DNA from: Gammaproteobacteria bacterium
Lineage (GTDB): Bacteria; Pseudomonadota; Gammaproteobacteria; Steroidobacterales; GCA-2729495
DNA: 43,133 nucleotides
NCBI GenBank assembly: GCA_004357495.1
Contig: SMWD01000026.1
Coordinates: 1 to 43,133, forward strand
Direction: 5' to 3'
Both the position numbers and the translations under genes were made by a program. Shown here piece by piece: positions 1-43,133 of this stretch. Below the pieces are notes generated by a model. The model did not search any database. It was given only the letters and a program-made list of their open reading frames with translations, and was not told the origin of the DNA. The first letter of the stretch is position 1; each line of letters opens with the position of its first letter.

Positions 1-294
1 GATACCTTTCGCCTGTTGAAACACCGTGCCGGCTGCGGCGACCTGTCCCGTGGATCGGTCCAGTGTGCCGCCGATCAATGGCGCACGTTCAATGACGAGC
101 ACGCGGGCGCGTTGCGCGGCAAACAGTGCAGTCGGCAGGCCGGCCGTTCCGCCGCCCACTACGATCACGTCCCATCGTGTGGCAGCCAGAGCGCGCCGCA
201 TACCGACGGGCGCCAGCGCCAGACCCAGCAGCGTGCCACCGCCGGCGATAAAGTCACGCCGGTTTGTGCTGCCTTGCTTTCTGGTCCGTGGCAT
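1..294 (-). CDS. FAD-dependent oxidoreductase with Tat signal (N-terminal part, cut by window edge)
   Basis: Only the first 98 codons are inside the window; the frame is open to base 1. The protein starts with a twin-arginine signal (RRDFIAGGG at about residues 12-20, then a hydrophobic stretch ending near LAATR), so export of a folded cofactor-loaded enzyme is expected. A Rossmann FAD motif follows (VIVVGGGTAGLPTALFAA, about residues 44-61) and then an acidic ribose-binding end of strand 2 (VLVIERA). This resembles the fumarate-reductase/3-ketosteroid-dehydrogenase flavoprotein group, but the substrate domain is outside the window, so no substrate is assigned. The gene has its own upstream spacer containing a repeat tag at 315-334. 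Confidence 0.85.
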   Translation of the reverse strand, partial: MPRTRKQGSTNRRDFIAGGGTLLGLALAPVGMRRALAATRWDVIVVGGGTAGLPTALFAAQRARVLVIERAPLIGGTLDRSTGQVAAAGTVFQQAKGI

Positions 295-314
295 GCGGCG
301 TATCCTAACCGATG

Positions 315-334
315 AAAAAGGTACCGGGTTTATT
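315..334 (+). repeat. Single GGTACCGGGTTTATT boundary tag
   Basis: AAAAAGGTACCGGGTTTATT lies between the start of the Tat flavoprotein and the end of the NmrA-like gene. Near-identical copies recur in either orientation at 3694-3720, 4379-4399, 4435-4455, 6200-6222, 16382-16401, 17442-17464, 19894-19914 and 19947-19967, always between genes. Confidence 0.75.
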
Positions 335-369
335 CAGGTAATAAGACGGCGGTTCGGCCCCATTAGCCA

Positions 370-1221
370 TCAGCCTGCCAGCTCAGCCGCAAACGCATCA
401 AAAGTCCGCAACGGATGGCCGACTGCATCGGCCGATGCCGCAATCGCATCCGCATCGGCGACACCGCCGTTCATCTGCTGGCCCAAAAACATCTTCTTTA
501 ACGAATCGAGTAACCAGGGTGGCAGGAAGGCTTCGACCGGCTTGGCCCATTGATCGACATCATCGCCGCCATAATGAACTTCGCGACCGAAGTGTTTGGC
601 ATAAACTTCGGCAGCCCCGGGCCCATTGATGGTGTCGGGTCCGTGCAGATGATAGTCGGCGCCTGCGTGACCGTCTTCAGTCAGAACGCGCACCGCGCAG
701 TCGGCGATGTCGCGGGTGTCGATCCGATTATTGCCAATCGATCCGATCGGCATGGCATAGACGCCGTGTTCCTTGATGACCGGGACGACGGACAGGTCCG
801 TTTGCATAAAAAAGTTGGGCCGCAGAAATGTGTACTCGGCACCGCTGTTACGGATCGCATCCTCGATGGGCAGCTTGGCGCGATAGTGCGGGATGGCAGG
901 TTCCTTGGCGGGATTGCCGACGGAAAGGAAAACAATACGCTGCACGCCGGCGGCGGTGGCCGCTTGCACGGCAGCAAGGCCGCGGGCGGTTTCCGTTTCG
1001 CCATTGGAGGTGATCAAAAACAGCCTGTCGACGCCGGCACAGGCAGTCTCCAGGCCGCTGCCGGTTTCCAGATCGCCGATGACGCCATCGACGCCGTCAG
1101 GCAACGCGGCGAGATTTTCTTCCGAGCGACTCAAAGCACGCACCGACTCACCTTTTGCGAGCAGGCCGGCAACTGTTGGGCGCCCGACATTGCCGGTGGC
1201 GCCGATGACGAGAATAGTCAT
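370..1221 (-). CDS. NmrA-like / atypical SDR NAD(P)-binding protein
   Basis: This is a 283-residue soluble protein with an N-terminal Rossmann motif GATGNVGRP (residues 7-15) and an Arg-rich end of strand 2 (RALSRSEE) that suggests NADPH preference. The layout matches atypical SDRs of the NmrA/QorB type, which act as NAD(P)H-dependent quinone reductases or redox sensors and often lack the classical YxxxK catalytic pair. There is no signal peptide, so it is cytoplasmic. A weak AGGA sits about 11 bases before the ATG. The gene is monocistronic on this strand. The family assignment is firm, but the substrate cannot be read from the sequence. Confidence 0.88.
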   Translation of the reverse strand: MTILVIGATGNVGRPTVAGLLAKGESVRALSRSEENLAALPDGVDGVIGDLETGSGLETACAGVDRLFLITSNGETETARGLAAVQAATAAGVQRIVFLSVGNPAKEPAIPHYRAKLPIEDAIRNSGAEYTFLRPNFFMQTDLSVVPVIKEHGVYAMPIGSIGNNRIDTRDIADCAVRVLTEDGHAGADYHLHGPDTINGPGAAEVYAKHFGREVHYGGDDVDQWAKPVEAFLPPWLLDSLKKMFLGQQMNGGVADADAIAASADAVGHPLRTFDAFAAELAG

Positions 1222-1315
1222 AGTACTGGGAGTCCTTTATGCGGTGAGCAAAGATTGTATACGGAGAAAAAGATGCCAAGTTTAATTTAAAGATAACAGG
1301 AGCCGAACGAATTGT

Positions 1316-1398
1316 CCTTAGTGGGAGCGGTTTTTGTGGGAGTGGCTTTAGCCGCGATCTTCGCCAGGGCATCGCGGCTAAAGCCGCTCCCACTAAGG
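1316..1398. repeat. REP-like double palindrome
   Basis: Perfect 15-bp outer arms CCTTAGTGGGAGCGG (1316-1330) and CCGCTCCCACTAAGG (1384-1398) enclose a REP core GGCTTTAGCCGCGA and its inverse ATCGCGGCTAAAGCC. Similar cores are at about 2370-2416, 10328-10377, 12050, 15195-15262, 30072-30118 and 41996-42014. It lies in the 434-bp gap between the NmrA-like and VOC genes; no gene is seen there. Confidence 0.85.
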
Positions 1399-1407
1399 CC
1401 TTAAATG

Positions 1408-1647
1408 CGGTTCGACCCACTGGTGTTCCACAAACTGTCCAGACGCCATGGATCGGGCACCTCTGTCTGAGACTGTGGCCCGCAGGGACGCGGGCCACAA
1501 GCCTACAGGGACGTATTCACGGCGGGTCTCAGACAGAGTGCCGATTCATGTCGGCCCGGCTACGGTCTGTACGCACCCCTTGCCACTATTGCAATTTAAG
1601 TGCTACTACTCAGAGTGTGTGGGACACCCGTGGGTTCGACCCCTTTT
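1408..1647. repeat. Composite hairpin element (about 240 bp), long type
   Basis: The ends carry the tag GGTTCGACCC beside CACTGGTGTTCCACA on the left and TGTGGGACACCCGTG on the right. Inside, CTCTGTCTGAGAC (1461-1473) pairs with GTCTCAGACAGAG (1526-1538), and within it GTGGCCCGC (1475-1483) pairs with GCGGGCCAC (1490-1498) over a 6-base loop. A related element in opposite orientation is at 39411-39648; the stem bases differ between the two copies but remain complementary within each. Confidence 0.8.
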
Positions 1648-1655
1648 ATCGCGCA

Positions 1656-2300
1656 TCAGTTCAGGTGCGGCCCCCGGTGACAACTCGTGCAACCGCCTTT
1701 GGGATTTTCCATTATCTCAACCCGGTTGCCGTCGGGGTCCAGCATAAATCCCATATAAGGGGCACCGCGGCCGGGCCGGGCGGGCGGACCCTGCCATGTT
1801 GCGCCTGCCTTTCTGGATTTGTCGTAATACCGATCTACATCATCGACAAACATCCCCAGATGGGAAAAGCCGATCGATGGGACTCCCTCTCGCTCCCGTT
1901 TCACCTGCATGAGCTCGATTATGGGTTCTCCGTCACCCGTAGTGATAAACGCACTGGATGCGATGTCTCCGAATTCCTGGTAGCGGATCACCTTGAAACC
2001 CAGCTGGTCGCGATAAAACTCGACCGAGGTGTCCAGGTCCCTGACATTCAGCCCTATGTGGAAAAACCTTCCTCTACCCTCCTCGATGGGGAAAGGCGGA
2101 AAGTAGATCGGGGGCCTCGAGCGTTGACTCTGCTGATCCTGCCCGTCCGCAACGGGCTGTTGTGCATGGGCCGAGTCTATCGGTAACCAGTCGGCCGCGG
2201 ACACGGTCGGCCGCAATCTCACCGCGATATCAGTCGCCAGCAGGCAAGCCAGAATTATCATGCCGATAGCGGTCCATTTAGATCGTCTCTGGATATTCAT
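1656..2300 (-). CDS. Membrane-anchored or exported VOC/glyoxalase-like protein with C-terminal CXXCH
   Basis: This 214-residue protein has an N-terminal hydrophobic segment (about residues 10-28) acting as signal or anchor, a linker rich in Gln and Pro, and one vicinal-oxygen-chelate domain (about 79-198). The usual VOC metal ligands are all present: His81, Glu129, His147 and Glu195, so a divalent metal site on the periplasmic side is likely. After the domain the chain ends in CTSCH (residues 204-208), the sequence used for covalent haem c attachment, which is not normal for this fold. Glyoxalase, dioxygenase and epimerase functions are all possible within the superfamily. Upstream and downstream spacers hold repeat elements, so it appears to stand alone. 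Confidence 0.85.
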   Translation of the reverse strand: MNIQRRSKWTAIGMIILACLLATDIAVRLRPTVSAADWLPIDSAHAQQPVADGQDQQSQRSRPPIYFPPFPIEEGRGRFFHIGLNVRDLDTSVEFYRDQLGFKVIRYQEFGDIASSAFITTGDGEPIIELMQVKREREGVPSIGFSHLGMFVDDVDRYYDKSRKAGATWQGPPARPGRGAPYMGFMLDPDGNRVEIMENPKGGCTSCHRGPHLN

Positions 2301-2330
2301 TAAATTAGCCTCCTTATTAATGCCTCGCCG

Positions 2331-2439
2331 GATAAAAGGGCTCGAACCGCGTTTAAGGCCTTAGTGGGAGATGGCTTTAGCCGCGAATCCTTGGCGAAGA
2401 TCGCGGCCAAAGCCGCGCCCACAAACGACCCCTTTTATC
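2331..2439. repeat. Composite element with REP core and GATAAAAGGG ends
   Basis: Ends are GATAAAAGGGCTCG (2331-2344) and CGACCCCTTTTATC (2426-2439), an imperfect inverted pair. The inside is a REP palindrome (TTAGTGGGAG, GGCTTTAGCCGCGA, then the inverse CGCGGCCAAAGCC). The right end overlaps the TAA stop of the minus-strand propeller gene at 2435-2437, so the element supplies that stop codon. Confidence 0.75.
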
Positions 2440-3682
2440 TTCTTCCTACACCCTGCTGGTCCCCGACGCGCACCACCGCACCGTCGCGAACCTCGACTTC
2501 CAGTGCAAAGCGACTGTGAACGTAGGCGCCGTTTGCGCCAATCAGGTTCCCGATCACTTGCTTTGCTGCCACATCGATAATTTCGCCGGTTTCCGGATAA
2601 AGATACTCGCCATCGATGCTCGACATGATCCAGCCCGGCTGACCGACGATGCCGGTTTCTCCATAAAGGAACTTGCCATCCGCATTTTGCTCGCGTCCGT
2701 CGTGTGTGTCGATGTACTGCTTCCACACGGGTGGAGCGTCGGGCAAACCGCGGATATCGAACACACGCATGCCCGAATTCATCTGGTCGACCACCCAGAC
2801 TTCTGTTTCGTCTGCCGTTATTGAAATGCCGTGACTGACATTGGCCTTGCGCTTGGGCTTTGCGCTCTTTTCGACGGGCGCGCGCGCCGTGTACAACACT
2901 TTGCCGCTGGCGACGTCGCCCACCTGAAAACCGATCAGGTTATTGACGTTGGCAAAGACCAGGGTCGCTGCGCCATTGATGGTTATCGGCCGGATATGCG
3001 CCGCGAACGGCCCGATCTTCGCCAGCACCGCGCCCGTGCGCGTGTCGGCAACGCGGATAAAGGGTTCGAAGTTATGGTTACCCCAGCCGCCGAATGCGGT
3101 CATGAACACCCGCGAGCCATCCAGCGTCACCACCGTGTTATGCGTGTAAGGCGCAACGGTGATGCGTTGCTCCGGCAGCTCCTCACCGGTGGCGCCATCG
3201 ATGGTGTAGAAAAAAGGCGTGGTTGCGAGTTCGCCGGACGGCATGAAGAGTTTGCTGCCGTCGGGTGTCACAGCGCCACGATCCACCGACGACGGGTAGG
3301 CGCGATTCCACAGCACCCGGTCGGTCGCCATGTCGAGTGCCAGGACATAACCGGACATTGGGCCGCCGGGCCGCAGATCCTTGTAACGACCGTAGTGCGA
3401 AATGTAGAGCGTATGGGTAGCGGCACTGGCCGTGATGCCGCGGATATGAAACACCGGCGTGGTTCCGTCCGGCGCATCCAGCGGGATTACTTTGACCAGC
3501 GCATGGCCGTTATCAATATCGAAAACTTCGATGGAGGGCGCCAGGGTCCGAAAACCATCGCGATCCCTGGGGGCGCGCGCGACGTAGAGAAAACTCTGCT
3601 CGGCTGCCGGCACCACATCTGCGACCAGCAACACCAGCAGGAAAAACACAGCTTGTTGCAACTTTTTTAAAACGATTAGCAT
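2435..3682 (-). CDS. Periplasmic YVTN-type beta-propeller protein
   Basis: This is a 415-residue protein with a Sec signal peptide (about residues 1-27, hydrophobic core FFLLVLLVADVV, cleavage near PAA-EQ). The mature part is made of repeated blade-like strands with short motifs such as THTLYISHYG, GAVTPDGSKLFMPSG, TLDGSRVFMTAFG and TADETEVWVVDQ, typical of YVTN/NHL-like propellers. No catalytic residues are recognisable; such proteins bind ligands or act as quinoprotein-like scaffolds. It has no clear Shine-Dalgarno site, and the boundary tag at 3694-3720 lies directly upstream. It runs in the same direction as the DUF4136 lipoprotein gene behind it, with 39 bases between them. Confidence 0.82.
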   Translation of the reverse strand: MLIVLKKLQQAVFFLLVLLVADVVPAAEQSFLYVARAPRDRDGFRTLAPSIEVFDIDNGHALVKVIPLDAPDGTTPVFHIRGITASAATHTLYISHYGRYKDLRPGGPMSGYVLALDMATDRVLWNRAYPSSVDRGAVTPDGSKLFMPSGELATTPFFYTIDGATGEELPEQRITVAPYTHNTVVTLDGSRVFMTAFGGWGNHNFEPFIRVADTRTGAVLAKIGPFAAHIRPITINGAATLVFANVNNLIGFQVGDVASGKVLYTARAPVEKSAKPKRKANVSHGISITADETEVWVVDQMNSGMRVFDIRGLPDAPPVWKQYIDTHDGREQNADGKFLYGETGIVGQPGWIMSSIDGEYLYPETGEIIDVAAKQVIGNLIGANGAYVHSRFALEVEVRDGAVVRVGDQQGVGRR

Positions 3683-3693
3683 GTGATTTGCCC

Positions 3694-3720
3694 CAAAAAT
3701 AAACCCGGTACCTTTTCTTG
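3694..3720 (-). repeat. Boundary tag AAATAAACCCGGTACC
   Basis: A minus-oriented copy of the GGTACCGGGTTTATT tag fills almost the whole 39-bp spacer between the DUF4136 lipoprotein stop and the propeller start. It would be transcribed in any readthrough mRNA joining the two genes. Confidence 0.7.
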
Positions 3721-3721
3721 T

Positions 3722-4297
3722 CTATTCGGGTCGCGGTACCGGGTACTTCTTGAACATTTCGCTGACCACGGCCGGCACGACGTACTGGAGGTTTTCCCGA
3801 GTCTTGTCCGTCACGCGTCCGATCGCCGCAGCCTCCCAGACCAGCTGATTACGCTTGCGGTCGATGATGTCGATGGCGACCGTGCCTTCCGTCGTCTGCG
3901 TCACGGTGGTCGTGGATACGCTCATGCTGTAGCCGCCCCAGGTACCGTAGCCTCCGCGCCCGCGGTGAACCGTCGCGCTGCTCGACGGCTGACTGCTCGA
4001 CCGGATCTTCTGCTGCGTCGACACGACGAAGTCGATCAGCAGGTCCGGGTCCGGAGCGGCTCGTTGCATGCCGCGAGCGTTGAGCTCGGCCTCCGTCGCG
4101 TTGATCAGGAAACCGCTGAGAATGGCCTGCACGCCGGCTCGATCGGTCGAGAGAGGGCTCACGAAGCCGTAGGTCTTATAGGCCGAAAAATCGGCGGTGG
4201 GGTCCTGGTTCGCGATGATCGTCGGGCCGCTGGCGCAGGCAGCCAGCAGTAGTGTCAGCGAAAGAACACCGGCGACGAGAGCAATTCGATGGCACAT
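3722..4297 (-). CDS. DUF4136 lipoprotein
   Basis: The start chosen is the ATG at 4297, preceded by GAGGAAAGCTC, because it gives a clean lipoprotein signal ending in LLAAC with the lipidated Cys at residue 21. A 40-residue upstream extension exists but reads through a repeat pair and has no signal character. The 191-residue protein then shows the DUF4136 pattern: DPTADFSAYKTYGF near the mature N-terminus, a Ser-rich and Gly/Tyr-rich middle, and TVAIDIIDRKRNQLVWEAAA near the C-terminus. DUF4136 proteins are envelope lipoproteins of unknown role. The Ala after the Cys suggests outer-membrane sorting by Lol. Confidence 0.87.
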   Translation of the reverse strand: MCHRIALVAGVLSLTLLLAACASGPTIIANQDPTADFSAYKTYGFVSPLSTDRAGVQAILSGFLINATEAELNARGMQRAAPDPDLLIDFVVSTQQKIRSSSQPSSSATVHRGRGGYGTWGGYSMSVSTTTVTQTTEGTVAIDIIDRKRNQLVWEAAAIGRVTDKTRENLQYVVPAVVSEMFKKYPVPRPE

Positions 4298-4378
4298 GAG
4301 CTTTCCTCGGAAACTGAACATATATTCTACGATTCGTGGCGACGATCGAGACCTGAATTTTCGCATATGGCAGGAAAT

Positions 4379-4455
4379 GGTGCCGGGTTTATTTTTTGGC
4401 AGAGTATTCGCCCGCATACCAACTTTGGTAAGCTGAAAATAAACCCGGTACCTTT
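4379..4455. repeat. Inverted pair of GGTRCCGGGTTTATT tags
   Basis: A plus-oriented tag (4379-4399) and a minus-oriented tag (4435-4455) face each other across 35 bases, the same design as the pair at 19894-19967. It occupies the divergent region between the DUF4136 lipoprotein and the symporter; its right end lies 18 bases upstream of the probable symporter start. Confidence 0.75.
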
Positions 4456-4472
4456 ATCAAGCTGGAGCCGCC

Positions 4473-6200
4473 ATCGACATCTACACCGTCACCATCGCCG
4501 TCAGTGTCCTGGTTTTTGTTCTCATTGGCAGCTACGCGGGCAAAAACGTCAGGCAACTCGATGATTACTTCGTTGCCGGGCGCCGCGCGCCCACTTTGCT
4601 GATCGTAGGCACTCTCGTCGCCAGTATGTTCAGCACCTCGATCTTCATGGGCGAGGCCGGCTTTACCTATGACGGCCAGATGGGGCCGTATATTCTGTTT
4701 CCCGGCATCGCCGTCGTGGGGTATGTCTACGGGTCGCTGTTGTTCGGCACCTATCTCCGTCGCAGCTGCGCACCCACGGTGGCGGATTTTCTCGGCCGTC
4801 GTTTTAACAGTCACCGGGTGCAGCAGGCAGCGGGGATCACAATCATTCTCGGCCTGGGAGGCTACCTGCTGGTGGTGACCCAGGGCGCAGCCATGTTGTT
4901 GTCTGGCGTCACGGACTTAAGTTACTTCCAGGCTATTGTTCTTGCGTGGCTCAGTTACACGTTGTTTACGATGTACGCCGGGTCCAAGGGCGTCATCATT
5001 ACCGATACCCTGATGTTCCTGCTGTTCACGGGCGCGACGGTGTTTTTCGTGTTCTACATCGTGGGGGACCTGGGCGGCGTTGCCACGGTGATCGAGAATC
5101 TCGCGCGTCTGGAAAGCAAACCCGATATCGCATCCTGGCACGGTGTGATCGGCCCGGGCACCGAGTGGCCGACCGGCATGGATTACCTGATCTGGGCGCT
5201 GATTGTCGATATGGCCTGGGGGGTCGTCTATGCGGTCGGGCCCTGGCAGGCCAGCCGCCACCTGATGGCGAAGAACGAACACGTGGTGGTCAGAGCTTCC
5301 ATCTACGCCTGCTTCGCCGTGATCTTCATGCAGATCCTGATTTATGGCGCCGGGGGGGTGATCAACCTCGCCAATCCGGATATCTCGCAGTCCGAGACGG
5401 TCATGATCTGGGCCGCCCGGAACCTGGTGCCGGAATTTCTGGGCGCCGTGTTGCTGGCCGGCATTGTCGCGGCTGCCCTGTCGTCGGCCTCGACGTTCCT
5501 GTCGCTGGTCGGCTTCAGCGTCAGTAACGACATCATCCGCCGCGACATGCCACTGACATTGAAGACGTCCAGGTGGCTGATGCTGGCGACCGGGTTGGTG
5601 GTGCTGGTCGCCAGCTTTTTCTTTCCGCCCAGAATATTCTGGCTCATGTTATTTATCGGCACCGTGTTCGCGTCTTCCTGGGGCCCGGTTGCCTTCATGA
5701 GTATCTGGAGCAAGCGGATTACCGCAGCGGCGGCCTTCTGGGGCATTGTGACCGGCTTTGTCTTCAACGTGGTCCCGGCCGCGCTCGAGTACCTGGGCCT
5801 GATCAGCCTGCCGTCTTATTTCAATCCCGCCCTGATCGGCGCCGTGGTGAGCCTCGTGACCATCCTCGTGGTGTCCCGCCTCGGGCGGGTGACCCGCGCG
5901 GAGCAGGTCTACCGGATGCGTCTGCACCAGACCCCGGCAGCCGATCGGAATGCCGCGCGGACCCGGGTCACCCTGATCGCACCGGTCTTGCTGGTCCTGT
6001 ACGGTTGCGTGATGCCGGTGTTACTGATCAAGTTCTACGTCGTCCCCTACCAGACCGGTGCCGGGCGCCTGCTGGCCGACGGTTCGATCGACTGGTGGAC
6101 CGGTGAAACCCTGCTCGCTTTGGCGTCGGCGGTGCTTTACATCCCGTTGGGGCTGATTTCGGCTGCCGTCATCAGGCGCCGATACCAGCCACTGGCGTGA
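4473..6200 (+). CDS. Sodium:solute symporter (SSS family), probable non-canonical ATC start
   Basis: This is a member of the sodium:solute symporter family (TC 2.A.21), an inner-membrane Na+-coupled uptake carrier of about 575 residues with 13-14 hydrophobic segments. The family's N-terminal pattern is intact only if translation begins at 4473: DIYTVTIAVSVLVFVLIGSY forms the first membrane helix and is followed by the characteristic LDDYFVAGRRAP. The reading frame is open only from 4443, and between there and TTG 4596 it has no ATG, GTG, TTG or CTG. The first residue would be encoded by ATC at 4473, with GGAG at 4464-4467 five bases upstream. A TTG at 4596 would remove the first helix. The substrate is not assigned. 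Confidence 0.88.
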   Translation: MDIYTVTIAVSVLVFVLIGSYAGKNVRQLDDYFVAGRRAPTLLIVGTLVASMFSTSIFMGEAGFTYDGQMGPYILFPGIAVVGYVYGSLLFGTYLRRSCAPTVADFLGRRFNSHRVQQAAGITIILGLGGYLLVVTQGAAMLLSGVTDLSYFQAIVLAWLSYTLFTMYAGSKGVIITDTLMFLLFTGATVFFVFYIVGDLGGVATVIENLARLESKPDIASWHGVIGPGTEWPTGMDYLIWALIVDMAWGVVYAVGPWQASRHLMAKNEHVVVRASIYACFAVIFMQILIYGAGGVINLANPDISQSETVMIWAARNLVPEFLGAVLLAGIVAAALSSASTFLSLVGFSVSNDIIRRDMPLTLKTSRWLMLATGLVVLVASFFFPPRIFWLMLFIGTVFASSWGPVAFMSIWSKRITAAAAFWGIVTGFVFNVVPAALEYLGLISLPSYFNPALIGAVVSLVTILVVSRLGRVTRAEQVYRMRLHQTPAADRNAARTRVTLIAPVLLVLYGCVMPVLLIKFYVVPYQTGAGRLLADGSIDWWTGETLLALASAVLYIPLGLISAAVIRRRYQPLA

Positions 6201-6222
6201 AAAAGCTGCCGGGTTTATTTTC
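6200..6222 (+). repeat. Boundary tag after symporter stop
   Basis: AAAAAGCTGCCGGGTTTATT begins at the last base of the symporter TGA and ends 6 bases before the next ATG, filling the spacer and leaving the downstream VOC gene without a visible Shine-Dalgarno site. Confidence 0.7.
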
Positions 6223-6227
6223 CGCAC

Positions 6228-7160
6228 ATGGGTAAGAAGAACCCCCGAGCCCTCCTGCACATCGAAATCGCCACGCACTGCGTGCCCGACCTTTCTACCT
6301 GTATCCCGGTTTATCGCGACCTGCTTGACTACCGACTCGTCGATGAGGGCCGCCTGCCCGAACCCCTGACGACAGCCTGGTCCACCCCCAACATGACCGG
6401 CATGCCGTTTGCGTTGCTGCAACCCGCCAGTGGCGCCGAGGTGTATTTGCGCTTTATCGAAACCGGCAATGTCGGCGGTTACTGGCCGCCCGTTACCCAG
6501 GGCTGGATCGCCACCGAGATGCTGTGCACGGATCCGGACGCGGTGCTGGAAAAACTCCGGGGGGATTACCCAGGGAAAAACGACGGCACGACGTTCACGC
6601 ACATCGGCGGCCCCGCGGACCTGTACCCGTCGCCAAAGTCCGCACGCGCACTGCAGATGGCGGGCCCCGCCGGTGAGTTGATGTATTTCACGCGTCTCCT
6701 GCCGGGCGGCAGTCGCTTCGGCTTACACGGCGCGAAGAGCTTCGTCGACCGGCCGTTCATCATGGTGGTCGGTAGCCTGTCGATGGCGGACAACCAGGCG
6801 TTCTATGGCGACGTGCTGGGCCTCAAGATCTGGGAGCAGGAGCCGTTTCGCATCGGCCAGATGTCGCGCGTGGTGGGATTGCCGCCCGCGACCACGTACC
6901 CGATATCACTGGCGCGCATCCCCGGGCGCCGTTTCCTGCTCGAACTGGAAGAATTGCCCTCTTATATAAAGCGTCGCACGGTCCCGGACGGCCAGCTCCC
7001 CGAGGGCCTCGCGATGGTCAGTTTCACGTCGGCACCGCTGAGCGAGCTGAACCTCGACTACCGCGCCGAACCGCGAGCCATCGACCTGCCGCCCTACAAC
7101 GGCCGCAAGGTTGCCGTCATCGAAGGCCCGGCCGGGGAGTGGCTGGAGCTGATCGATTAA
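6228..7160 (+). CDS. Two-module VOC (glyoxalase/dioxygenase-like) protein
   Basis: A 310-residue cytoplasmic protein with two VOC-like halves. The first half starts with LLHIEIATHCVPDLSTCIPVY, and the second with a strand like FIMVVGSLSMADNQAFYGDV and a final strand VAVIEGPAGEWLELID. The second module lacks the first-strand His (a Val is there) but keeps a terminal Glu, so any metal site is probably formed by one module only. Extradiol dioxygenases and related lyases have such tandem modules. It lies just downstream of the symporter on the same strand (27-base gap), and co-transcription with uptake of the substrate is a reasonable but unproven guess. Confidence 0.82.
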   Translation: MGKKNPRALLHIEIATHCVPDLSTCIPVYRDLLDYRLVDEGRLPEPLTTAWSTPNMTGMPFALLQPASGAEVYLRFIETGNVGGYWPPVTQGWIATEMLCTDPDAVLEKLRGDYPGKNDGTTFTHIGGPADLYPSPKSARALQMAGPAGELMYFTRLLPGGSRFGLHGAKSFVDRPFIMVVGSLSMADNQAFYGDVLGLKIWEQEPFRIGQMSRVVGLPPATTYPISLARIPGRRFLLELEELPSYIKRRTVPDGQLPEGLAMVSFTSAPLSELNLDYRAEPRAIDLPPYNGRKVAVIEGPAGEWLELID

Positions 7161-7272
7161 TTAAATTGGGGTCGAGCCCACTGCTAATGTCCCACAACAG
7201 TTGCTCCATCGTCGGCTAGCTAAGTTTGTGGGACGGCACTGGGTCGAACCGAGTTTTACCGACCCCATTAAT
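7161..7272. repeat. Composite element with GGGTCGARCC ends
   Basis: The left end GGGGTCGAGCCCACTG and right end CACTGGGTCGAACC bracket GTCCCACAACAGTTG and CTAAGTTTGTGGGAC. An outer CGACCCCATTAATCGA mirrors the start. The internal stretch TTGCTCCATCGTCGGCTAGC is shared with the elements at 15265-15295 and, inverted, 10295-10325. It fills the gap before the dienelactone-hydrolase-like gene. Confidence 0.75.
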
Positions 7273-7382
7273 CGACCGCATTTGAATCCCACCAGATGGC
7301 GGCCGCGCCAAGTAATTTGCGCAAACCGCCGCAACTGGGCAAAAATCAGGTTATCGATGCATCACAAAGAACGAGGTCTCAC

Positions 7383-8267
7383 ATGCGACAGGGGCTATTA
7401 GCAATCATTCAGGGCGCAGGTCTGGCGGTATTCCTGGTCTGTTTTCTCCCGGCGTGCAGTGCCACCGAGAGCGCCGACGAGCAGGAACTCGAAATGACGA
7501 TGAAGGAGCACGGGAATGACATGCCCGTGGCTTCACCGATGGTAGCCCATGAGCCTGCCCGGCCGGTCAGCGGCGCAGCGGTGGTTTACACCACGGTTGA
7601 CGGTAAGGAAATACACGGCTGGCTGGCCCGGCCCGATGATGCGGCCGGCGCGTTGCCGGCGTTGATCGTCATTCACGAATGGTGGGGCCTGAACGACAAT
7701 ATTCGGCGTGTCGCAGAACGACTGGCGGGCGAGGGCTATGTGGCGCTTGCGGTCGATCTGCACCAGGGGAACACCGCCGCTACACCGAAAGACGCCATGC
7801 TGATGGGCCGTGTGCTGAGCGAAAACAAGGACGTTGCCCTGGTCAACCTCAAAGATGCTGTTGCGTATCTTAAGACGGACGTCGGTGCTGCACGCATCGG
7901 CGTGATCGGCTGGTGCCAGGGTGGCCGCTGGTCGATGCTGACGGCGTTGAATAACGCGGCGGACATCGACGCGACGGTGATCTATTACGGCCGGGTCACC
8001 GATGATAAGGCCGAACTGGAAGTGCTGGACATGCCGGTTCTCGGCATCTTCGCCGGCGACGATTTTATCGTGCCGCCGAAGATGGTCTATCGCTTTGCCG
8101 CGTCGATGGCGGACCTGAAGAAAGAACTCGAGTTTTATATGTACCGGGATGCATCGCACGCATTTTCGAACCCGAGTGGCACCGGCTACAACGCGGAAGC
8201 AGCCGAGGATGCCTGGGAGCATACGACGGAATTTTTGGCGAGAAATTTGCAGGGCGCGGCTGAATAG
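7383..8267 (+). CDS. Dienelactone-hydrolase-family lipoprotein
   Basis: The start at 7383 is preceded by CGAGG and gives a lipoprotein signal ending FLPAC with the lipidated Cys at residue 25. The 294-residue protein has the dienelactone hydrolase fold: VIHEWWGLND (Glu99), the nucleophile elbow GWCQGG (Cys178), FAGDD (Asp226/227) and DASHAF (His259). The Cys nucleophile together with the Glu is the signature of true dienelactone-hydrolase-type enzymes, which open lactones or cleave esters. Here the enzyme is anchored in the envelope rather than cytoplasmic, so its natural substrate is probably an external lactone or ester. It faces the amidohydrolase gene tail to tail. Confidence 0.9.
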   Translation: MRQGLLAIIQGAGLAVFLVCFLPACSATESADEQELEMTMKEHGNDMPVASPMVAHEPARPVSGAAVVYTTVDGKEIHGWLARPDDAAGALPALIVIHEWWGLNDNIRRVAERLAGEGYVALAVDLHQGNTAATPKDAMLMGRVLSENKDVALVNLKDAVAYLKTDVGAARIGVIGWCQGGRWSMLTALNNAADIDATVIYYGRVTDDKAELEVLDMPVLGIFAGDDFIVPPKMVYRFAASMADLKKELEFYMYRDASHAFSNPSGTGYNAEAAEDAWEHTTEFLARNLQGAAE

Positions 8268-8277
8268 CCCTTGAAAC

Positions 8278-8325
8278 TGTGCCGGGTTTGATTATTTGTA
8301 CCTGAAACAGCCCCGGCACATTTTC
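8278..8325. terminator. Short inverted tag pair between convergent genes
   Basis: TGTGCCGGG (8278-8286) pairs with CCCGGCACA (8312-8320), followed by TTTT on the plus strand. It sits in the 64-bp gap between the convergent dienelactone-hydrolase-like and amidohydrolase genes, where a terminator is expected. The 25-base loop makes it a weaker terminator than usual; its sequence belongs to the boundary-tag family. Confidence 0.5.
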
Positions 8326-8331
8326 CTGGGC

Positions 8332-9252
8332 TTAATTAGCCGCGTCACAGACCCCGCGTTTGCGCAAGAAGCGCTCGGCGTTCTTGCAGAAAATGCCTTC
8401 CAGCTGCCGGTCGGAAAGGAAGTCGGCTGATTCGTAGGCCGCGATCGCCTTGGTATATTCCAGTCCGTCTACGCCGAACATGATGCGGCTGGTCATCCCC
8501 GCTTCTGTGTATTCGCGCAATAGGCGATGAAATTTTTCACGCGAGTAGAACATCTGCAACCCGGCGAGATCGACATGCACCTTCGGAAACATGGATAGCA
8601 GATCGATCACCTCGGGATAAACGAGCGCATTGGCATGCATGATCTGTACCTTGAGTTTCGGAAACTTGATCAGCACGTTCTCCAGCAGCAGTGGATTGCC
8701 GTTCGCGATTCGAAATTCCGGGCAGCATCTATTGGCTGTCAGCGGTGGTGCCGAGTGGGTATGAAAAGCAACCGGGATGCCGAGCCGTTCGGCCATCGCG
8801 TAATAGGGTTCCATACGCGGGTCATCGAAGGGAATGCCGGCGTACTGGTTGTACATCTCGCCCATCAGCTGATACGTGCCGGACTGATACTGCGCTTCGA
8901 GCCAGTCGATATCCGGAAAGTCGCCACCGTCGGCGAAACAGTCATGGCGGAAATAGACCGGGTTCTTGCCGTCAATGCAGGGGAAGATCGGCGCCAACAT
9001 TAACCGCTCCGGTTCGGCAGCAGACCAGGCGGCCAGGAAATCCTGCGGCCCGCTGGTTGCCGCCAGCACGATATTGTGTTGTTCGAGTTTCGCCAGCGCT
9101 TCGGCCATGGCCAGTTGATTTTTGGGCAGATTCGGCCCGCCATCTTCGCCACTGGGCCACGCATGGAAATGCATATCGATGAATGGTCCGTCATAGGCCT
9201 GGACCGGTGTCGCGCACAGGAGCGCCAGTATTATAAGGAGACGTTTGCTCAT
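8332..9252 (-). CDS. Exported amidohydrolase (metal-dependent hydrolase, Amidohydro_2 type)
   Basis: A 306-residue protein with a Sec signal (residues 1-19, cleavage VQA-YD). The TIM-barrel amidohydrolase signature DMHFH (residues 26-30) supplies the two first-strand His ligands, followed by FHTHS and MHAN for the later His ligands and FGVDG for the catalytic Asp. This is the ACMSD/decarboxylase-like Amidohydro_2 branch, whose members hydrolyse or decarboxylate small cyclic compounds. Periplasmic placement is less common in that branch. Two Cys pairs (Cys-Cys near residue 180 and single Cys residues elsewhere) could form disulfides after export. The substrate is unknown. Confidence 0.86.
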   Translation of the reverse strand: MSKRLLIILALLCATPVQAYDGPFIDMHFHAWPSGEDGGPNLPKNQLAMAEALAKLEQHNIVLAATSGPQDFLAAWSAAEPERLMLAPIFPCIDGKNPVYFRHDCFADGGDFPDIDWLEAQYQSGTYQLMGEMYNQYAGIPFDDPRMEPYYAMAERLGIPVAFHTHSAPPLTANRCCPEFRIANGNPLLLENVLIKFPKLKVQIMHANALVYPEVIDLLSMFPKVHVDLAGLQMFYSREKFHRLLREYTEAGMTSRIMFGVDGLEYTKAIAAYESADFLSDRQLEGIFCKNAERFLRKRGVCDAAN

Positions 9253-9386
9253 GGCATACCGACTATAACCGAAAAATGTACATCCGGGAAAAGGTTAATT
9301 TTCACGTCAAGCAAATACATCAGCATCTTTTCTCTTCGGCCCTATTTACTCTATCCTTATCGACAGCCCAATATTCAGGAAACGTC

Positions 9387-10259
9387 ATGTCCGATTCGCC
9401 CGCCTCCGAAGCATTTGTCGTCAGTCCCATGCGGGATAACTGGTATCAGCGTTGTTCCTACCTGGGGTCGACCTTTGCGCTGATTACGACGGTGAGTGAA
9501 GACGGGCAGACCAATATCGGTCCTTACCAGTTGAGTTTTCCGTTCGAGGTGAATACCGGCCGCTCCTGGATGGTGATCAGTCGAAATACGTCCAATACCG
9601 CCACCAACGTATTTCGAACCCACAAGTGCGCGCTGAATTTCATCGAATATGATGCGGACCAGATCGAAACAATACTCAAGCTCGGGTATCCCGGGCAGAC
9701 CACCGCGGAAAAAATGGCCTACAACTGCTTCGATTTGATCGAGAGCCCGACCCCGGGACGCGAGTCCAGCGATATTTATCCGAAGATTCTCGCGGATGCG
9801 TTTCAGATCTATGAATGCACGCTGGATATCGAGCGAATCAACGAGAATCCCATCCTGCGCGACTCACCCTCGGCCCACTTGTTGCTGAATATCGACACCA
9901 TCCTGATCAAGGAGCGCTGGATGAAGAATGTGGACGGCAGCGGCGACGAGATGCCGCGGATTCCTCTGACCTACGGCTTCAGAGGCGGCAGCAGCTTCTG
10001 GTTCGGCGAAGTCCAACCGGCCTACAAGCTGCCCATTCCCGACATGGGGGCGAATCACGAGCTCGTGCACTACGAGGCCAATCGTCTGGATGACGAGGTG
10101 CAGTTCACGATGGAAGCCTGCAAGCAACTCACTGGCATACCCAATGCGTTCATTCAGCAGGTATTGCAGGGCATCGTGAATCAGGCGAAAGCCCGCGGCA
10201 TCAACAATGTCAATGAAGCGTTTATTATCGAGCTTAATAAAGAGCGCGACGGCAATTGA
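9387..10259 (+). CDS. Flavin-reductase-like (FMN-binding split-barrel) protein with extra C-terminal domain
   Basis: The ATG at 9387 follows AGGAAACGTC and is preferred over a longer frame that begins in A/T-rich leader. The 290-residue protein opens with a flavoredoxin/flavin-reductase-like pattern: CSYLGSTFALITTVSEDGQ, then IGPYQLSFPFEV and MVISRNTSNTATNVFRTH, which form the FMN-binding split barrel. A C-terminal stretch of about 55 residues (FTMEACKQLTGIPNAFIQQV, then AKARGINNVNEAFI) looks like a small helical domain resembling the PCP_red domain found at the end of light-independent protochlorophyllide reductase subunits. The barrel assignment is solid; the C-terminal resemblance is by eye. 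It stands alone and has no signal peptide. Confidence 0.8.
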   Translation: MSDSPASEAFVVSPMRDNWYQRCSYLGSTFALITTVSEDGQTNIGPYQLSFPFEVNTGRSWMVISRNTSNTATNVFRTHKCALNFIEYDADQIETILKLGYPGQTTAEKMAYNCFDLIESPTPGRESSDIYPKILADAFQIYECTLDIERINENPILRDSPSAHLLLNIDTILIKERWMKNVDGSGDEMPRIPLTYGFRGGSSFWFGEVQPAYKLPIPDMGANHELVHYEANRLDDEVQFTMEACKQLTGIPNAFIQQVLQGIVNQAKARGINNVNEAFIIELNKERDGN

Positions 10260-10261
10260 TC

Positions 10262-10391
10262 GAAAAAGGTGCCGGATCACTGGTGTCCCACAAACTTAGC
10301 TAGCCGACGACAGAGCCACTGTTGTGGGAGCGGCTTTAGCCGCGATTCCCCGCGGGGGTACGCTTTTCGCGGCTAAATCCGGCACCTTTCC
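10262..10391. repeat. Composite element with perfect AAAGGTGCCGGAT ends
   Basis: AAAGGTGCCGGAT (10265-10277) and ATCCGGCACCTTT (10377-10389) are exact inverted ends. Inside are CACTGGTGTCCCACAAA and a REP pair GTGGGAGCGGCTTTAGCCGC with the inverse CGCGGCTAAA. The middle is the reverse complement of 15200-15300. The element fills the space between the flavin-reductase-like gene and the DUF4382 stop. Confidence 0.85.
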
Positions 10392-11873
10392 CTATTCGAT
10401 AATCACAACCGTAGCATCGATATCGCAACCCGGTGTCGCGCTGGCTTCGCCCGCGGCGTCGATCTGCAGATCAGTTGATACATCGAGCACCGCGGGATCG
10501 AGCAGATCGGAAATAGATACGCTTTCACCGTCGACCAGGATGCGCAGGACATCTGTTTCAGCGGTGATGCAGACGGCGACCGGATCGCCGGACTCCGGCT
10601 GTAGCGTCAGAATGTCAAAGTCGTTACCGACGCTGACGGCGGTCAATGTGCCCGAGACAAGGTCACCGCCGGGCGTTGCTCCGACGATAAACAGCGAGGC
10701 GCGTAGCGCTGCGGCCCCGCCGGCCGGGACGCGCAGGCCGTCGAAGCCGCCGAGGGTGCCTGCAACCAAATCAGCCTGGTCGAGTTCCGTGCCGTCACGC
10801 GCAAATACGCGCGTTTCGGCCTGCAGCTGGATTGTGATCGGGGTGTCGGTGTCGTCCGGCAAAAACTCGGTGCACTGTGCGGTGTCGCAGTCGGTTGGTG
10901 TCGGCGCCCCCTGGATCAACCCATCGGTGGTTTCCCATCCCGGGCCCACGTCGGTTTTGCGTCCGCCCAACTGACTGACGACCGAATCGAGATCGAGTAT
11001 GACGTTGTCGGGTGCGCCGTCACCGGGCAGGCTCGGCAAGCCGATCACGGTCAATTGCGGGGTTTCGCTTGCCGCGATCACATCGGCCAGCGCGGCGAAG
11101 TCGATGGCCAGCCCGTCTGCGCCGAAGTGATTTGCGCCGCCGGCGAAAACGCGGACACACGTGTTGTTTGCCGCAACCGGTGCGCCCAGTGCGGCGACGA
11201 ATTGCAGGTCACACAGTAATAGCGATTCCGCACCCTCATCGATGCTCTCGACGCGGCCGAACGCGCGAATGAGCCGGTTCGGCAGCACGATATCGTCCTG
11301 AAATATATCGACGAAAATAACCGGGCGAAGTTTGAGCCTTTGGTTGCCGGTCTGCACCACCTGAAACGAACGTCGCGCATCGATGTCCAGCGAGATCACC
11401 GTCGTTTCGCCGGCGGTTACCGTGAACGGGCCTTGCGGGTTCAGGTCGATCTTGCCATTGGCAGGCAAGTCGTCGAGGATTTCCTCGACATCGTCATTTG
11501 GATCTGCGAGATCGCCGAGGTCGATTAGCCGGACCTCGCTGATTTCCAGGCGGATCTTGCTGTAGTCGCCCTCGGTAATGCGCTGACTGAAGGCGAAGTC
11601 CGCCCGGTTGCGCAGCTTCAACAGGTCGAAGGTAATCGGATCGCCGTCGTAGATCACCTGTTGACCGCCAGCTCCGATCAGCAGCATGCGGGTCAGGGTG
11701 ATCAGCACCTGTTCATACTGGTCGGTCGGTCCATCGGTTATCAGCACGACAACCTGTCCCGTGCCTTGCGTGTCGCCGGTCGCCGGACCGCTGCTGCCGC
11801 CGCCGCATGCAGTCAGAAAGAATGATGCGCATACAATTGCCAGGCCGATAATCGGCCGCGTGAATCCATTCAT
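10392..11873 (-). CDS. DUF4382 lipoprotein
   Basis: This 493-residue lipoprotein has a signal ending FFLTAC (lipidated Cys23) followed by a Gly/Ser-rich flexible tether. The next 150 residues fit DUF4382: VVVLITDGPTDQYEQVLITL, a hydrophobic ligand-like strand set, and IRLEISEVRLID. DUF4382 is predicted to be a beta-sandwich of carboxypeptidase-regulatory or CNA-B-like type on the cell surface. The remaining 250 residues carry repeated beta-strand segments with conserved DxD patterns (DLDSV, DIDATVVI) similar to the DUF5666 type. The protein is acidic throughout. It is a single-gene unit and the function is unknown. Confidence 0.82.
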   Translation of the reverse strand: MNGFTRPIIGLAIVCASFFLTACGGGSSGPATGDTQGTGQVVVLITDGPTDQYEQVLITLTRMLLIGAGGQQVIYDGDPITFDLLKLRNRADFAFSQRITEGDYSKIRLEISEVRLIDLGDLADPNDDVEEILDDLPANGKIDLNPQGPFTVTAGETTVISLDIDARRSFQVVQTGNQRLKLRPVIFVDIFQDDIVLPNRLIRAFGRVESIDEGAESLLLCDLQFVAALGAPVAANNTCVRVFAGGANHFGADGLAIDFAALADVIAASETPQLTVIGLPSLPGDGAPDNVILDLDSVVSQLGGRKTDVGPGWETTDGLIQGAPTPTDCDTAQCTEFLPDDTDTPITIQLQAETRVFARDGTELDQADLVAGTLGGFDGLRVPAGGAAALRASLFIVGATPGGDLVSGTLTAVSVGNDFDILTLQPESGDPVAVCITAETDVLRILVDGESVSISDLLDPAVLDVSTDLQIDAAGEASATPGCDIDATVVIIE

Positions 11874-11970
11874 GAAGCTTTTCCCGTCCCTCGTAGAAGC
11901 TCAATTATCGCGTAACACCTCCGGGAACAATACGCCGGATTGGGTGATTTGTGATGCTGTTCTCACAATA

Positions 11971-12120
11971 ATGGTACCGGGTCATTGCTCTCACATAAAC
12001 AGAGCCCCGCACATCGTGAACGAACGCACTAGCGCGACTTTCGTGGGTACGGCCTTAGCCGCGACAGGCACACCCCGCTCCTGCGAAGTTTGCGGGGTAG
12101 TAGTGATCCGGTATCTTTTT
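11971..12120. repeat. Composite element with GGTACCGGGTCA ends
   Basis: GGTACCGGGTCA (11973-11984) mirrors TGATCCGGTATC (12104-12115). A REP core (GTGGGTACGGCCTTAGCCGC) lies inside. It covers half of the 290-bp divergent gap between the DUF4382 lipoprotein and the cupin gene; no other feature is seen in that gap. Confidence 0.7.
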
Positions 12121-12163
12121 CAGGCATAATTAATTATCACCCTTTTTTTCCGAGATCCCCGTC

Positions 12164-12814
12164 ATGCTCAACATGGACTTGACCCAGCGCATCGTCATCT
12201 CAAGCCACACTGAAGACTGGCAGCCCAGTCCCATGGCTGGTGTATCGCGCAAGCCGCTTGCACGCGAGGACGCAGAACGCGGCCATGCGACCAGCATCGT
12301 GCGGTATGAGCCCGGCGCGAGTTTCTCCGAGCATGGCCACCCGCTCGGCGAAGAGATACTCGTGCTGGAAGGCACGTTCTCCGATCAGACGGGCGATTAT
12401 CCCGCCGGGACTTATTTTCGTAATCCGGAGGGCTTTCGCCATGCACCGTTTAGTCAGGAGGGCTGTGTGCTATTGGTCAAGTTGCATCAGTTTCAGACCG
12501 GAGATGACGAGCGCGTGGTGATCGATACCCGGGCGACGCCGTGGTCGCCGGGCCACGGTGGCCTGAAAGTCATGTCCCTGCACGAGCATGCGGACGAACA
12601 TGTGGCCCTGGTGCATTGGCCGGAAGGCGGGCAGTTTCAGCGCCACACCCATGTTGGAGGAGAAGAGATTTTTGTCCTCTCCGGCGAGTTCATCGACGAA
12701 CACGGCCGCTACCCGGCGGGCACGTGGATTCGCAGCCCGCACATGAGCGTGCACAACCCATGGGTGGAGCAGGAGACCTTGATGTGGGTAAAGACCGGGC
12801 ACCTGTCAGGATAG
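12164..12814 (+). CDS. Double-cupin protein (ChrR cupin-like)
   Basis: A 216-residue cytoplasmic protein made of two cupin barrels. The first contains FSEHGHPLGEEILVLEGTFSD and DYPAGTYFRNPEGFRHAP; the second repeats this as FQRHTHVGGEEIFVLSGEFID and RYPAGTWIRSPHMSVHNP. Both keep the His-x-His...Glu and distal His ligands of a mononuclear metal site. The pattern is that of the cupin domain of ChrR-type anti-sigma factors, but the N-terminal zinc anti-sigma domain is absent, so an enzymatic or sensor role is more likely. A second in-frame ATG at 12173 is an alternative start; neither has a clear Shine-Dalgarno site. Confidence 0.88.
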   Translation: MLNMDLTQRIVISSHTEDWQPSPMAGVSRKPLAREDAERGHATSIVRYEPGASFSEHGHPLGEEILVLEGTFSDQTGDYPAGTYFRNPEGFRHAPFSQEGCVLLVKLHQFQTGDDERVVIDTRATPWSPGHGGLKVMSLHEHADEHVALVHWPEGGQFQRHTHVGGEEIFVLSGEFIDEHGRYPAGTWIRSPHMSVHNPWVEQETLMWVKTGHLSG

Positions 12815-12830
12815 AAGGATATCCGGAAAC

Positions 12831-12849
12831 GGTGTCGGGTTTACTTTCC
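12831..12849 (+). repeat. Boundary tag after cupin gene
   Basis: GGTGTCGGGTTTACTTTCC is a diverged copy of the GGTACCGGGTTTATT tag, 17 bases after the cupin stop codon. Confidence 0.6.
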
Positions 12850-12943
12850 ATCGCCCGTGTGTCATTAGACGGTGTCCGAGCGCAAAATAAATCTATTATT
12901 TTTTCGGCGTTACTTTTTCCGGCAATACTGAGGGAGCTGTTGA

Positions 12944-13513
12944 GTGGATGCGAACTACTACGAAAACGAACAAAATGTTGCCAATTACATAAAGTTTACG
13001 CCGGCGCATGACGGCGCCTTGCTGGTCGACGTCCTCGGTGAACACCTGGAGCAGGAGTCCTCCATGCTCGAGCTGGGCATGGGTCCGGGCAAAGACTACA
13101 AGTTATTGAGTGAGCGATTTCGGGTGACCGGGTCGGATTTTTCGCGCGTGTTCCTGGAACGTTACCGGAAGCATGATAGCTCTGCGGATCTGCTCCATCT
13201 TGATGCACGGACCCTCGAAACGGATCGCACATTTGACGCGATCTTTTCTAACAAGGCGCTCATTCACATGTCGCGTGTCGAATTGCAAAAGTCGTTTGCG
13301 CGTCAGCATGCGCTGCTCAACGACCAGGGTCTGATTCTGCATTCGTTCTGGTACGGCGCGGGTGAGAGCGACTTTAATGATTTGACTCTCGTATATCACA
13401 ATGAGAATGACTTGGCGGAGATGCTGGAACGTTCATTCGATATTGTTGCGCTGGAAAGGCACGCGAAGATGAGCGAGGGCGACTCGGTTTACGTTCTGGC
13501 ACGGAAGAAATAG
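12944..13513 (+). CDS. Class I SAM-dependent methyltransferase
   Basis: The GTG at 12944 is preceded by GAGGGAG seven bases upstream, which decides the start. The 189-residue protein has the class I methyltransferase core: motif I MLELGMGPGKDYKLL (about residues 40-54), motif II acidic strand end VTGSDFS, motif III LLHLDARTL and motif IV FDAIFSNKALIHM, followed by the helix of motif V. It lacks obvious substrate-specific insertions and could methylate a small molecule. It lies upstream of the GFA gene on the same strand, separated by a boundary tag and a hairpin. Confidence 0.87.
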   Translation: MDANYYENEQNVANYIKFTPAHDGALLVDVLGEHLEQESSMLELGMGPGKDYKLLSERFRVTGSDFSRVFLERYRKHDSSADLLHLDARTLETDRTFDAIFSNKALIHMSRVELQKSFARQHALLNDQGLILHSFWYGAGESDFNDLTLVYHNENDLAEMLERSFDIVALERHAKMSEGDSVYVLARKK

Positions 13514-13559
13514 CGGAAAAGGCGCCGGGTTCCTATTCCGGGAAAAGAATCTTTCCCGG
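13514..13559 (+). promoter_or_regulatory. Boundary tag plus hairpin directly upstream of the GFA gene
   Basis: A tag (AAAAGGCGCCGGGTTCC) is followed by a perfect hairpin CCGGGAAA (13538-13545) and TTTCCCGG (13552-13559) with loop AGAATC. The AAGGAG ribosome-binding site for the next gene starts 4 bases after the hairpin, so the structure could act as a terminator or influence translation initiation. Confidence 0.55.
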
Positions 13560-13575
13560 ATAAAGGAGAAACGAT

Positions 13576-13971
13576 ATGGTTACCGGAGGCTGTCTGTGCG
13601 GCGAGATCCGCTACGAGATCGACGGCGAGATCACCGAAGTGAGTCATTGTCACTGTGGCATGTGCCGAAAAATGCACGGCGCGGCCTTTGCAACCTTCGG
13701 TACGGTCGAGCGCGAGCACCTGCGTTGGTTGAGTGGCGAGGAGTACATGCAAGTCTACGACTCGTCGGCCGGACTGGAAAGAGTGTTTTGCAGTCGATGC
13801 GGCTCCTCGCTGCTGTGTCGCTCGGACAAAGCGCCCGGTGTCGATTACATCGCTCTCGGCACCTTCGACGGCGATCCCGGCTTCCGGCCCGAGTATCACA
13901 TCTGGGTTGGCTCAAAAGCGCCCTGGTATACCATCACCGACGATTTGCCACGATTCGAAGAATCAGACTGA
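13576..13971 (+). CDS. GFA / CENP-V family zinc protein
   Basis: This 131-residue protein shows the complete GFA zinc pattern: GGCLCG (Cys6 and Cys8), HCHCGMCRK and FCSRCGSSLLC. Family members include S-(hydroxymethyl)glutathione synthase, where the structural and catalytic zincs hold the glutathione adduct of formaldehyde, but most homologues are uncharacterised thiol-adduct carriers. The start is set by AAGGAG seven bases before ATG. It is followed 47 bases later by an MDR reductase on the same strand; a reductase beside a thiol-adduct protein suggests related aldehyde chemistry, though this is inference. Confidence 0.9.
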   Translation: MVTGGCLCGEIRYEIDGEITEVSHCHCGMCRKMHGAAFATFGTVEREHLRWLSGEEYMQVYDSSAGLERVFCSRCGSSLLCRSDKAPGVDYIALGTFDGDPGFRPEYHIWVGSKAPWYTITDDLPRFEESD

Positions 13972-14018
13972 ATAAGCTGCGGATACCTGCTCTGAACCCC
14001 TGTAAAAGGTCAGGAATA

Positions 14019-15050
14019 ATGAAAACGCGTACCTTCCAGTTCGCCGAATATGGCCAACCTACCGACGTCCTGCACCTCGCCGAGCAGGAACTCCCGGAAC
14101 CCGGGCCTGGCCAGGCGTTGGTGAAGATCAAGGTCGTGGGTCTGAACCGTTCGGAGCTCAATTACGCGCTGGGTAGGTATGTGCCGGCCCGCGAGTTTCC
14201 CAGTTGCATCGGTCAGGAAGCCGTCGGCGAGATCGTCGCACTCGGGCCGGAGGCGCAGGAGGGGCCCCGGGCCAATGAGGCGACGCCGTTGACCGTCGGT
14301 GCGCGAGTAGCACTGTTGCCCGGTCGCGTCGACATCTGCGGGATGGGTGCGTACCGGGAAGCGGGTTTGTACGATCAGTCAGCATTGGCGCCGGTGCCCG
14401 ATGACTTCAGCGATGCAGAGGGCGCGGCCTACTGGATGGGCATCCTGACGATGGGGGGTTGCCTGGAGCAGGCGGGACTGAATCCCGATAATACGCGGGG
14501 CAAGAAGGTACTGGTGACGGCCGCCACCAGCAGCATGGGCATTATTGCTTTGAAGCTGGCCAAAGCCTGGGGTGCGGAAACATTTGCGACCAGTCGCAGC
14601 GCTGAGAAGGCGAAGGAGCTGGAAGCCGTCGCCGACCATGTCATTGTCTGCGGCGACAGCGAGTCGTTAATCGCCGGCGTCAACGCTGCAACCGACAGCC
14701 AGGGCGTCGATGTTGCACTCGACCCTGTCGGCGCTGACTTCTATGAAGGTCTGGTCGCCGTGACCGCTAACGGCGGGGACATCGTCAGCTATGAATTAAT
14801 CACCGGTCCCGTCGCCAAAGTCTCGCTGCCGACACTCATGATCAACGACCTGTCGATACACGGCTTTACGATCTTCCGCGTCCACAAGAATCCCGCCCTG
14901 CTCGATACCCTGATCCGTCAGGGCATGGAGTACAGCGAACAGGTGCGCCCGATCGTCTCGCGCACCTTCCCATGGGAACAGGCGCCGGCCGCGCTGGCAG
15001 AGCTGGAGGCGGCACGGCATGTCGGCAAACTTGTTTTGCTCGTTGCCTGA
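14019..15050 (+). CDS. MDR-superfamily quinone oxidoreductase-like reductase
   Basis: A 343-residue protein of the medium-chain reductase superfamily. The N-terminal GroES-like domain contains GQALVKIKVVGLNRSELNYA and FPSCIGQEAVGEIVALG; the nucleotide domain contains VLVTAATSSMGIIALKLAKA, the nucleotide-binding loop, then a basic TSRSAEK that favours NADPH. The zinc-ligand Cys/His set is absent, which places it with the zinc-free quinone reductase or enoyl reductase branch. The ATG at 14019 with AGGA upstream is chosen; a much longer in-frame extension overlaps the GFA gene and has no homologous sequence. Confidence 0.88.
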   Translation: MKTRTFQFAEYGQPTDVLHLAEQELPEPGPGQALVKIKVVGLNRSELNYALGRYVPAREFPSCIGQEAVGEIVALGPEAQEGPRANEATPLTVGARVALLPGRVDICGMGAYREAGLYDQSALAPVPDDFSDAEGAAYWMGILTMGGCLEQAGLNPDNTRGKKVLVTAATSSMGIIALKLAKAWGAETFATSRSAEKAKELEAVADHVIVCGDSESLIAGVNAATDSQGVDVALDPVGADFYEGLVAVTANGGDIVSYELITGPVAKVSLPTLMINDLSIHGFTIFRVHKNPALLDTLIRQGMEYSEQVRPIVSRTFPWEQAPAALAELEAARHVGKLVLLVA

Positions 15051-15054
15051 AAAG

Positions 15055-15324
15055 AAAAAGGTGTCAGACCACTGGTGTCCCACAAAGAATGTCTGGCATG
15101 AATCAAGGCTATGATGGCACGGGTATATCCAGCCTAGCGACCAGCGATGGACATGAAATCAGCATCTCCCGCACAAGCGTATTTGCGCAGCTCTTGTGGG
15201 AGCGGCTTTTAGCCGCGAAAAGCGTACCCCCGCGGGGAATCGCGGCTAAAGCCGCTCCCACAACAGTTGCTCCATCGTCGGGTAGCTAAGTTTGTGGGAT
15301 AGCACTGGCGTCTGACACCTTTTT
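15055..15324. repeat. Composite element with AAAAAGGTGTCAGAC ends
   Basis: AAAAAGGTGTCAGAC (15055-15069) and GTCTGACACCTTTTT (15310-15324) are exact inverted 15-bp ends. Subterminal CACTGGTGTCCCACAAA and TTTGTGGGATAGCACTGG mirror each other, and a REP double hairpin occupies 15195-15262. This accounts for nearly all of the 320-bp gap between the MDR reductase and the Kelch-like gene. Confidence 0.88.
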
Positions 15325-15370
15325 TCTTTAACGGCTAAAATCACCTCGTTTAACTGCAGGCGGAAATCTG

Positions 15371-16369
15371 GTGAATAACAATCAAGCCGCACCCGAGATC
15401 GAATGGCAACAACTTGCCCCCGAATCGCCCTGGGGCAAACGCGCCATGCCGCGCGGCGGATTGATGGATGGCTATTTCTACATCATCAGTGGTCGTTCCG
15501 GCATGTTCAGGATCTATTCGGACACCTGGCGCAGTCCCGATGGTGTGAATTGGGAGAAGATGTCGGACCAGACCGGTTGGGGCAAGCGCTGCTATCCGGA
15601 AGTCGAATGCGTGCAGGGTCATTTGGTCCTGACCGCAGGTCAAGGGCTGTCGACGTTTTATAATGATGTGTGGCGTTCCGCCGATCAGGGCCGCACGTGG
15701 GAGCAGGTCTGCGCTGACGCGCCCTGGAACGTGCGGGCCGGCCATCACACCTATACGATCGACGATGTCATTTACCTGTTTGGCGGTGCGCGCAACTCCT
15801 TTGACCGGATCTTCTACCCCGAGCTGTGGGTCAGTAAAGACCTCGGGGAGACCTGGGAACTGCGGGCGGAGCTGCCGGAGGACATGGGCCGGGCCGGCAT
15901 GCAGGTCGTCGAGATCGACGGCACAATTTATTTCATGGGTGGCGATCACGACAAACCGGTGTTCCAGGCCAACTGGCCCGGTCGCCGGAATGACGTCTGG
16001 AAATCCGCTGACCAGGGCGAGACCTGGGAGATGCTCGGGCATGCACCCTGGGCCCCGCGCACGGGGCATCAATGCATCGCCCACAACGGCAAGGTCATTT
16101 GTATTGGCGGCCACGCGCAGGGCACGCACAAGTACAAACAGATTCTGATGCACGACATGTGGGTCTGGGATCCGAGCACCGGCATGGACAGCTGGGAACT
16201 GGCCACGGATAATGTGTGGGGCTGTGCCGATAATCCCGGCCGTGATGGCAAGAGTGACTTTATGCTGGAGGTCCGGGACGGCAAGATCTGGACCTTCGGC
16301 GGCGACCGGGAGGTGATATCCCCGTGGCCGCAGGACAACGACGTCTGGGTTGCGGATCTGCCGGGCTGA
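15371..16369 (+). CDS. Kelch-like / BNR-like beta-propeller protein
   Basis: A GTG-started protein of 332 residues without a signal peptide. It consists of six or so propeller blades in which Kelch-type strands (MDGYFYIISGRSG, DDVIYLFGGARN, IDGTIYFMGGDHD, HNGKVICIGGHAQ, RDGKIWTFGGDRE) alternate with Asp-box-like segments (DVWRSADQGRTWEQV, LWVSKDLGETWEL, DVWKSADQGETWEM). Asp-boxes are typical of sialidase-type propellers, which are usually exported, so a cytoplasmic version is notable. No sialidase Arg triad is visible. It probably acts as a binding scaffold or sugar-modifying enzyme of unknown substrate. It is transcribed alone, framed by boundary tags. Confidence 0.8.
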   Translation: MNNNQAAPEIEWQQLAPESPWGKRAMPRGGLMDGYFYIISGRSGMFRIYSDTWRSPDGVNWEKMSDQTGWGKRCYPEVECVQGHLVLTAGQGLSTFYNDVWRSADQGRTWEQVCADAPWNVRAGHHTYTIDDVIYLFGGARNSFDRIFYPELWVSKDLGETWELRAELPEDMGRAGMQVVEIDGTIYFMGGDHDKPVFQANWPGRRNDVWKSADQGETWEMLGHAPWAPRTGHQCIAHNGKVICIGGHAQGTHKYKQILMHDMWVWDPSTGMDSWELATDNVWGCADNPGRDGKSDFMLEVRDGKIWTFGGDREVISPWPQDNDVWVADLPG

Positions 16370-16381
16370 CTAATGGACAAC

Positions 16382-16401
16382 GAAAAATAAACCCGGTGCC
16401 T
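16382..16401 (-). repeat. Boundary tag before LLM gene
   Basis: GAAAAATAAACCCGGTGCC, a minus-oriented copy of the tag, starts 13 bases after the Kelch-like gene stop. Confidence 0.7.
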
Positions 16402-16429
16402 TGTGATCTTTTGAGGCGATAATCAGCCC

Positions 16430-17443
16430 ATGCGAGTCGATCTGATTATTCAGCCTCATCTCCCGGCCACCGAATTCGCCGCCCTCGGTGAGTTGGCCGA
16501 GGGTTACGGCATTTCCGGCGTATGGGTATCCAATCATCTCGACGGACGCGACCCATTCGTGAATTTCGTGCCGCTGGCCGAGCGTACTCAGCGGCTGCAC
16601 ATGGGCCCGACGGCGCTGAGCCCGTACGAAGAGCATCCGATGCAGATGGCCAAGCTGCTGATGACGCTGAACGAGATTTCAGGCGGGCGGGCGCATGTCG
16701 CGGTCGGCGCCGGTGGCGGCACGATCGATTCGATGGGCATCAAGCCGGTGCGCATGATTCGCGCGGTGCGCGAATGTCTCGAGATCCTGCACCTCGCGGC
16801 GTCAGGCGAGCGGGTCTCCTACAAGGGCGAGATCTACCAGATGCAGGGGCTTAACACGGGTTGGGCCAAGGCCCCGAAGCCTGCGATATACGCCGCGGCC
16901 AACAAGGAGCAAATGCTTCGCATGTCGGCGCGTTATGCCGATGGCATCATGACCAGCGATTTTACGCCGGGTCGGCTGAGCTGGGCGCGGGAAGTCATCG
17001 ACCCGGTTCTGGACGATGCGGGTCGCGACAAGGCGACGTTTCCACTGATCAATTTCTGGGCCTGTCACATCAAGGAGACCCATGAGGAGGCAATGGCCGA
17101 AGCGCGGCTGTACCTGATGGCACGCGGCACGATCTGGGATCCGTATATTCTCGACGTCGTCAGCGCCGAGGAAGCCGCCGTGGTCGCCAGGCATTATCCG
17201 GCCTTCGTGCGCGCTTACCGGAAATCTTCCGACATCGAGGGGCCGCCGCGGGAACTCATCGACAAAATCGTCGAGCGCGGGGTGACGGCTTGTGCCGCCA
17301 GCGAGGTCGACGGTCAAATCGATCGCTTCAAGGCGATGCGCGCGGCCGGCGCGACGGGCGTTGCACTGTGTCTGTATAACGATCCGGCGGATGCGATTCG
17401 CGTGATTGGCGAACATATCGTGCCGGCGCTGAAAGATATCTGA
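16430..17443 (+). CDS. LLM-class (luciferase-like) flavin-dependent oxidoreductase
   Basis: A 337-residue single-domain TIM-barrel protein of the bacterial luciferase/F420 class. Recognisable elements are the first strand MRVDLIIQPHLPATEFAAL, the YGISGVWVSNH helix and strand, the SGGRAHVAVGAGGGTIDSMG segment that borders the cofactor phosphate site, and PKPAIYAAANKEQMLRMSARYADG. Such enzymes use reduced FMN or F420 to oxidise or reduce small substrates; the methylene-tetrahydromethanopterin-reductase-like branch fits best. An F420-type dependence would be interesting beside the F420H2:NADP-oxidoreductase-like gene at 34324, but FMN is equally possible. Confidence 0.86.
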   Translation: MRVDLIIQPHLPATEFAALGELAEGYGISGVWVSNHLDGRDPFVNFVPLAERTQRLHMGPTALSPYEEHPMQMAKLLMTLNEISGGRAHVAVGAGGGTIDSMGIKPVRMIRAVRECLEILHLAASGERVSYKGEIYQMQGLNTGWAKAPKPAIYAAANKEQMLRMSARYADGIMTSDFTPGRLSWAREVIDPVLDDAGRDKATFPLINFWACHIKETHEEAMAEARLYLMARGTIWDPYILDVVSAEEAAVVARHYPAFVRAYRKSSDIEGPPRELIDKIVERGVTACAASEVDGQIDRFKAMRAAGATGVALCLYNDPADAIRVIGEHIVPALKDI

Positions 17444-17464
17444 AAAGATACCGGGTTTATTTAT
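17442..17464 (+). repeat. Boundary tag between LLM and SDR genes
   Basis: AAAAGATACCGGGTTTATTT overlaps the end of the LLM stop codon and fills half of the 47-bp spacer to the next gene. Confidence 0.7.
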
Positions 17465-17490
17465 CCAGCTCCCGTAGTCGAAATTCCTCC

Positions 17491-18153
17491 ATGCCAAATG
17501 CCATCGTTACTGGCTCGAACCGAGGCATCGGCCTGCAGCTCTGTCATGCGCTGAAGGATCGCGGTTACACGGTGACGGCCCTGTGCCGGCACGCCGGTGA
17601 TGCGTTGGTGAGTCCGGGCATCGATATCCATGCTGGCTATGACATCACGGATGGTGTGGCTATCGAGGCATTTGCGCGCACGGTCGAGCCCGGCACGATT
17701 GATCTGTTGATCAATAACGCCGGCATTTTGCACGGCATGTCGCTCGACGATCTGGATATCGAATCGGTACGGCAGCAATTCGAAGTCAATGCGCTGGGCC
17801 CGTTGCGCGTGACCCGGTCGTTGCTGCACGCGCTCAAGGACGGCGCCAAAATTGTGCTGCTAACGAGTCGCATGGGGTCCATCGCGGATAATGATTCGGG
17901 CGGCAGTTACGGTTACCGTATGTCGAAGGCGGCCCTGAACGCGGCAGGTATGTCGCTGGCCAGAGATCTGCGCGGGCGCGGGATTGCGGTTGCCATCCTG
18001 CATCCCGGCTACGTCAGGACCGACATGACGGGGCAATCCGGTCTGCTCGATGTCGACGAGTCCGTCGCCGGTTTGCTTGAGCGTATTGACGGGCTGAATT
18101 TGGCGAACTCCGGCAGCTTCTGGCACAGCAATGGTGAATTGCTGCCGTGGTAA
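17491..18153 (+). CDS. Short-chain dehydrogenase/reductase (classical SDR)
   Basis: A 220-residue classical SDR: nucleotide motif TGSNRGIG (residues 7-14), the stabilising NNAG motif in LLINNAGILHG, a Ser in LLTSRMGS and the catalytic Tyr-x-x-x-Lys in GYRMSKAALN, ending with HPGYVRTDMT and a C-terminal tail GSFWHSNGELLPW. The short form resembles C-factor-like or carbonyl reductase SDRs (about 220-230 residues). It is on the same strand as the LLM flavoprotein with a 47-base gap. Its tail is recognisably similar to the SDR fragment at 28783-28896, which helped identify that remnant. Confidence 0.9.
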   Translation: MPNAIVTGSNRGIGLQLCHALKDRGYTVTALCRHAGDALVSPGIDIHAGYDITDGVAIEAFARTVEPGTIDLLINNAGILHGMSLDDLDIESVRQQFEVNALGPLRVTRSLLHALKDGAKIVLLTSRMGSIADNDSGGSYGYRMSKAALNAAGMSLARDLRGRGIAVAILHPGYVRTDMTGQSGLLDVDESVAGLLERIDGLNLANSGSFWHSNGELLPW

Positions 18154-18154
18154 A

Positions 18155-18210
18155 AGTGGTGCCGGGTAATTCAATTGAGGTTACGAGACACCCGTGACCC
18201 GGCACCTTTG
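18155..18210. repeat. Inverted tag pair overlapping the end of the propeller lipoprotein gene
   Basis: GGTGCCGGGT (18158-18167) mirrors ACCCGGCACC (18197-18206). The convergent propeller lipoprotein ends at 18171, so its last dozen codons are encoded by this element. It could serve as a terminator for both convergent genes. Confidence 0.75.
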
Positions 18211-19862
18211 CCAGGTACCAACCTGAGCACGCTCCGCTCTACATCACTAGTCAAATACAAAACCCCGTCCTGACCTGCGGCGATCCCCGCAGGCACATAC
18301 ACGGGCTCCGGCGTGCCCGGCACCACCGCCCCGATCGGTAAATTGCCGGCCAGTACGGTGGTTATTCCGGTTGCCGGATCCACCTCGATGACCTGCCGGG
18401 CACCTGCTTCAACAATGACCAGATGGCCGTTCCCGAGCATCGCCAGCCCTTCTGGTTGTTTGAGGCCGCTGGCAATCAGCGCCTTCGCACCGGTGCTGAT
18501 CGTCACCCGTGACACGCTGCCCGCCAGGGCTTCTGTAACGTACAGCGCATCGGGCCCTGCCCGGATTACGCCCACCGGCCCTTGTAATTCATCGGCGATC
18601 ACCTCGCGCGCCTTGCGGTCGGTGGTGCTGAGTTTGATTAACTGGCCGCTGTCGAACGAGGCAACGATCACATCGCCGGTGTCGGTCAGCACCAGACCGT
18701 AAGGTGTGTCGATGCGTCTCCATTTATGCAGGGTTTCACCGGTGCTGCGGTCGAGCATATAAACCCGCGATTTTCTGACATCGCTTAACACGATGACCTC
18801 GTTCGTGGCCGTGACATCGCTCGCGCTGGCCGGATCCATGAATTCGGCCAGATTAACGGTTGCCCAGACCTCTCCGGTTTGCGGGTCGATGTGACGAACC
18901 GCGAAATCATCGGCCACGATCAGGGTTTCTTTGCCGTCGATTGTCGTTATTGCCAGTCCGCCGGGCAAACCCAGCTTGCCGGTAACCACCGGGGTTTGCT
19001 CGCCGCTGACGGGATCGACCTTGACGATAGCGCTCCTGGCAGGTTGACTGACGTAGAGCATGTCGTCAGCGTCGATCGCGAGACTGTCGAGCGGGGGTTC
19101 TATTATGGTGATGACTTCAGCGGTTCCGGTTTCGACATTAACCCGAAACAATTTGCCGCTGTCCCAGCCAAGCGCGTAGAGCCGACCTTTCGAGTCCAGC
19201 TTGACGGCCGATAGCACGCCGAGTCCTGTGCTGACGATTGTGACCTCACCGCTGGCAAGATCGATACGCGCAATTTGTTCCAGGCCCGCAAGCGGGCCGT
19301 AGAGTTGCTGGTTGGCATCGATATCGAAACTGTTCAGATGGCCGATGCCCTTGGCAATCAGGCGGGGCGGTTGTTCGCCCGTAACGTCGATTTCGACAAA
19401 ACGATCGATACCGATCTGCGCCGCATACAGGCGACCGTCGGCGGTGTAGCCGAGCGGATTAATCAGTGGCAGCTTGCTCGCCAGCACGTAGGGCTCGCCA
19501 GCGGGGCGTCGGGCGCGAATCTCGGCGCTGGGCATGGCTGTCCACGCCATCGTGCCGTCCGGCGCAAAAGCGACATCGTCGCATTCGCCGTGTGGCGCGC
19601 CCACGGCCGTGGTTACCGCGCCGGTTACAACGTTGACTCTAAAGAGACTTTGCGCCACCACACTGCAAACGTATAGCGCACCATCCGGGCCAAACCGGAT
19701 ACCCTTGGCGCCGTGCAGGGGGCTCCCGGCAACCAGGGTTTCTACGGAGTAGGCGGGCGGCACTGGCTGTTTTGGCGTGTTGCCTGTGCAGGCAGCGAGG
19801 ATGGCGGTGAATCCGACCAGAGCGACCCGTGCTATGCGGAGGGGGGCGGCGTTGAGTGGCAA
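18171..19862 (-). CDS. SMP-30/NHL-type beta-propeller lipoprotein
   Basis: A 563-residue protein with a lipoprotein signal (VGFTAILAAC) and then two consecutive propeller-like regions built of repeats with the pattern GPDGALYVCS, ADGRLYAAQ, SKGRLYALGWDSG, ADDMLYVSQPA and QDGVLYLTSDVE. These are Vgb/SMP-30/NHL-type blades; the length suggests two six- or seven-bladed propellers or one plus a partial one. No catalytic residues are visible; a surface scaffold or gluconolactonase-like role is possible. The final residues GKGAGSRVSRNLN are encoded by the repeat at 18155-18210, so the native C-terminus may have been replaced when the element arrived. Confidence 0.82.
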   Translation of the reverse strand: MPLNAAPLRIARVALVGFTAILAACTGNTPKQPVPPAYSVETLVAGSPLHGAKGIRFGPDGALYVCSVVAQSLFRVNVVTGAVTTAVGAPHGECDDVAFAPDGTMAWTAMPSAEIRARRPAGEPYVLASKLPLINPLGYTADGRLYAAQIGIDRFVEIDVTGEQPPRLIAKGIGHLNSFDIDANQQLYGPLAGLEQIARIDLASGEVTIVSTGLGVLSAVKLDSKGRLYALGWDSGKLFRVNVETGTAEVITIIEPPLDSLAIDADDMLYVSQPARSAIVKVDPVSGEQTPVVTGKLGLPGGLAITTIDGKETLIVADDFAVRHIDPQTGEVWATVNLAEFMDPASASDVTATNEVIVLSDVRKSRVYMLDRSTGETLHKWRRIDTPYGLVLTDTGDVIVASFDSGQLIKLSTTDRKAREVIADELQGPVGVIRAGPDALYVTEALAGSVSRVTISTGAKALIASGLKQPEGLAMLGNGHLVIVEAGARQVIEVDPATGITTVLAGNLPIGAVVPGTPEPVYVPAGIAAGQDGVLYLTSDVERSVLRLVPGKGAGSRVSRNLN

Positions 19863-19889
19863 TTTATCGCTCCTGATAAAGGTACAGAA

Positions 19890-19972
19890 AAATGGTACCG
19901 AGTTTATTTTCGGTTCATCTGAGATGTATATTCTGATTAAATGTGCACCGAAAATAAACCCGGTACCTTTTC
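19890..19972. repeat. Inverted pair of GGTACC...TTTATTTTCGGT tags
   Basis: Two 21-base arms at 19894-19914 and 19947-19967 match at 20 of 21 positions across a 32-base spacer, giving a strong palindrome in the divergent gap between the propeller lipoprotein and the SDR. Design matches the pair at 4379-4455. Confidence 0.82.
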
Positions 19973-19993
19973 CAGTTATAGTCGAGGAATGCC

Positions 19994-20827
19994 ATGAAAT
20001 TAGCCAAGCAAACCATCTGGATTACCGGCGCCTCTTCCGGCGTAGGCGAAGGCATGGCTACGGTTTTCCACCGCGAGGGCGCGAACCTCATTCTTTCCGG
20101 CCGCCGGGAGGCCGAACTCGAGCGCGTCGCGGCCGATTGCGCCGGTGGCCCCGGCAGGGTGACTGTCGTGCCGTTCGATATCACGGATGCGGTGGCGCGC
20201 GAGTCGGCCGCGCGACGGGTACTTGACGAATTTGAGCGCATCGACATCCTGGTCAACAACGCCGGCATCGGTCAGCGCAGCCTGGCGAAGGATACGTCTC
20301 TGGACGTGGATCGGCGCATCATGGAGGTCGATTTCTTTGCGCCGGTTGCATTGACCAAGCTGGTGTTGCCGCGAATGATCGAGCAGCAGGGCGGGCATTT
20401 GCTTGTGACCTCGTCAGTTGCCGGCAAGCATGCGGTGCCGTTGCATACCGCCTACTGCGCGGCCAAGCACGCGCTGCACGGGTACTTTGACACGCTGCGG
20501 GTTGAACACCTGAAGGACAACATAGCCGTGACACTGCTGGTGATCGCCGGGATTCGGAGCGACGTTTTCCAGCATGCGCTGATCGGGGACGGCTCCGAGT
20601 ATGGGGACAGTGACTGGGGTGACGGCGCCGGCATGTCGGCGGAGGCTTGCGCGGAGCGAGTGGTGGAGGCGATCGTGGGGCGTGAGCGGGAGGTCGTGAT
20701 CGGCATCGAGGCGGCCTTGCAGGCACTTGCGTTGAAGGATAAGGACCCTGAGGAGTTTATCGAGCGGATGGCGAAGATGATGGAGTGGATGTTGCAGGGG
20801 AGACGTATGCGGCAAGGAAAAGCGTAG
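19994..20827 (+). CDS. Short-chain dehydrogenase/reductase
   Basis: A 277-residue classical SDR with TGASSGVG (residues 11-18), DILVNNAGIG, the catalytic Ser in TSSVAGK and the Tyr-x-x-x-Lys pair in AYCAAKHA. The Arg residues after strand 2 (SGRREAEL) favour NADPH. The start is set by GAGGAATGCC directly upstream. Length and the C-terminal extension resemble the DltE/YqjQ-type SDRs of unspecified substrate. The stop codon TAG overlaps the probable GTG start of the DUF900 gene (TAGTG), so the two proteins are likely translated from one message by coupling. Confidence 0.9.
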   Translation: MKLAKQTIWITGASSGVGEGMATVFHREGANLILSGRREAELERVAADCAGGPGRVTVVPFDITDAVARESAARRVLDEFERIDILVNNAGIGQRSLAKDTSLDVDRRIMEVDFFAPVALTKLVLPRMIEQQGGHLLVTSSVAGKHAVPLHTAYCAAKHALHGYFDTLRVEHLKDNIAVTLLVIAGIRSDVFQHALIGDGSEYGDSDWGDGAGMSAEACAERVVEAIVGREREVVIGIEAALQALALKDKDPEEFIERMAKMMEWMLQGRRMRQGKA

Positions 20828-21831
20828 TGCTGTTCATGGTCACCAATCGTCGGGTACGCGATGGCCGTTACGGTGACGAAGCGCGCGCGAATCACCGATT
20901 CGAGTATCAGTACGCGTATAACAACCAAGCTCATGGTCAGGACGCCTTTGAGAGCAAGGGCAAGAGAGGCTTTGAGACGGCATTGCTGGCCGAACTGTGC
21001 CGGCTTCGTGATGCAGAGGGCATCAACACGCCCAAGGTCGGCATTTATCTGCATGGCTTCAATAACGACTATCAGGACAGTATCGACGAGCTCTGGGATC
21101 TGCACCAACACCTTGCCCGGGTCACTGACAAGCCACCCGTAATCGTCGGGTTCTCATGGCCGTCTTCGGGAAAGACGGTGAGTTATCTGTCTGATCGCGA
21201 TGAAGTGCGCGACTCGGTCGGGGCATTCACTCGTTTTGTTCTCGATATCAATGATCTCGCGCACCGTAATGAACAAGGCTGCTTCTCGACGACTTTCTGC
21301 ATCGCGCATTCGATGGGCAGCTATTTGTTACGCAAGGGCCTGGAATATTTATCGGACAATATCGGCAGCCCGGTCGGCCGGATGTTATTCGACGAGACGG
21401 TGCTGCTGGCACCTGACATCGCGTCGAAGGACATTGAGCGGGATGGCAAAGGCCGCTACATCGCGCAGTTTTCGAGACGCGTGCATGTGTACTACTCGCC
21501 GTTTGACCGCGCCCTGAAGGCATCAAGTGCCAAGCGCTTCGGTGGCAATCGTCTCGGGCGTCACGGCGCAGACGACTACGCGAACCTGCCGGGTAACGTC
21601 GTGCTTGTGGACGCCAAAACGTATGCAAATTCCGACGCGATCGATGGCTGCACCGATCGCGTCGGCGAGCAGGTTTCGGTGCATAGTTCTCACCGCTACC
21701 ACGCGGCCATCCTGAGCGACATGGTAGAGACATTGGCCAGTGTTGACCGCGACCTGATCAAGGGCCGGATGCCAATTGCGGATGATGGCGAGTCACGGCG
21801 AAATCATTACCGCCTGGTTCCGCCTGCATAG
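20827..21831 (+). CDS. DUF900-family alpha/beta hydrolase
   Basis: The protein shows the alpha/beta-hydrolase DUF900 pattern: the oxyanion loop strand VGIYLHGFNNDYQDS, the strand FSWPSSGKTVSYLSDRDE, and the nucleophile elbow IAHSMGSYLLRKGLE with Ser; a later HSSHRYH supplies the likely His. The start is taken as GTG 20827, which overlaps the upstream TAG stop and has AAGGA eight bases before it; ATG 20785 is an in-frame alternative that would add 14 residues and overlap the SDR by 43 bases. With the first start it has 334 residues. DUF900 proteins are serine hydrolases of unknown substrate. It is the second gene of an SDR-hydrolase pair. Confidence 0.85.
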   Translation: MLFMVTNRRVRDGRYGDEARANHRFEYQYAYNNQAHGQDAFESKGKRGFETALLAELCRLRDAEGINTPKVGIYLHGFNNDYQDSIDELWDLHQHLARVTDKPPVIVGFSWPSSGKTVSYLSDRDEVRDSVGAFTRFVLDINDLAHRNEQGCFSTTFCIAHSMGSYLLRKGLEYLSDNIGSPVGRMLFDETVLLAPDIASKDIERDGKGRYIAQFSRRVHVYYSPFDRALKASSAKRFGGNRLGRHGADDYANLPGNVVLVDAKTYANSDAIDGCTDRVGEQVSVHSSHRYHAAILSDMVETLASVDRDLIKGRMPIADDGESRRNHYRLVPPA

Positions 21832-21877
21832 AGCAAGACCAGAAAAATCAGTCTGACTGAGCGACTCGCCTGTGTGT

Positions 21878-21945
21878 GTGGGAGGCGCTCCCACAAAGAC
21901 AGCTCCCACAAAAAGCGGGAGCGACGAATCAGAAGGTGTCAGATT
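21878..21945. repeat. REP-like hairpin plus 49-bp direct repeat, GGTGTCAGA tag
   Basis: GTGGGAG/CTCCCAC hairpin at 21878-21894. Bases 21886-21934 match 28931-28979 at 46 of 49 positions, in the same orientation. A GGTGTCAGATT tag follows at 21935-21945. The two copies bracket the accessory region with the sulfatase, toxin-antitoxin module, IS element and phosphatase. Confidence 0.78.
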
Positions 21946-21981
21946 ACGACCGGTATCCTGCAAACATCAGCGGCTCGATTT

Positions 21982-22578
21982 ATGGGGGTACGGTCAATCA
22001 TTCGCATCAATAGGGATGACTGGGATGCCCGCAACCTCAAAGCTGAAGCACTGCGCCAGCTCGGCTACACGCACACCAACACCAACTGGCGCAACTGGTA
22101 TCTGACCTCGGCAGCGGAGCTCGACGGCAGCATCGACTACAGCAAGGAACTCGATATCAAGGCCCCCGATCTGCTGCGGGCTTTCCCGACGTCGAAGCTG
22201 ATCGAAAGTTTTCGCTACCGCCTGGATGCTGAGAAAACACTGGATGTAAACATGACCATGGGATTTCGTTTACCCGACGTCGATGAAGCATTCGGCCTTG
22301 AGATTCGCCGAGGCATTGTGCAGTTTTATGAACACATGCCTGCGGCAACAGACGTTGTCCTCGAAATAGATCGTGCGACCCTGATGGGCTTGCTGCTGGG
22401 TGAGCTGGACTCCGGTGGCAAGACCGGCGTGCATCCTGATTCACCACAGGCTGCACTGGCCGCGGTGTTCGAATCCGGCGACGCTCGGTTGACAACAGGC
22501 ACGCCTGAGGATTTCGCCAGATTCTTCAGCTACTTTGAACCGCCGAGTACTGAGCCGATTCCGATCACGATCCGATGA
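21982..22578 (+). pseudogene. Alkyl/aryl-sulfatase C-terminal remnant
   Basis: The translation matches only the C-terminal third of SdsA1/BDS1-type alkyl sulfatases: the end of the dimerisation domain (ARNLKAEALRQLGY, then NWRNWYLTSAAEL) and the SCP2-like C-terminal domain (DAEKTLDVNMTMGFRLPD, HPDSPQAALAAVFESGDARL). The whole N-terminal metallo-beta-lactamase domain with its HxHxDH zinc site is missing; homology starts near 21990, right after the repeat at 21878-21945. An ATG at 21982 keeps the frame open, so a 198-residue lipid-binding-like stump could still be made. I interpret it as a truncated gene. Confidence 0.8.
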
Positions 22579-22632
22579 CTGCGGATGATGAATTCACGAG
22601 TGGGGACGGGGTCACACTCCGCGCTCCCAGTA

Positions 22633-22727
22633 CCTGTGATAGAGGCTTTTGGTAGCATAACTTTCAGCAACTCGGTTTGGTCGACGAGGAAAAAAATAAC
22701 CATGAATACGCACTGCAAGATTCTCAG
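22633..22727 (+). repeat. Duplicate of the sulfatase leader and first codons
   Basis: These 95 bases match 23539-23633 at 87 positions without gaps, including the GAGGAAAAAAATAACC ribosome-binding region and the first nine codons beginning ATGAATACGCAC. The copy ends where a GGTGTCTGACACC palindrome (22736-22748) begins, and the reading frame then runs into unrelated sequence. The two copies flank the higBA module. Confidence 0.88.
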
Positions 22728-22735
22728 CGAAAATT

Positions 22736-22748
22736 GGTGTCTGACACC
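22736..22748. repeat. Perfect GGTGTCTGACACC palindrome
   Basis: A 13-base palindrome identical to the one at 28904-28916. It marks the break point of the duplicated sulfatase leader. Confidence 0.8.
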
Positions 22749-22773
22749 ATGTAACCTTGGAATTTCCTGTCCT

Positions 22774-23073
22774 TTAGCCAAAGGCCGCAATCTTGTCGAT
22801 ATCCGACCCGTGCTGCCGTCGCACTAATTCAAGCTCATAATCACTCTGCAGGTTCAGCCACATTTCGGCCGACGTCCCGAAGTACCGACCGAGACGCAAA
22901 GCAGTATCCGCCGTAATCGCACGTGTTTCGTTGACAATTCCCGTGATGCGGTTGGTCGGTACATGGATATCCTTTGCCAACCGATAGGGCGTCACTTCAA
23001 GTTCTTCCAAAAAATCATGTTTCAGGATCTCACCCGGATGGACCGGCGGCCGCCTGTTTTCGTTTCGAGCCAT
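22774..23073 (-). CDS. higA: HigA-family antitoxin (XRE helix-turn-helix)
   Basis: A 99-residue antitoxin with the HigA N-terminal signature RRPPVHPGEILKHDFLEEL, then an XRE helix-turn-helix (PYRLAKDIHVPTNRITGIVN and TALRLGRYFGTSAEMWLNLQ). It neutralises the adjacent toxin and, in this family, binds the operon operator. It lies 11 bases behind the toxin gene with its own Shine-Dalgarno AGGAGATAACACT, the toxin-first order that typifies higBA. The antitoxin-bound operator is probably the dyad inside the promoter at 23373-23401. Confidence 0.93.
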   Translation of the reverse strand: MARNENRRPPVHPGEILKHDFLEELEVTPYRLAKDIHVPTNRITGIVNETRAITADTALRLGRYFGTSAEMWLNLQSDYELELVRRQHGSDIDKIAAFG

Positions 23074-23084
23074 AGTGTTATCTC

Positions 23085-23366
23085 CTATTTGTGGTAATCA
23101 CCTGCCCAAACCTCGTACGCATTACCATTGATCCAGTCAAAGGTGATTCGGTATTGCTGGTTGATCCTGATCGACCAGCGGTTTTTATGGCTTTTCAGTT
23201 TTTCCAACCGATTCGACGGCGGGACTCTTATATCAGCCAGAGCCGTGATCGCGTTCAATCGGCGCAGCTGGCGTTCAGCCTTGCGGTGAAGGTTCTTCGG
23301 AATTGAGCGAGTGTAGTAACCGTCGAAGATGCGTTGGGTTGCTTTATCTCGCCATACCTTGATCAC
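23085..23366 (-). CDS. higB: HigB-family toxin (RelE/ParE-like mRNA interferase)
   Basis: The HigB/RelE-fold toxin is recognised from VIKVWRDKATQRIFDGYYT at its N-terminus and the conserved SNRLEKLKSHKNRWSIRIN and QYRITFDWINGNAYEVWAGD at the C-terminus; these toxins cleave mRNA on the ribosome and the Arg, Lys and Tyr residues of the last segment form the active site. The frame is open further upstream, but GTG 23366 gives the usual 93-residue length and coincides with the predicted transcription start, so translation would be leaderless. The upstream extension would contain promoter DNA and is rejected. Confidence 0.9.
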   Translation of the reverse strand: MIKVWRDKATQRIFDGYYTRSIPKNLHRKAERQLRRLNAITALADIRVPPSNRLEKLKSHKNRWSIRINQQYRITFDWINGNAYEVWAGDYHK

Positions 23367-23372
23367 AGAATG

Positions 23373-23401
23373 ATTATTCAATACGTAACTACATACGTCA
23401 A
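23373..23401 (-). promoter_or_regulatory. higBA promoter with operator dyad
   Basis: On the minus strand TTGACG (23396-23401) and AATAAT (23373-23378) are separated by exactly 17 bases, a near-consensus sigma-70 promoter. The spacer contains the dyad ACGTA-N6-TACGT (23383-23398), a good candidate for autoregulation by the HigA antitoxin. The expected start site falls at or next to the GTG of the toxin gene. Confidence 0.7.
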
Positions 23402-23538
23402 GCGTAATTAGCAGACTGGAAGCAGCGAGCGGGCAAAAATGGACCATCCCGGTTGGTGGCGGTGTTGGCTGGCTCCCGCCATACGGCCTGTTGCTTGGCA
23501 CGCTTCCTTACCTGTGATTGGCCTGTCTTCCGGGGAAG

Positions 23539-23633
23539 CCTGTGATAGAGGCTTGTGCTAGCATAATTACCAGTAACTCGGTTCGGTCGACGAGGAAAAA
23601 AATAACCATGAATACGCACCGCAAGATTCTCAG
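23539..23633 (+). repeat. Sulfatase leader, intact copy of the duplicated 95 bp
   Basis: This copy continues into the full sulfatase gene. It carries the leader with the GAGGA site and codons 1-8. See 22633-22727 for the truncated copy. Confidence 0.88.
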
Positions 23634-25173
23634 TCTTATCATCTTTGCTTGCATGAGCCTGTCAGCCCTGGCGCAGGACAAGCCCAACATCCTGGTGATC
23701 TTCGGTGATGACATCGGCATGTGGAATATCAGCGCCTACCACCGCGGCATGATGGGCGGCAGCACGCCCAACATCGACCGCATCGCGGCCGAGGGTGCGC
23801 TGTTCACGGATTACTACGCTCAGCAGAGTTGCACAGCCGGGCGCTCTGCCTTCATCCTCGGGCAGCACCCGTTCCGCACGGGCCTGCTCACCGTGGGCAT
23901 GCCAGGATCCACGCTCGGTCTCCAGGCCGAGGACCCGACCCTGGCGGATCTCCTGAAGAATCAAGGTTACGCAACCGGCAAGTTCGGCAAGAACCATTTG
24001 GGTGGCCGCAACGAGTTCCTGCCGACCGTGCACGGCTTCGACGAATTCTTCGGCAATCTCTACCACCTGAATGCCGAAGAGGAGCCGGAAGATCCTGACT
24101 ATCCGAAGGATCCGGAATTTCACAAGAAATTTGGTCCGCGAGGCGTGTTGAAAACCAAAGCAACGGACCGGGAAGACACTACGGTGGATCCTCGTTTCGG
24201 CATGGTTGGAAAACAAACGATCGAGGATACCGGGCCATTGACCCGCAAGCGCATGGAGACCGCAGACGGCGAATTCCTGGCCGCAAGCCTGGACTTCATG
24301 GCACGTGCGGCCGAGTCGAAAAAGCCTTTCTTCATCTGGCACAATACGACGCGGATGCACGTTTGGACCCACCTGAAGCCGGAATCCCGGGGCGTGACCG
24401 GATTCGGACTCTATGCGGACGGCATGAAGGAGTTCGACGACGACATCGGCACCCTGCTCGACAAGCTCGACGAGTTGGGGATTGCCGACAACACCATTGT
24501 GATCATCACGACGGACAACGGCGCCGAGACCTTCACCTGGCCCGACGGCGGCATGATCCCGTTCCGCGGCTACAAGGGAACCACGTGGGAAGGCGGCTTC
24601 CGGGTGCCGGCCGTGGTGCGCTGGCCGGGCACGGTCAAGCCCGGTACGATAATCAATGACATCTTCTCCATGGAGGACTGGGTGCCCACCCTGATGGCAG
24701 CGGCAGGCGAGCCGGACGTGAAGGAGAAGCTGCTGACCGGGTACAAGGCCAACGGCAAAACTTTCAAGGTCCATCTCGACGGCTACGACCAGACCGAACT
24801 CTTGTCCGGACAGGGCCCGGGCAAGCGACAGGAGATATTTTATTTCGATGATCAGGGTAGCCTGAACGCGATCCGTTACAACCGCTGGAAGATCCACTTC
24901 ACCCTGATGACCGACTGGGTCAACGGCGGCAAGCAGACCGGCTGGCCCAAGGTGGTCGACCTGCGAGCCGATCCCTTCGAACGGGCGATGGAGGAGTCCG
25001 ACATGTACTTCCGCTGGTACGGCGACAAGATGTGGACTTTCGTACCCGCACAGGCGATAACGGCAAAATTCCTGGAGACATTCAAGGAGTTTCCGCAGCG
25101 TCAGGAGTTACCCAGCTTCAATATTGACGCGGTACTCCGCAAGCTGGCCGCGGGCGGCCCAGCCGGTCACTGA
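23608..25173 (+). CDS. Arylsulfatase-type sulfatase (exported, formylglycine-dependent)
   Basis: The protein has a Sec signal peptide (about residues 1-22, cleavage ALA-QD) and the type I sulfatase core. NILVIFGDDIG gives the first Asp pair of the Ca2+ site, and QQSCTAGRSAF holds Cys75, which would be converted to formylglycine; the motif is the C-x-A-x-R variant rather than C-x-P-x-R. TGKFGKNHLGG, the HN...H segment IWHNTTRMHVWTHL and ITTDNGAE supply the other active-site residues. At 521 residues it matches family length. The ATG at 23608 is chosen because of the signal peptide and GAGGA upstream. It lies in an accessory cluster with a broken DUF1254 gene and a phosphatase. Confidence 0.92.
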   Translation: MNTHRKILSLIIFACMSLSALAQDKPNILVIFGDDIGMWNISAYHRGMMGGSTPNIDRIAAEGALFTDYYAQQSCTAGRSAFILGQHPFRTGLLTVGMPGSTLGLQAEDPTLADLLKNQGYATGKFGKNHLGGRNEFLPTVHGFDEFFGNLYHLNAEEEPEDPDYPKDPEFHKKFGPRGVLKTKATDREDTTVDPRFGMVGKQTIEDTGPLTRKRMETADGEFLAASLDFMARAAESKKPFFIWHNTTRMHVWTHLKPESRGVTGFGLYADGMKEFDDDIGTLLDKLDELGIADNTIVIITTDNGAETFTWPDGGMIPFRGYKGTTWEGGFRVPAVVRWPGTVKPGTIINDIFSMEDWVPTLMAAAGEPDVKEKLLTGYKANGKTFKVHLDGYDQTELLSGQGPGKRQEIFYFDDQGSLNAIRYNRWKIHFTLMTDWVNGGKQTGWPKVVDLRADPFERAMEESDMYFRWYGDKMWTFVPAQAITAKFLETFKEFPQRQELPSFNIDAVLRKLAAGGPAGH

Positions 25174-25191
25174 CATCAGGACTCGATAAAT

Positions 25192-25672
25192 ATGTACAAA
25201 ACAATCATTGCAATTATGATTTCAGGCGCTGTGCTGGCAGCATGCACCAATGAGACACCGACCACTGAGAATCAGACGCCGGCTGCTGAAAACCCGAAAG
25301 CCACATCTGAAAACTTAATGCACGCCGACACCGACCGGTACAAGGCTCTGGCAGAAGCGCCATTCGTGAATGACTACCCGACGCCTGAAGCGACCCGGAC
25401 GCTCGACGAAGAACTCTATTTCCAGCGGGCTGTTCAGACTTACCTTTGGGCGCTCCCTGCGGTGAACATGCATGCCATGAAGGAGGGACAGGCAAAGTAC
25501 GTTCGGCGAAGGCTACAACGTGGTGGCCATCTTTGAGAACCGCCTGAAGGCGCATACGCTGATCACCACGCCGAACTCAGACGTCATCTACGGCCTCGGA
25601 TTTCTCGACCTTGGCAAGGAGGACGGCCCCATGGTCGTCGACTTGCCGCCGATGATTGAAGTGGTCTACTAA
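25192..25672 (+). pseudogene. DUF1254 lipoprotein, frameshifted and truncated by an IS element
   Basis: The N-terminus has a lipoprotein signal (ISGAVLAAC) and the start of a DUF1254 domain (FVNDYPTPEATRTLDEELYF, LWALPAVNMHAMKEGQAK). A one-base insertion near 25495-25501 then shifts the frame; in the next frame homology resumes as FGEGYNVVAIFENRLKAHTL and NSDVIYGLGFLDLG. The gene is cut at 25662 where the insertion sequence begins; the TAA at 25670 lies inside the IS end. Intact DUF1254 proteins are about 350-450 residues. It starts 18 bases after the sulfatase stop, so it was probably the second gene of a sulfatase operon. Confidence 0.88.
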
Positions 25673-25720
25673 AACCGGACACCGAGTTAAGGCATTAAAA
25701 TGCCATAAACGAGGTGCACG

Positions 25721-26014
25721 ATGACAACAGAAATCAGAAAGAGACGGAATTACACGGAAGACTTCAAGCGAGAGGCCGTGGCGCTGGTAACAGAGCAGGG
25801 CTACAAGATCTCAGAGGCCGCAAGGAGCCTGGATATTGGAGCGAATCTACTGGGGCGCTGGCGTCGGCAGTATGAGGAAGAAGCTTCAGGTGTTCGGCTC
25901 ACGGCAGATGAGAGAGAGGAACTGAAGCGGTTGCGGAAAGAGGTTCGCAACTTGCGGATGGAAAAAGAGATCTTAAAAAAAGCCAGCCAGTTTTTCGCGA
26001 AGGAAATGAAGTGA
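25721..26014 (+). CDS. IS3-family OrfA (HTH transposase subunit)
   Basis: This 97-residue protein has the HTH_21-like transposase N-terminal domain (RNYTEDFKREAVALVTEQGY and ISEAARSLDIGANLLGRW) followed by a leucine-zipper helix (REELKRLRKEVRNLRMEKEI). It binds the terminal repeats and forms the OrfAB transframe transposase by a -1 shift. GAGG lies upstream of the ATG. It overlaps OrfB by four bases (GTGA). Confidence 0.95.
   Translation: MTTEIRKRRNYTEDFKREAVALVTEQGYKISEAARSLDIGANLLGRWRRQYEEEASGVRLTADEREELKRLRKEVRNLRMEKEILKKASQFFAKEMK
25975..25982 (+). other. Probable -1 frameshift site for OrfAB
   Basis: A run of seven A then G (AAAAAAAG) occurs near the end of the orfA frame. The -1 frame is open from this site through to the orfB start and beyond, so slippage would make the fused OrfAB transposase. 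Confidence 0.65.
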
Positions 26015-26886
26015 AGTACGGTTTTATTCGCGAACAGGCCAACGATTATCCGGTCAACCTGCTGTGCCGGCTGCTGAGCGTTCAGCGCAGCGCGTACTAT
26101 GACTGGCGAGGCCGGCCAGGCAAGGTCATTCCGCCCGAAGAGCTGGCGCTGAGGCGGCGCATGAAAGCGCTGTTTGCCGCCGCTCGAGACAGCCTGGGCA
26201 GTCGCACGATGGCGGAGAACCTGCGCCTGGAGGGTTTTGAGATCGGCCGTGACAAGACCCGCCGCCTGATGAAGCAACTGCAGCTCAAGGTCAAACAGAA
26301 GCGCAAATACAAAGTGACCACGGACAGCAAGCACAATTTCCCGGTGGCGAAAAACGTGTTGAACCGCCAGTTCTCGCCATCGGCGCCGAATCAGGTCTGG
26401 GGAACGGATATCACGTTCCTGTGGACCCAACAGGGCTGGATCTACCTGGCGGTGGTCATTGATCTGTATTCACGGCGCGTGGTGGGCTGGTCGATCGACC
26501 GACGCATGAAAAAAGCACTGGTGATCCGGGCCTTGATGATGGCGGTCAACTTGAGAAACCCGCCACCGGGCCTGATCCATCATTCCGACAGAGGCAGCCA
26601 GTATGCCAGCCATGACTACCAGACATTGCTCCGGCAGTACGACATGATCTGCAGCATGAGCCGCAAGGGTAACTGCTGGGACAATGCCCCGGTGGAGCGA
26701 TTCTTCAGCAGCCTGAAACGGGAATGGACCGGTGATCGTTTATACCGAACCCGGCAGGAGGCAATTGCCGATGTGCGAGAATATGTGGCGGTGTATTACA
26801 ACTCGAAGCGTCTGCATTCGACGCTCGGATATACAACACCGATGAATTACGAGAAACGCCTTAACAAAGTGTCCGGAATCAGTTGA
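26011..26886 (+). CDS. IS3-family OrfB (DDE transposase catalytic subunit)
   Basis: This 291-residue integrase-fold transposase has an HTH-like N-terminal part (LLSVQRSAYYDWRGRP) and the rve catalytic core. All three acidic residues are present: Asp in WGTDITFLW, Asp in HHSDRGSQYAS and Glu in NAPVERFFSSLK, with the downstream Lys/Arg of the K motif. No internal stop or frameshift is visible, so the element may be active. It begins with GTG at the overlap with orfA, and its stop is three bases before the right end of the element. Confidence 0.95.
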   Translation: MKYGFIREQANDYPVNLLCRLLSVQRSAYYDWRGRPGKVIPPEELALRRRMKALFAAARDSLGSRTMAENLRLEGFEIGRDKTRRLMKQLQLKVKQKRKYKVTTDSKHNFPVAKNVLNRQFSPSAPNQVWGTDITFLWTQQGWIYLAVVIDLYSRRVVGWSIDRRMKKALVIRALMMAVNLRNPPPGLIHHSDRGSQYASHDYQTLLRQYDMICSMSRKGNCWDNAPVERFFSSLKREWTGDRLYRTRQEAIADVREYVAVYYNSKRLHSTLGYTTPMNYEKRLNKVSGIS

Positions 26887-27049
26887 CCACTACAATCTTG
26901 AGCCTATTGCCCGAATTGGGCACGATGGGTTCTAAACGGGGAGAGGTCCGGGCGACCGGCCTCTCTGCCAGCTACCCATAGATGTGACCTCAACCCAGAG
27001 CGGCTAGCAAAAACTCGCTAATCGGATCTTGAACAACGAGGCGAACGCG

Positions 27050-28759
27050 ATGACAAAAGTTTTAAAAGGTTCACCAATGCGGCTCGCCGCGCTGGCGGTC
27101 GTCGCAATCGGTTTTATCGGCGATGCAACCGCGCAGGAACGCAGCAAGCCGAAGCTCATATTGCAGATCACCGTTGATCAGCTGCGTGGCGATTTACTGG
27201 CGCGCTACTATGATCGCCTCGGCGAGGGGGGATTCCGCACTCTGCTGGATACCGGCACCGTTTACATGAACGCACACCACCGGCACGCCAATACGGAAAC
27301 CATTGTCGGGCATACGACGCTGGCGACCGGGGCAGATCCGTCCGTCCATGGCATGGTGGGGAACGTCTGGCTGGATCGGGCCAGCGGAGAATTGACCTAT
27401 AACGTCGAGGATGCCCGTTACCCGGTTCTCGGCGAGGGGGCGGGAGTCGACCAGCAGACCGAGATCGATCCCACGCAAAAGACGGCAAGATCAGACGGGC
27501 GGTCGCCTGCGCGTATTCTGGTCTCGACCTTCGGCGACGAATTGACGCTGGCTCAGGGAGGCAAAGCGAAGGTCTTCAGCGTTTCGGTGAAGGATCGCGC
27601 TGCCATCTCGATGGCAGGACACACGGGCAAGGCCTTCTGGTTTTCCAAGAAATCCGGTGAGTTCATCACCAGCAGTTTCTACTACGATCAATATCCCCAA
27701 TGGGTGCTGGATTGGAACGCAGGCAAACCCGCAGACAACTATGCCGACACCTCCTGGAATTTGTTGCACGATCAATCGACCTACCTGTTCGGCAAGGCCG
27801 ACGACAGACCGTATGAAACCACACTGCCCGGATATGGGCGAACCTTCCCCCATCCATTCGGTAGCCGCGCGGGCAAATACTTCACGACGCTGCTGACTAT
27901 CTCTCCGGCAGGGGATGAACTCACGCTCGACTTTGCCAAAGCCCTGATCCGGAACGAGAGCCTCGGTCGTGACGACAAGCCGGACTACCTCTCGGTAAGC
28001 TTTTCCTCGACCGACTATGTCGGCCATGTCTTCGGACCCTCCAGCCTCGAGAGCGAAGACAACATCCTGCATCTGGACCGCACCCTGGCCGAGTTGTTTC
28101 GTTTTGTCGATGCACAGGTGGGCCTGGACCAGACCTTGATCGTGCTGTCGGCCGACCATGGCGGACCGGAGGCGCCGGGCTACTTGCGCGAACTGGGTTT
28201 CGAAGCCGATTACATCGATCCAGAGACCTGGGACAAGACCGGTGCGATCGAAAGGCTGAAAAAGCGCTTTGGCATCGGTGAAGAACTGATCACCACCTAT
28301 TATCACCCCTACGTTTACCTGAACCGAGAGGCGATCGCCGAGCAGGGCCTCGATCAGGCCGAAGTCGAAGCTGCGGTGGTCGATGAACTGAACCGCTTCG
28401 ACGGTGTTTCCCTGGCCGTGTCGAGCAGTGCGCTCAATGCCGGCAAGGTCCCGGACACGCCGCTCGTCCAATCAATACTGAGAAACTACAACCCAAATCG
28501 TTCCGGGGATATTTACGTGGTGTTCCAGCCAAACCGCTTCATCAATGATTTCGACGGACTCGTGGTTGCCGCCACCCATGGATCACCATGGCGGTATGAT
28601 ACTTACGTGCCCATCATCGTTGCCGGCACAGGAATTCCCGCGCAACGTATCAATCGCCTGGTGCATACGGTCGATATCGCGCCCACGTTGTCTCTGATCG
28701 TGGGAGCGAAACCGCCAACGGGTTCCTCTGGCGCTCCCCTCATCGAAGTCATCAGATAA
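27050..28759 (+). CDS. PafA-like alkaline phosphatase (Phosphodiest superfamily)
   Basis: This is a 569-residue exported phosphatase (signal RLAALAVVAIGFIGDATAQ). The alkaline-phosphatase-superfamily motifs are in order: ITVDQLRGD (first metal Asp), TETIVGHTTLATGADP with the Thr nucleophile expected in PafA enzymes, SSTDYVGHVFGP (Asp and His), SADHGGPE (Asp-His) and ATHGSPWRYD (His). PafA enzymes are periplasmic, Zn2+-dependent phosphate monoesterases. The ATG at 27050 with GAGG upstream is preferred over a TTG at 27029. It sits 160 bases after the IS element and may once have been part of the sulfatase/DUF1254 operon. Confidence 0.88.
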   Translation: MTKVLKGSPMRLAALAVVAIGFIGDATAQERSKPKLILQITVDQLRGDLLARYYDRLGEGGFRTLLDTGTVYMNAHHRHANTETIVGHTTLATGADPSVHGMVGNVWLDRASGELTYNVEDARYPVLGEGAGVDQQTEIDPTQKTARSDGRSPARILVSTFGDELTLAQGGKAKVFSVSVKDRAAISMAGHTGKAFWFSKKSGEFITSSFYYDQYPQWVLDWNAGKPADNYADTSWNLLHDQSTYLFGKADDRPYETTLPGYGRTFPHPFGSRAGKYFTTLLTISPAGDELTLDFAKALIRNESLGRDDKPDYLSVSFSSTDYVGHVFGPSSLESEDNILHLDRTLAELFRFVDAQVGLDQTLIVLSADHGGPEAPGYLRELGFEADYIDPETWDKTGAIERLKKRFGIGEELITTYYHPYVYLNREAIAEQGLDQAEVEAAVVDELNRFDGVSLAVSSSALNAGKVPDTPLVQSILRNYNPNRSGDIYVVFQPNRFINDFDGLVVAATHGSPWRYDTYVPIIVAGTGIPAQRINRLVHTVDIAPTLSLIVGAKPPTGSSGAPLIEVIR

Positions 28760-28782
28760 AATTGGCAGGTCGCTGGCCCTGC

Positions 28783-28896
28783 CCGGGGGCGGTCCATGTT
28801 ATTGACGACATGATCACGCTGATTGATCGCCTGGCCCTGGAGGATTCCGGCGAGTACTACGCAAGGACAGGCAGAGTAATCCCATGGTATTTCTGA
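28783..28896 (+). pseudogene. SDR C-terminal remnant
   Basis: The open frame ends ALEDSGEYYARTGRVIPWYF, which resembles the tail of short SDRs such as the one at 17491 (ANSGSFWHSNGELLPW). It lacks any Rossmann motif or catalytic residues and no start fits, so it looks like the last part of a deleted SDR gene. It is immediately followed by the GGTGTCTGACACC palindrome at 28904. Confidence 0.6.
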
Positions 28897-28903
28897 GGAA
28901 ATG

Positions 28904-28979
28904 GGTGTCTGACACCAGGTTAATATAAGCCGCTCCCACAAAGACAGCTCCCCCAAAAAGCGGGAGGGGCGAATCAGAA
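28904..28979. repeat. GGTGTCTGACACC palindrome with REP-like direct repeat
   Basis: The palindrome (28904-28916) is identical to the one at 22736-22748. Bases 28931-28979 are the second copy of the 49-bp repeat at 21886-21934. The stop codon of the HemF-like gene (28974-28976) lies inside this repeat. Confidence 0.8.
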
Positions 28980-29897
28980 TGTAATCACCGGCGGTACATT
29001 CGCAAAACTCCAGACCTCGAACGGCACGATTTTGCTGGCGAACGGGTCGGAAAACAGTTGGTCGATCAGCCAGCGCCGCCGCATGTCTTCCTGCGCGCGG
29101 AGATCGGCCGCGGTGAACGCGTCGTCTGCGCGCTCGGTGACGATGTCCATATAGGCGCCGACGAATTCATCGAACAGGCCGGCAATAAAGCGAATGCTGG
29201 CTTCCGCGTCACGGCGATAGACCGGTGGCCCGTAAAAGCTGACGCCCGAGCAGGCCGGCCGGCGACGGAACTCGGTGATGGTGTCCTCCGTGCCCTTGCA
29301 GATCAGGCGACGGTACAGCGACGGATCTTTGTCATGTTGCGCGAAATAGTCATCGGTGACCTGTTTGAGTCGAGCCAGGTCGGCGTCGATGTGCGTACCC
29401 GGCATCACACCGAGCCAGCCGCCGGTGCCGACCGTGCCATCTTCGAAAATCTGCAAAACAATGGTCGCGTGCAGCATGCCGACCAGCGGTGTTTTCGGGT
29501 GCATGTCGAGCGAGTAGAAGCGCCCCCAGGTCAGGATGCCGTCACCGCGTCCGGGATTGGTTTTCTTGCCGTACGATAACATTCGGCCGGCTTTTTCCAT
29601 GACGTTGCCACGCGTGACGCGCAACTCGTAATCTGCGTATTCCGTGCTCGGTGTGCGGTCCTCGAATTCGATGCCGCCGTTCAGGGTCTCGATCTGGCCG
29701 AAGTATTTGCTGTCCATGTCGGTGACGAAACCATTAAAGAAGGTAGTGAATACCGCGCGGTCTTCCTCCGACAGCGGGCTGGCTTTGCCGCCATGCGCTT
29801 GGCCGAATGCCATGCTGAGCGGCAGGATGCCGGCGACCAGTAACAGCAGGTGGCCGAAGCCGGCGTGACGGCAGGCAGGCAGTTTATTCTTGTGCAT
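28974..29897 (-). CDS. Exported HemF-like (divergent coproporphyrinogen III oxidase) protein
   Basis: The ATG at 29897 has GGAG eight bases upstream; a 37-residue longer frame lacks support. The 307-residue protein begins with a signal peptide (FGHLLLLVAGILPLSMAFGQ). The rest aligns by eye with aerobic coproporphyrinogen oxidase HemF along its length: NVMEKAGRMLSY (HemF VFEQAGVNFSH), LDMHPKTPLVGMLHATI (HPHNPYVPTSHANVR), GWLGVMPG, FVGAYMDIVTERA (YTDAYLPIVERR) and DMRRRWLIDQLF (RRGRYVEFNL), ending near ANVPPVITF (MSMPPLVRW). Both His residues (133 and 143) are kept, but the conserved FFDDL is FYGPP (221-225) and GGRTES is lost. HemF itself is cytoplasmic, so this is probably a neofunctionalised paralogue. 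Confidence 0.75.
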   Translation of the reverse strand: MHKNKLPACRHAGFGHLLLLVAGILPLSMAFGQAHGGKASPLSEEDRAVFTTFFNGFVTDMDSKYFGQIETLNGGIEFEDRTPSTEYADYELRVTRGNVMEKAGRMLSYGKKTNPGRGDGILTWGRFYSLDMHPKTPLVGMLHATIVLQIFEDGTVGTGGWLGVMPGTHIDADLARLKQVTDDYFAQHDKDPSLYRRLICKGTEDTITEFRRRPACSGVSFYGPPVYRRDAEASIRFIAGLFDEFVGAYMDIVTERADDAFTAADLRAQEDMRRRWLIDQLFSDPFASKIVPFEVWSFANVPPVITF

Positions 29898-29995
29898 AGC
29901 GGCTCTCCGGTAATTGATGATCGAAAACGAATCCGGCGAGGCAGCCCCGGGGGCAGTCTGACGACCAGACAGTGTGATCATTCTGGCAGAAGAAA

Positions 29996-30185
29996 TGGTG
30001 TTTGGCACATTTCTGTCCCGGAGGGCCTTTGTGGGAGCCGCTGTTGTGGGGGGGGGCTGGCTTTTGTGGGAGTGGCTTTAGCCGCGATTCAGAGCCTTTT
30101 CGCGGCTAAAGCAGCTCCCACAAAAGCAGCTCCCACAAAGGCAGCTTTCGCGCGTCAGTGGGACAGCATTGTGTCCGGCACTATT
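29996..30185. repeat. Composite REP element with GTGCCGGACAC-like ends
   Basis: The left end GGTGTTTGGCAC and right end GTGTCCGGCAC are roughly inverted and flank TGTCCC/GGGACA. Inside are several GTGGGAG hairpin arms with the REP core GGCTTTAGCCGCGA and its inverse CGCGGCTAAAGC. It fills the divergent gap between the HemF-like gene and the lipoprotein hydrolase. Confidence 0.75.
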
Positions 30186-30201
30186 CGTTTATACTCCACG
30201 C

Positions 30202-31206
30202 ATGATGCTTGGAGCGATGCGAGCCACTGCCCGGCGCCTGACGATGGCGGCGGCCATGGTGATGGCAATGAGCGCAGCGTTGCTGTGGTCCTGCGCGCCC
30301 GTCTCGGCACCTTATGCCCCGCGGGAACCTGCCCTGACGGTTGCAGTCAACGATACCGTCGTGCTGACTGCCCCCGAAGAGCGTGCCGTGCCCGTGAAGA
30401 TTTTCTACCCGGACGCGGCCGGGCCGTACCCGTTGATCGTCTTGTCACATGGCACATTCTCGAACCGCCACCGCTATGATCGCATCGCCGGATTCTGGGC
30501 CGGGCAGGGCTACGTCGTCATGCTGCCGCAGCACAAGGATGCGGACTATGGGGTAAAGCCGACGGGTTACGAGGTGATGCAGGATGTCGTGCGGACGCGC
30601 GTGGCCGACATGTCGCTGGTGCTCGATGCACTCGCTGACATCGAAGCGGCCGTGCCGGGCCTGACGGGAAAAATTGCCGGCGATGCATATGTCGCGGCCG
30701 GGCATTCGATCGGCACGCAAGTTGCCATGCTGGTCACCGGTGCGCATTTTCGCACGGCGTTTAATGGCAAGGAGATGCGGGCACCTGAGTCTCGTTACCG
30801 CGCGTTGATCCTGGTTACCGATCCGGGCAAGATGCGTTTGATGCCGCGCGATATGTGGATTGCCAGCGCCGTGCCGACGTTCATGGCCACCGGCACCGAC
30901 GATTTTGGCCTGATGGGCAGCCGCGGCGAGCCGACCGAGGCGCAGACGGAAATTCTGTCGATGGGTGTTGCCCCTGATGCACTTCGCTATGAGTTGTTAC
31001 AGGAAGGCGGCGATCATTATTTCGGCGGGCTCATACAAAAAGAAGTCGATACGGAACCCGACCACGATGGCCTGGCGATTTTCAATGCGACGTCGACGGC
31101 ATTCCTTGATGCCGTCATGAAAGATGATTTGAGCGCAAGAGCCTATCTCGATACGGTTGACCTGCAGGAAGTGACCAACGGCCGCGCGACGTTGACGATG
31201 CGGTAG
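30202..31206 (+). CDS. Alpha/beta-hydrolase lipoprotein (predicted dienelactone/PAF-acetylhydrolase-like)
   Basis: The ATG at 30202 gives a lipoprotein signal rich in Met and Ala with LWSC (lipidated Cys31). The 334-residue protein has the alpha/beta-hydrolase core: strand LIVLSHGTFSNRHRYDRIA, nucleophile elbow AAGHSIGTQ with Ser, GTDDFG for the acid and GGDHYFGG for the His. The arrangement is similar to predicted dienelactone hydrolases (COG4188) and PAF-acetylhydrolases that hydrolyse short acyl esters. It differs from the lipoprotein hydrolase at 7383, whose nucleophile is Cys. The gene is monocistronic; downstream is a 168-base spacer. Confidence 0.86.
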   Translation: MMLGAMRATARRLTMAAAMVMAMSAALLWSCAPVSAPYAPREPALTVAVNDTVVLTAPEERAVPVKIFYPDAAGPYPLIVLSHGTFSNRHRYDRIAGFWAGQGYVVMLPQHKDADYGVKPTGYEVMQDVVRTRVADMSLVLDALADIEAAVPGLTGKIAGDAYVAAGHSIGTQVAMLVTGAHFRTAFNGKEMRAPESRYRALILVTDPGKMRLMPRDMWIASAVPTFMATGTDDFGLMGSRGEPTEAQTEILSMGVAPDALRYELLQEGGDHYFGGLIQKEVDTEPDHDGLAIFNATSTAFLDAVMKDDLSARAYLDTVDLQEVTNGRATLTMR

Positions 31207-31374
31207 GATTCCGCTCCTGCAAATGGGCCTGCCAGCCTGTCCTCTGTTGACATAATACGCACGGCAGCAACGCACACGCAGCAATCGTTCAGCTTGGGTT
31301 CAAGCTTGCGGCGTTAGTCTCTGCGTAGCACAGGCTGCTATGCCGGCAAAGGACGCCGGTCAAGGAGGGTTGCC

Positions 31375-32880
31375 ATGTTTGCTGTCAACCGGAATATCGG
31401 GATTTTTCGACAGGTTTTTCTGGCCGCAGTCGTTGGCTGCCTGATTGCCGGCCCCGCAGATGCCGTGACCGAACCTGCGGTCGACTATTCTCCGGCGGAA
31501 CTCGAGGAGCTCGTCGGCCCGGTCGCGCTTTACCCGGACGATCTGATCGCCATTATTCTGCCGGCCTCGAGCTATCCCTTGCAGATCGTGCAGGCCAGTC
31601 GCTACCTCGACGCATACGAGACGGATCCGGGCCTGAAGCCCGACGACGGCTGGGATGACGCGATCGTCGCGTTGCTGAATTATCCCGAAGTCATTGCATT
31701 GATGAACGAGGATCTCGACTGGACCTGGAATCTCGGTGCAGCCGTGGTCAATCAACAGGCAGATGTCCTCGATGCCATCCAGAATTTTCGCGGCCGTGCC
31801 GTAGCAGCCGGTAATCTGAAGACCGACGAGCATCAGATTGTCACCGAGGTCGATGAGGTGATTGAAATTACGCCCGTCGAACGGGAAGTTATTTACGTGC
31901 CGTACTATGAACCCGAGCGGGTTGTCGTTTATCAACGCTACCCGGTGTACCACTATTATCCGTATCGATACCCGCTCTATTACTACCCGTATCCGGCTCA
32001 CTATTCATTCGCGTCCGGGTTTTTCTGGGGCGTATCCACGGCCTACACGATCGGCTGGCTGACGGATCGGGTGCATGTTCATCACGTCGGCTACGCGAGC
32101 CACCCGTATTACGGCCGTCACTACGCTGGTCATTATGATTCACCCCGGGCGGCAGCGGCGCGGCATCACCGTGCTGCGAGATCGCGGCGCCATACCGTCC
32201 ATGACAAGCACCATTACGGCAATTCGTGGCAACCGGCTCCACGCCATGGCAACCGGCCCGGGCACCGCCGCACGGCGACGGATCACCGCCGGACCACGGC
32301 ATCGAATTTCACGAGCTCGGCATTCACGAGTTCGGCGAGGCGCCCCGGTTCGGTGCGCGACCCGCAGGTTCGATCGAGCGGTGAACGGCAGGTGCGCACT
32401 CACGTTCGTTCCGGGCACGACAAGAAGATCGTATTCGCGCGTGGAACGCCCAACCGGGCCAGGTCTGTTCGCAGTGGCGCACACCGATCGACCGATACGG
32501 TGCGCAGGAATACCCGCGTGGCAAGCCTCGATCGGTCAGGCAACAGAAATGCGTCGCGTCGCACCGGCGAACGAGCCGATGCCCGTCGGCGAACGGCGCG
32601 CGCCGTGTCGCCGGCACAATCGACGCGGGCAACCCGCACTACGCCGCGCGGTCAGAGCCCGACGACGGCGCACCATGAGAAGGCTCGTGCGCAACCGCAC
32701 CAGACGCATCGCGCGGTGCAGAATACGACCCGCAGCACATCTGCATTCCGGGCCGAGGCGAAGCCTGGCAAAGCGTCACAGACGAGGGTGGCAAGCGCCG
32801 CCACCGGCAGCCGACCGGGTCGAGCGCGTGCGAAGTCTCGCGGCGGCCGTTCAGCGGGGCGAGCCAGGCACCGCCGGTAA
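31375..32880 (+). CDS. DUF3300 protein with long basic low-complexity tail
   Basis: A 501-residue exported protein: signal peptide (RQVFLAAVVGCLIAGPADA), a DUF3300 domain (about residues 35-185, LEELVGPVALYPDDLIAIIL, YPLQIVQASRYLDAY, VINQQ-like VVNQQADVLDAIQ and EREVIYVPYYEPERVVV), then a Tyr/Pro/His-rich stretch and a tail of about 230 residues dominated by Arg, His, Ser, Thr and Ala. The tail has no predicted fold and is highly positively charged, so binding to acidic surface polymers or nucleic acid is possible. The start is set by AAGGAGG seven bases upstream. DUF3300 function is unknown. Confidence 0.87.
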   Translation: MFAVNRNIGIFRQVFLAAVVGCLIAGPADAVTEPAVDYSPAELEELVGPVALYPDDLIAIILPASSYPLQIVQASRYLDAYETDPGLKPDDGWDDAIVALLNYPEVIALMNEDLDWTWNLGAAVVNQQADVLDAIQNFRGRAVAAGNLKTDEHQIVTEVDEVIEITPVEREVIYVPYYEPERVVVYQRYPVYHYYPYRYPLYYYPYPAHYSFASGFFWGVSTAYTIGWLTDRVHVHHVGYASHPYYGRHYAGHYDSPRAAAARHHRAARSRRHTVHDKHHYGNSWQPAPRHGNRPGHRRTATDHRRTTASNFTSSAFTSSARRPGSVRDPQVRSSGERQVRTHVRSGHDKKIVFARGTPNRARSVRSGAHRSTDTVRRNTRVASLDRSGNRNASRRTGERADARRRTARAVSPAQSTRATRTTPRGQSPTTAHHEKARAQPHQTHRAVQNTTRSTSAFRAEAKPGKASQTRVASAATGSRPGRARAKSRGGRSAGRARHRR

Positions 32881-32922
32881 CCATGCGCGATGCAACGATA
32901 GATTGCGGTGCGATGTAGCGTA

Positions 32923-33218
32923 TTACGAATACAGCTGCGTGCAGGCGAGGAACGCGTACGCACTGACGCAGCGAGCAGCGATCAGGGCGCAGCCGAGCCG
33001 GACCAACCAGGCGCGCTGAAACAGCGCCAGGCCGACTTCGGCGGCGAGGGCCAGGAGGAGCCACAGCGTCAACGGCGTCTGCATCCAGCCGAGGAACTAG
33101 CGGGGCCGGCTTAACGACAGCAGCGGCTCGCCCGGGCCCAGCCACGCACCCACCGCGGTTAAGCCGATGCAGATATCTTGCGAAAACTTTATGCGCGTGT
33201 CCAGATTTCAACACCGGA
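32923..33218 (-). pseudogene. Possible decayed small membrane-protein gene
   Basis: In one minus-strand frame the sequence encodes hydrophobic segments (DICIGLTAVGAWLGPGEPLL and TPLTLWLLLALAAEVGLALF, then LIAARCVSAYAFLACTQLYS) interrupted by an in-frame TAG near 33108 and without a start codon. This looks like a degenerating two- or three-helix membrane protein, but random GC-rich sequence could produce the same. It is the only structure I see in the 528-base gap 32881-33408. Confidence 0.3.
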
Positions 33219-33408
33219 AATCTAACCGTCGAGGAGGCCGTTAAAAGGGCAGCAGATTTTCCGGATTGTACTCGACAGCTAAGTTGAGCTTATGTAATAT
33301 TGTTTGGTGGGATATACGCGACTTGCCACCGTCTGACGGGTGCGATTCCAGTGGCGGCGGTAACGCGCATCGGGTGTCGCCAACATCTAGGCAGAGGTCC
33401 AGGGAACA

Positions 33409-34185
33409 GTGTTCCGCACACCAGACCAGGATAATCTTCACAAGATTATCGTGCTAAACACGAAAGGCGGTTGCGGGAAAACGACGCTCGCAACCAACGT
33501 GGCGAGTTTCTACGCCTTGCGCGGCCCGCCACCCACGTTGCTCGATTACGATCCACATGGGTTCTCGTTACGCTGGCTGGATAAACGTCCCGCCAGTCGG
33601 CCCGCTATCCATGGCATCGCAGCATATGAGTTGCCTGATCAGGCCCAGGGTCGAGCGCACCTGAATATGCAGCCTGATACCCGCACTGTGATTTCCGATT
33701 TGCCGGCGAACATCGATCTGAACGACTTATACGTTCATATCCACGCCGCAGACAGCATTCTGATTCCCGTTCTGCCCTCCGAGATCGATATTTTTTCGGC
33801 GTCGCGTTTCATTGCGGAACTTCTGTTAGACGTGGGACTGGACCGGCGCAATCGGAGAATTGCGATCGTTGCGAATCGCGTGCGGAAAAATACCAGGAGT
33901 TGTCAGGTGCTGATGCGTTTCCTGACCAGCCTGAAGATTCCGATGATCGCGATGCTGCGTGACAGTCAGAACTACGTGCAGGCCACCGCCCAGGGTATTG
34001 GCATTTTTGAGATGCCCGTTTACAAGGTCAGGAAAGATATCGGGCCCATGAATGCGATTGTGAACTGGCTCGATCAATGGCACATGCGTCGGCTGGACAC
34101 GGCAATAGCACCGGGCTTCGAACATCTGCCGGGTGCAGAGGTCTTGACTCCGGTGCAGCAAAAAGACCCCGTTTATCGCGGCTGA
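33409..34185 (+). CDS. Orphan ParA/MinD-type P-loop ATPase
   Basis: A GTG-started protein of 258 residues (AGGGA five bases upstream). The deviant Walker A motif KGGCGKTTLA with the signature Lys, LLDYDPHG for the Walker A' Asp and ISDLPANIDL for Walker B place it in the ParA/Soj/MinD ATPase family, which forms nucleotide-dependent dimers on DNA or membrane. There is no ParB-like gene or centromere-like repeat array nearby, and no amphipathic MinD tail is visible; it could position a protein cluster other than DNA. Codon use and GC content look like those of its neighbours. Confidence 0.87.
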   Translation: MFRTPDQDNLHKIIVLNTKGGCGKTTLATNVASFYALRGPPPTLLDYDPHGFSLRWLDKRPASRPAIHGIAAYELPDQAQGRAHLNMQPDTRTVISDLPANIDLNDLYVHIHAADSILIPVLPSEIDIFSASRFIAELLLDVGLDRRNRRIAIVANRVRKNTRSCQVLMRFLTSLKIPMIAMLRDSQNYVQATAQGIGIFEMPVYKVRKDIGPMNAIVNWLDQWHMRRLDTAIAPGFEHLPGAEVLTPVQQKDPVYRG

Positions 34186-34323
34186 AAAAAAGTGCGCGCG
34201 TGTCGTCGCCGCGCACACAAGCTGCTGCCGCAAAATACCCACGGGCAAGCCGCTGAGGTTTGCGAGACAGCAGTGAGTTAGTATCTGGCTGTCAGATTTG
34301 TCATTTTTACGAGGACGCCTCCC

Positions 34324-35055
34324 ATGCGCGGTTTAATTTTCCTGCTGATTGTGAGCGCGGGCGTACAGCCGGTGCAGGCGGCAACACCGGCCGATGACGG
34401 GTTCTTCCCGATCGCCATTATCGGCACCGGCAGCGTGGGCTCTGCGCTCGGTGTGAGTTGGGGTCGACTGGGACACCCGATTATTTATGGCAGCCGCAAT
34501 CCGGATAGTGAACGCACGCGTGCGTTGGTGAGCCGCAGTGGCAACGCGCGCGCGGTGTTGCCGGCCGAGGTCGCAGAACACGCCGACGTGATCGTGCTGG
34601 CGCTGCCGTTCAGCGCCGCCCTTGAGTTGCTGCCGAAACTGGGGGCTCTCGACGGTAAATTACTGATCGACCCGATGAACGCATTGGCTTTCGATCGTGC
34701 GCTGAGTCGCGTCCTGGTAAGTGACGAGTTGCTGGCCGAGCAGATACAGGCGTTGGCGCCCACCGCGAAAGTCGTGAAAGCGCTTAACACCGTCGGCGCG
34801 CGCAACATGTCTCCCGAGCGTGTGTTCGACGGGCCGATTTCGGTGCCGATAGCCGGGGATGACGCCGGCGCCAAGCAAACGGTCACAAAGTTGATCGAGG
34901 CGCTGGCGCTCGAGGTCATCGACGTCGGGCCCCTGTTTAACGCCCGCTACGTCGAAGCGATGGCGCCGTTATACGTGCATATGAATTTTTTCGTCCGCCC
35001 GCCCGGGGGTTTCGAGTTCTCGTTCAGCAGTGATTCGGGCGCCGGGTCTGATTGA
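34324..35055 (+). CDS. Exported F420H2:NADP-oxidoreductase-like protein
   Basis: A 243-residue protein with a signal peptide (MRGLIFLLIVSAGVQPVQA, cleavage before ATPAD) followed by the NAD-binding F420-oxidoreductase fold: IAIIGTGSVGSALGVSWGRL is a strong GxGxxG motif, YGSRNPDSE a phosphate-binding strand end, ADVIVLALPFSAALELLPKL and LLIDPMNAL follow. NADP(H) is not normally available outside the cytoplasm, so either the first 20 residues anchor the protein with the domain inside, or the domain now binds another ligand. Homologues without signal peptides reduce NADP+ with F420H2 or act as ferric-chelate reductases. Confidence 0.82.
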   Translation: MRGLIFLLIVSAGVQPVQAATPADDGFFPIAIIGTGSVGSALGVSWGRLGHPIIYGSRNPDSERTRALVSRSGNARAVLPAEVAEHADVIVLALPFSAALELLPKLGALDGKLLIDPMNALAFDRALSRVLVSDELLAEQIQALAPTAKVVKALNTVGARNMSPERVFDGPISVPIAGDDAGAKQTVTKLIEALALEVIDVGPLFNARYVEAMAPLYVHMNFFVRPPGGFEFSFSSDSGAGSD

Positions 35056-35058
35056 GCG

Positions 35059-35553
35059 TCAGTAAATGGTTGCCGGTGTGCCATTGCAGTGGGACAGAAT
35101 GCCGTAGCTGATTAGCCAGCCCGCATCGGCAAGCGTGGGGATGGCGAGAGATACCCCCTCTGCTGCGGCAGCCATACCCAGCAGCAGCGAGGCCGACAAT
35201 CAGCGCGAGTCCGACCCCTGCAAGTGGGCTCGCGATGACCTGGTTCCGGCGTGGCCGCTGATGGAGAAACAGCATGCCGGCGAGCAGGGTGGCCAGCCCC
35301 GGCCCGATGTAGTTAATGCTCCGGTGCCAGAACCACAGGTCCAGAGCGAAAAATATTGCCGCCGACAGCAGCACGGTGATTGTCGTGCGTGAGAGTTCCA
35401 GGCGTCGCCGGGTGAAGAGCAGATAGAGCGCCAGCGTACCGCCACCGATCAGCACCCGGTAGAAGCCGCTGGTGGTCGGCGACACGCTGACCAAGGCAGC
35501 GCCGGCGAATAGCGGCAGGCGCGGGCGCCCGCAATAAGCTGATGACTTGACAT
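35059..35553 (-). pseudogene. EamA/DMT-family transporter remnant
   Basis: In shifting frames the minus strand encodes pieces of an EamA-type drug/metabolite transporter: a start MSSHQLIAGAR, then after a one-base shift LPLFAGAALVSVSPTTSGFY and LLSAAIFFALDLWFWHRSIN, then after a further break LFLHQRPRRNQVIASPLAGV and LALIVGL. A full EamA protein has ten helices and about 300 residues; only about half is left and at least two frame breaks occur. It is divergent from tetR, and the operator at 35560-35575 lies six bases upstream of its former ATG, so it may once have been the regulated gene. Confidence 0.75.
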
Positions 35554-35575
35554 GAATTACAGAATGAGTATTCTG
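35547..35575 (+). promoter_or_regulatory. tetR promoter overlapping a palindromic operator
   Basis: A consensus -35 TTGACA (35547-35552), 16-base spacer and TATTCT (35569-35574). The perfect dyad CAGAAT-GAGT-ATTCTG at 35560-35575 covers the -10, an arrangement typical of TetR autorepression. The same dyad recurs at 36182-36197. Confidence 0.75.
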
Positions 35576-35582
35576 GTAACCC

Positions 35583-36164
35583 GTGGCCAGAGTACGAGAA
35601 TTCGATCCTGCCGAGGCGTTGGACCAGGCCGTGAATTTGTTCTGGGAGCGGGGTTTTGGCGATACCTCGATGGAAGACCTGGTGGCCTCCACAGGCGTCA
35701 GCCGGTATGGCATTTACAGCACCTTCGGCAATAAGCGGGAGCTGTTCATCGCCGCCCTGCAGCGTTATGCGGAGCACATTTCCAGAAATTACCACGCGGG
35801 CTTATTTGCCCCCGAGGCGACTCGCGCGGATATAGAGGAGTTCATGACCGGCGCCGTCGCTCGGAGCGGAGGGGCTGATGGTCACCGCGGCTGCATGATT
35901 TGTACCACGGCGGTCGAGGTCGCCCCCGACGATGCCGCCATTGCAGCAGCAATCAGGGAGCTTTTCGACCGGCTGGCCGCCGCGTTTGCGACCGCCATTG
36001 CCAACAGTCAGGCGGCAGGCGACATCGATCCGGGCCTCGATTCGAAGGCCACGGGTGAACTGCTGGTCGGTGTCATGCAGGGTGCCCACGTTATGGCCCG
36101 CAGCGGCATCAGCAAGACCCGGCTGACTGCCTACATGAATTCGGCGCTGCAGTTATTGGCGTGA
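35583..36164 (+). CDS. TetR/AcrR-family transcriptional regulator
   Basis: A GTG-started, 193-residue regulator with the N-terminal TetR helix-turn-helix (ALDQAVNLFWERGFGDTSME, DLVASTGVSRYGIYSTFGNK, then RELF) and a ligand-binding C-terminal domain containing GHRGCMICTTAVEVAPDD, typical of the subgroup with TetR_C domains related to YxaF/LmrA. It has no visible Shine-Dalgarno site and its promoter predicts a very short leader. Its stop is followed 20 bases later by a second copy of the palindrome in its own promoter, so it probably represses itself and the following MMPL/RND-LolA-barrel cluster, responding to a hydrophobic ligand. Confidence 0.92.
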   Translation: MARVREFDPAEALDQAVNLFWERGFGDTSMEDLVASTGVSRYGIYSTFGNKRELFIAALQRYAEHISRNYHAGLFAPEATRADIEEFMTGAVARSGGADGHRGCMICTTAVEVAPDDAAIAAAIRELFDRLAAAFATAIANSQAAGDIDPGLDSKATGELLVGVMQGAHVMARSGISKTRLTAYMNSALQLLA

Positions 36165-36181
36165 AAAAGATTTCCCTGAAT

Positions 36182-36197
36182 CAGAATGATTATTCTG
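36182..36197. promoter_or_regulatory. Second TetR operator, upstream of the RND gene
   Basis: CAGAATGATTATTCTG differs by one base from the site at 35560-35575 (CAGAATGAGTATTCTG); the following TA is also shared. It lies 20 bases before the chosen RND start, so it overlaps the likely promoter or leader of the pump operon. Confidence 0.75.
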
Positions 36198-36217
36198 TTA
36201 CCGGAGCGGAAAAAGTA

Positions 36218-38587
36218 ATGAGTGATCCGACCCACCAGGGTATCGACCGCCTGGCCCTGACACTGGCCGCTGCCGTGATTCGGCATCCGTGGAAAGCCAT
36301 CTTCGTCACGCTGCTGATCACGGCGGCGGCAGCCAGCGGCATGCGCAACCTGGAATTTGCCAATAACTACCGGATGTTTTTCGGTCCCGCCAACCCGGAG
36401 CTGAAAGCGTTCGAAACCTTTCAGAACACCTTCACCAAGAACGATAACCTGCTGCTGGTGATCCATCCCGATGTCGGCCATGCATTGAGTCCCGACACGG
36501 CCGCCGCCGTTGCCCGGCTGACCGAAGAGGCCTGGCAGATCCCGTTTGCCATGCGTGTCGACTCCATTACCAACTTTCAATACAGCTGGGCCAACGGAGA
36601 TGACCTGACGGTGGAGGATCTGGTGCAGGATGCGGGGTCCATGACAGCGGAGGCGCTTGCTGAGAAACGTGACATTGCATTGGCCGAGCCGTTATTGGCC
36701 GGCAACCTGATCGCGCTGGATGGTGTCACCACTGCCGTCAACGTCGCCCTCCGGTATCCGGAAAAAAGTCTCACCGAAGTCCCCACGGCGGTAGCGTTTG
36801 CCCGGAAGCTTGCCGCCGGCATCGAGGCCGATTACCCGCATATTACAGTGGCAATTACCGGCGCCTCGGCGTTGAACAACGCCTTTGCCGAAGCCGGACG
36901 ACATGACGCCACCACCCTCATTCCGGCCATGTACGGGCTGTTGATCGTTTTCAGTTTTGTCGTGCTGCGCAGCGTGGCCGGCACGGTGGCCATGATGCTG
37001 GTCATTGTCTTCGCCACTCTCGTGGCGCTCGGCACCGGCGGGCATGCCGGCTGGACGCTGGATCCGGTCTCGGCCATCGCGCCGGTGGTCATCATGACCC
37101 TGGCTGTGGCGGACAGTATTCATCTGCTGATCACCCTGCGCATGCTGATGCGGGAAGGTCACGGCAAGCTCAGTGCCTTGTCCGAGTCCCTGCGGATCAA
37201 TTTCCTCGCGGTGACGATCACCAGCTTCACGACGATCGTTGGTTTTCTGATGCTGAATTTTTCCGAGTCACCGCCATTCAATCGTCTGGGCAACCTGTCG
37301 GCGATCGGTATTGCAGCGGCCTGGCTGTTTGCCCTGGTGTTGCTGCCCGCCGTCATCCGCCTGATGCCGCTCAAGACGCCGCAGACCCAGGATGAACCCC
37401 GCGGCCTGCTGCCGGCGCTGGACCGCCTCGCCTGCCTGGTCACCACCCATTACCGGAAGGTGCTGCTGGTCATGGGTACGATCACCCTGGTGTTGATCGC
37501 CTGCATACCCCGGATCGAGCTGAACGATGAGTTCGTCAAGTACTTCGATCATCGCGTGGAGTTTCGTCGCGACACCGACTTTACCCAGGAACACCTGCGC
37601 GGCATCTATATGGCGGAGTTCTCCATGCAGGCCGACGGGCCCGGTGGTATCAGTGAACCGACGTATCTGGAAGGCCTGGAACGTTTTGCCGTGTGGCTGC
37701 GTACTCAGCCCGAAGTGGAGCACGTGTTCAGCTACACGGACATCATCAAGCGGCTGAACAGGAATATGCACGGTGACGACAAGACCTGGAACACGCTCCC
37801 GGACAACCGGAACCTGGCCGCCCAGTACTTGCTGCTCTATGAACTGTCGTTGCCCTACGGCCTGGACCTCAATGACCGGATCAATATCGATAAGTCCGCC
37901 ACCCGGCTTACCGTAACGTTGAAGGAGATCTCCACGGTGGAGCTGCGGGCATTCAGTCAGCGTTCCAGCCGGTGGCTGACGTTGAACACGCCGAAGTATA
38001 TGTGGACCGAAGCCACCGGTTCGTTCGTCATGTTCTCCCACATTTCGCGGCGCAATGTAGAGTCCATGCTCATCGGTAACGTAATCGCCATCATCGCGAT
38101 TGCCCTGATCATGATGGCGGCGCTGCGCAGCGTGGGTTACGGTGCGCTCAGCATCATTCCCAATGCAGTGCCCGTTCTCGTAACACTGGGCATCTGGGCG
38201 TTGGCGGTGGGACAGGTGGGGATGCCGGCGGCCACGATTACGGCCACGTCGCTCGGCATCATCGTCGATGACACGGTGCACTTCATGCTCAAGTACCTGC
38301 GGGCGCTGCGGGAAAAAGGCATGGAACGGCCCGCAGCCATACGCTACGCGTTCGAAACGGTCGGTACGGCCATGCTTGCGACCACGCTGATTCTGGCCGC
38401 CGGCTTTGCGCTGCTGGCCGCCTCGACCTTCAAGATCAACGCTGAAATGGGGCTGCTGACGGCACTGGCCATTGTGGTCGCACTGATCACCGATTTCCTG
38501 TTATTGCCGGCCATCCTGATGATCGGTTACCGGCATCCGGAGACCGCGGAGAAAAATGATGAAGACCTCGTTACACAAGTGGCCTGA
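36218..38587 (+). CDS. MMPL/RND-superfamily exporter
   Basis: This is a 789-residue inner-membrane exporter of the COG1033/MMPL type. A first helix near residues 25-45 is followed by a periplasmic loop (about 50-220), a block of helices (IPAMYGLLIVFSFVVLRSVA, SAIAPVVIMTLAVADSIHLL, FLAVTITSFTTIVGFLMLNF), a second loop and a second helix block (MLIGNVIAIIAIALIMMAAL, TSLGIIVDDTVHFMLKYLRA). The Asp residues in VADS and VDDT mark the proton-relay positions. The ATG at 36218 is chosen because the upstream frame from 36161 would translate the operator. The C-terminus overlaps the LolA-like gene by 32 bases. It probably extrudes lipids or hydrophobic metabolites. Confidence 0.92.
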   Translation: MSDPTHQGIDRLALTLAAAVIRHPWKAIFVTLLITAAAASGMRNLEFANNYRMFFGPANPELKAFETFQNTFTKNDNLLLVIHPDVGHALSPDTAAAVARLTEEAWQIPFAMRVDSITNFQYSWANGDDLTVEDLVQDAGSMTAEALAEKRDIALAEPLLAGNLIALDGVTTAVNVALRYPEKSLTEVPTAVAFARKLAAGIEADYPHITVAITGASALNNAFAEAGRHDATTLIPAMYGLLIVFSFVVLRSVAGTVAMMLVIVFATLVALGTGGHAGWTLDPVSAIAPVVIMTLAVADSIHLLITLRMLMREGHGKLSALSESLRINFLAVTITSFTTIVGFLMLNFSESPPFNRLGNLSAIGIAAAWLFALVLLPAVIRLMPLKTPQTQDEPRGLLPALDRLACLVTTHYRKVLLVMGTITLVLIACIPRIELNDEFVKYFDHRVEFRRDTDFTQEHLRGIYMAEFSMQADGPGGISEPTYLEGLERFAVWLRTQPEVEHVFSYTDIIKRLNRNMHGDDKTWNTLPDNRNLAAQYLLLYELSLPYGLDLNDRINIDKSATRLTVTLKEISTVELRAFSQRSSRWLTLNTPKYMWTEATGSFVMFSHISRRNVESMLIGNVIAIIAIALIMMAALRSVGYGALSIIPNAVPVLVTLGIWALAVGQVGMPAATITATSLGIIVDDTVHFMLKYLRALREKGMERPAAIRYAFETVGTAMLATTLILAAGFALLAASTFKINAEMGLLTALAIVVALITDFLLLPAILMIGYRHPETAEKNDEDLVTQVA

Positions 38588-39389
38588 ACACGCCTTGCTG
38601 GTCCTCGTCACACAGATGGCGATCCTGGTGGGCATGATGGTCGGCAGCACCACTGCCATGGCTGCGGGCGACGGCAAAGGCTACGAGATTGCGGCCCGCT
38701 CGGATCGCAGTGACCGGGGCTTCGGCGACAGCAGGGTGCAATTGCAGATGATCCTGCGCAATGCCGCGGGACAAGAAGCCACCCGTACCCTGTGGCTGAA
38801 TACCCTGGAGATCGTCGATGAGACCGTCGGTGATAAAAGCATGATCGTCTTCGATACCCCGGCCGATATCGAGGGTACGGCGTTGCTGTCCCACGCCAAA
38901 ATCCTCGACCCGGATGACCAATGGTTATATCTGCCGGCGCTCAAGCGCGTGAAGCGCATCTCGTCGGTGAACAAGTCCGGCCCCTTCGTCGGCAGTGAGT
39001 TCGCCTTTGAGGATTTTACGGGCCTGGAACTGAACAAGTACGACTATCAATATCTGCGCGAAGAGGCCTGCGGCGACCGGCTGTGTGACGTGATCGAGCG
39101 AATACCCCGCTACGAGCATTCCGGTTACACCCGCCAGGTCGCCTGGGTGGATCAGGATGTTTACCAGGTTCGGCGGGTGGACTTCTACGACCGGCGCGGC
39201 GAGTTGTTGAAGACGCTGCATCTCGAAGACTACCGGGTTTATGACGGCAATTACTGGCGCGCGCATCGCCTGGCCATGGTCAATCACCGGACTGGAAAAT
39301 CAACCGACCTGATTTACCAGGACTATGTCTTTAATAGCGGTCTGGCGGACCGGGACTTCGTCAAAGCCGCGCTGAAGCGGCAACGCTGA
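38556..39389 (+). CDS. LolA-like outer-membrane lipoprotein-sorting protein
   Basis: A 277-residue exported protein (signal through MVGSTTAMAA) of the LolA-like superfamily found beside RND pumps (PF17131/COG2834 type). Core features are RTLWLNTLEIVDETVGDKSM, DTPADIEGTALLSHAKILDP, DDQWLYLPALKRVKRISSVN and KSGPFVGSEFAFEDFTGLEL, which form the half-barrel lipid-binding sheet. It overlaps the pump gene (translational coupling) and probably hands the pump's hydrophobic substrate across the periplasm. A Cys pair (EEACGDRLCDVIE) could form a disulfide. Confidence 0.9.
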   Translation: MMKTSLHKWPEHALLVLVTQMAILVGMMVGSTTAMAAGDGKGYEIAARSDRSDRGFGDSRVQLQMILRNAAGQEATRTLWLNTLEIVDETVGDKSMIVFDTPADIEGTALLSHAKILDPDDQWLYLPALKRVKRISSVNKSGPFVGSEFAFEDFTGLELNKYDYQYLREEACGDRLCDVIERIPRYEHSGYTRQVAWVDQDVYQVRRVDFYDRRGELLKTLHLEDYRVYDGNYWRAHRLAMVNHRTGKSTDLIYQDYVFNSGLADRDFVKAALKRQR

Positions 39390-39410
39390 CGAAGATGAAG
39401 GCCGCGGGAA

Positions 39411-39648
39411 ATGGTCAGATGCCACTGTCCCGTCAACGAGCGCTACGGTGGCGGAAAGGCAGTGCGGCATGGGTGCGTACAGATCGTAGCCGAGCCGACA
39501 TGGTTTGTGACTTCTTTCTGAGACCCGCCGTGAATACGTCCCTGTAGGCTTGGGGCCCGCGTCCATGCGGGCCACAGTCTCAGAAAGAAGTCACAACCCA
39601 TGTCGTCTGGACAGCTTTTGCCAGTTTGCGGGACAGCAATGGTCAGAT
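39411..39648. repeat. Composite hairpin element (long type) with 29-nt stem
   Basis: AATGGTCAGAT occurs directly repeated at 39410-39420 and 39638-39648, beside CTGTCCCG and CGGGACAG. Inside, arms 39496-39524 and 39577-39605 are complementary at 28 of 29 positions and enclose a second hairpin (GCCCGC/GCGGGC). It is an inverted relative of 1408-1647. It separates the LolA-like gene from the beta-barrel gene and contains the latter's start codon. Confidence 0.88.
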
Positions 39649-40847
39649 TCTTTTTTTTCGACGCCTTTTTCCTCGTCCTGTTCGGGCTGCTGATCAGTGC
39701 CGGTTGCCAGGCCGAGGAGAACTGGAGTATCGGCGGTTCGGTGGGCGGGGAAATACGCGTATTCCCCAACTCCCCACAGCACCCGGGCCAGCTATCCGGC
39801 GCACACGGTGCGCTGCTGCTGAATCCGGAACTTCGCTACCGCAGCCCGGACCGGCGACACCTGGTGCGCTTTGCGCCGAACGTGCGCATCGACAGCCGGG
39901 ATGCGGACCGCAGCCTGGTGGATATCACCGAGCTGGTCTGGATCTGGGCCGGCGAACACTGGGAAACCGCGACCGGCATTAACAAAGTGTTCTGGGGGGT
40001 CACCGAATCCCGACACCTGGTGGACATCATCAACCAGACCGATGCCGCCGAAGACATCGATGGTGAGGAGAAGCTGGGTCAGGCCATGTTCAATCTCACC
40101 ACCCAGCGCGACTGGGGCCGGGTCAGCGCTTTCCTGCTGGCCGGCTTTCGGGAACGCACCTTCCCCGGGCGCGAAGGGCGGCTGCGTACGCCCCTGCCGG
40201 TGGACACCGATCAGCCTGAATACGAATCCGGTGCCGGGCAGAATCATGTGGATGTCGCGCTACGCTATTCCCATTATCTCGGTAACTGGGATATCGGTGC
40301 CGCGGTTTTCCATGGCACGGGCCGCGAGGCGCGGTTCCGGATCAATGACACGGGCACGGCGCTGATTCCGATCTACGATCAGATTACCCAGTTTGGTACC
40401 GACCTTCAGTACACGTCCGAAGCCTGGTTGTGGAAATTCGAGGGCATCGTGCGTTCGGGTCAGGGTGATACCTTCGCCGCCACGGTCGCGGGGTTCGAAT
40501 ACACGCTGTATCAGCTGAAAGAAACGCCGCTGGATCTTGGCCTGCTGGTGGAATATTTATACGATGGCCGCACGAACGAAGCGCCGGTGACAATCCACGA
40601 CAACGATGTGTTTGCCGGCGCGCGCCTGGCGCTGAACGACGTTCAGGGAAGCAGCTTGCTGATGGGCGTCGTCGTCGACGTTCAGGATCAGTCGACGGGG
40701 TTGTTCATCGAGGCGGAACGGCGCATCGGCAACAGCTGGAAACTGGAAGTGGAAAGCCGCTGGTTCTTTAACGTGGCTGCTGACAACACCCTGCAGCCGG
40801 TCGAAGATGACGACTATCTGACCCTGCGGATACGGCGGTATTTTTGA
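39639..40847 (+). CDS. Predicted outer-membrane beta-barrel protein of the export cluster
   Basis: The ATG at 39639 lies inside the right end tag of the repeat element; it gives a signal peptide of normal form (FFLVLFGLLISAGCQAEE). The 402-residue mature protein is rich in alternating amphipathic strands with aromatic ends (HLVRFAPNVRIDSRD, YSHYLGNWDIGAAVFHGT, WKFEGIVRSGQGDTFAATVA) and finishes in LTLRIRRYF, a C-terminal Phe as used by the BAM insertion signal. A 16- to 18-strand barrel is plausible. Following an RND pump and a LolA-like carrier, it is likely the outer-membrane component or exit pore. The family is not recognised by name. Confidence 0.75.
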   Translation: MVRFFFFDAFFLVLFGLLISAGCQAEENWSIGGSVGGEIRVFPNSPQHPGQLSGAHGALLLNPELRYRSPDRRHLVRFAPNVRIDSRDADRSLVDITELVWIWAGEHWETATGINKVFWGVTESRHLVDIINQTDAAEDIDGEEKLGQAMFNLTTQRDWGRVSAFLLAGFRERTFPGREGRLRTPLPVDTDQPEYESGAGQNHVDVALRYSHYLGNWDIGAAVFHGTGREARFRINDTGTALIPIYDQITQFGTDLQYTSEAWLWKFEGIVRSGQGDTFAATVAGFEYTLYQLKETPLDLGLLVEYLYDGRTNEAPVTIHDNDVFAGARLALNDVQGSSLLMGVVVDVQDQSTGLFIEAERRIGNSWKLEVESRWFFNVAADNTLQPVEDDDYLTLRIRRYF

Positions 40848-40894
40848 CCGCCGGGCTTGCGCTCACCTGCAGCGCCGGGGCGGAGCGACGACCG

Positions 40895-41674
40895 TCATGT
40901 CGAGGCCGCGGGGGCCCCGCGGCGTCTGTTGCGCATCCAGCCCAGCAGGCCGATAGCCGAGCCGAATAACCATGCCGCTGCAGGCACGGGGACGACCTGA
41001 TAGTGCAGGTTGTCGATCGCGCCGGAACCACCCAACTCGATAACGATTTTTCGCACGCCCCTGACCGAATCGAAGTCCAGCTGATTCCACTTGTTATTGC
41101 CACCGGTGCTCGGCACGAAAAACATGCCGGCGAGCAGTTCGTCGCCGTTGCTGTCGAACAGATGGATTTCGCTGTCCGGGTTGCCGTTATCCTCGATCAA
41201 CTCGATATCAAAGAAGTCGATCGTCTCGAGAATAATGTCGCTACTGAACAGGAAGGTGAACTCGCCGGCCGGACGGCTGCCTTCGTCGTCCGGCGTCGCA
41301 CAGAAGCCGGAATCGAAGTTGCAGTCGTTGCGTTCCTGAATGATCAGCACGTTGCCCGGACTGAAGTTGTCCGACAGACTCGCGTTGTCACTATCGAACG
41401 GGCCCACCAGGTCGAAATCCTCGCTTGCGGGATTCAGATCCGTGGTGTCGAATATCAGCGCGACGTCGGGCCCTGAACTCAGGTTGATCGCACTGATGAA
41501 TACGTCAGGCGCGTATTCGTCGTCGATGATTCGACCGGGGTCAAAATTCTCGAAGTCGATTACCGCTGCGCTTGCTGAACCGGCCATCGCGAACAGAATG
41601 GCGGTGCTTAAGGCACGAAGCTTTTTAGTATTAATTGTCCTAACTCCCAATTTGCTAGTCGACGTTTGCGTCAT
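40895..41674 (-). CDS. PEP-CTERM sorting-domain protein
   Basis: This 259-residue secreted protein has a signal peptide (LSTAILFAMAGSASA) and a C-terminal PEP-CTERM anchor: VPVPAAAWLFGSAIGLLGW followed by the basic cluster RNRRR. The VP-P-A-A-W-L-F-G-S form is the gammaproteobacterial VPLPA subtype cut by exosortase. The middle is Asp/Asn-rich beta-structure (FENFDPGRIIDDEYAPDVF, FFDIELIEDNGNPDSEIHLF) like other choice-of-anchor domains. Such proteins are attached to exopolysaccharide-rich surface layers. No exosortase is in the window. It faces the beta-barrel gene tail to tail. Confidence 0.92.
   Translation of the reverse strand: MTQTSTSKLGVRTINTKKLRALSTAILFAMAGSASAAVIDFENFDPGRIIDDEYAPDVFISAINLSSGPDVALIFDTTDLNPASEDFDLVGPFDSDNASLSDNFSPGNVLIIQERNDCNFDSGFCATPDDEGSRPAGEFTFLFSSDIILETIDFFDIELIEDNGNPDSEIHLFDSNGDELLAGMFFVPSTGGNNKWNQLDFDSVRGVRKIVIELGGSGAIDNLHYQVVPVPAAAWLFGSAIGLLGWMRNRRRGAPAAST
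40905..40923. terminator. GC-rich hairpin between convergent genes
   Basis: GCCGCGGGG (40905-40913) and CCCCGCGGC (40915-40923) form a perfect palindrome over the last codons of the PEP-CTERM gene, 58 bases after the barrel gene stop. No U-tract follows, so an intrinsic terminator role is uncertain. Confidence 0.35.
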
Positions 41675-41995
41675 CGGCTAGTTGCGCCATCAGGAGTTGT
41701 TTCCGCCTCGTCTTCTTCCCCTTAATTGTGAATTCGTCAGGGCGGAAACAGGGCTATTTTACCCCAATCAAAGAAAAAAGGGCAATGAATCGGGGTGCCG
41801 AAGGTTTGCCGGGATTATTGTTAAATCGCGCCGGCCCGGCAAACAGTGGAGGAAACGCGTTCTGACTTTACAGGGCAACGCTTCTGGGCGTGGCGTCAAG
41901 GGCCGTCCGGTTCCCCGGTCTGCTGCCGCGCAAAGTATTCCGTACCGTGCGAGATTCTATGGGAGTTGGCAACAGGTGCGGACTGATGTTCGGAA

Positions 41996-42014
41996 TCGCG
42001 GCTAAAGCCGCGAT
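41996..42014. repeat. Minimal REP palindrome
   Basis: ATCGCGGCTAAAGCCGCGAT is a perfect 9-bp stem. It is the only recognisable element in the 400-base gap 41675-42074, which otherwise shows no gene or promoter that I can support. Confidence 0.6.
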
Positions 42015-42074
42015 CGGGCGGTCGGGCAATTCGATAAAACCGAGCAGGAAATCCGCCCGGATCGCCGGCGCGAA

Positions 42075-42632
42075 TCAGGGCTTGCAGACCTGAACCACGA
42101 TTTTGTCCCCGGTATGGATCACCCCGGGGACGTCGATGCTGCCCACCAGACCCCGGATACGCTTTGCCTGTTTGCAAAAGTCCATTCGTGTGACGGGCTC
42201 ACCCGAGTTCGTTGCATGCAGTTCCGCGATTTTCGCGGACATGTCCGCGCAGGGTGGGTTGTAGTGTTCGACGATCAGTGTCGCCCCGGAGGGAAAAATC
42301 AGCCGGCTACCCCTGGCAAGACGGGAGAATTCCGGGATGCCCTGCACGCAGAGGTTGGCACCCAGAGTTCGGGCCAGCAGCGGCGCAGTTAAGTCCATGC
42401 GTTCCTGAATCACGGCCAGCTCTTCTACCGCAACGCCGGTCCATTGCCGGTTATTGCGCCTTACGGTTCCCGGCGGCTCTGTATCGCCCTCATAGGCAAT
42501 GCGACTGAAGCCTCTGTGCCGGTCACCGACGAAGCCGTCGAGTTCTGCCATAGCATTTGCGCGCTCGGTTTTGTCGAGAACATCTTCCTCGCCTATATGC
42601 ACGGATATCAGCGTACCGAATATTTTTTCCAT
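42075..42632 (-). CDS. MOSC-domain protein
   Basis: A 185-residue MOSC domain protein if started at ATG 42632 (a GTG four codons earlier is possible). Signature parts are GFVGDRHRGFSR near the start, RRNNRQWTGVAVEELAVIQE, LGANLCVQGIPEFSRLARGS and the conserved Cys in VEHYNPPCADM, the residue that handles sulfur in molybdenum cofactor sulfurases and related YiiM/YuaD proteins. It may transfer sulfur or detoxify N-hydroxylated bases; stand-alone MOSC proteins are poorly defined. It is divergent from the Tat flavoprotein gene at 42785. Confidence 0.88.
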   Translation of the reverse strand: MEKIFGTLISVHIGEEDVLDKTERANAMAELDGFVGDRHRGFSRIAYEGDTEPPGTVRRNNRQWTGVAVEELAVIQERMDLTAPLLARTLGANLCVQGIPEFSRLARGSRLIFPSGATLIVEHYNPPCADMSAKIAELHATNSGEPVTRMDFCKQAKRIRGLVGSIDVPGVIHTGDKIVVQVCKP

Positions 42633-42784
42633 GCTCTCAGTCACGATTCACAGTTGCAGCAAACCATACCGGAGCGCATGACACGGTACAATGTCCGGGC
42701 CGGGTGGTTACCAGTTGCGCGCGGACCCGGCAGCCGGTTCCCCGGATACTCGCGGGAACGCCGCATGAACTACGACCGATAAGC

Positions 42785-43133
42785 ATGAAACGTTCAGACC
42801 GTAATCTTGGCATGGACCGCCGTATTTCCCGCCGGGATTTGCTGCACGGGGTCGGGGCGCTGGCGACGGGTACGCTGATGCCCGGTGCTGCATTCGCCGA
42901 TCCCTCGCTCGGGCCCGCGTTCGTGCGCAAACCTGGCAGCGTGTATCCGCCAGCGCTCACCGGGTTGCGCGGCAATCATGCCGGCTCCTTCGAGGTCAGC
43001 CATCAGCTCGGGCTTGAAGGTCAGCACAACTGGGGCGACATCCGCGCTCCCGATGCCGATGTCTATGATCTCGTGGTCGTCGGGGGTGGCATCAGCGGCC
43101 TGGCGGCCGCGCACTTTTACCGCCGGCAGAAAC
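42785..43133 (+). CDS. FAD-dependent oxidoreductase with Tat signal, spermidine-dehydrogenase-like (cut by window edge)
   Basis: Only the first 116 codons are inside the window. A twin-arginine signal (ISRRDLLHGVGALATG) is followed by VYPPALTGLRGNHAGSFEVS, a conserved segment of the exported spermidine-dehydrogenase-like flavoprotein group, and then the FAD-binding start DLVVVGGGISGLAAAHFYRR. The assignment rests on this N-terminal block; the substrate domain is missing. The enzyme is predicted to be periplasmic and to oxidise amines or similar substrates. This is a second Tat flavoprotein at the window edges, distinct in sequence from the one at 1-294. Confidence 0.83.
   Translation, partial: MKRSDRNLGMDRRISRRDLLHGVGALATGTLMPGAAFADPSLGPAFVRKPGSVYPPALTGLRGNHAGSFEVSHQLGLEGQHNWGDIRAPDADVYDLVVVGGGISGLAAAHFYRRQK

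Follow-up and report, generated by a model that had tools for sequence, protein, structure and literature searches.

The hairpin element at 39410-39648 of the window (the whole 43,133-nucleotide stretch of DNA analysed) is an insertion with terminal repeats and an 11 bp target duplication, situated 20 nt past the stop codon of one gene, where it covers the start codon of the following gene. Compensatory change maintains its fold, a long outer stem enclosing two small ANGGAY hairpins with a spacing of 23 nt. Judged from sequence comparison, the element probably belongs to a dispersed gammaproteobacterial palindromic repeat (the YPAL/RU-2 family), which would encode on its reverse strand a structured RNA of the TwoAYGGAY type with a putative CsrA/RsmA site.

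Structure and position of the window copies

Two copies of AATGGTCAGAT (39410-39420 and 39638-39648) flank the 217 bp of the element. The left copy covers the start codon that the downstream gene originally had (ATG GTC AGA T), and the right copy includes an ATG at 39639, which is likely the start codon of that gene. Terminal inverted repeat regions lie directly inside the duplications, at 39421-39436 (plus strand, GCCACTGTCCCGTCAA; also present on copies in C112, C114 and C129) and at 39624-39637 (minus strand, TTTGCGGGACAGCA). The outer stem has two arms, 39496-39524 (CGACATGGTTTGTGACTTCTTTCTGAGAC) and 39577-39605 (GTCTCAGAAAGAAGTCACAACCCATGTCG), the former being the 3′ arm when the constrained minus strand is read; 28 of their 29 positions are paired, as stated in the preliminary description. 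The arms enclose a conserved 52-nt core (39525-39576, minus strand; alignments A1 and A2) with two small hairpins. On the minus strand, hexaloop 1 (39538-39543) reads AGGGAC on a UAC/GUA stem and hexaloop 2 (39561-39566) reads AUGGAC on a GGCCCGC/GCGGGCC stem, both with C-G closure. The fold energy of 39411-39648 is −114.8 kcal/mol (z −6.0), a value equalled by none of 200 dinucleotide shuffles, and the covariance model R1 matches at 39511-39590 with 91.4 bits. The hairpin of the preliminary description was thus recovered, while the enclosing insertion with its terminal repeats and target duplication had been overlooked there.

The upstream gene (38556-39389, plus strand) encodes a LolA-like outer-membrane lipoprotein-sorting protein (Pfam PF17131, E 2.8e-59), and its stop codon at 39389 precedes the AATGGTCAGAT duplication by 20 nt. 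The downstream gene (39639-40847, plus strand, about 402 aa, without a Pfam match) is probably the third gene of an MMPL/LolA-like operon. Only 3-6 nt separate these two genes (genes 2 and 3) in distant relatives, and the window element is therefore an insertion.

A second copy, inverted relative to the first, occupies 1409-1642, with plus as its constrained strand and 10 bp duplications (GGTTCGACCC) at 1409-1418 and 1633-1642. Over 1408-1647, its fold has a z of −6.7 with no shuffle as stable, and R1 matches it at 1460-1539 on the minus strand with 86.1 bits. The reported covariation between the two copies holds: compensated arm differences are found in both, except that the copy at 1408 also has an indel and mismatches farther out in the stem. 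Both copies are 214-217 bp long and end in imperfect inverted repeats built around TGTCCC(A/G)CAAACT, and both are antisense to the neighbouring genes on the constrained strand. Of the features of a MITE with a DDE transposase, terminal inverted repeats and target duplication are present, and an unsystematic search identified no partner transposase with the same ends. The MAG of the window holds at least five long copies together with fragments, most of them bordered by duplications of 9-11 bp of their own; some of the duplicated targets (GGTCAGACC, GGTTCGACCC) are partly palindromic, as judged without statistics. Ends of the TGTCCC(A/G)CAAACT type were not seen on the freestanding copies in most other genera. 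A third R1 match in the window (29094-29174, 26 bits, E 0.0025) lies amid predicted ORFs and is probably a chance match.

The end motif TGTCCCACAAACT also occurs at 7223 (minus), 10284 (plus) and 15289 (minus) of the window, where it encloses either a REP-like palindrome (GTGGGAGCGGCTTTAGCCGCGAT) or something else, which suggests that one set of terminal repeats carries different palindromic cargo. A REP-like inverted repeat (GTGGGAGCGG...CCGCTCCCAC) is situated at about 1318-1396, directly left of the second copy, and an extra hairpin insertion (CTACCCCAAGGGCGCTTCCTGCGGGGCGCC) was seen within some cores (G000:C108, C146 and C129). An intrinsic transcription terminator or an ordinary REP sequence would likewise be an intergenic, hairpin-forming element, often placed between convergent genes, as copies of the family are. 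However, no excess of U-tract terminators was found beside the elements, on which ground the terminator was rejected, and the core is unlike the REP-type repeats nearby, leaving this explanation the most improbable of those considered.

Distribution of the family and selection on the fold

The covariance model found matches in 76 of 370 gammaproteobacterial genomes, about a fifth. When 397 genomes were drawn from the phylum, all 33 positives belonged to the class of the window, the share of other classes in the draw not being tallied. A pattern scan of named genomes yielded at least 119 loci and, among the matches listed, every named organism was gammaproteobacterial or a MAG filed there. Exact copies of a degenerate pattern numbered 247 in G256, 71 in G409 and 66 in G420, with none for the reversed-pattern controls. 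The plasmid and phage collections searched gave no match. Altogether, 305 distinct copies of the element were retrieved; two copies alone are weak evidence, but this number lies far beyond chance.

The core without terminal repeats is also present in other genera of the window's family and order. Each such core sits at the middle of a palindrome, and the arms, though for the most part particular to the locus, are almost perfectly complementary. Pairing of the arms is lost at about 25-31 bp (median 26 bp in 245 long-armed copies), with the longest arms reaching 48 bp and, by eye, longer still in G004.

The preliminary description had proposed, from the two window copies, that the fold itself is maintained, and compensatory change across 38 aligned relatives (alignment A2) bears this out. 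In this alignment, 95.0% of predicted-pair cells pair, compared with 63% after shuffling, two-sided changes occur at 24 of the 29 pairs, and the covariation score reaches 0.81, compared with 0.21 for shuffled and at most 0.18 for slid alignments. The outer-stem figures lean upward, since A2 was picked partly for good arms; the inner helices are free of such selection. Copies with uncompensated stem changes were sought as a refutation, and about 3% of the outer-arm cells were unpaired in the 245 long-armed copies.

Individual sites point in the same direction. At the pepQ site across Stenotrophomonas, the element is kept and arm changes are compensated. The edd-eda gap of the same genus has a readable element in most of 21 loci, with arms that vary between species in a compensated manner (e.g., L257 and L262). 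At one orthologous pepQ position, the core types differ while the outermost arm sequence is largely retained. In L224 and L252, the Stenotrophomonas element has been lost, apparently by deletion between short direct repeats. The locus-specific arms had suggested an insertion mechanism that makes an inverted copy of the flank, but L224 and L252, the only element-free copies found, look like deletions, and this mechanism is unsupported. In the whole genomes of G409 and G463, elements are often paired, 260-440 bp apart, in the order plus then minus on the displayed strand; 9 of the 14 G409 pairs examined sit between convergent genes. In L207, a 6S RNA gene (295-478) lies near a copy of the element.

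The constrained strand

On the strand displayed, mismatches in the arms are distributed asymmetrically, with 108 A·C against 20 G·T (p = 9e-16) and 43 T·C against 6 G·A. In the inner helix, 104 T.C/C.T mismatches are opposed to 4 G.A, equivalent to G.A pairs on the reverse strand. The asymmetry repeats in the named-genome loci (62 versus 9) and in Stenotrophomonas (21 versus 5), the direction being the same in three separate sets. Since A·C on one strand corresponds to G·U on the other, and T·C to G·A, it is the reverse strand that must fold, and G-U and G-A pairs are tolerated by this strand only. The mismatch spectrum thereby turns round the strand on which the element was initially read. 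It also rules against a forward-strand RNA, though the forward strand is sense to the upstream genes in Stenotrophomonas. Among single elements of G409, the constrained strand is antisense to the gene directly upstream in 18 cases versus 6 (p = 0.02), and all 14 pairs converge, with Stenotrophomonas gene calls for G409 orientation taken from a home-made codon-usage script.

The same asymmetry bears on the idea that compensation is a mutational artefact. Template switching during replication (quasi-palindrome correction) rewrites one arm from the other and would mimic compensation without selection; the near-perfect, locus-specific arms are what it would produce. This process predicts no preference between A.C and G.T, in contrast to the observed 108 versus 20, and it leaves the conserved loops unexplained. 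Quasi-palindrome correction was rejected because of the asymmetry; it is largely refuted and highly improbable as the source of the pattern.

The mismatch asymmetry identifies the strand and leaves RNA versus single-stranded DNA undecided; the ANGGAY loops favour RNA. In a single-stranded DNA substrate, the reverse strand would fold as DNA for a transposase or recombinase, and the mobility cycle would keep the pairing, with cores swapped at existing palindromes. G-T and G-A pairs are tolerated in single-stranded DNA, and the strand specificity is also compatible with such a substrate. The variation of core types at the one pepQ site with largely kept outermost arms, and the lack of an orientation fitting sense transcription, also speak for it, as does the dyad symmetry at YPAL targets described below. 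On the other hand, the match of the loops to the CsrA/RsmA consensus would then be coincidental, vertically kept sites show compensated changes, and an unsystematic search identified no partner enzyme or transposase. A DNA substrate is held to be unlikely, and a structured RNA on the reverse strand is preferred.

Known relatives, loops and CsrA

Three catalogued entities appear, from their sequences, to be united in one family with the window element: Yersinia YPAL/RU-2, Rfam TwoAYGGAY (on the reverse strand) and Ysr224 (on the forward strand), both Rfam matches being below threshold. A literature search for a link among YPAL, TwoAYGGAY and Ysr224 found none.

R1, which was built without Yersinia, scores the YPAL copies L184 and L176 with 65.6 and 67.7 bits, respectively, and one YPAL copy found by R1 differs from the published RU-2 at 3 positions in a match of 167 nt. 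The core and fold are common to YPAL/RU-2 and the window element, and the published RU-2 (PMC2759123) aligns to the window core. Both are dispersed, have target duplications and occupy sites near stop codons: the window copy follows the stop at 39389, and 18 of 24 single elements in G409 are placed by upstream stop codons. The descriptions consulted give YPAL a length of about 168 bp without terminal inverted repeats, a target-site duplication of 3-26 bp and an occurrence confined to Yersinia and Erwinia carotovora (De Gregorio 2006 and Delihas 2007, after PMC2229807 and PMC2759123). The window duplications of 11 bp (39410/39638) and 10 bp (1409/1633) are within this range, whereas the window copies are longer (214-217 bp) and possess imperfect terminal inverted repeats. 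Moreover, the present family spans many gammaproteobacterial families, with largely locus-specific arms. YPAL targets are described as spanning or adjoining dyad symmetry (PMC2229807).

TwoAYGGAY has two AYGGAY hairpin loops on a long, poorly conserved outer stem in gammaproteobacteria (RF01731; Weinberg 2010, PMC2864571). Matches of RF01731 coincide with these elements, opposite in strand to those of R1, with a best score of 41.8 bits, under the gathering cut-off of 43 bits. The model had no match in the window, and a direct Rfam scan of the window returned nothing at gathering; RF01731 was unlisted in a first Rfam scan of 20 loci and turned up solely in single searches or small sets. The window element also has two loops on the same strand, but these are AGGGAC and AUGGAC, making the second position N, not strictly Y. 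The TwoAYGGAY stem is reported to have two tandem-GAs, and CsrA binding has been proposed for this RNA (PMC4333381). The inner helix of the element likewise has G-A pairs, whose adjacency was judged by eye and left uncounted. The published table places TwoAYGGAY in the human gut, gammaproteobacteria and Clostridiales, without mention of a high-copy repeat (PMC2864571). Ysr224 has been described as a Yersinia sRNA (PMC9029176). Its consensus (RF02770) includes the forward-strand core, by which Ysr224 is taken as the other strand of the same element; RF02770 scores 16.6 bits in the window and 38.5 bits at best, the cut-off of 70 being unreached.

On the reverse strand, loop 1 has the form ANGGAY in 210 of 214 cores, loop 1 itself being in the search pattern, and loop 2, which lies outside the pattern, in 207 of 214. 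Loop 2 is closed by C-G in 207 of 214 cores and mostly reads CANGGAYG, and the two loops are spaced 23 nt apart. The CsrA/RsmA motif is ANGGAN (PMC3791407); the CsrA SELEX consensus is RUACARGGAUGU, mostly in loops of six nt, and a CsrA dimer bridges sites 10-63 nt apart, with an optimum above 18 (PMC7652899). The element thus presents features of CsrA/RsmA targets: ANGGAN-type hexaloops closed by C-G and paired-site spacing within 10-63 nt. These are shared with the sponge sRNAs CsrB/CsrC and RsmX/Y/Z, including a spacing suited to the CsrA dimer. The element differs from these sRNAs in having two sites per unit and many dispersed copies, with no promoter/terminator unit recognised, and in that csrA was not found in some of its hosts. 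A literature search on CsrA and intergenic repeats found nothing relevant. By their sequence, the loops are plausible paired docking sites for CsrA/RsmA, this being not the sole explanation.

Of the 76 carriers in the gammaproteobacterial sample, 74 possess csrA, as do 249 of the 294 other genomes (Fisher p = 0.0017, uncorrected for phylogeny and genome size). It was not detected in the carriers G003 (98% complete), G004 (99%) and G212 (98%), nor in G000-G002, including the window's own MAG; G003 and G004, which are near-complete relatives, harbor the element in many copies. Since csrA was not found in the window lineage, only a structural function, a csrA gene that escaped detection or a remnant of past mobility can account for the element there. 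The abundant, paired elements in genomes without detected csrA, and the closeness of Stenotrophomonas elements to stop codons, are consistent with a hairpin that stabilises or processes the host mRNA in cis independently of CsrA, as proposed for YPAL, the loop consensus being kept for another reason. Such a stabiliser, however, needs no invariant ANGGAY loops, C-G closure or fixed 23-nt spacing, and in Stenotrophomonas the mRNA of the upstream gene would carry the strand intolerant of G-U. This account is a minority possibility, though less doubtful than a DNA substrate.

According to the preferred reading, a paired CsrA/RsmA site in the reverse-strand RNA, transcription of the reverse strand would let the stem clamp both loops into one bivalent dimer site of the CsrA/RsmA type. 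The hairpin might then stabilise, process or regulate its transcript in cis or, alternatively, many copies of the element might titrate CsrA. The mostly antisense orientation of the constrained strand in G409 and at both window copies, the absence of terminator enrichment beside the elements, the Rfam scores under the cut-offs and the carriers without detected csrA speak against this reading. A wider proposal is put forward tentatively, as less likely than not: the repeats would form a class-wide family with between tens and about 250 copies in a genome, and compensatory evolution would preserve each copy as a bivalent hairpin on which CsrA/RsmA docks. The number of copies in a genome would then set up either a dispersed decoy for CsrA or a network of transcripts under local regulation, and in some lineages the repeats would have been disseminated after capture within transposable insertions.

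YPAL, TwoAYGGAY and Ysr224, catalogued separately, are apparently one element seen from two strands, and asymmetry among the mismatches suffices by itself to tell which strand of such an element is constrained. If the loops do not bind CsrA, conserved CsrA-like loops in genomes where csrA is undetected present a puzzle. If they do, many genomes would contain unrecognised CsrA sites by the dozen or the hundred, and CsrA titration would have to be modelled differently.
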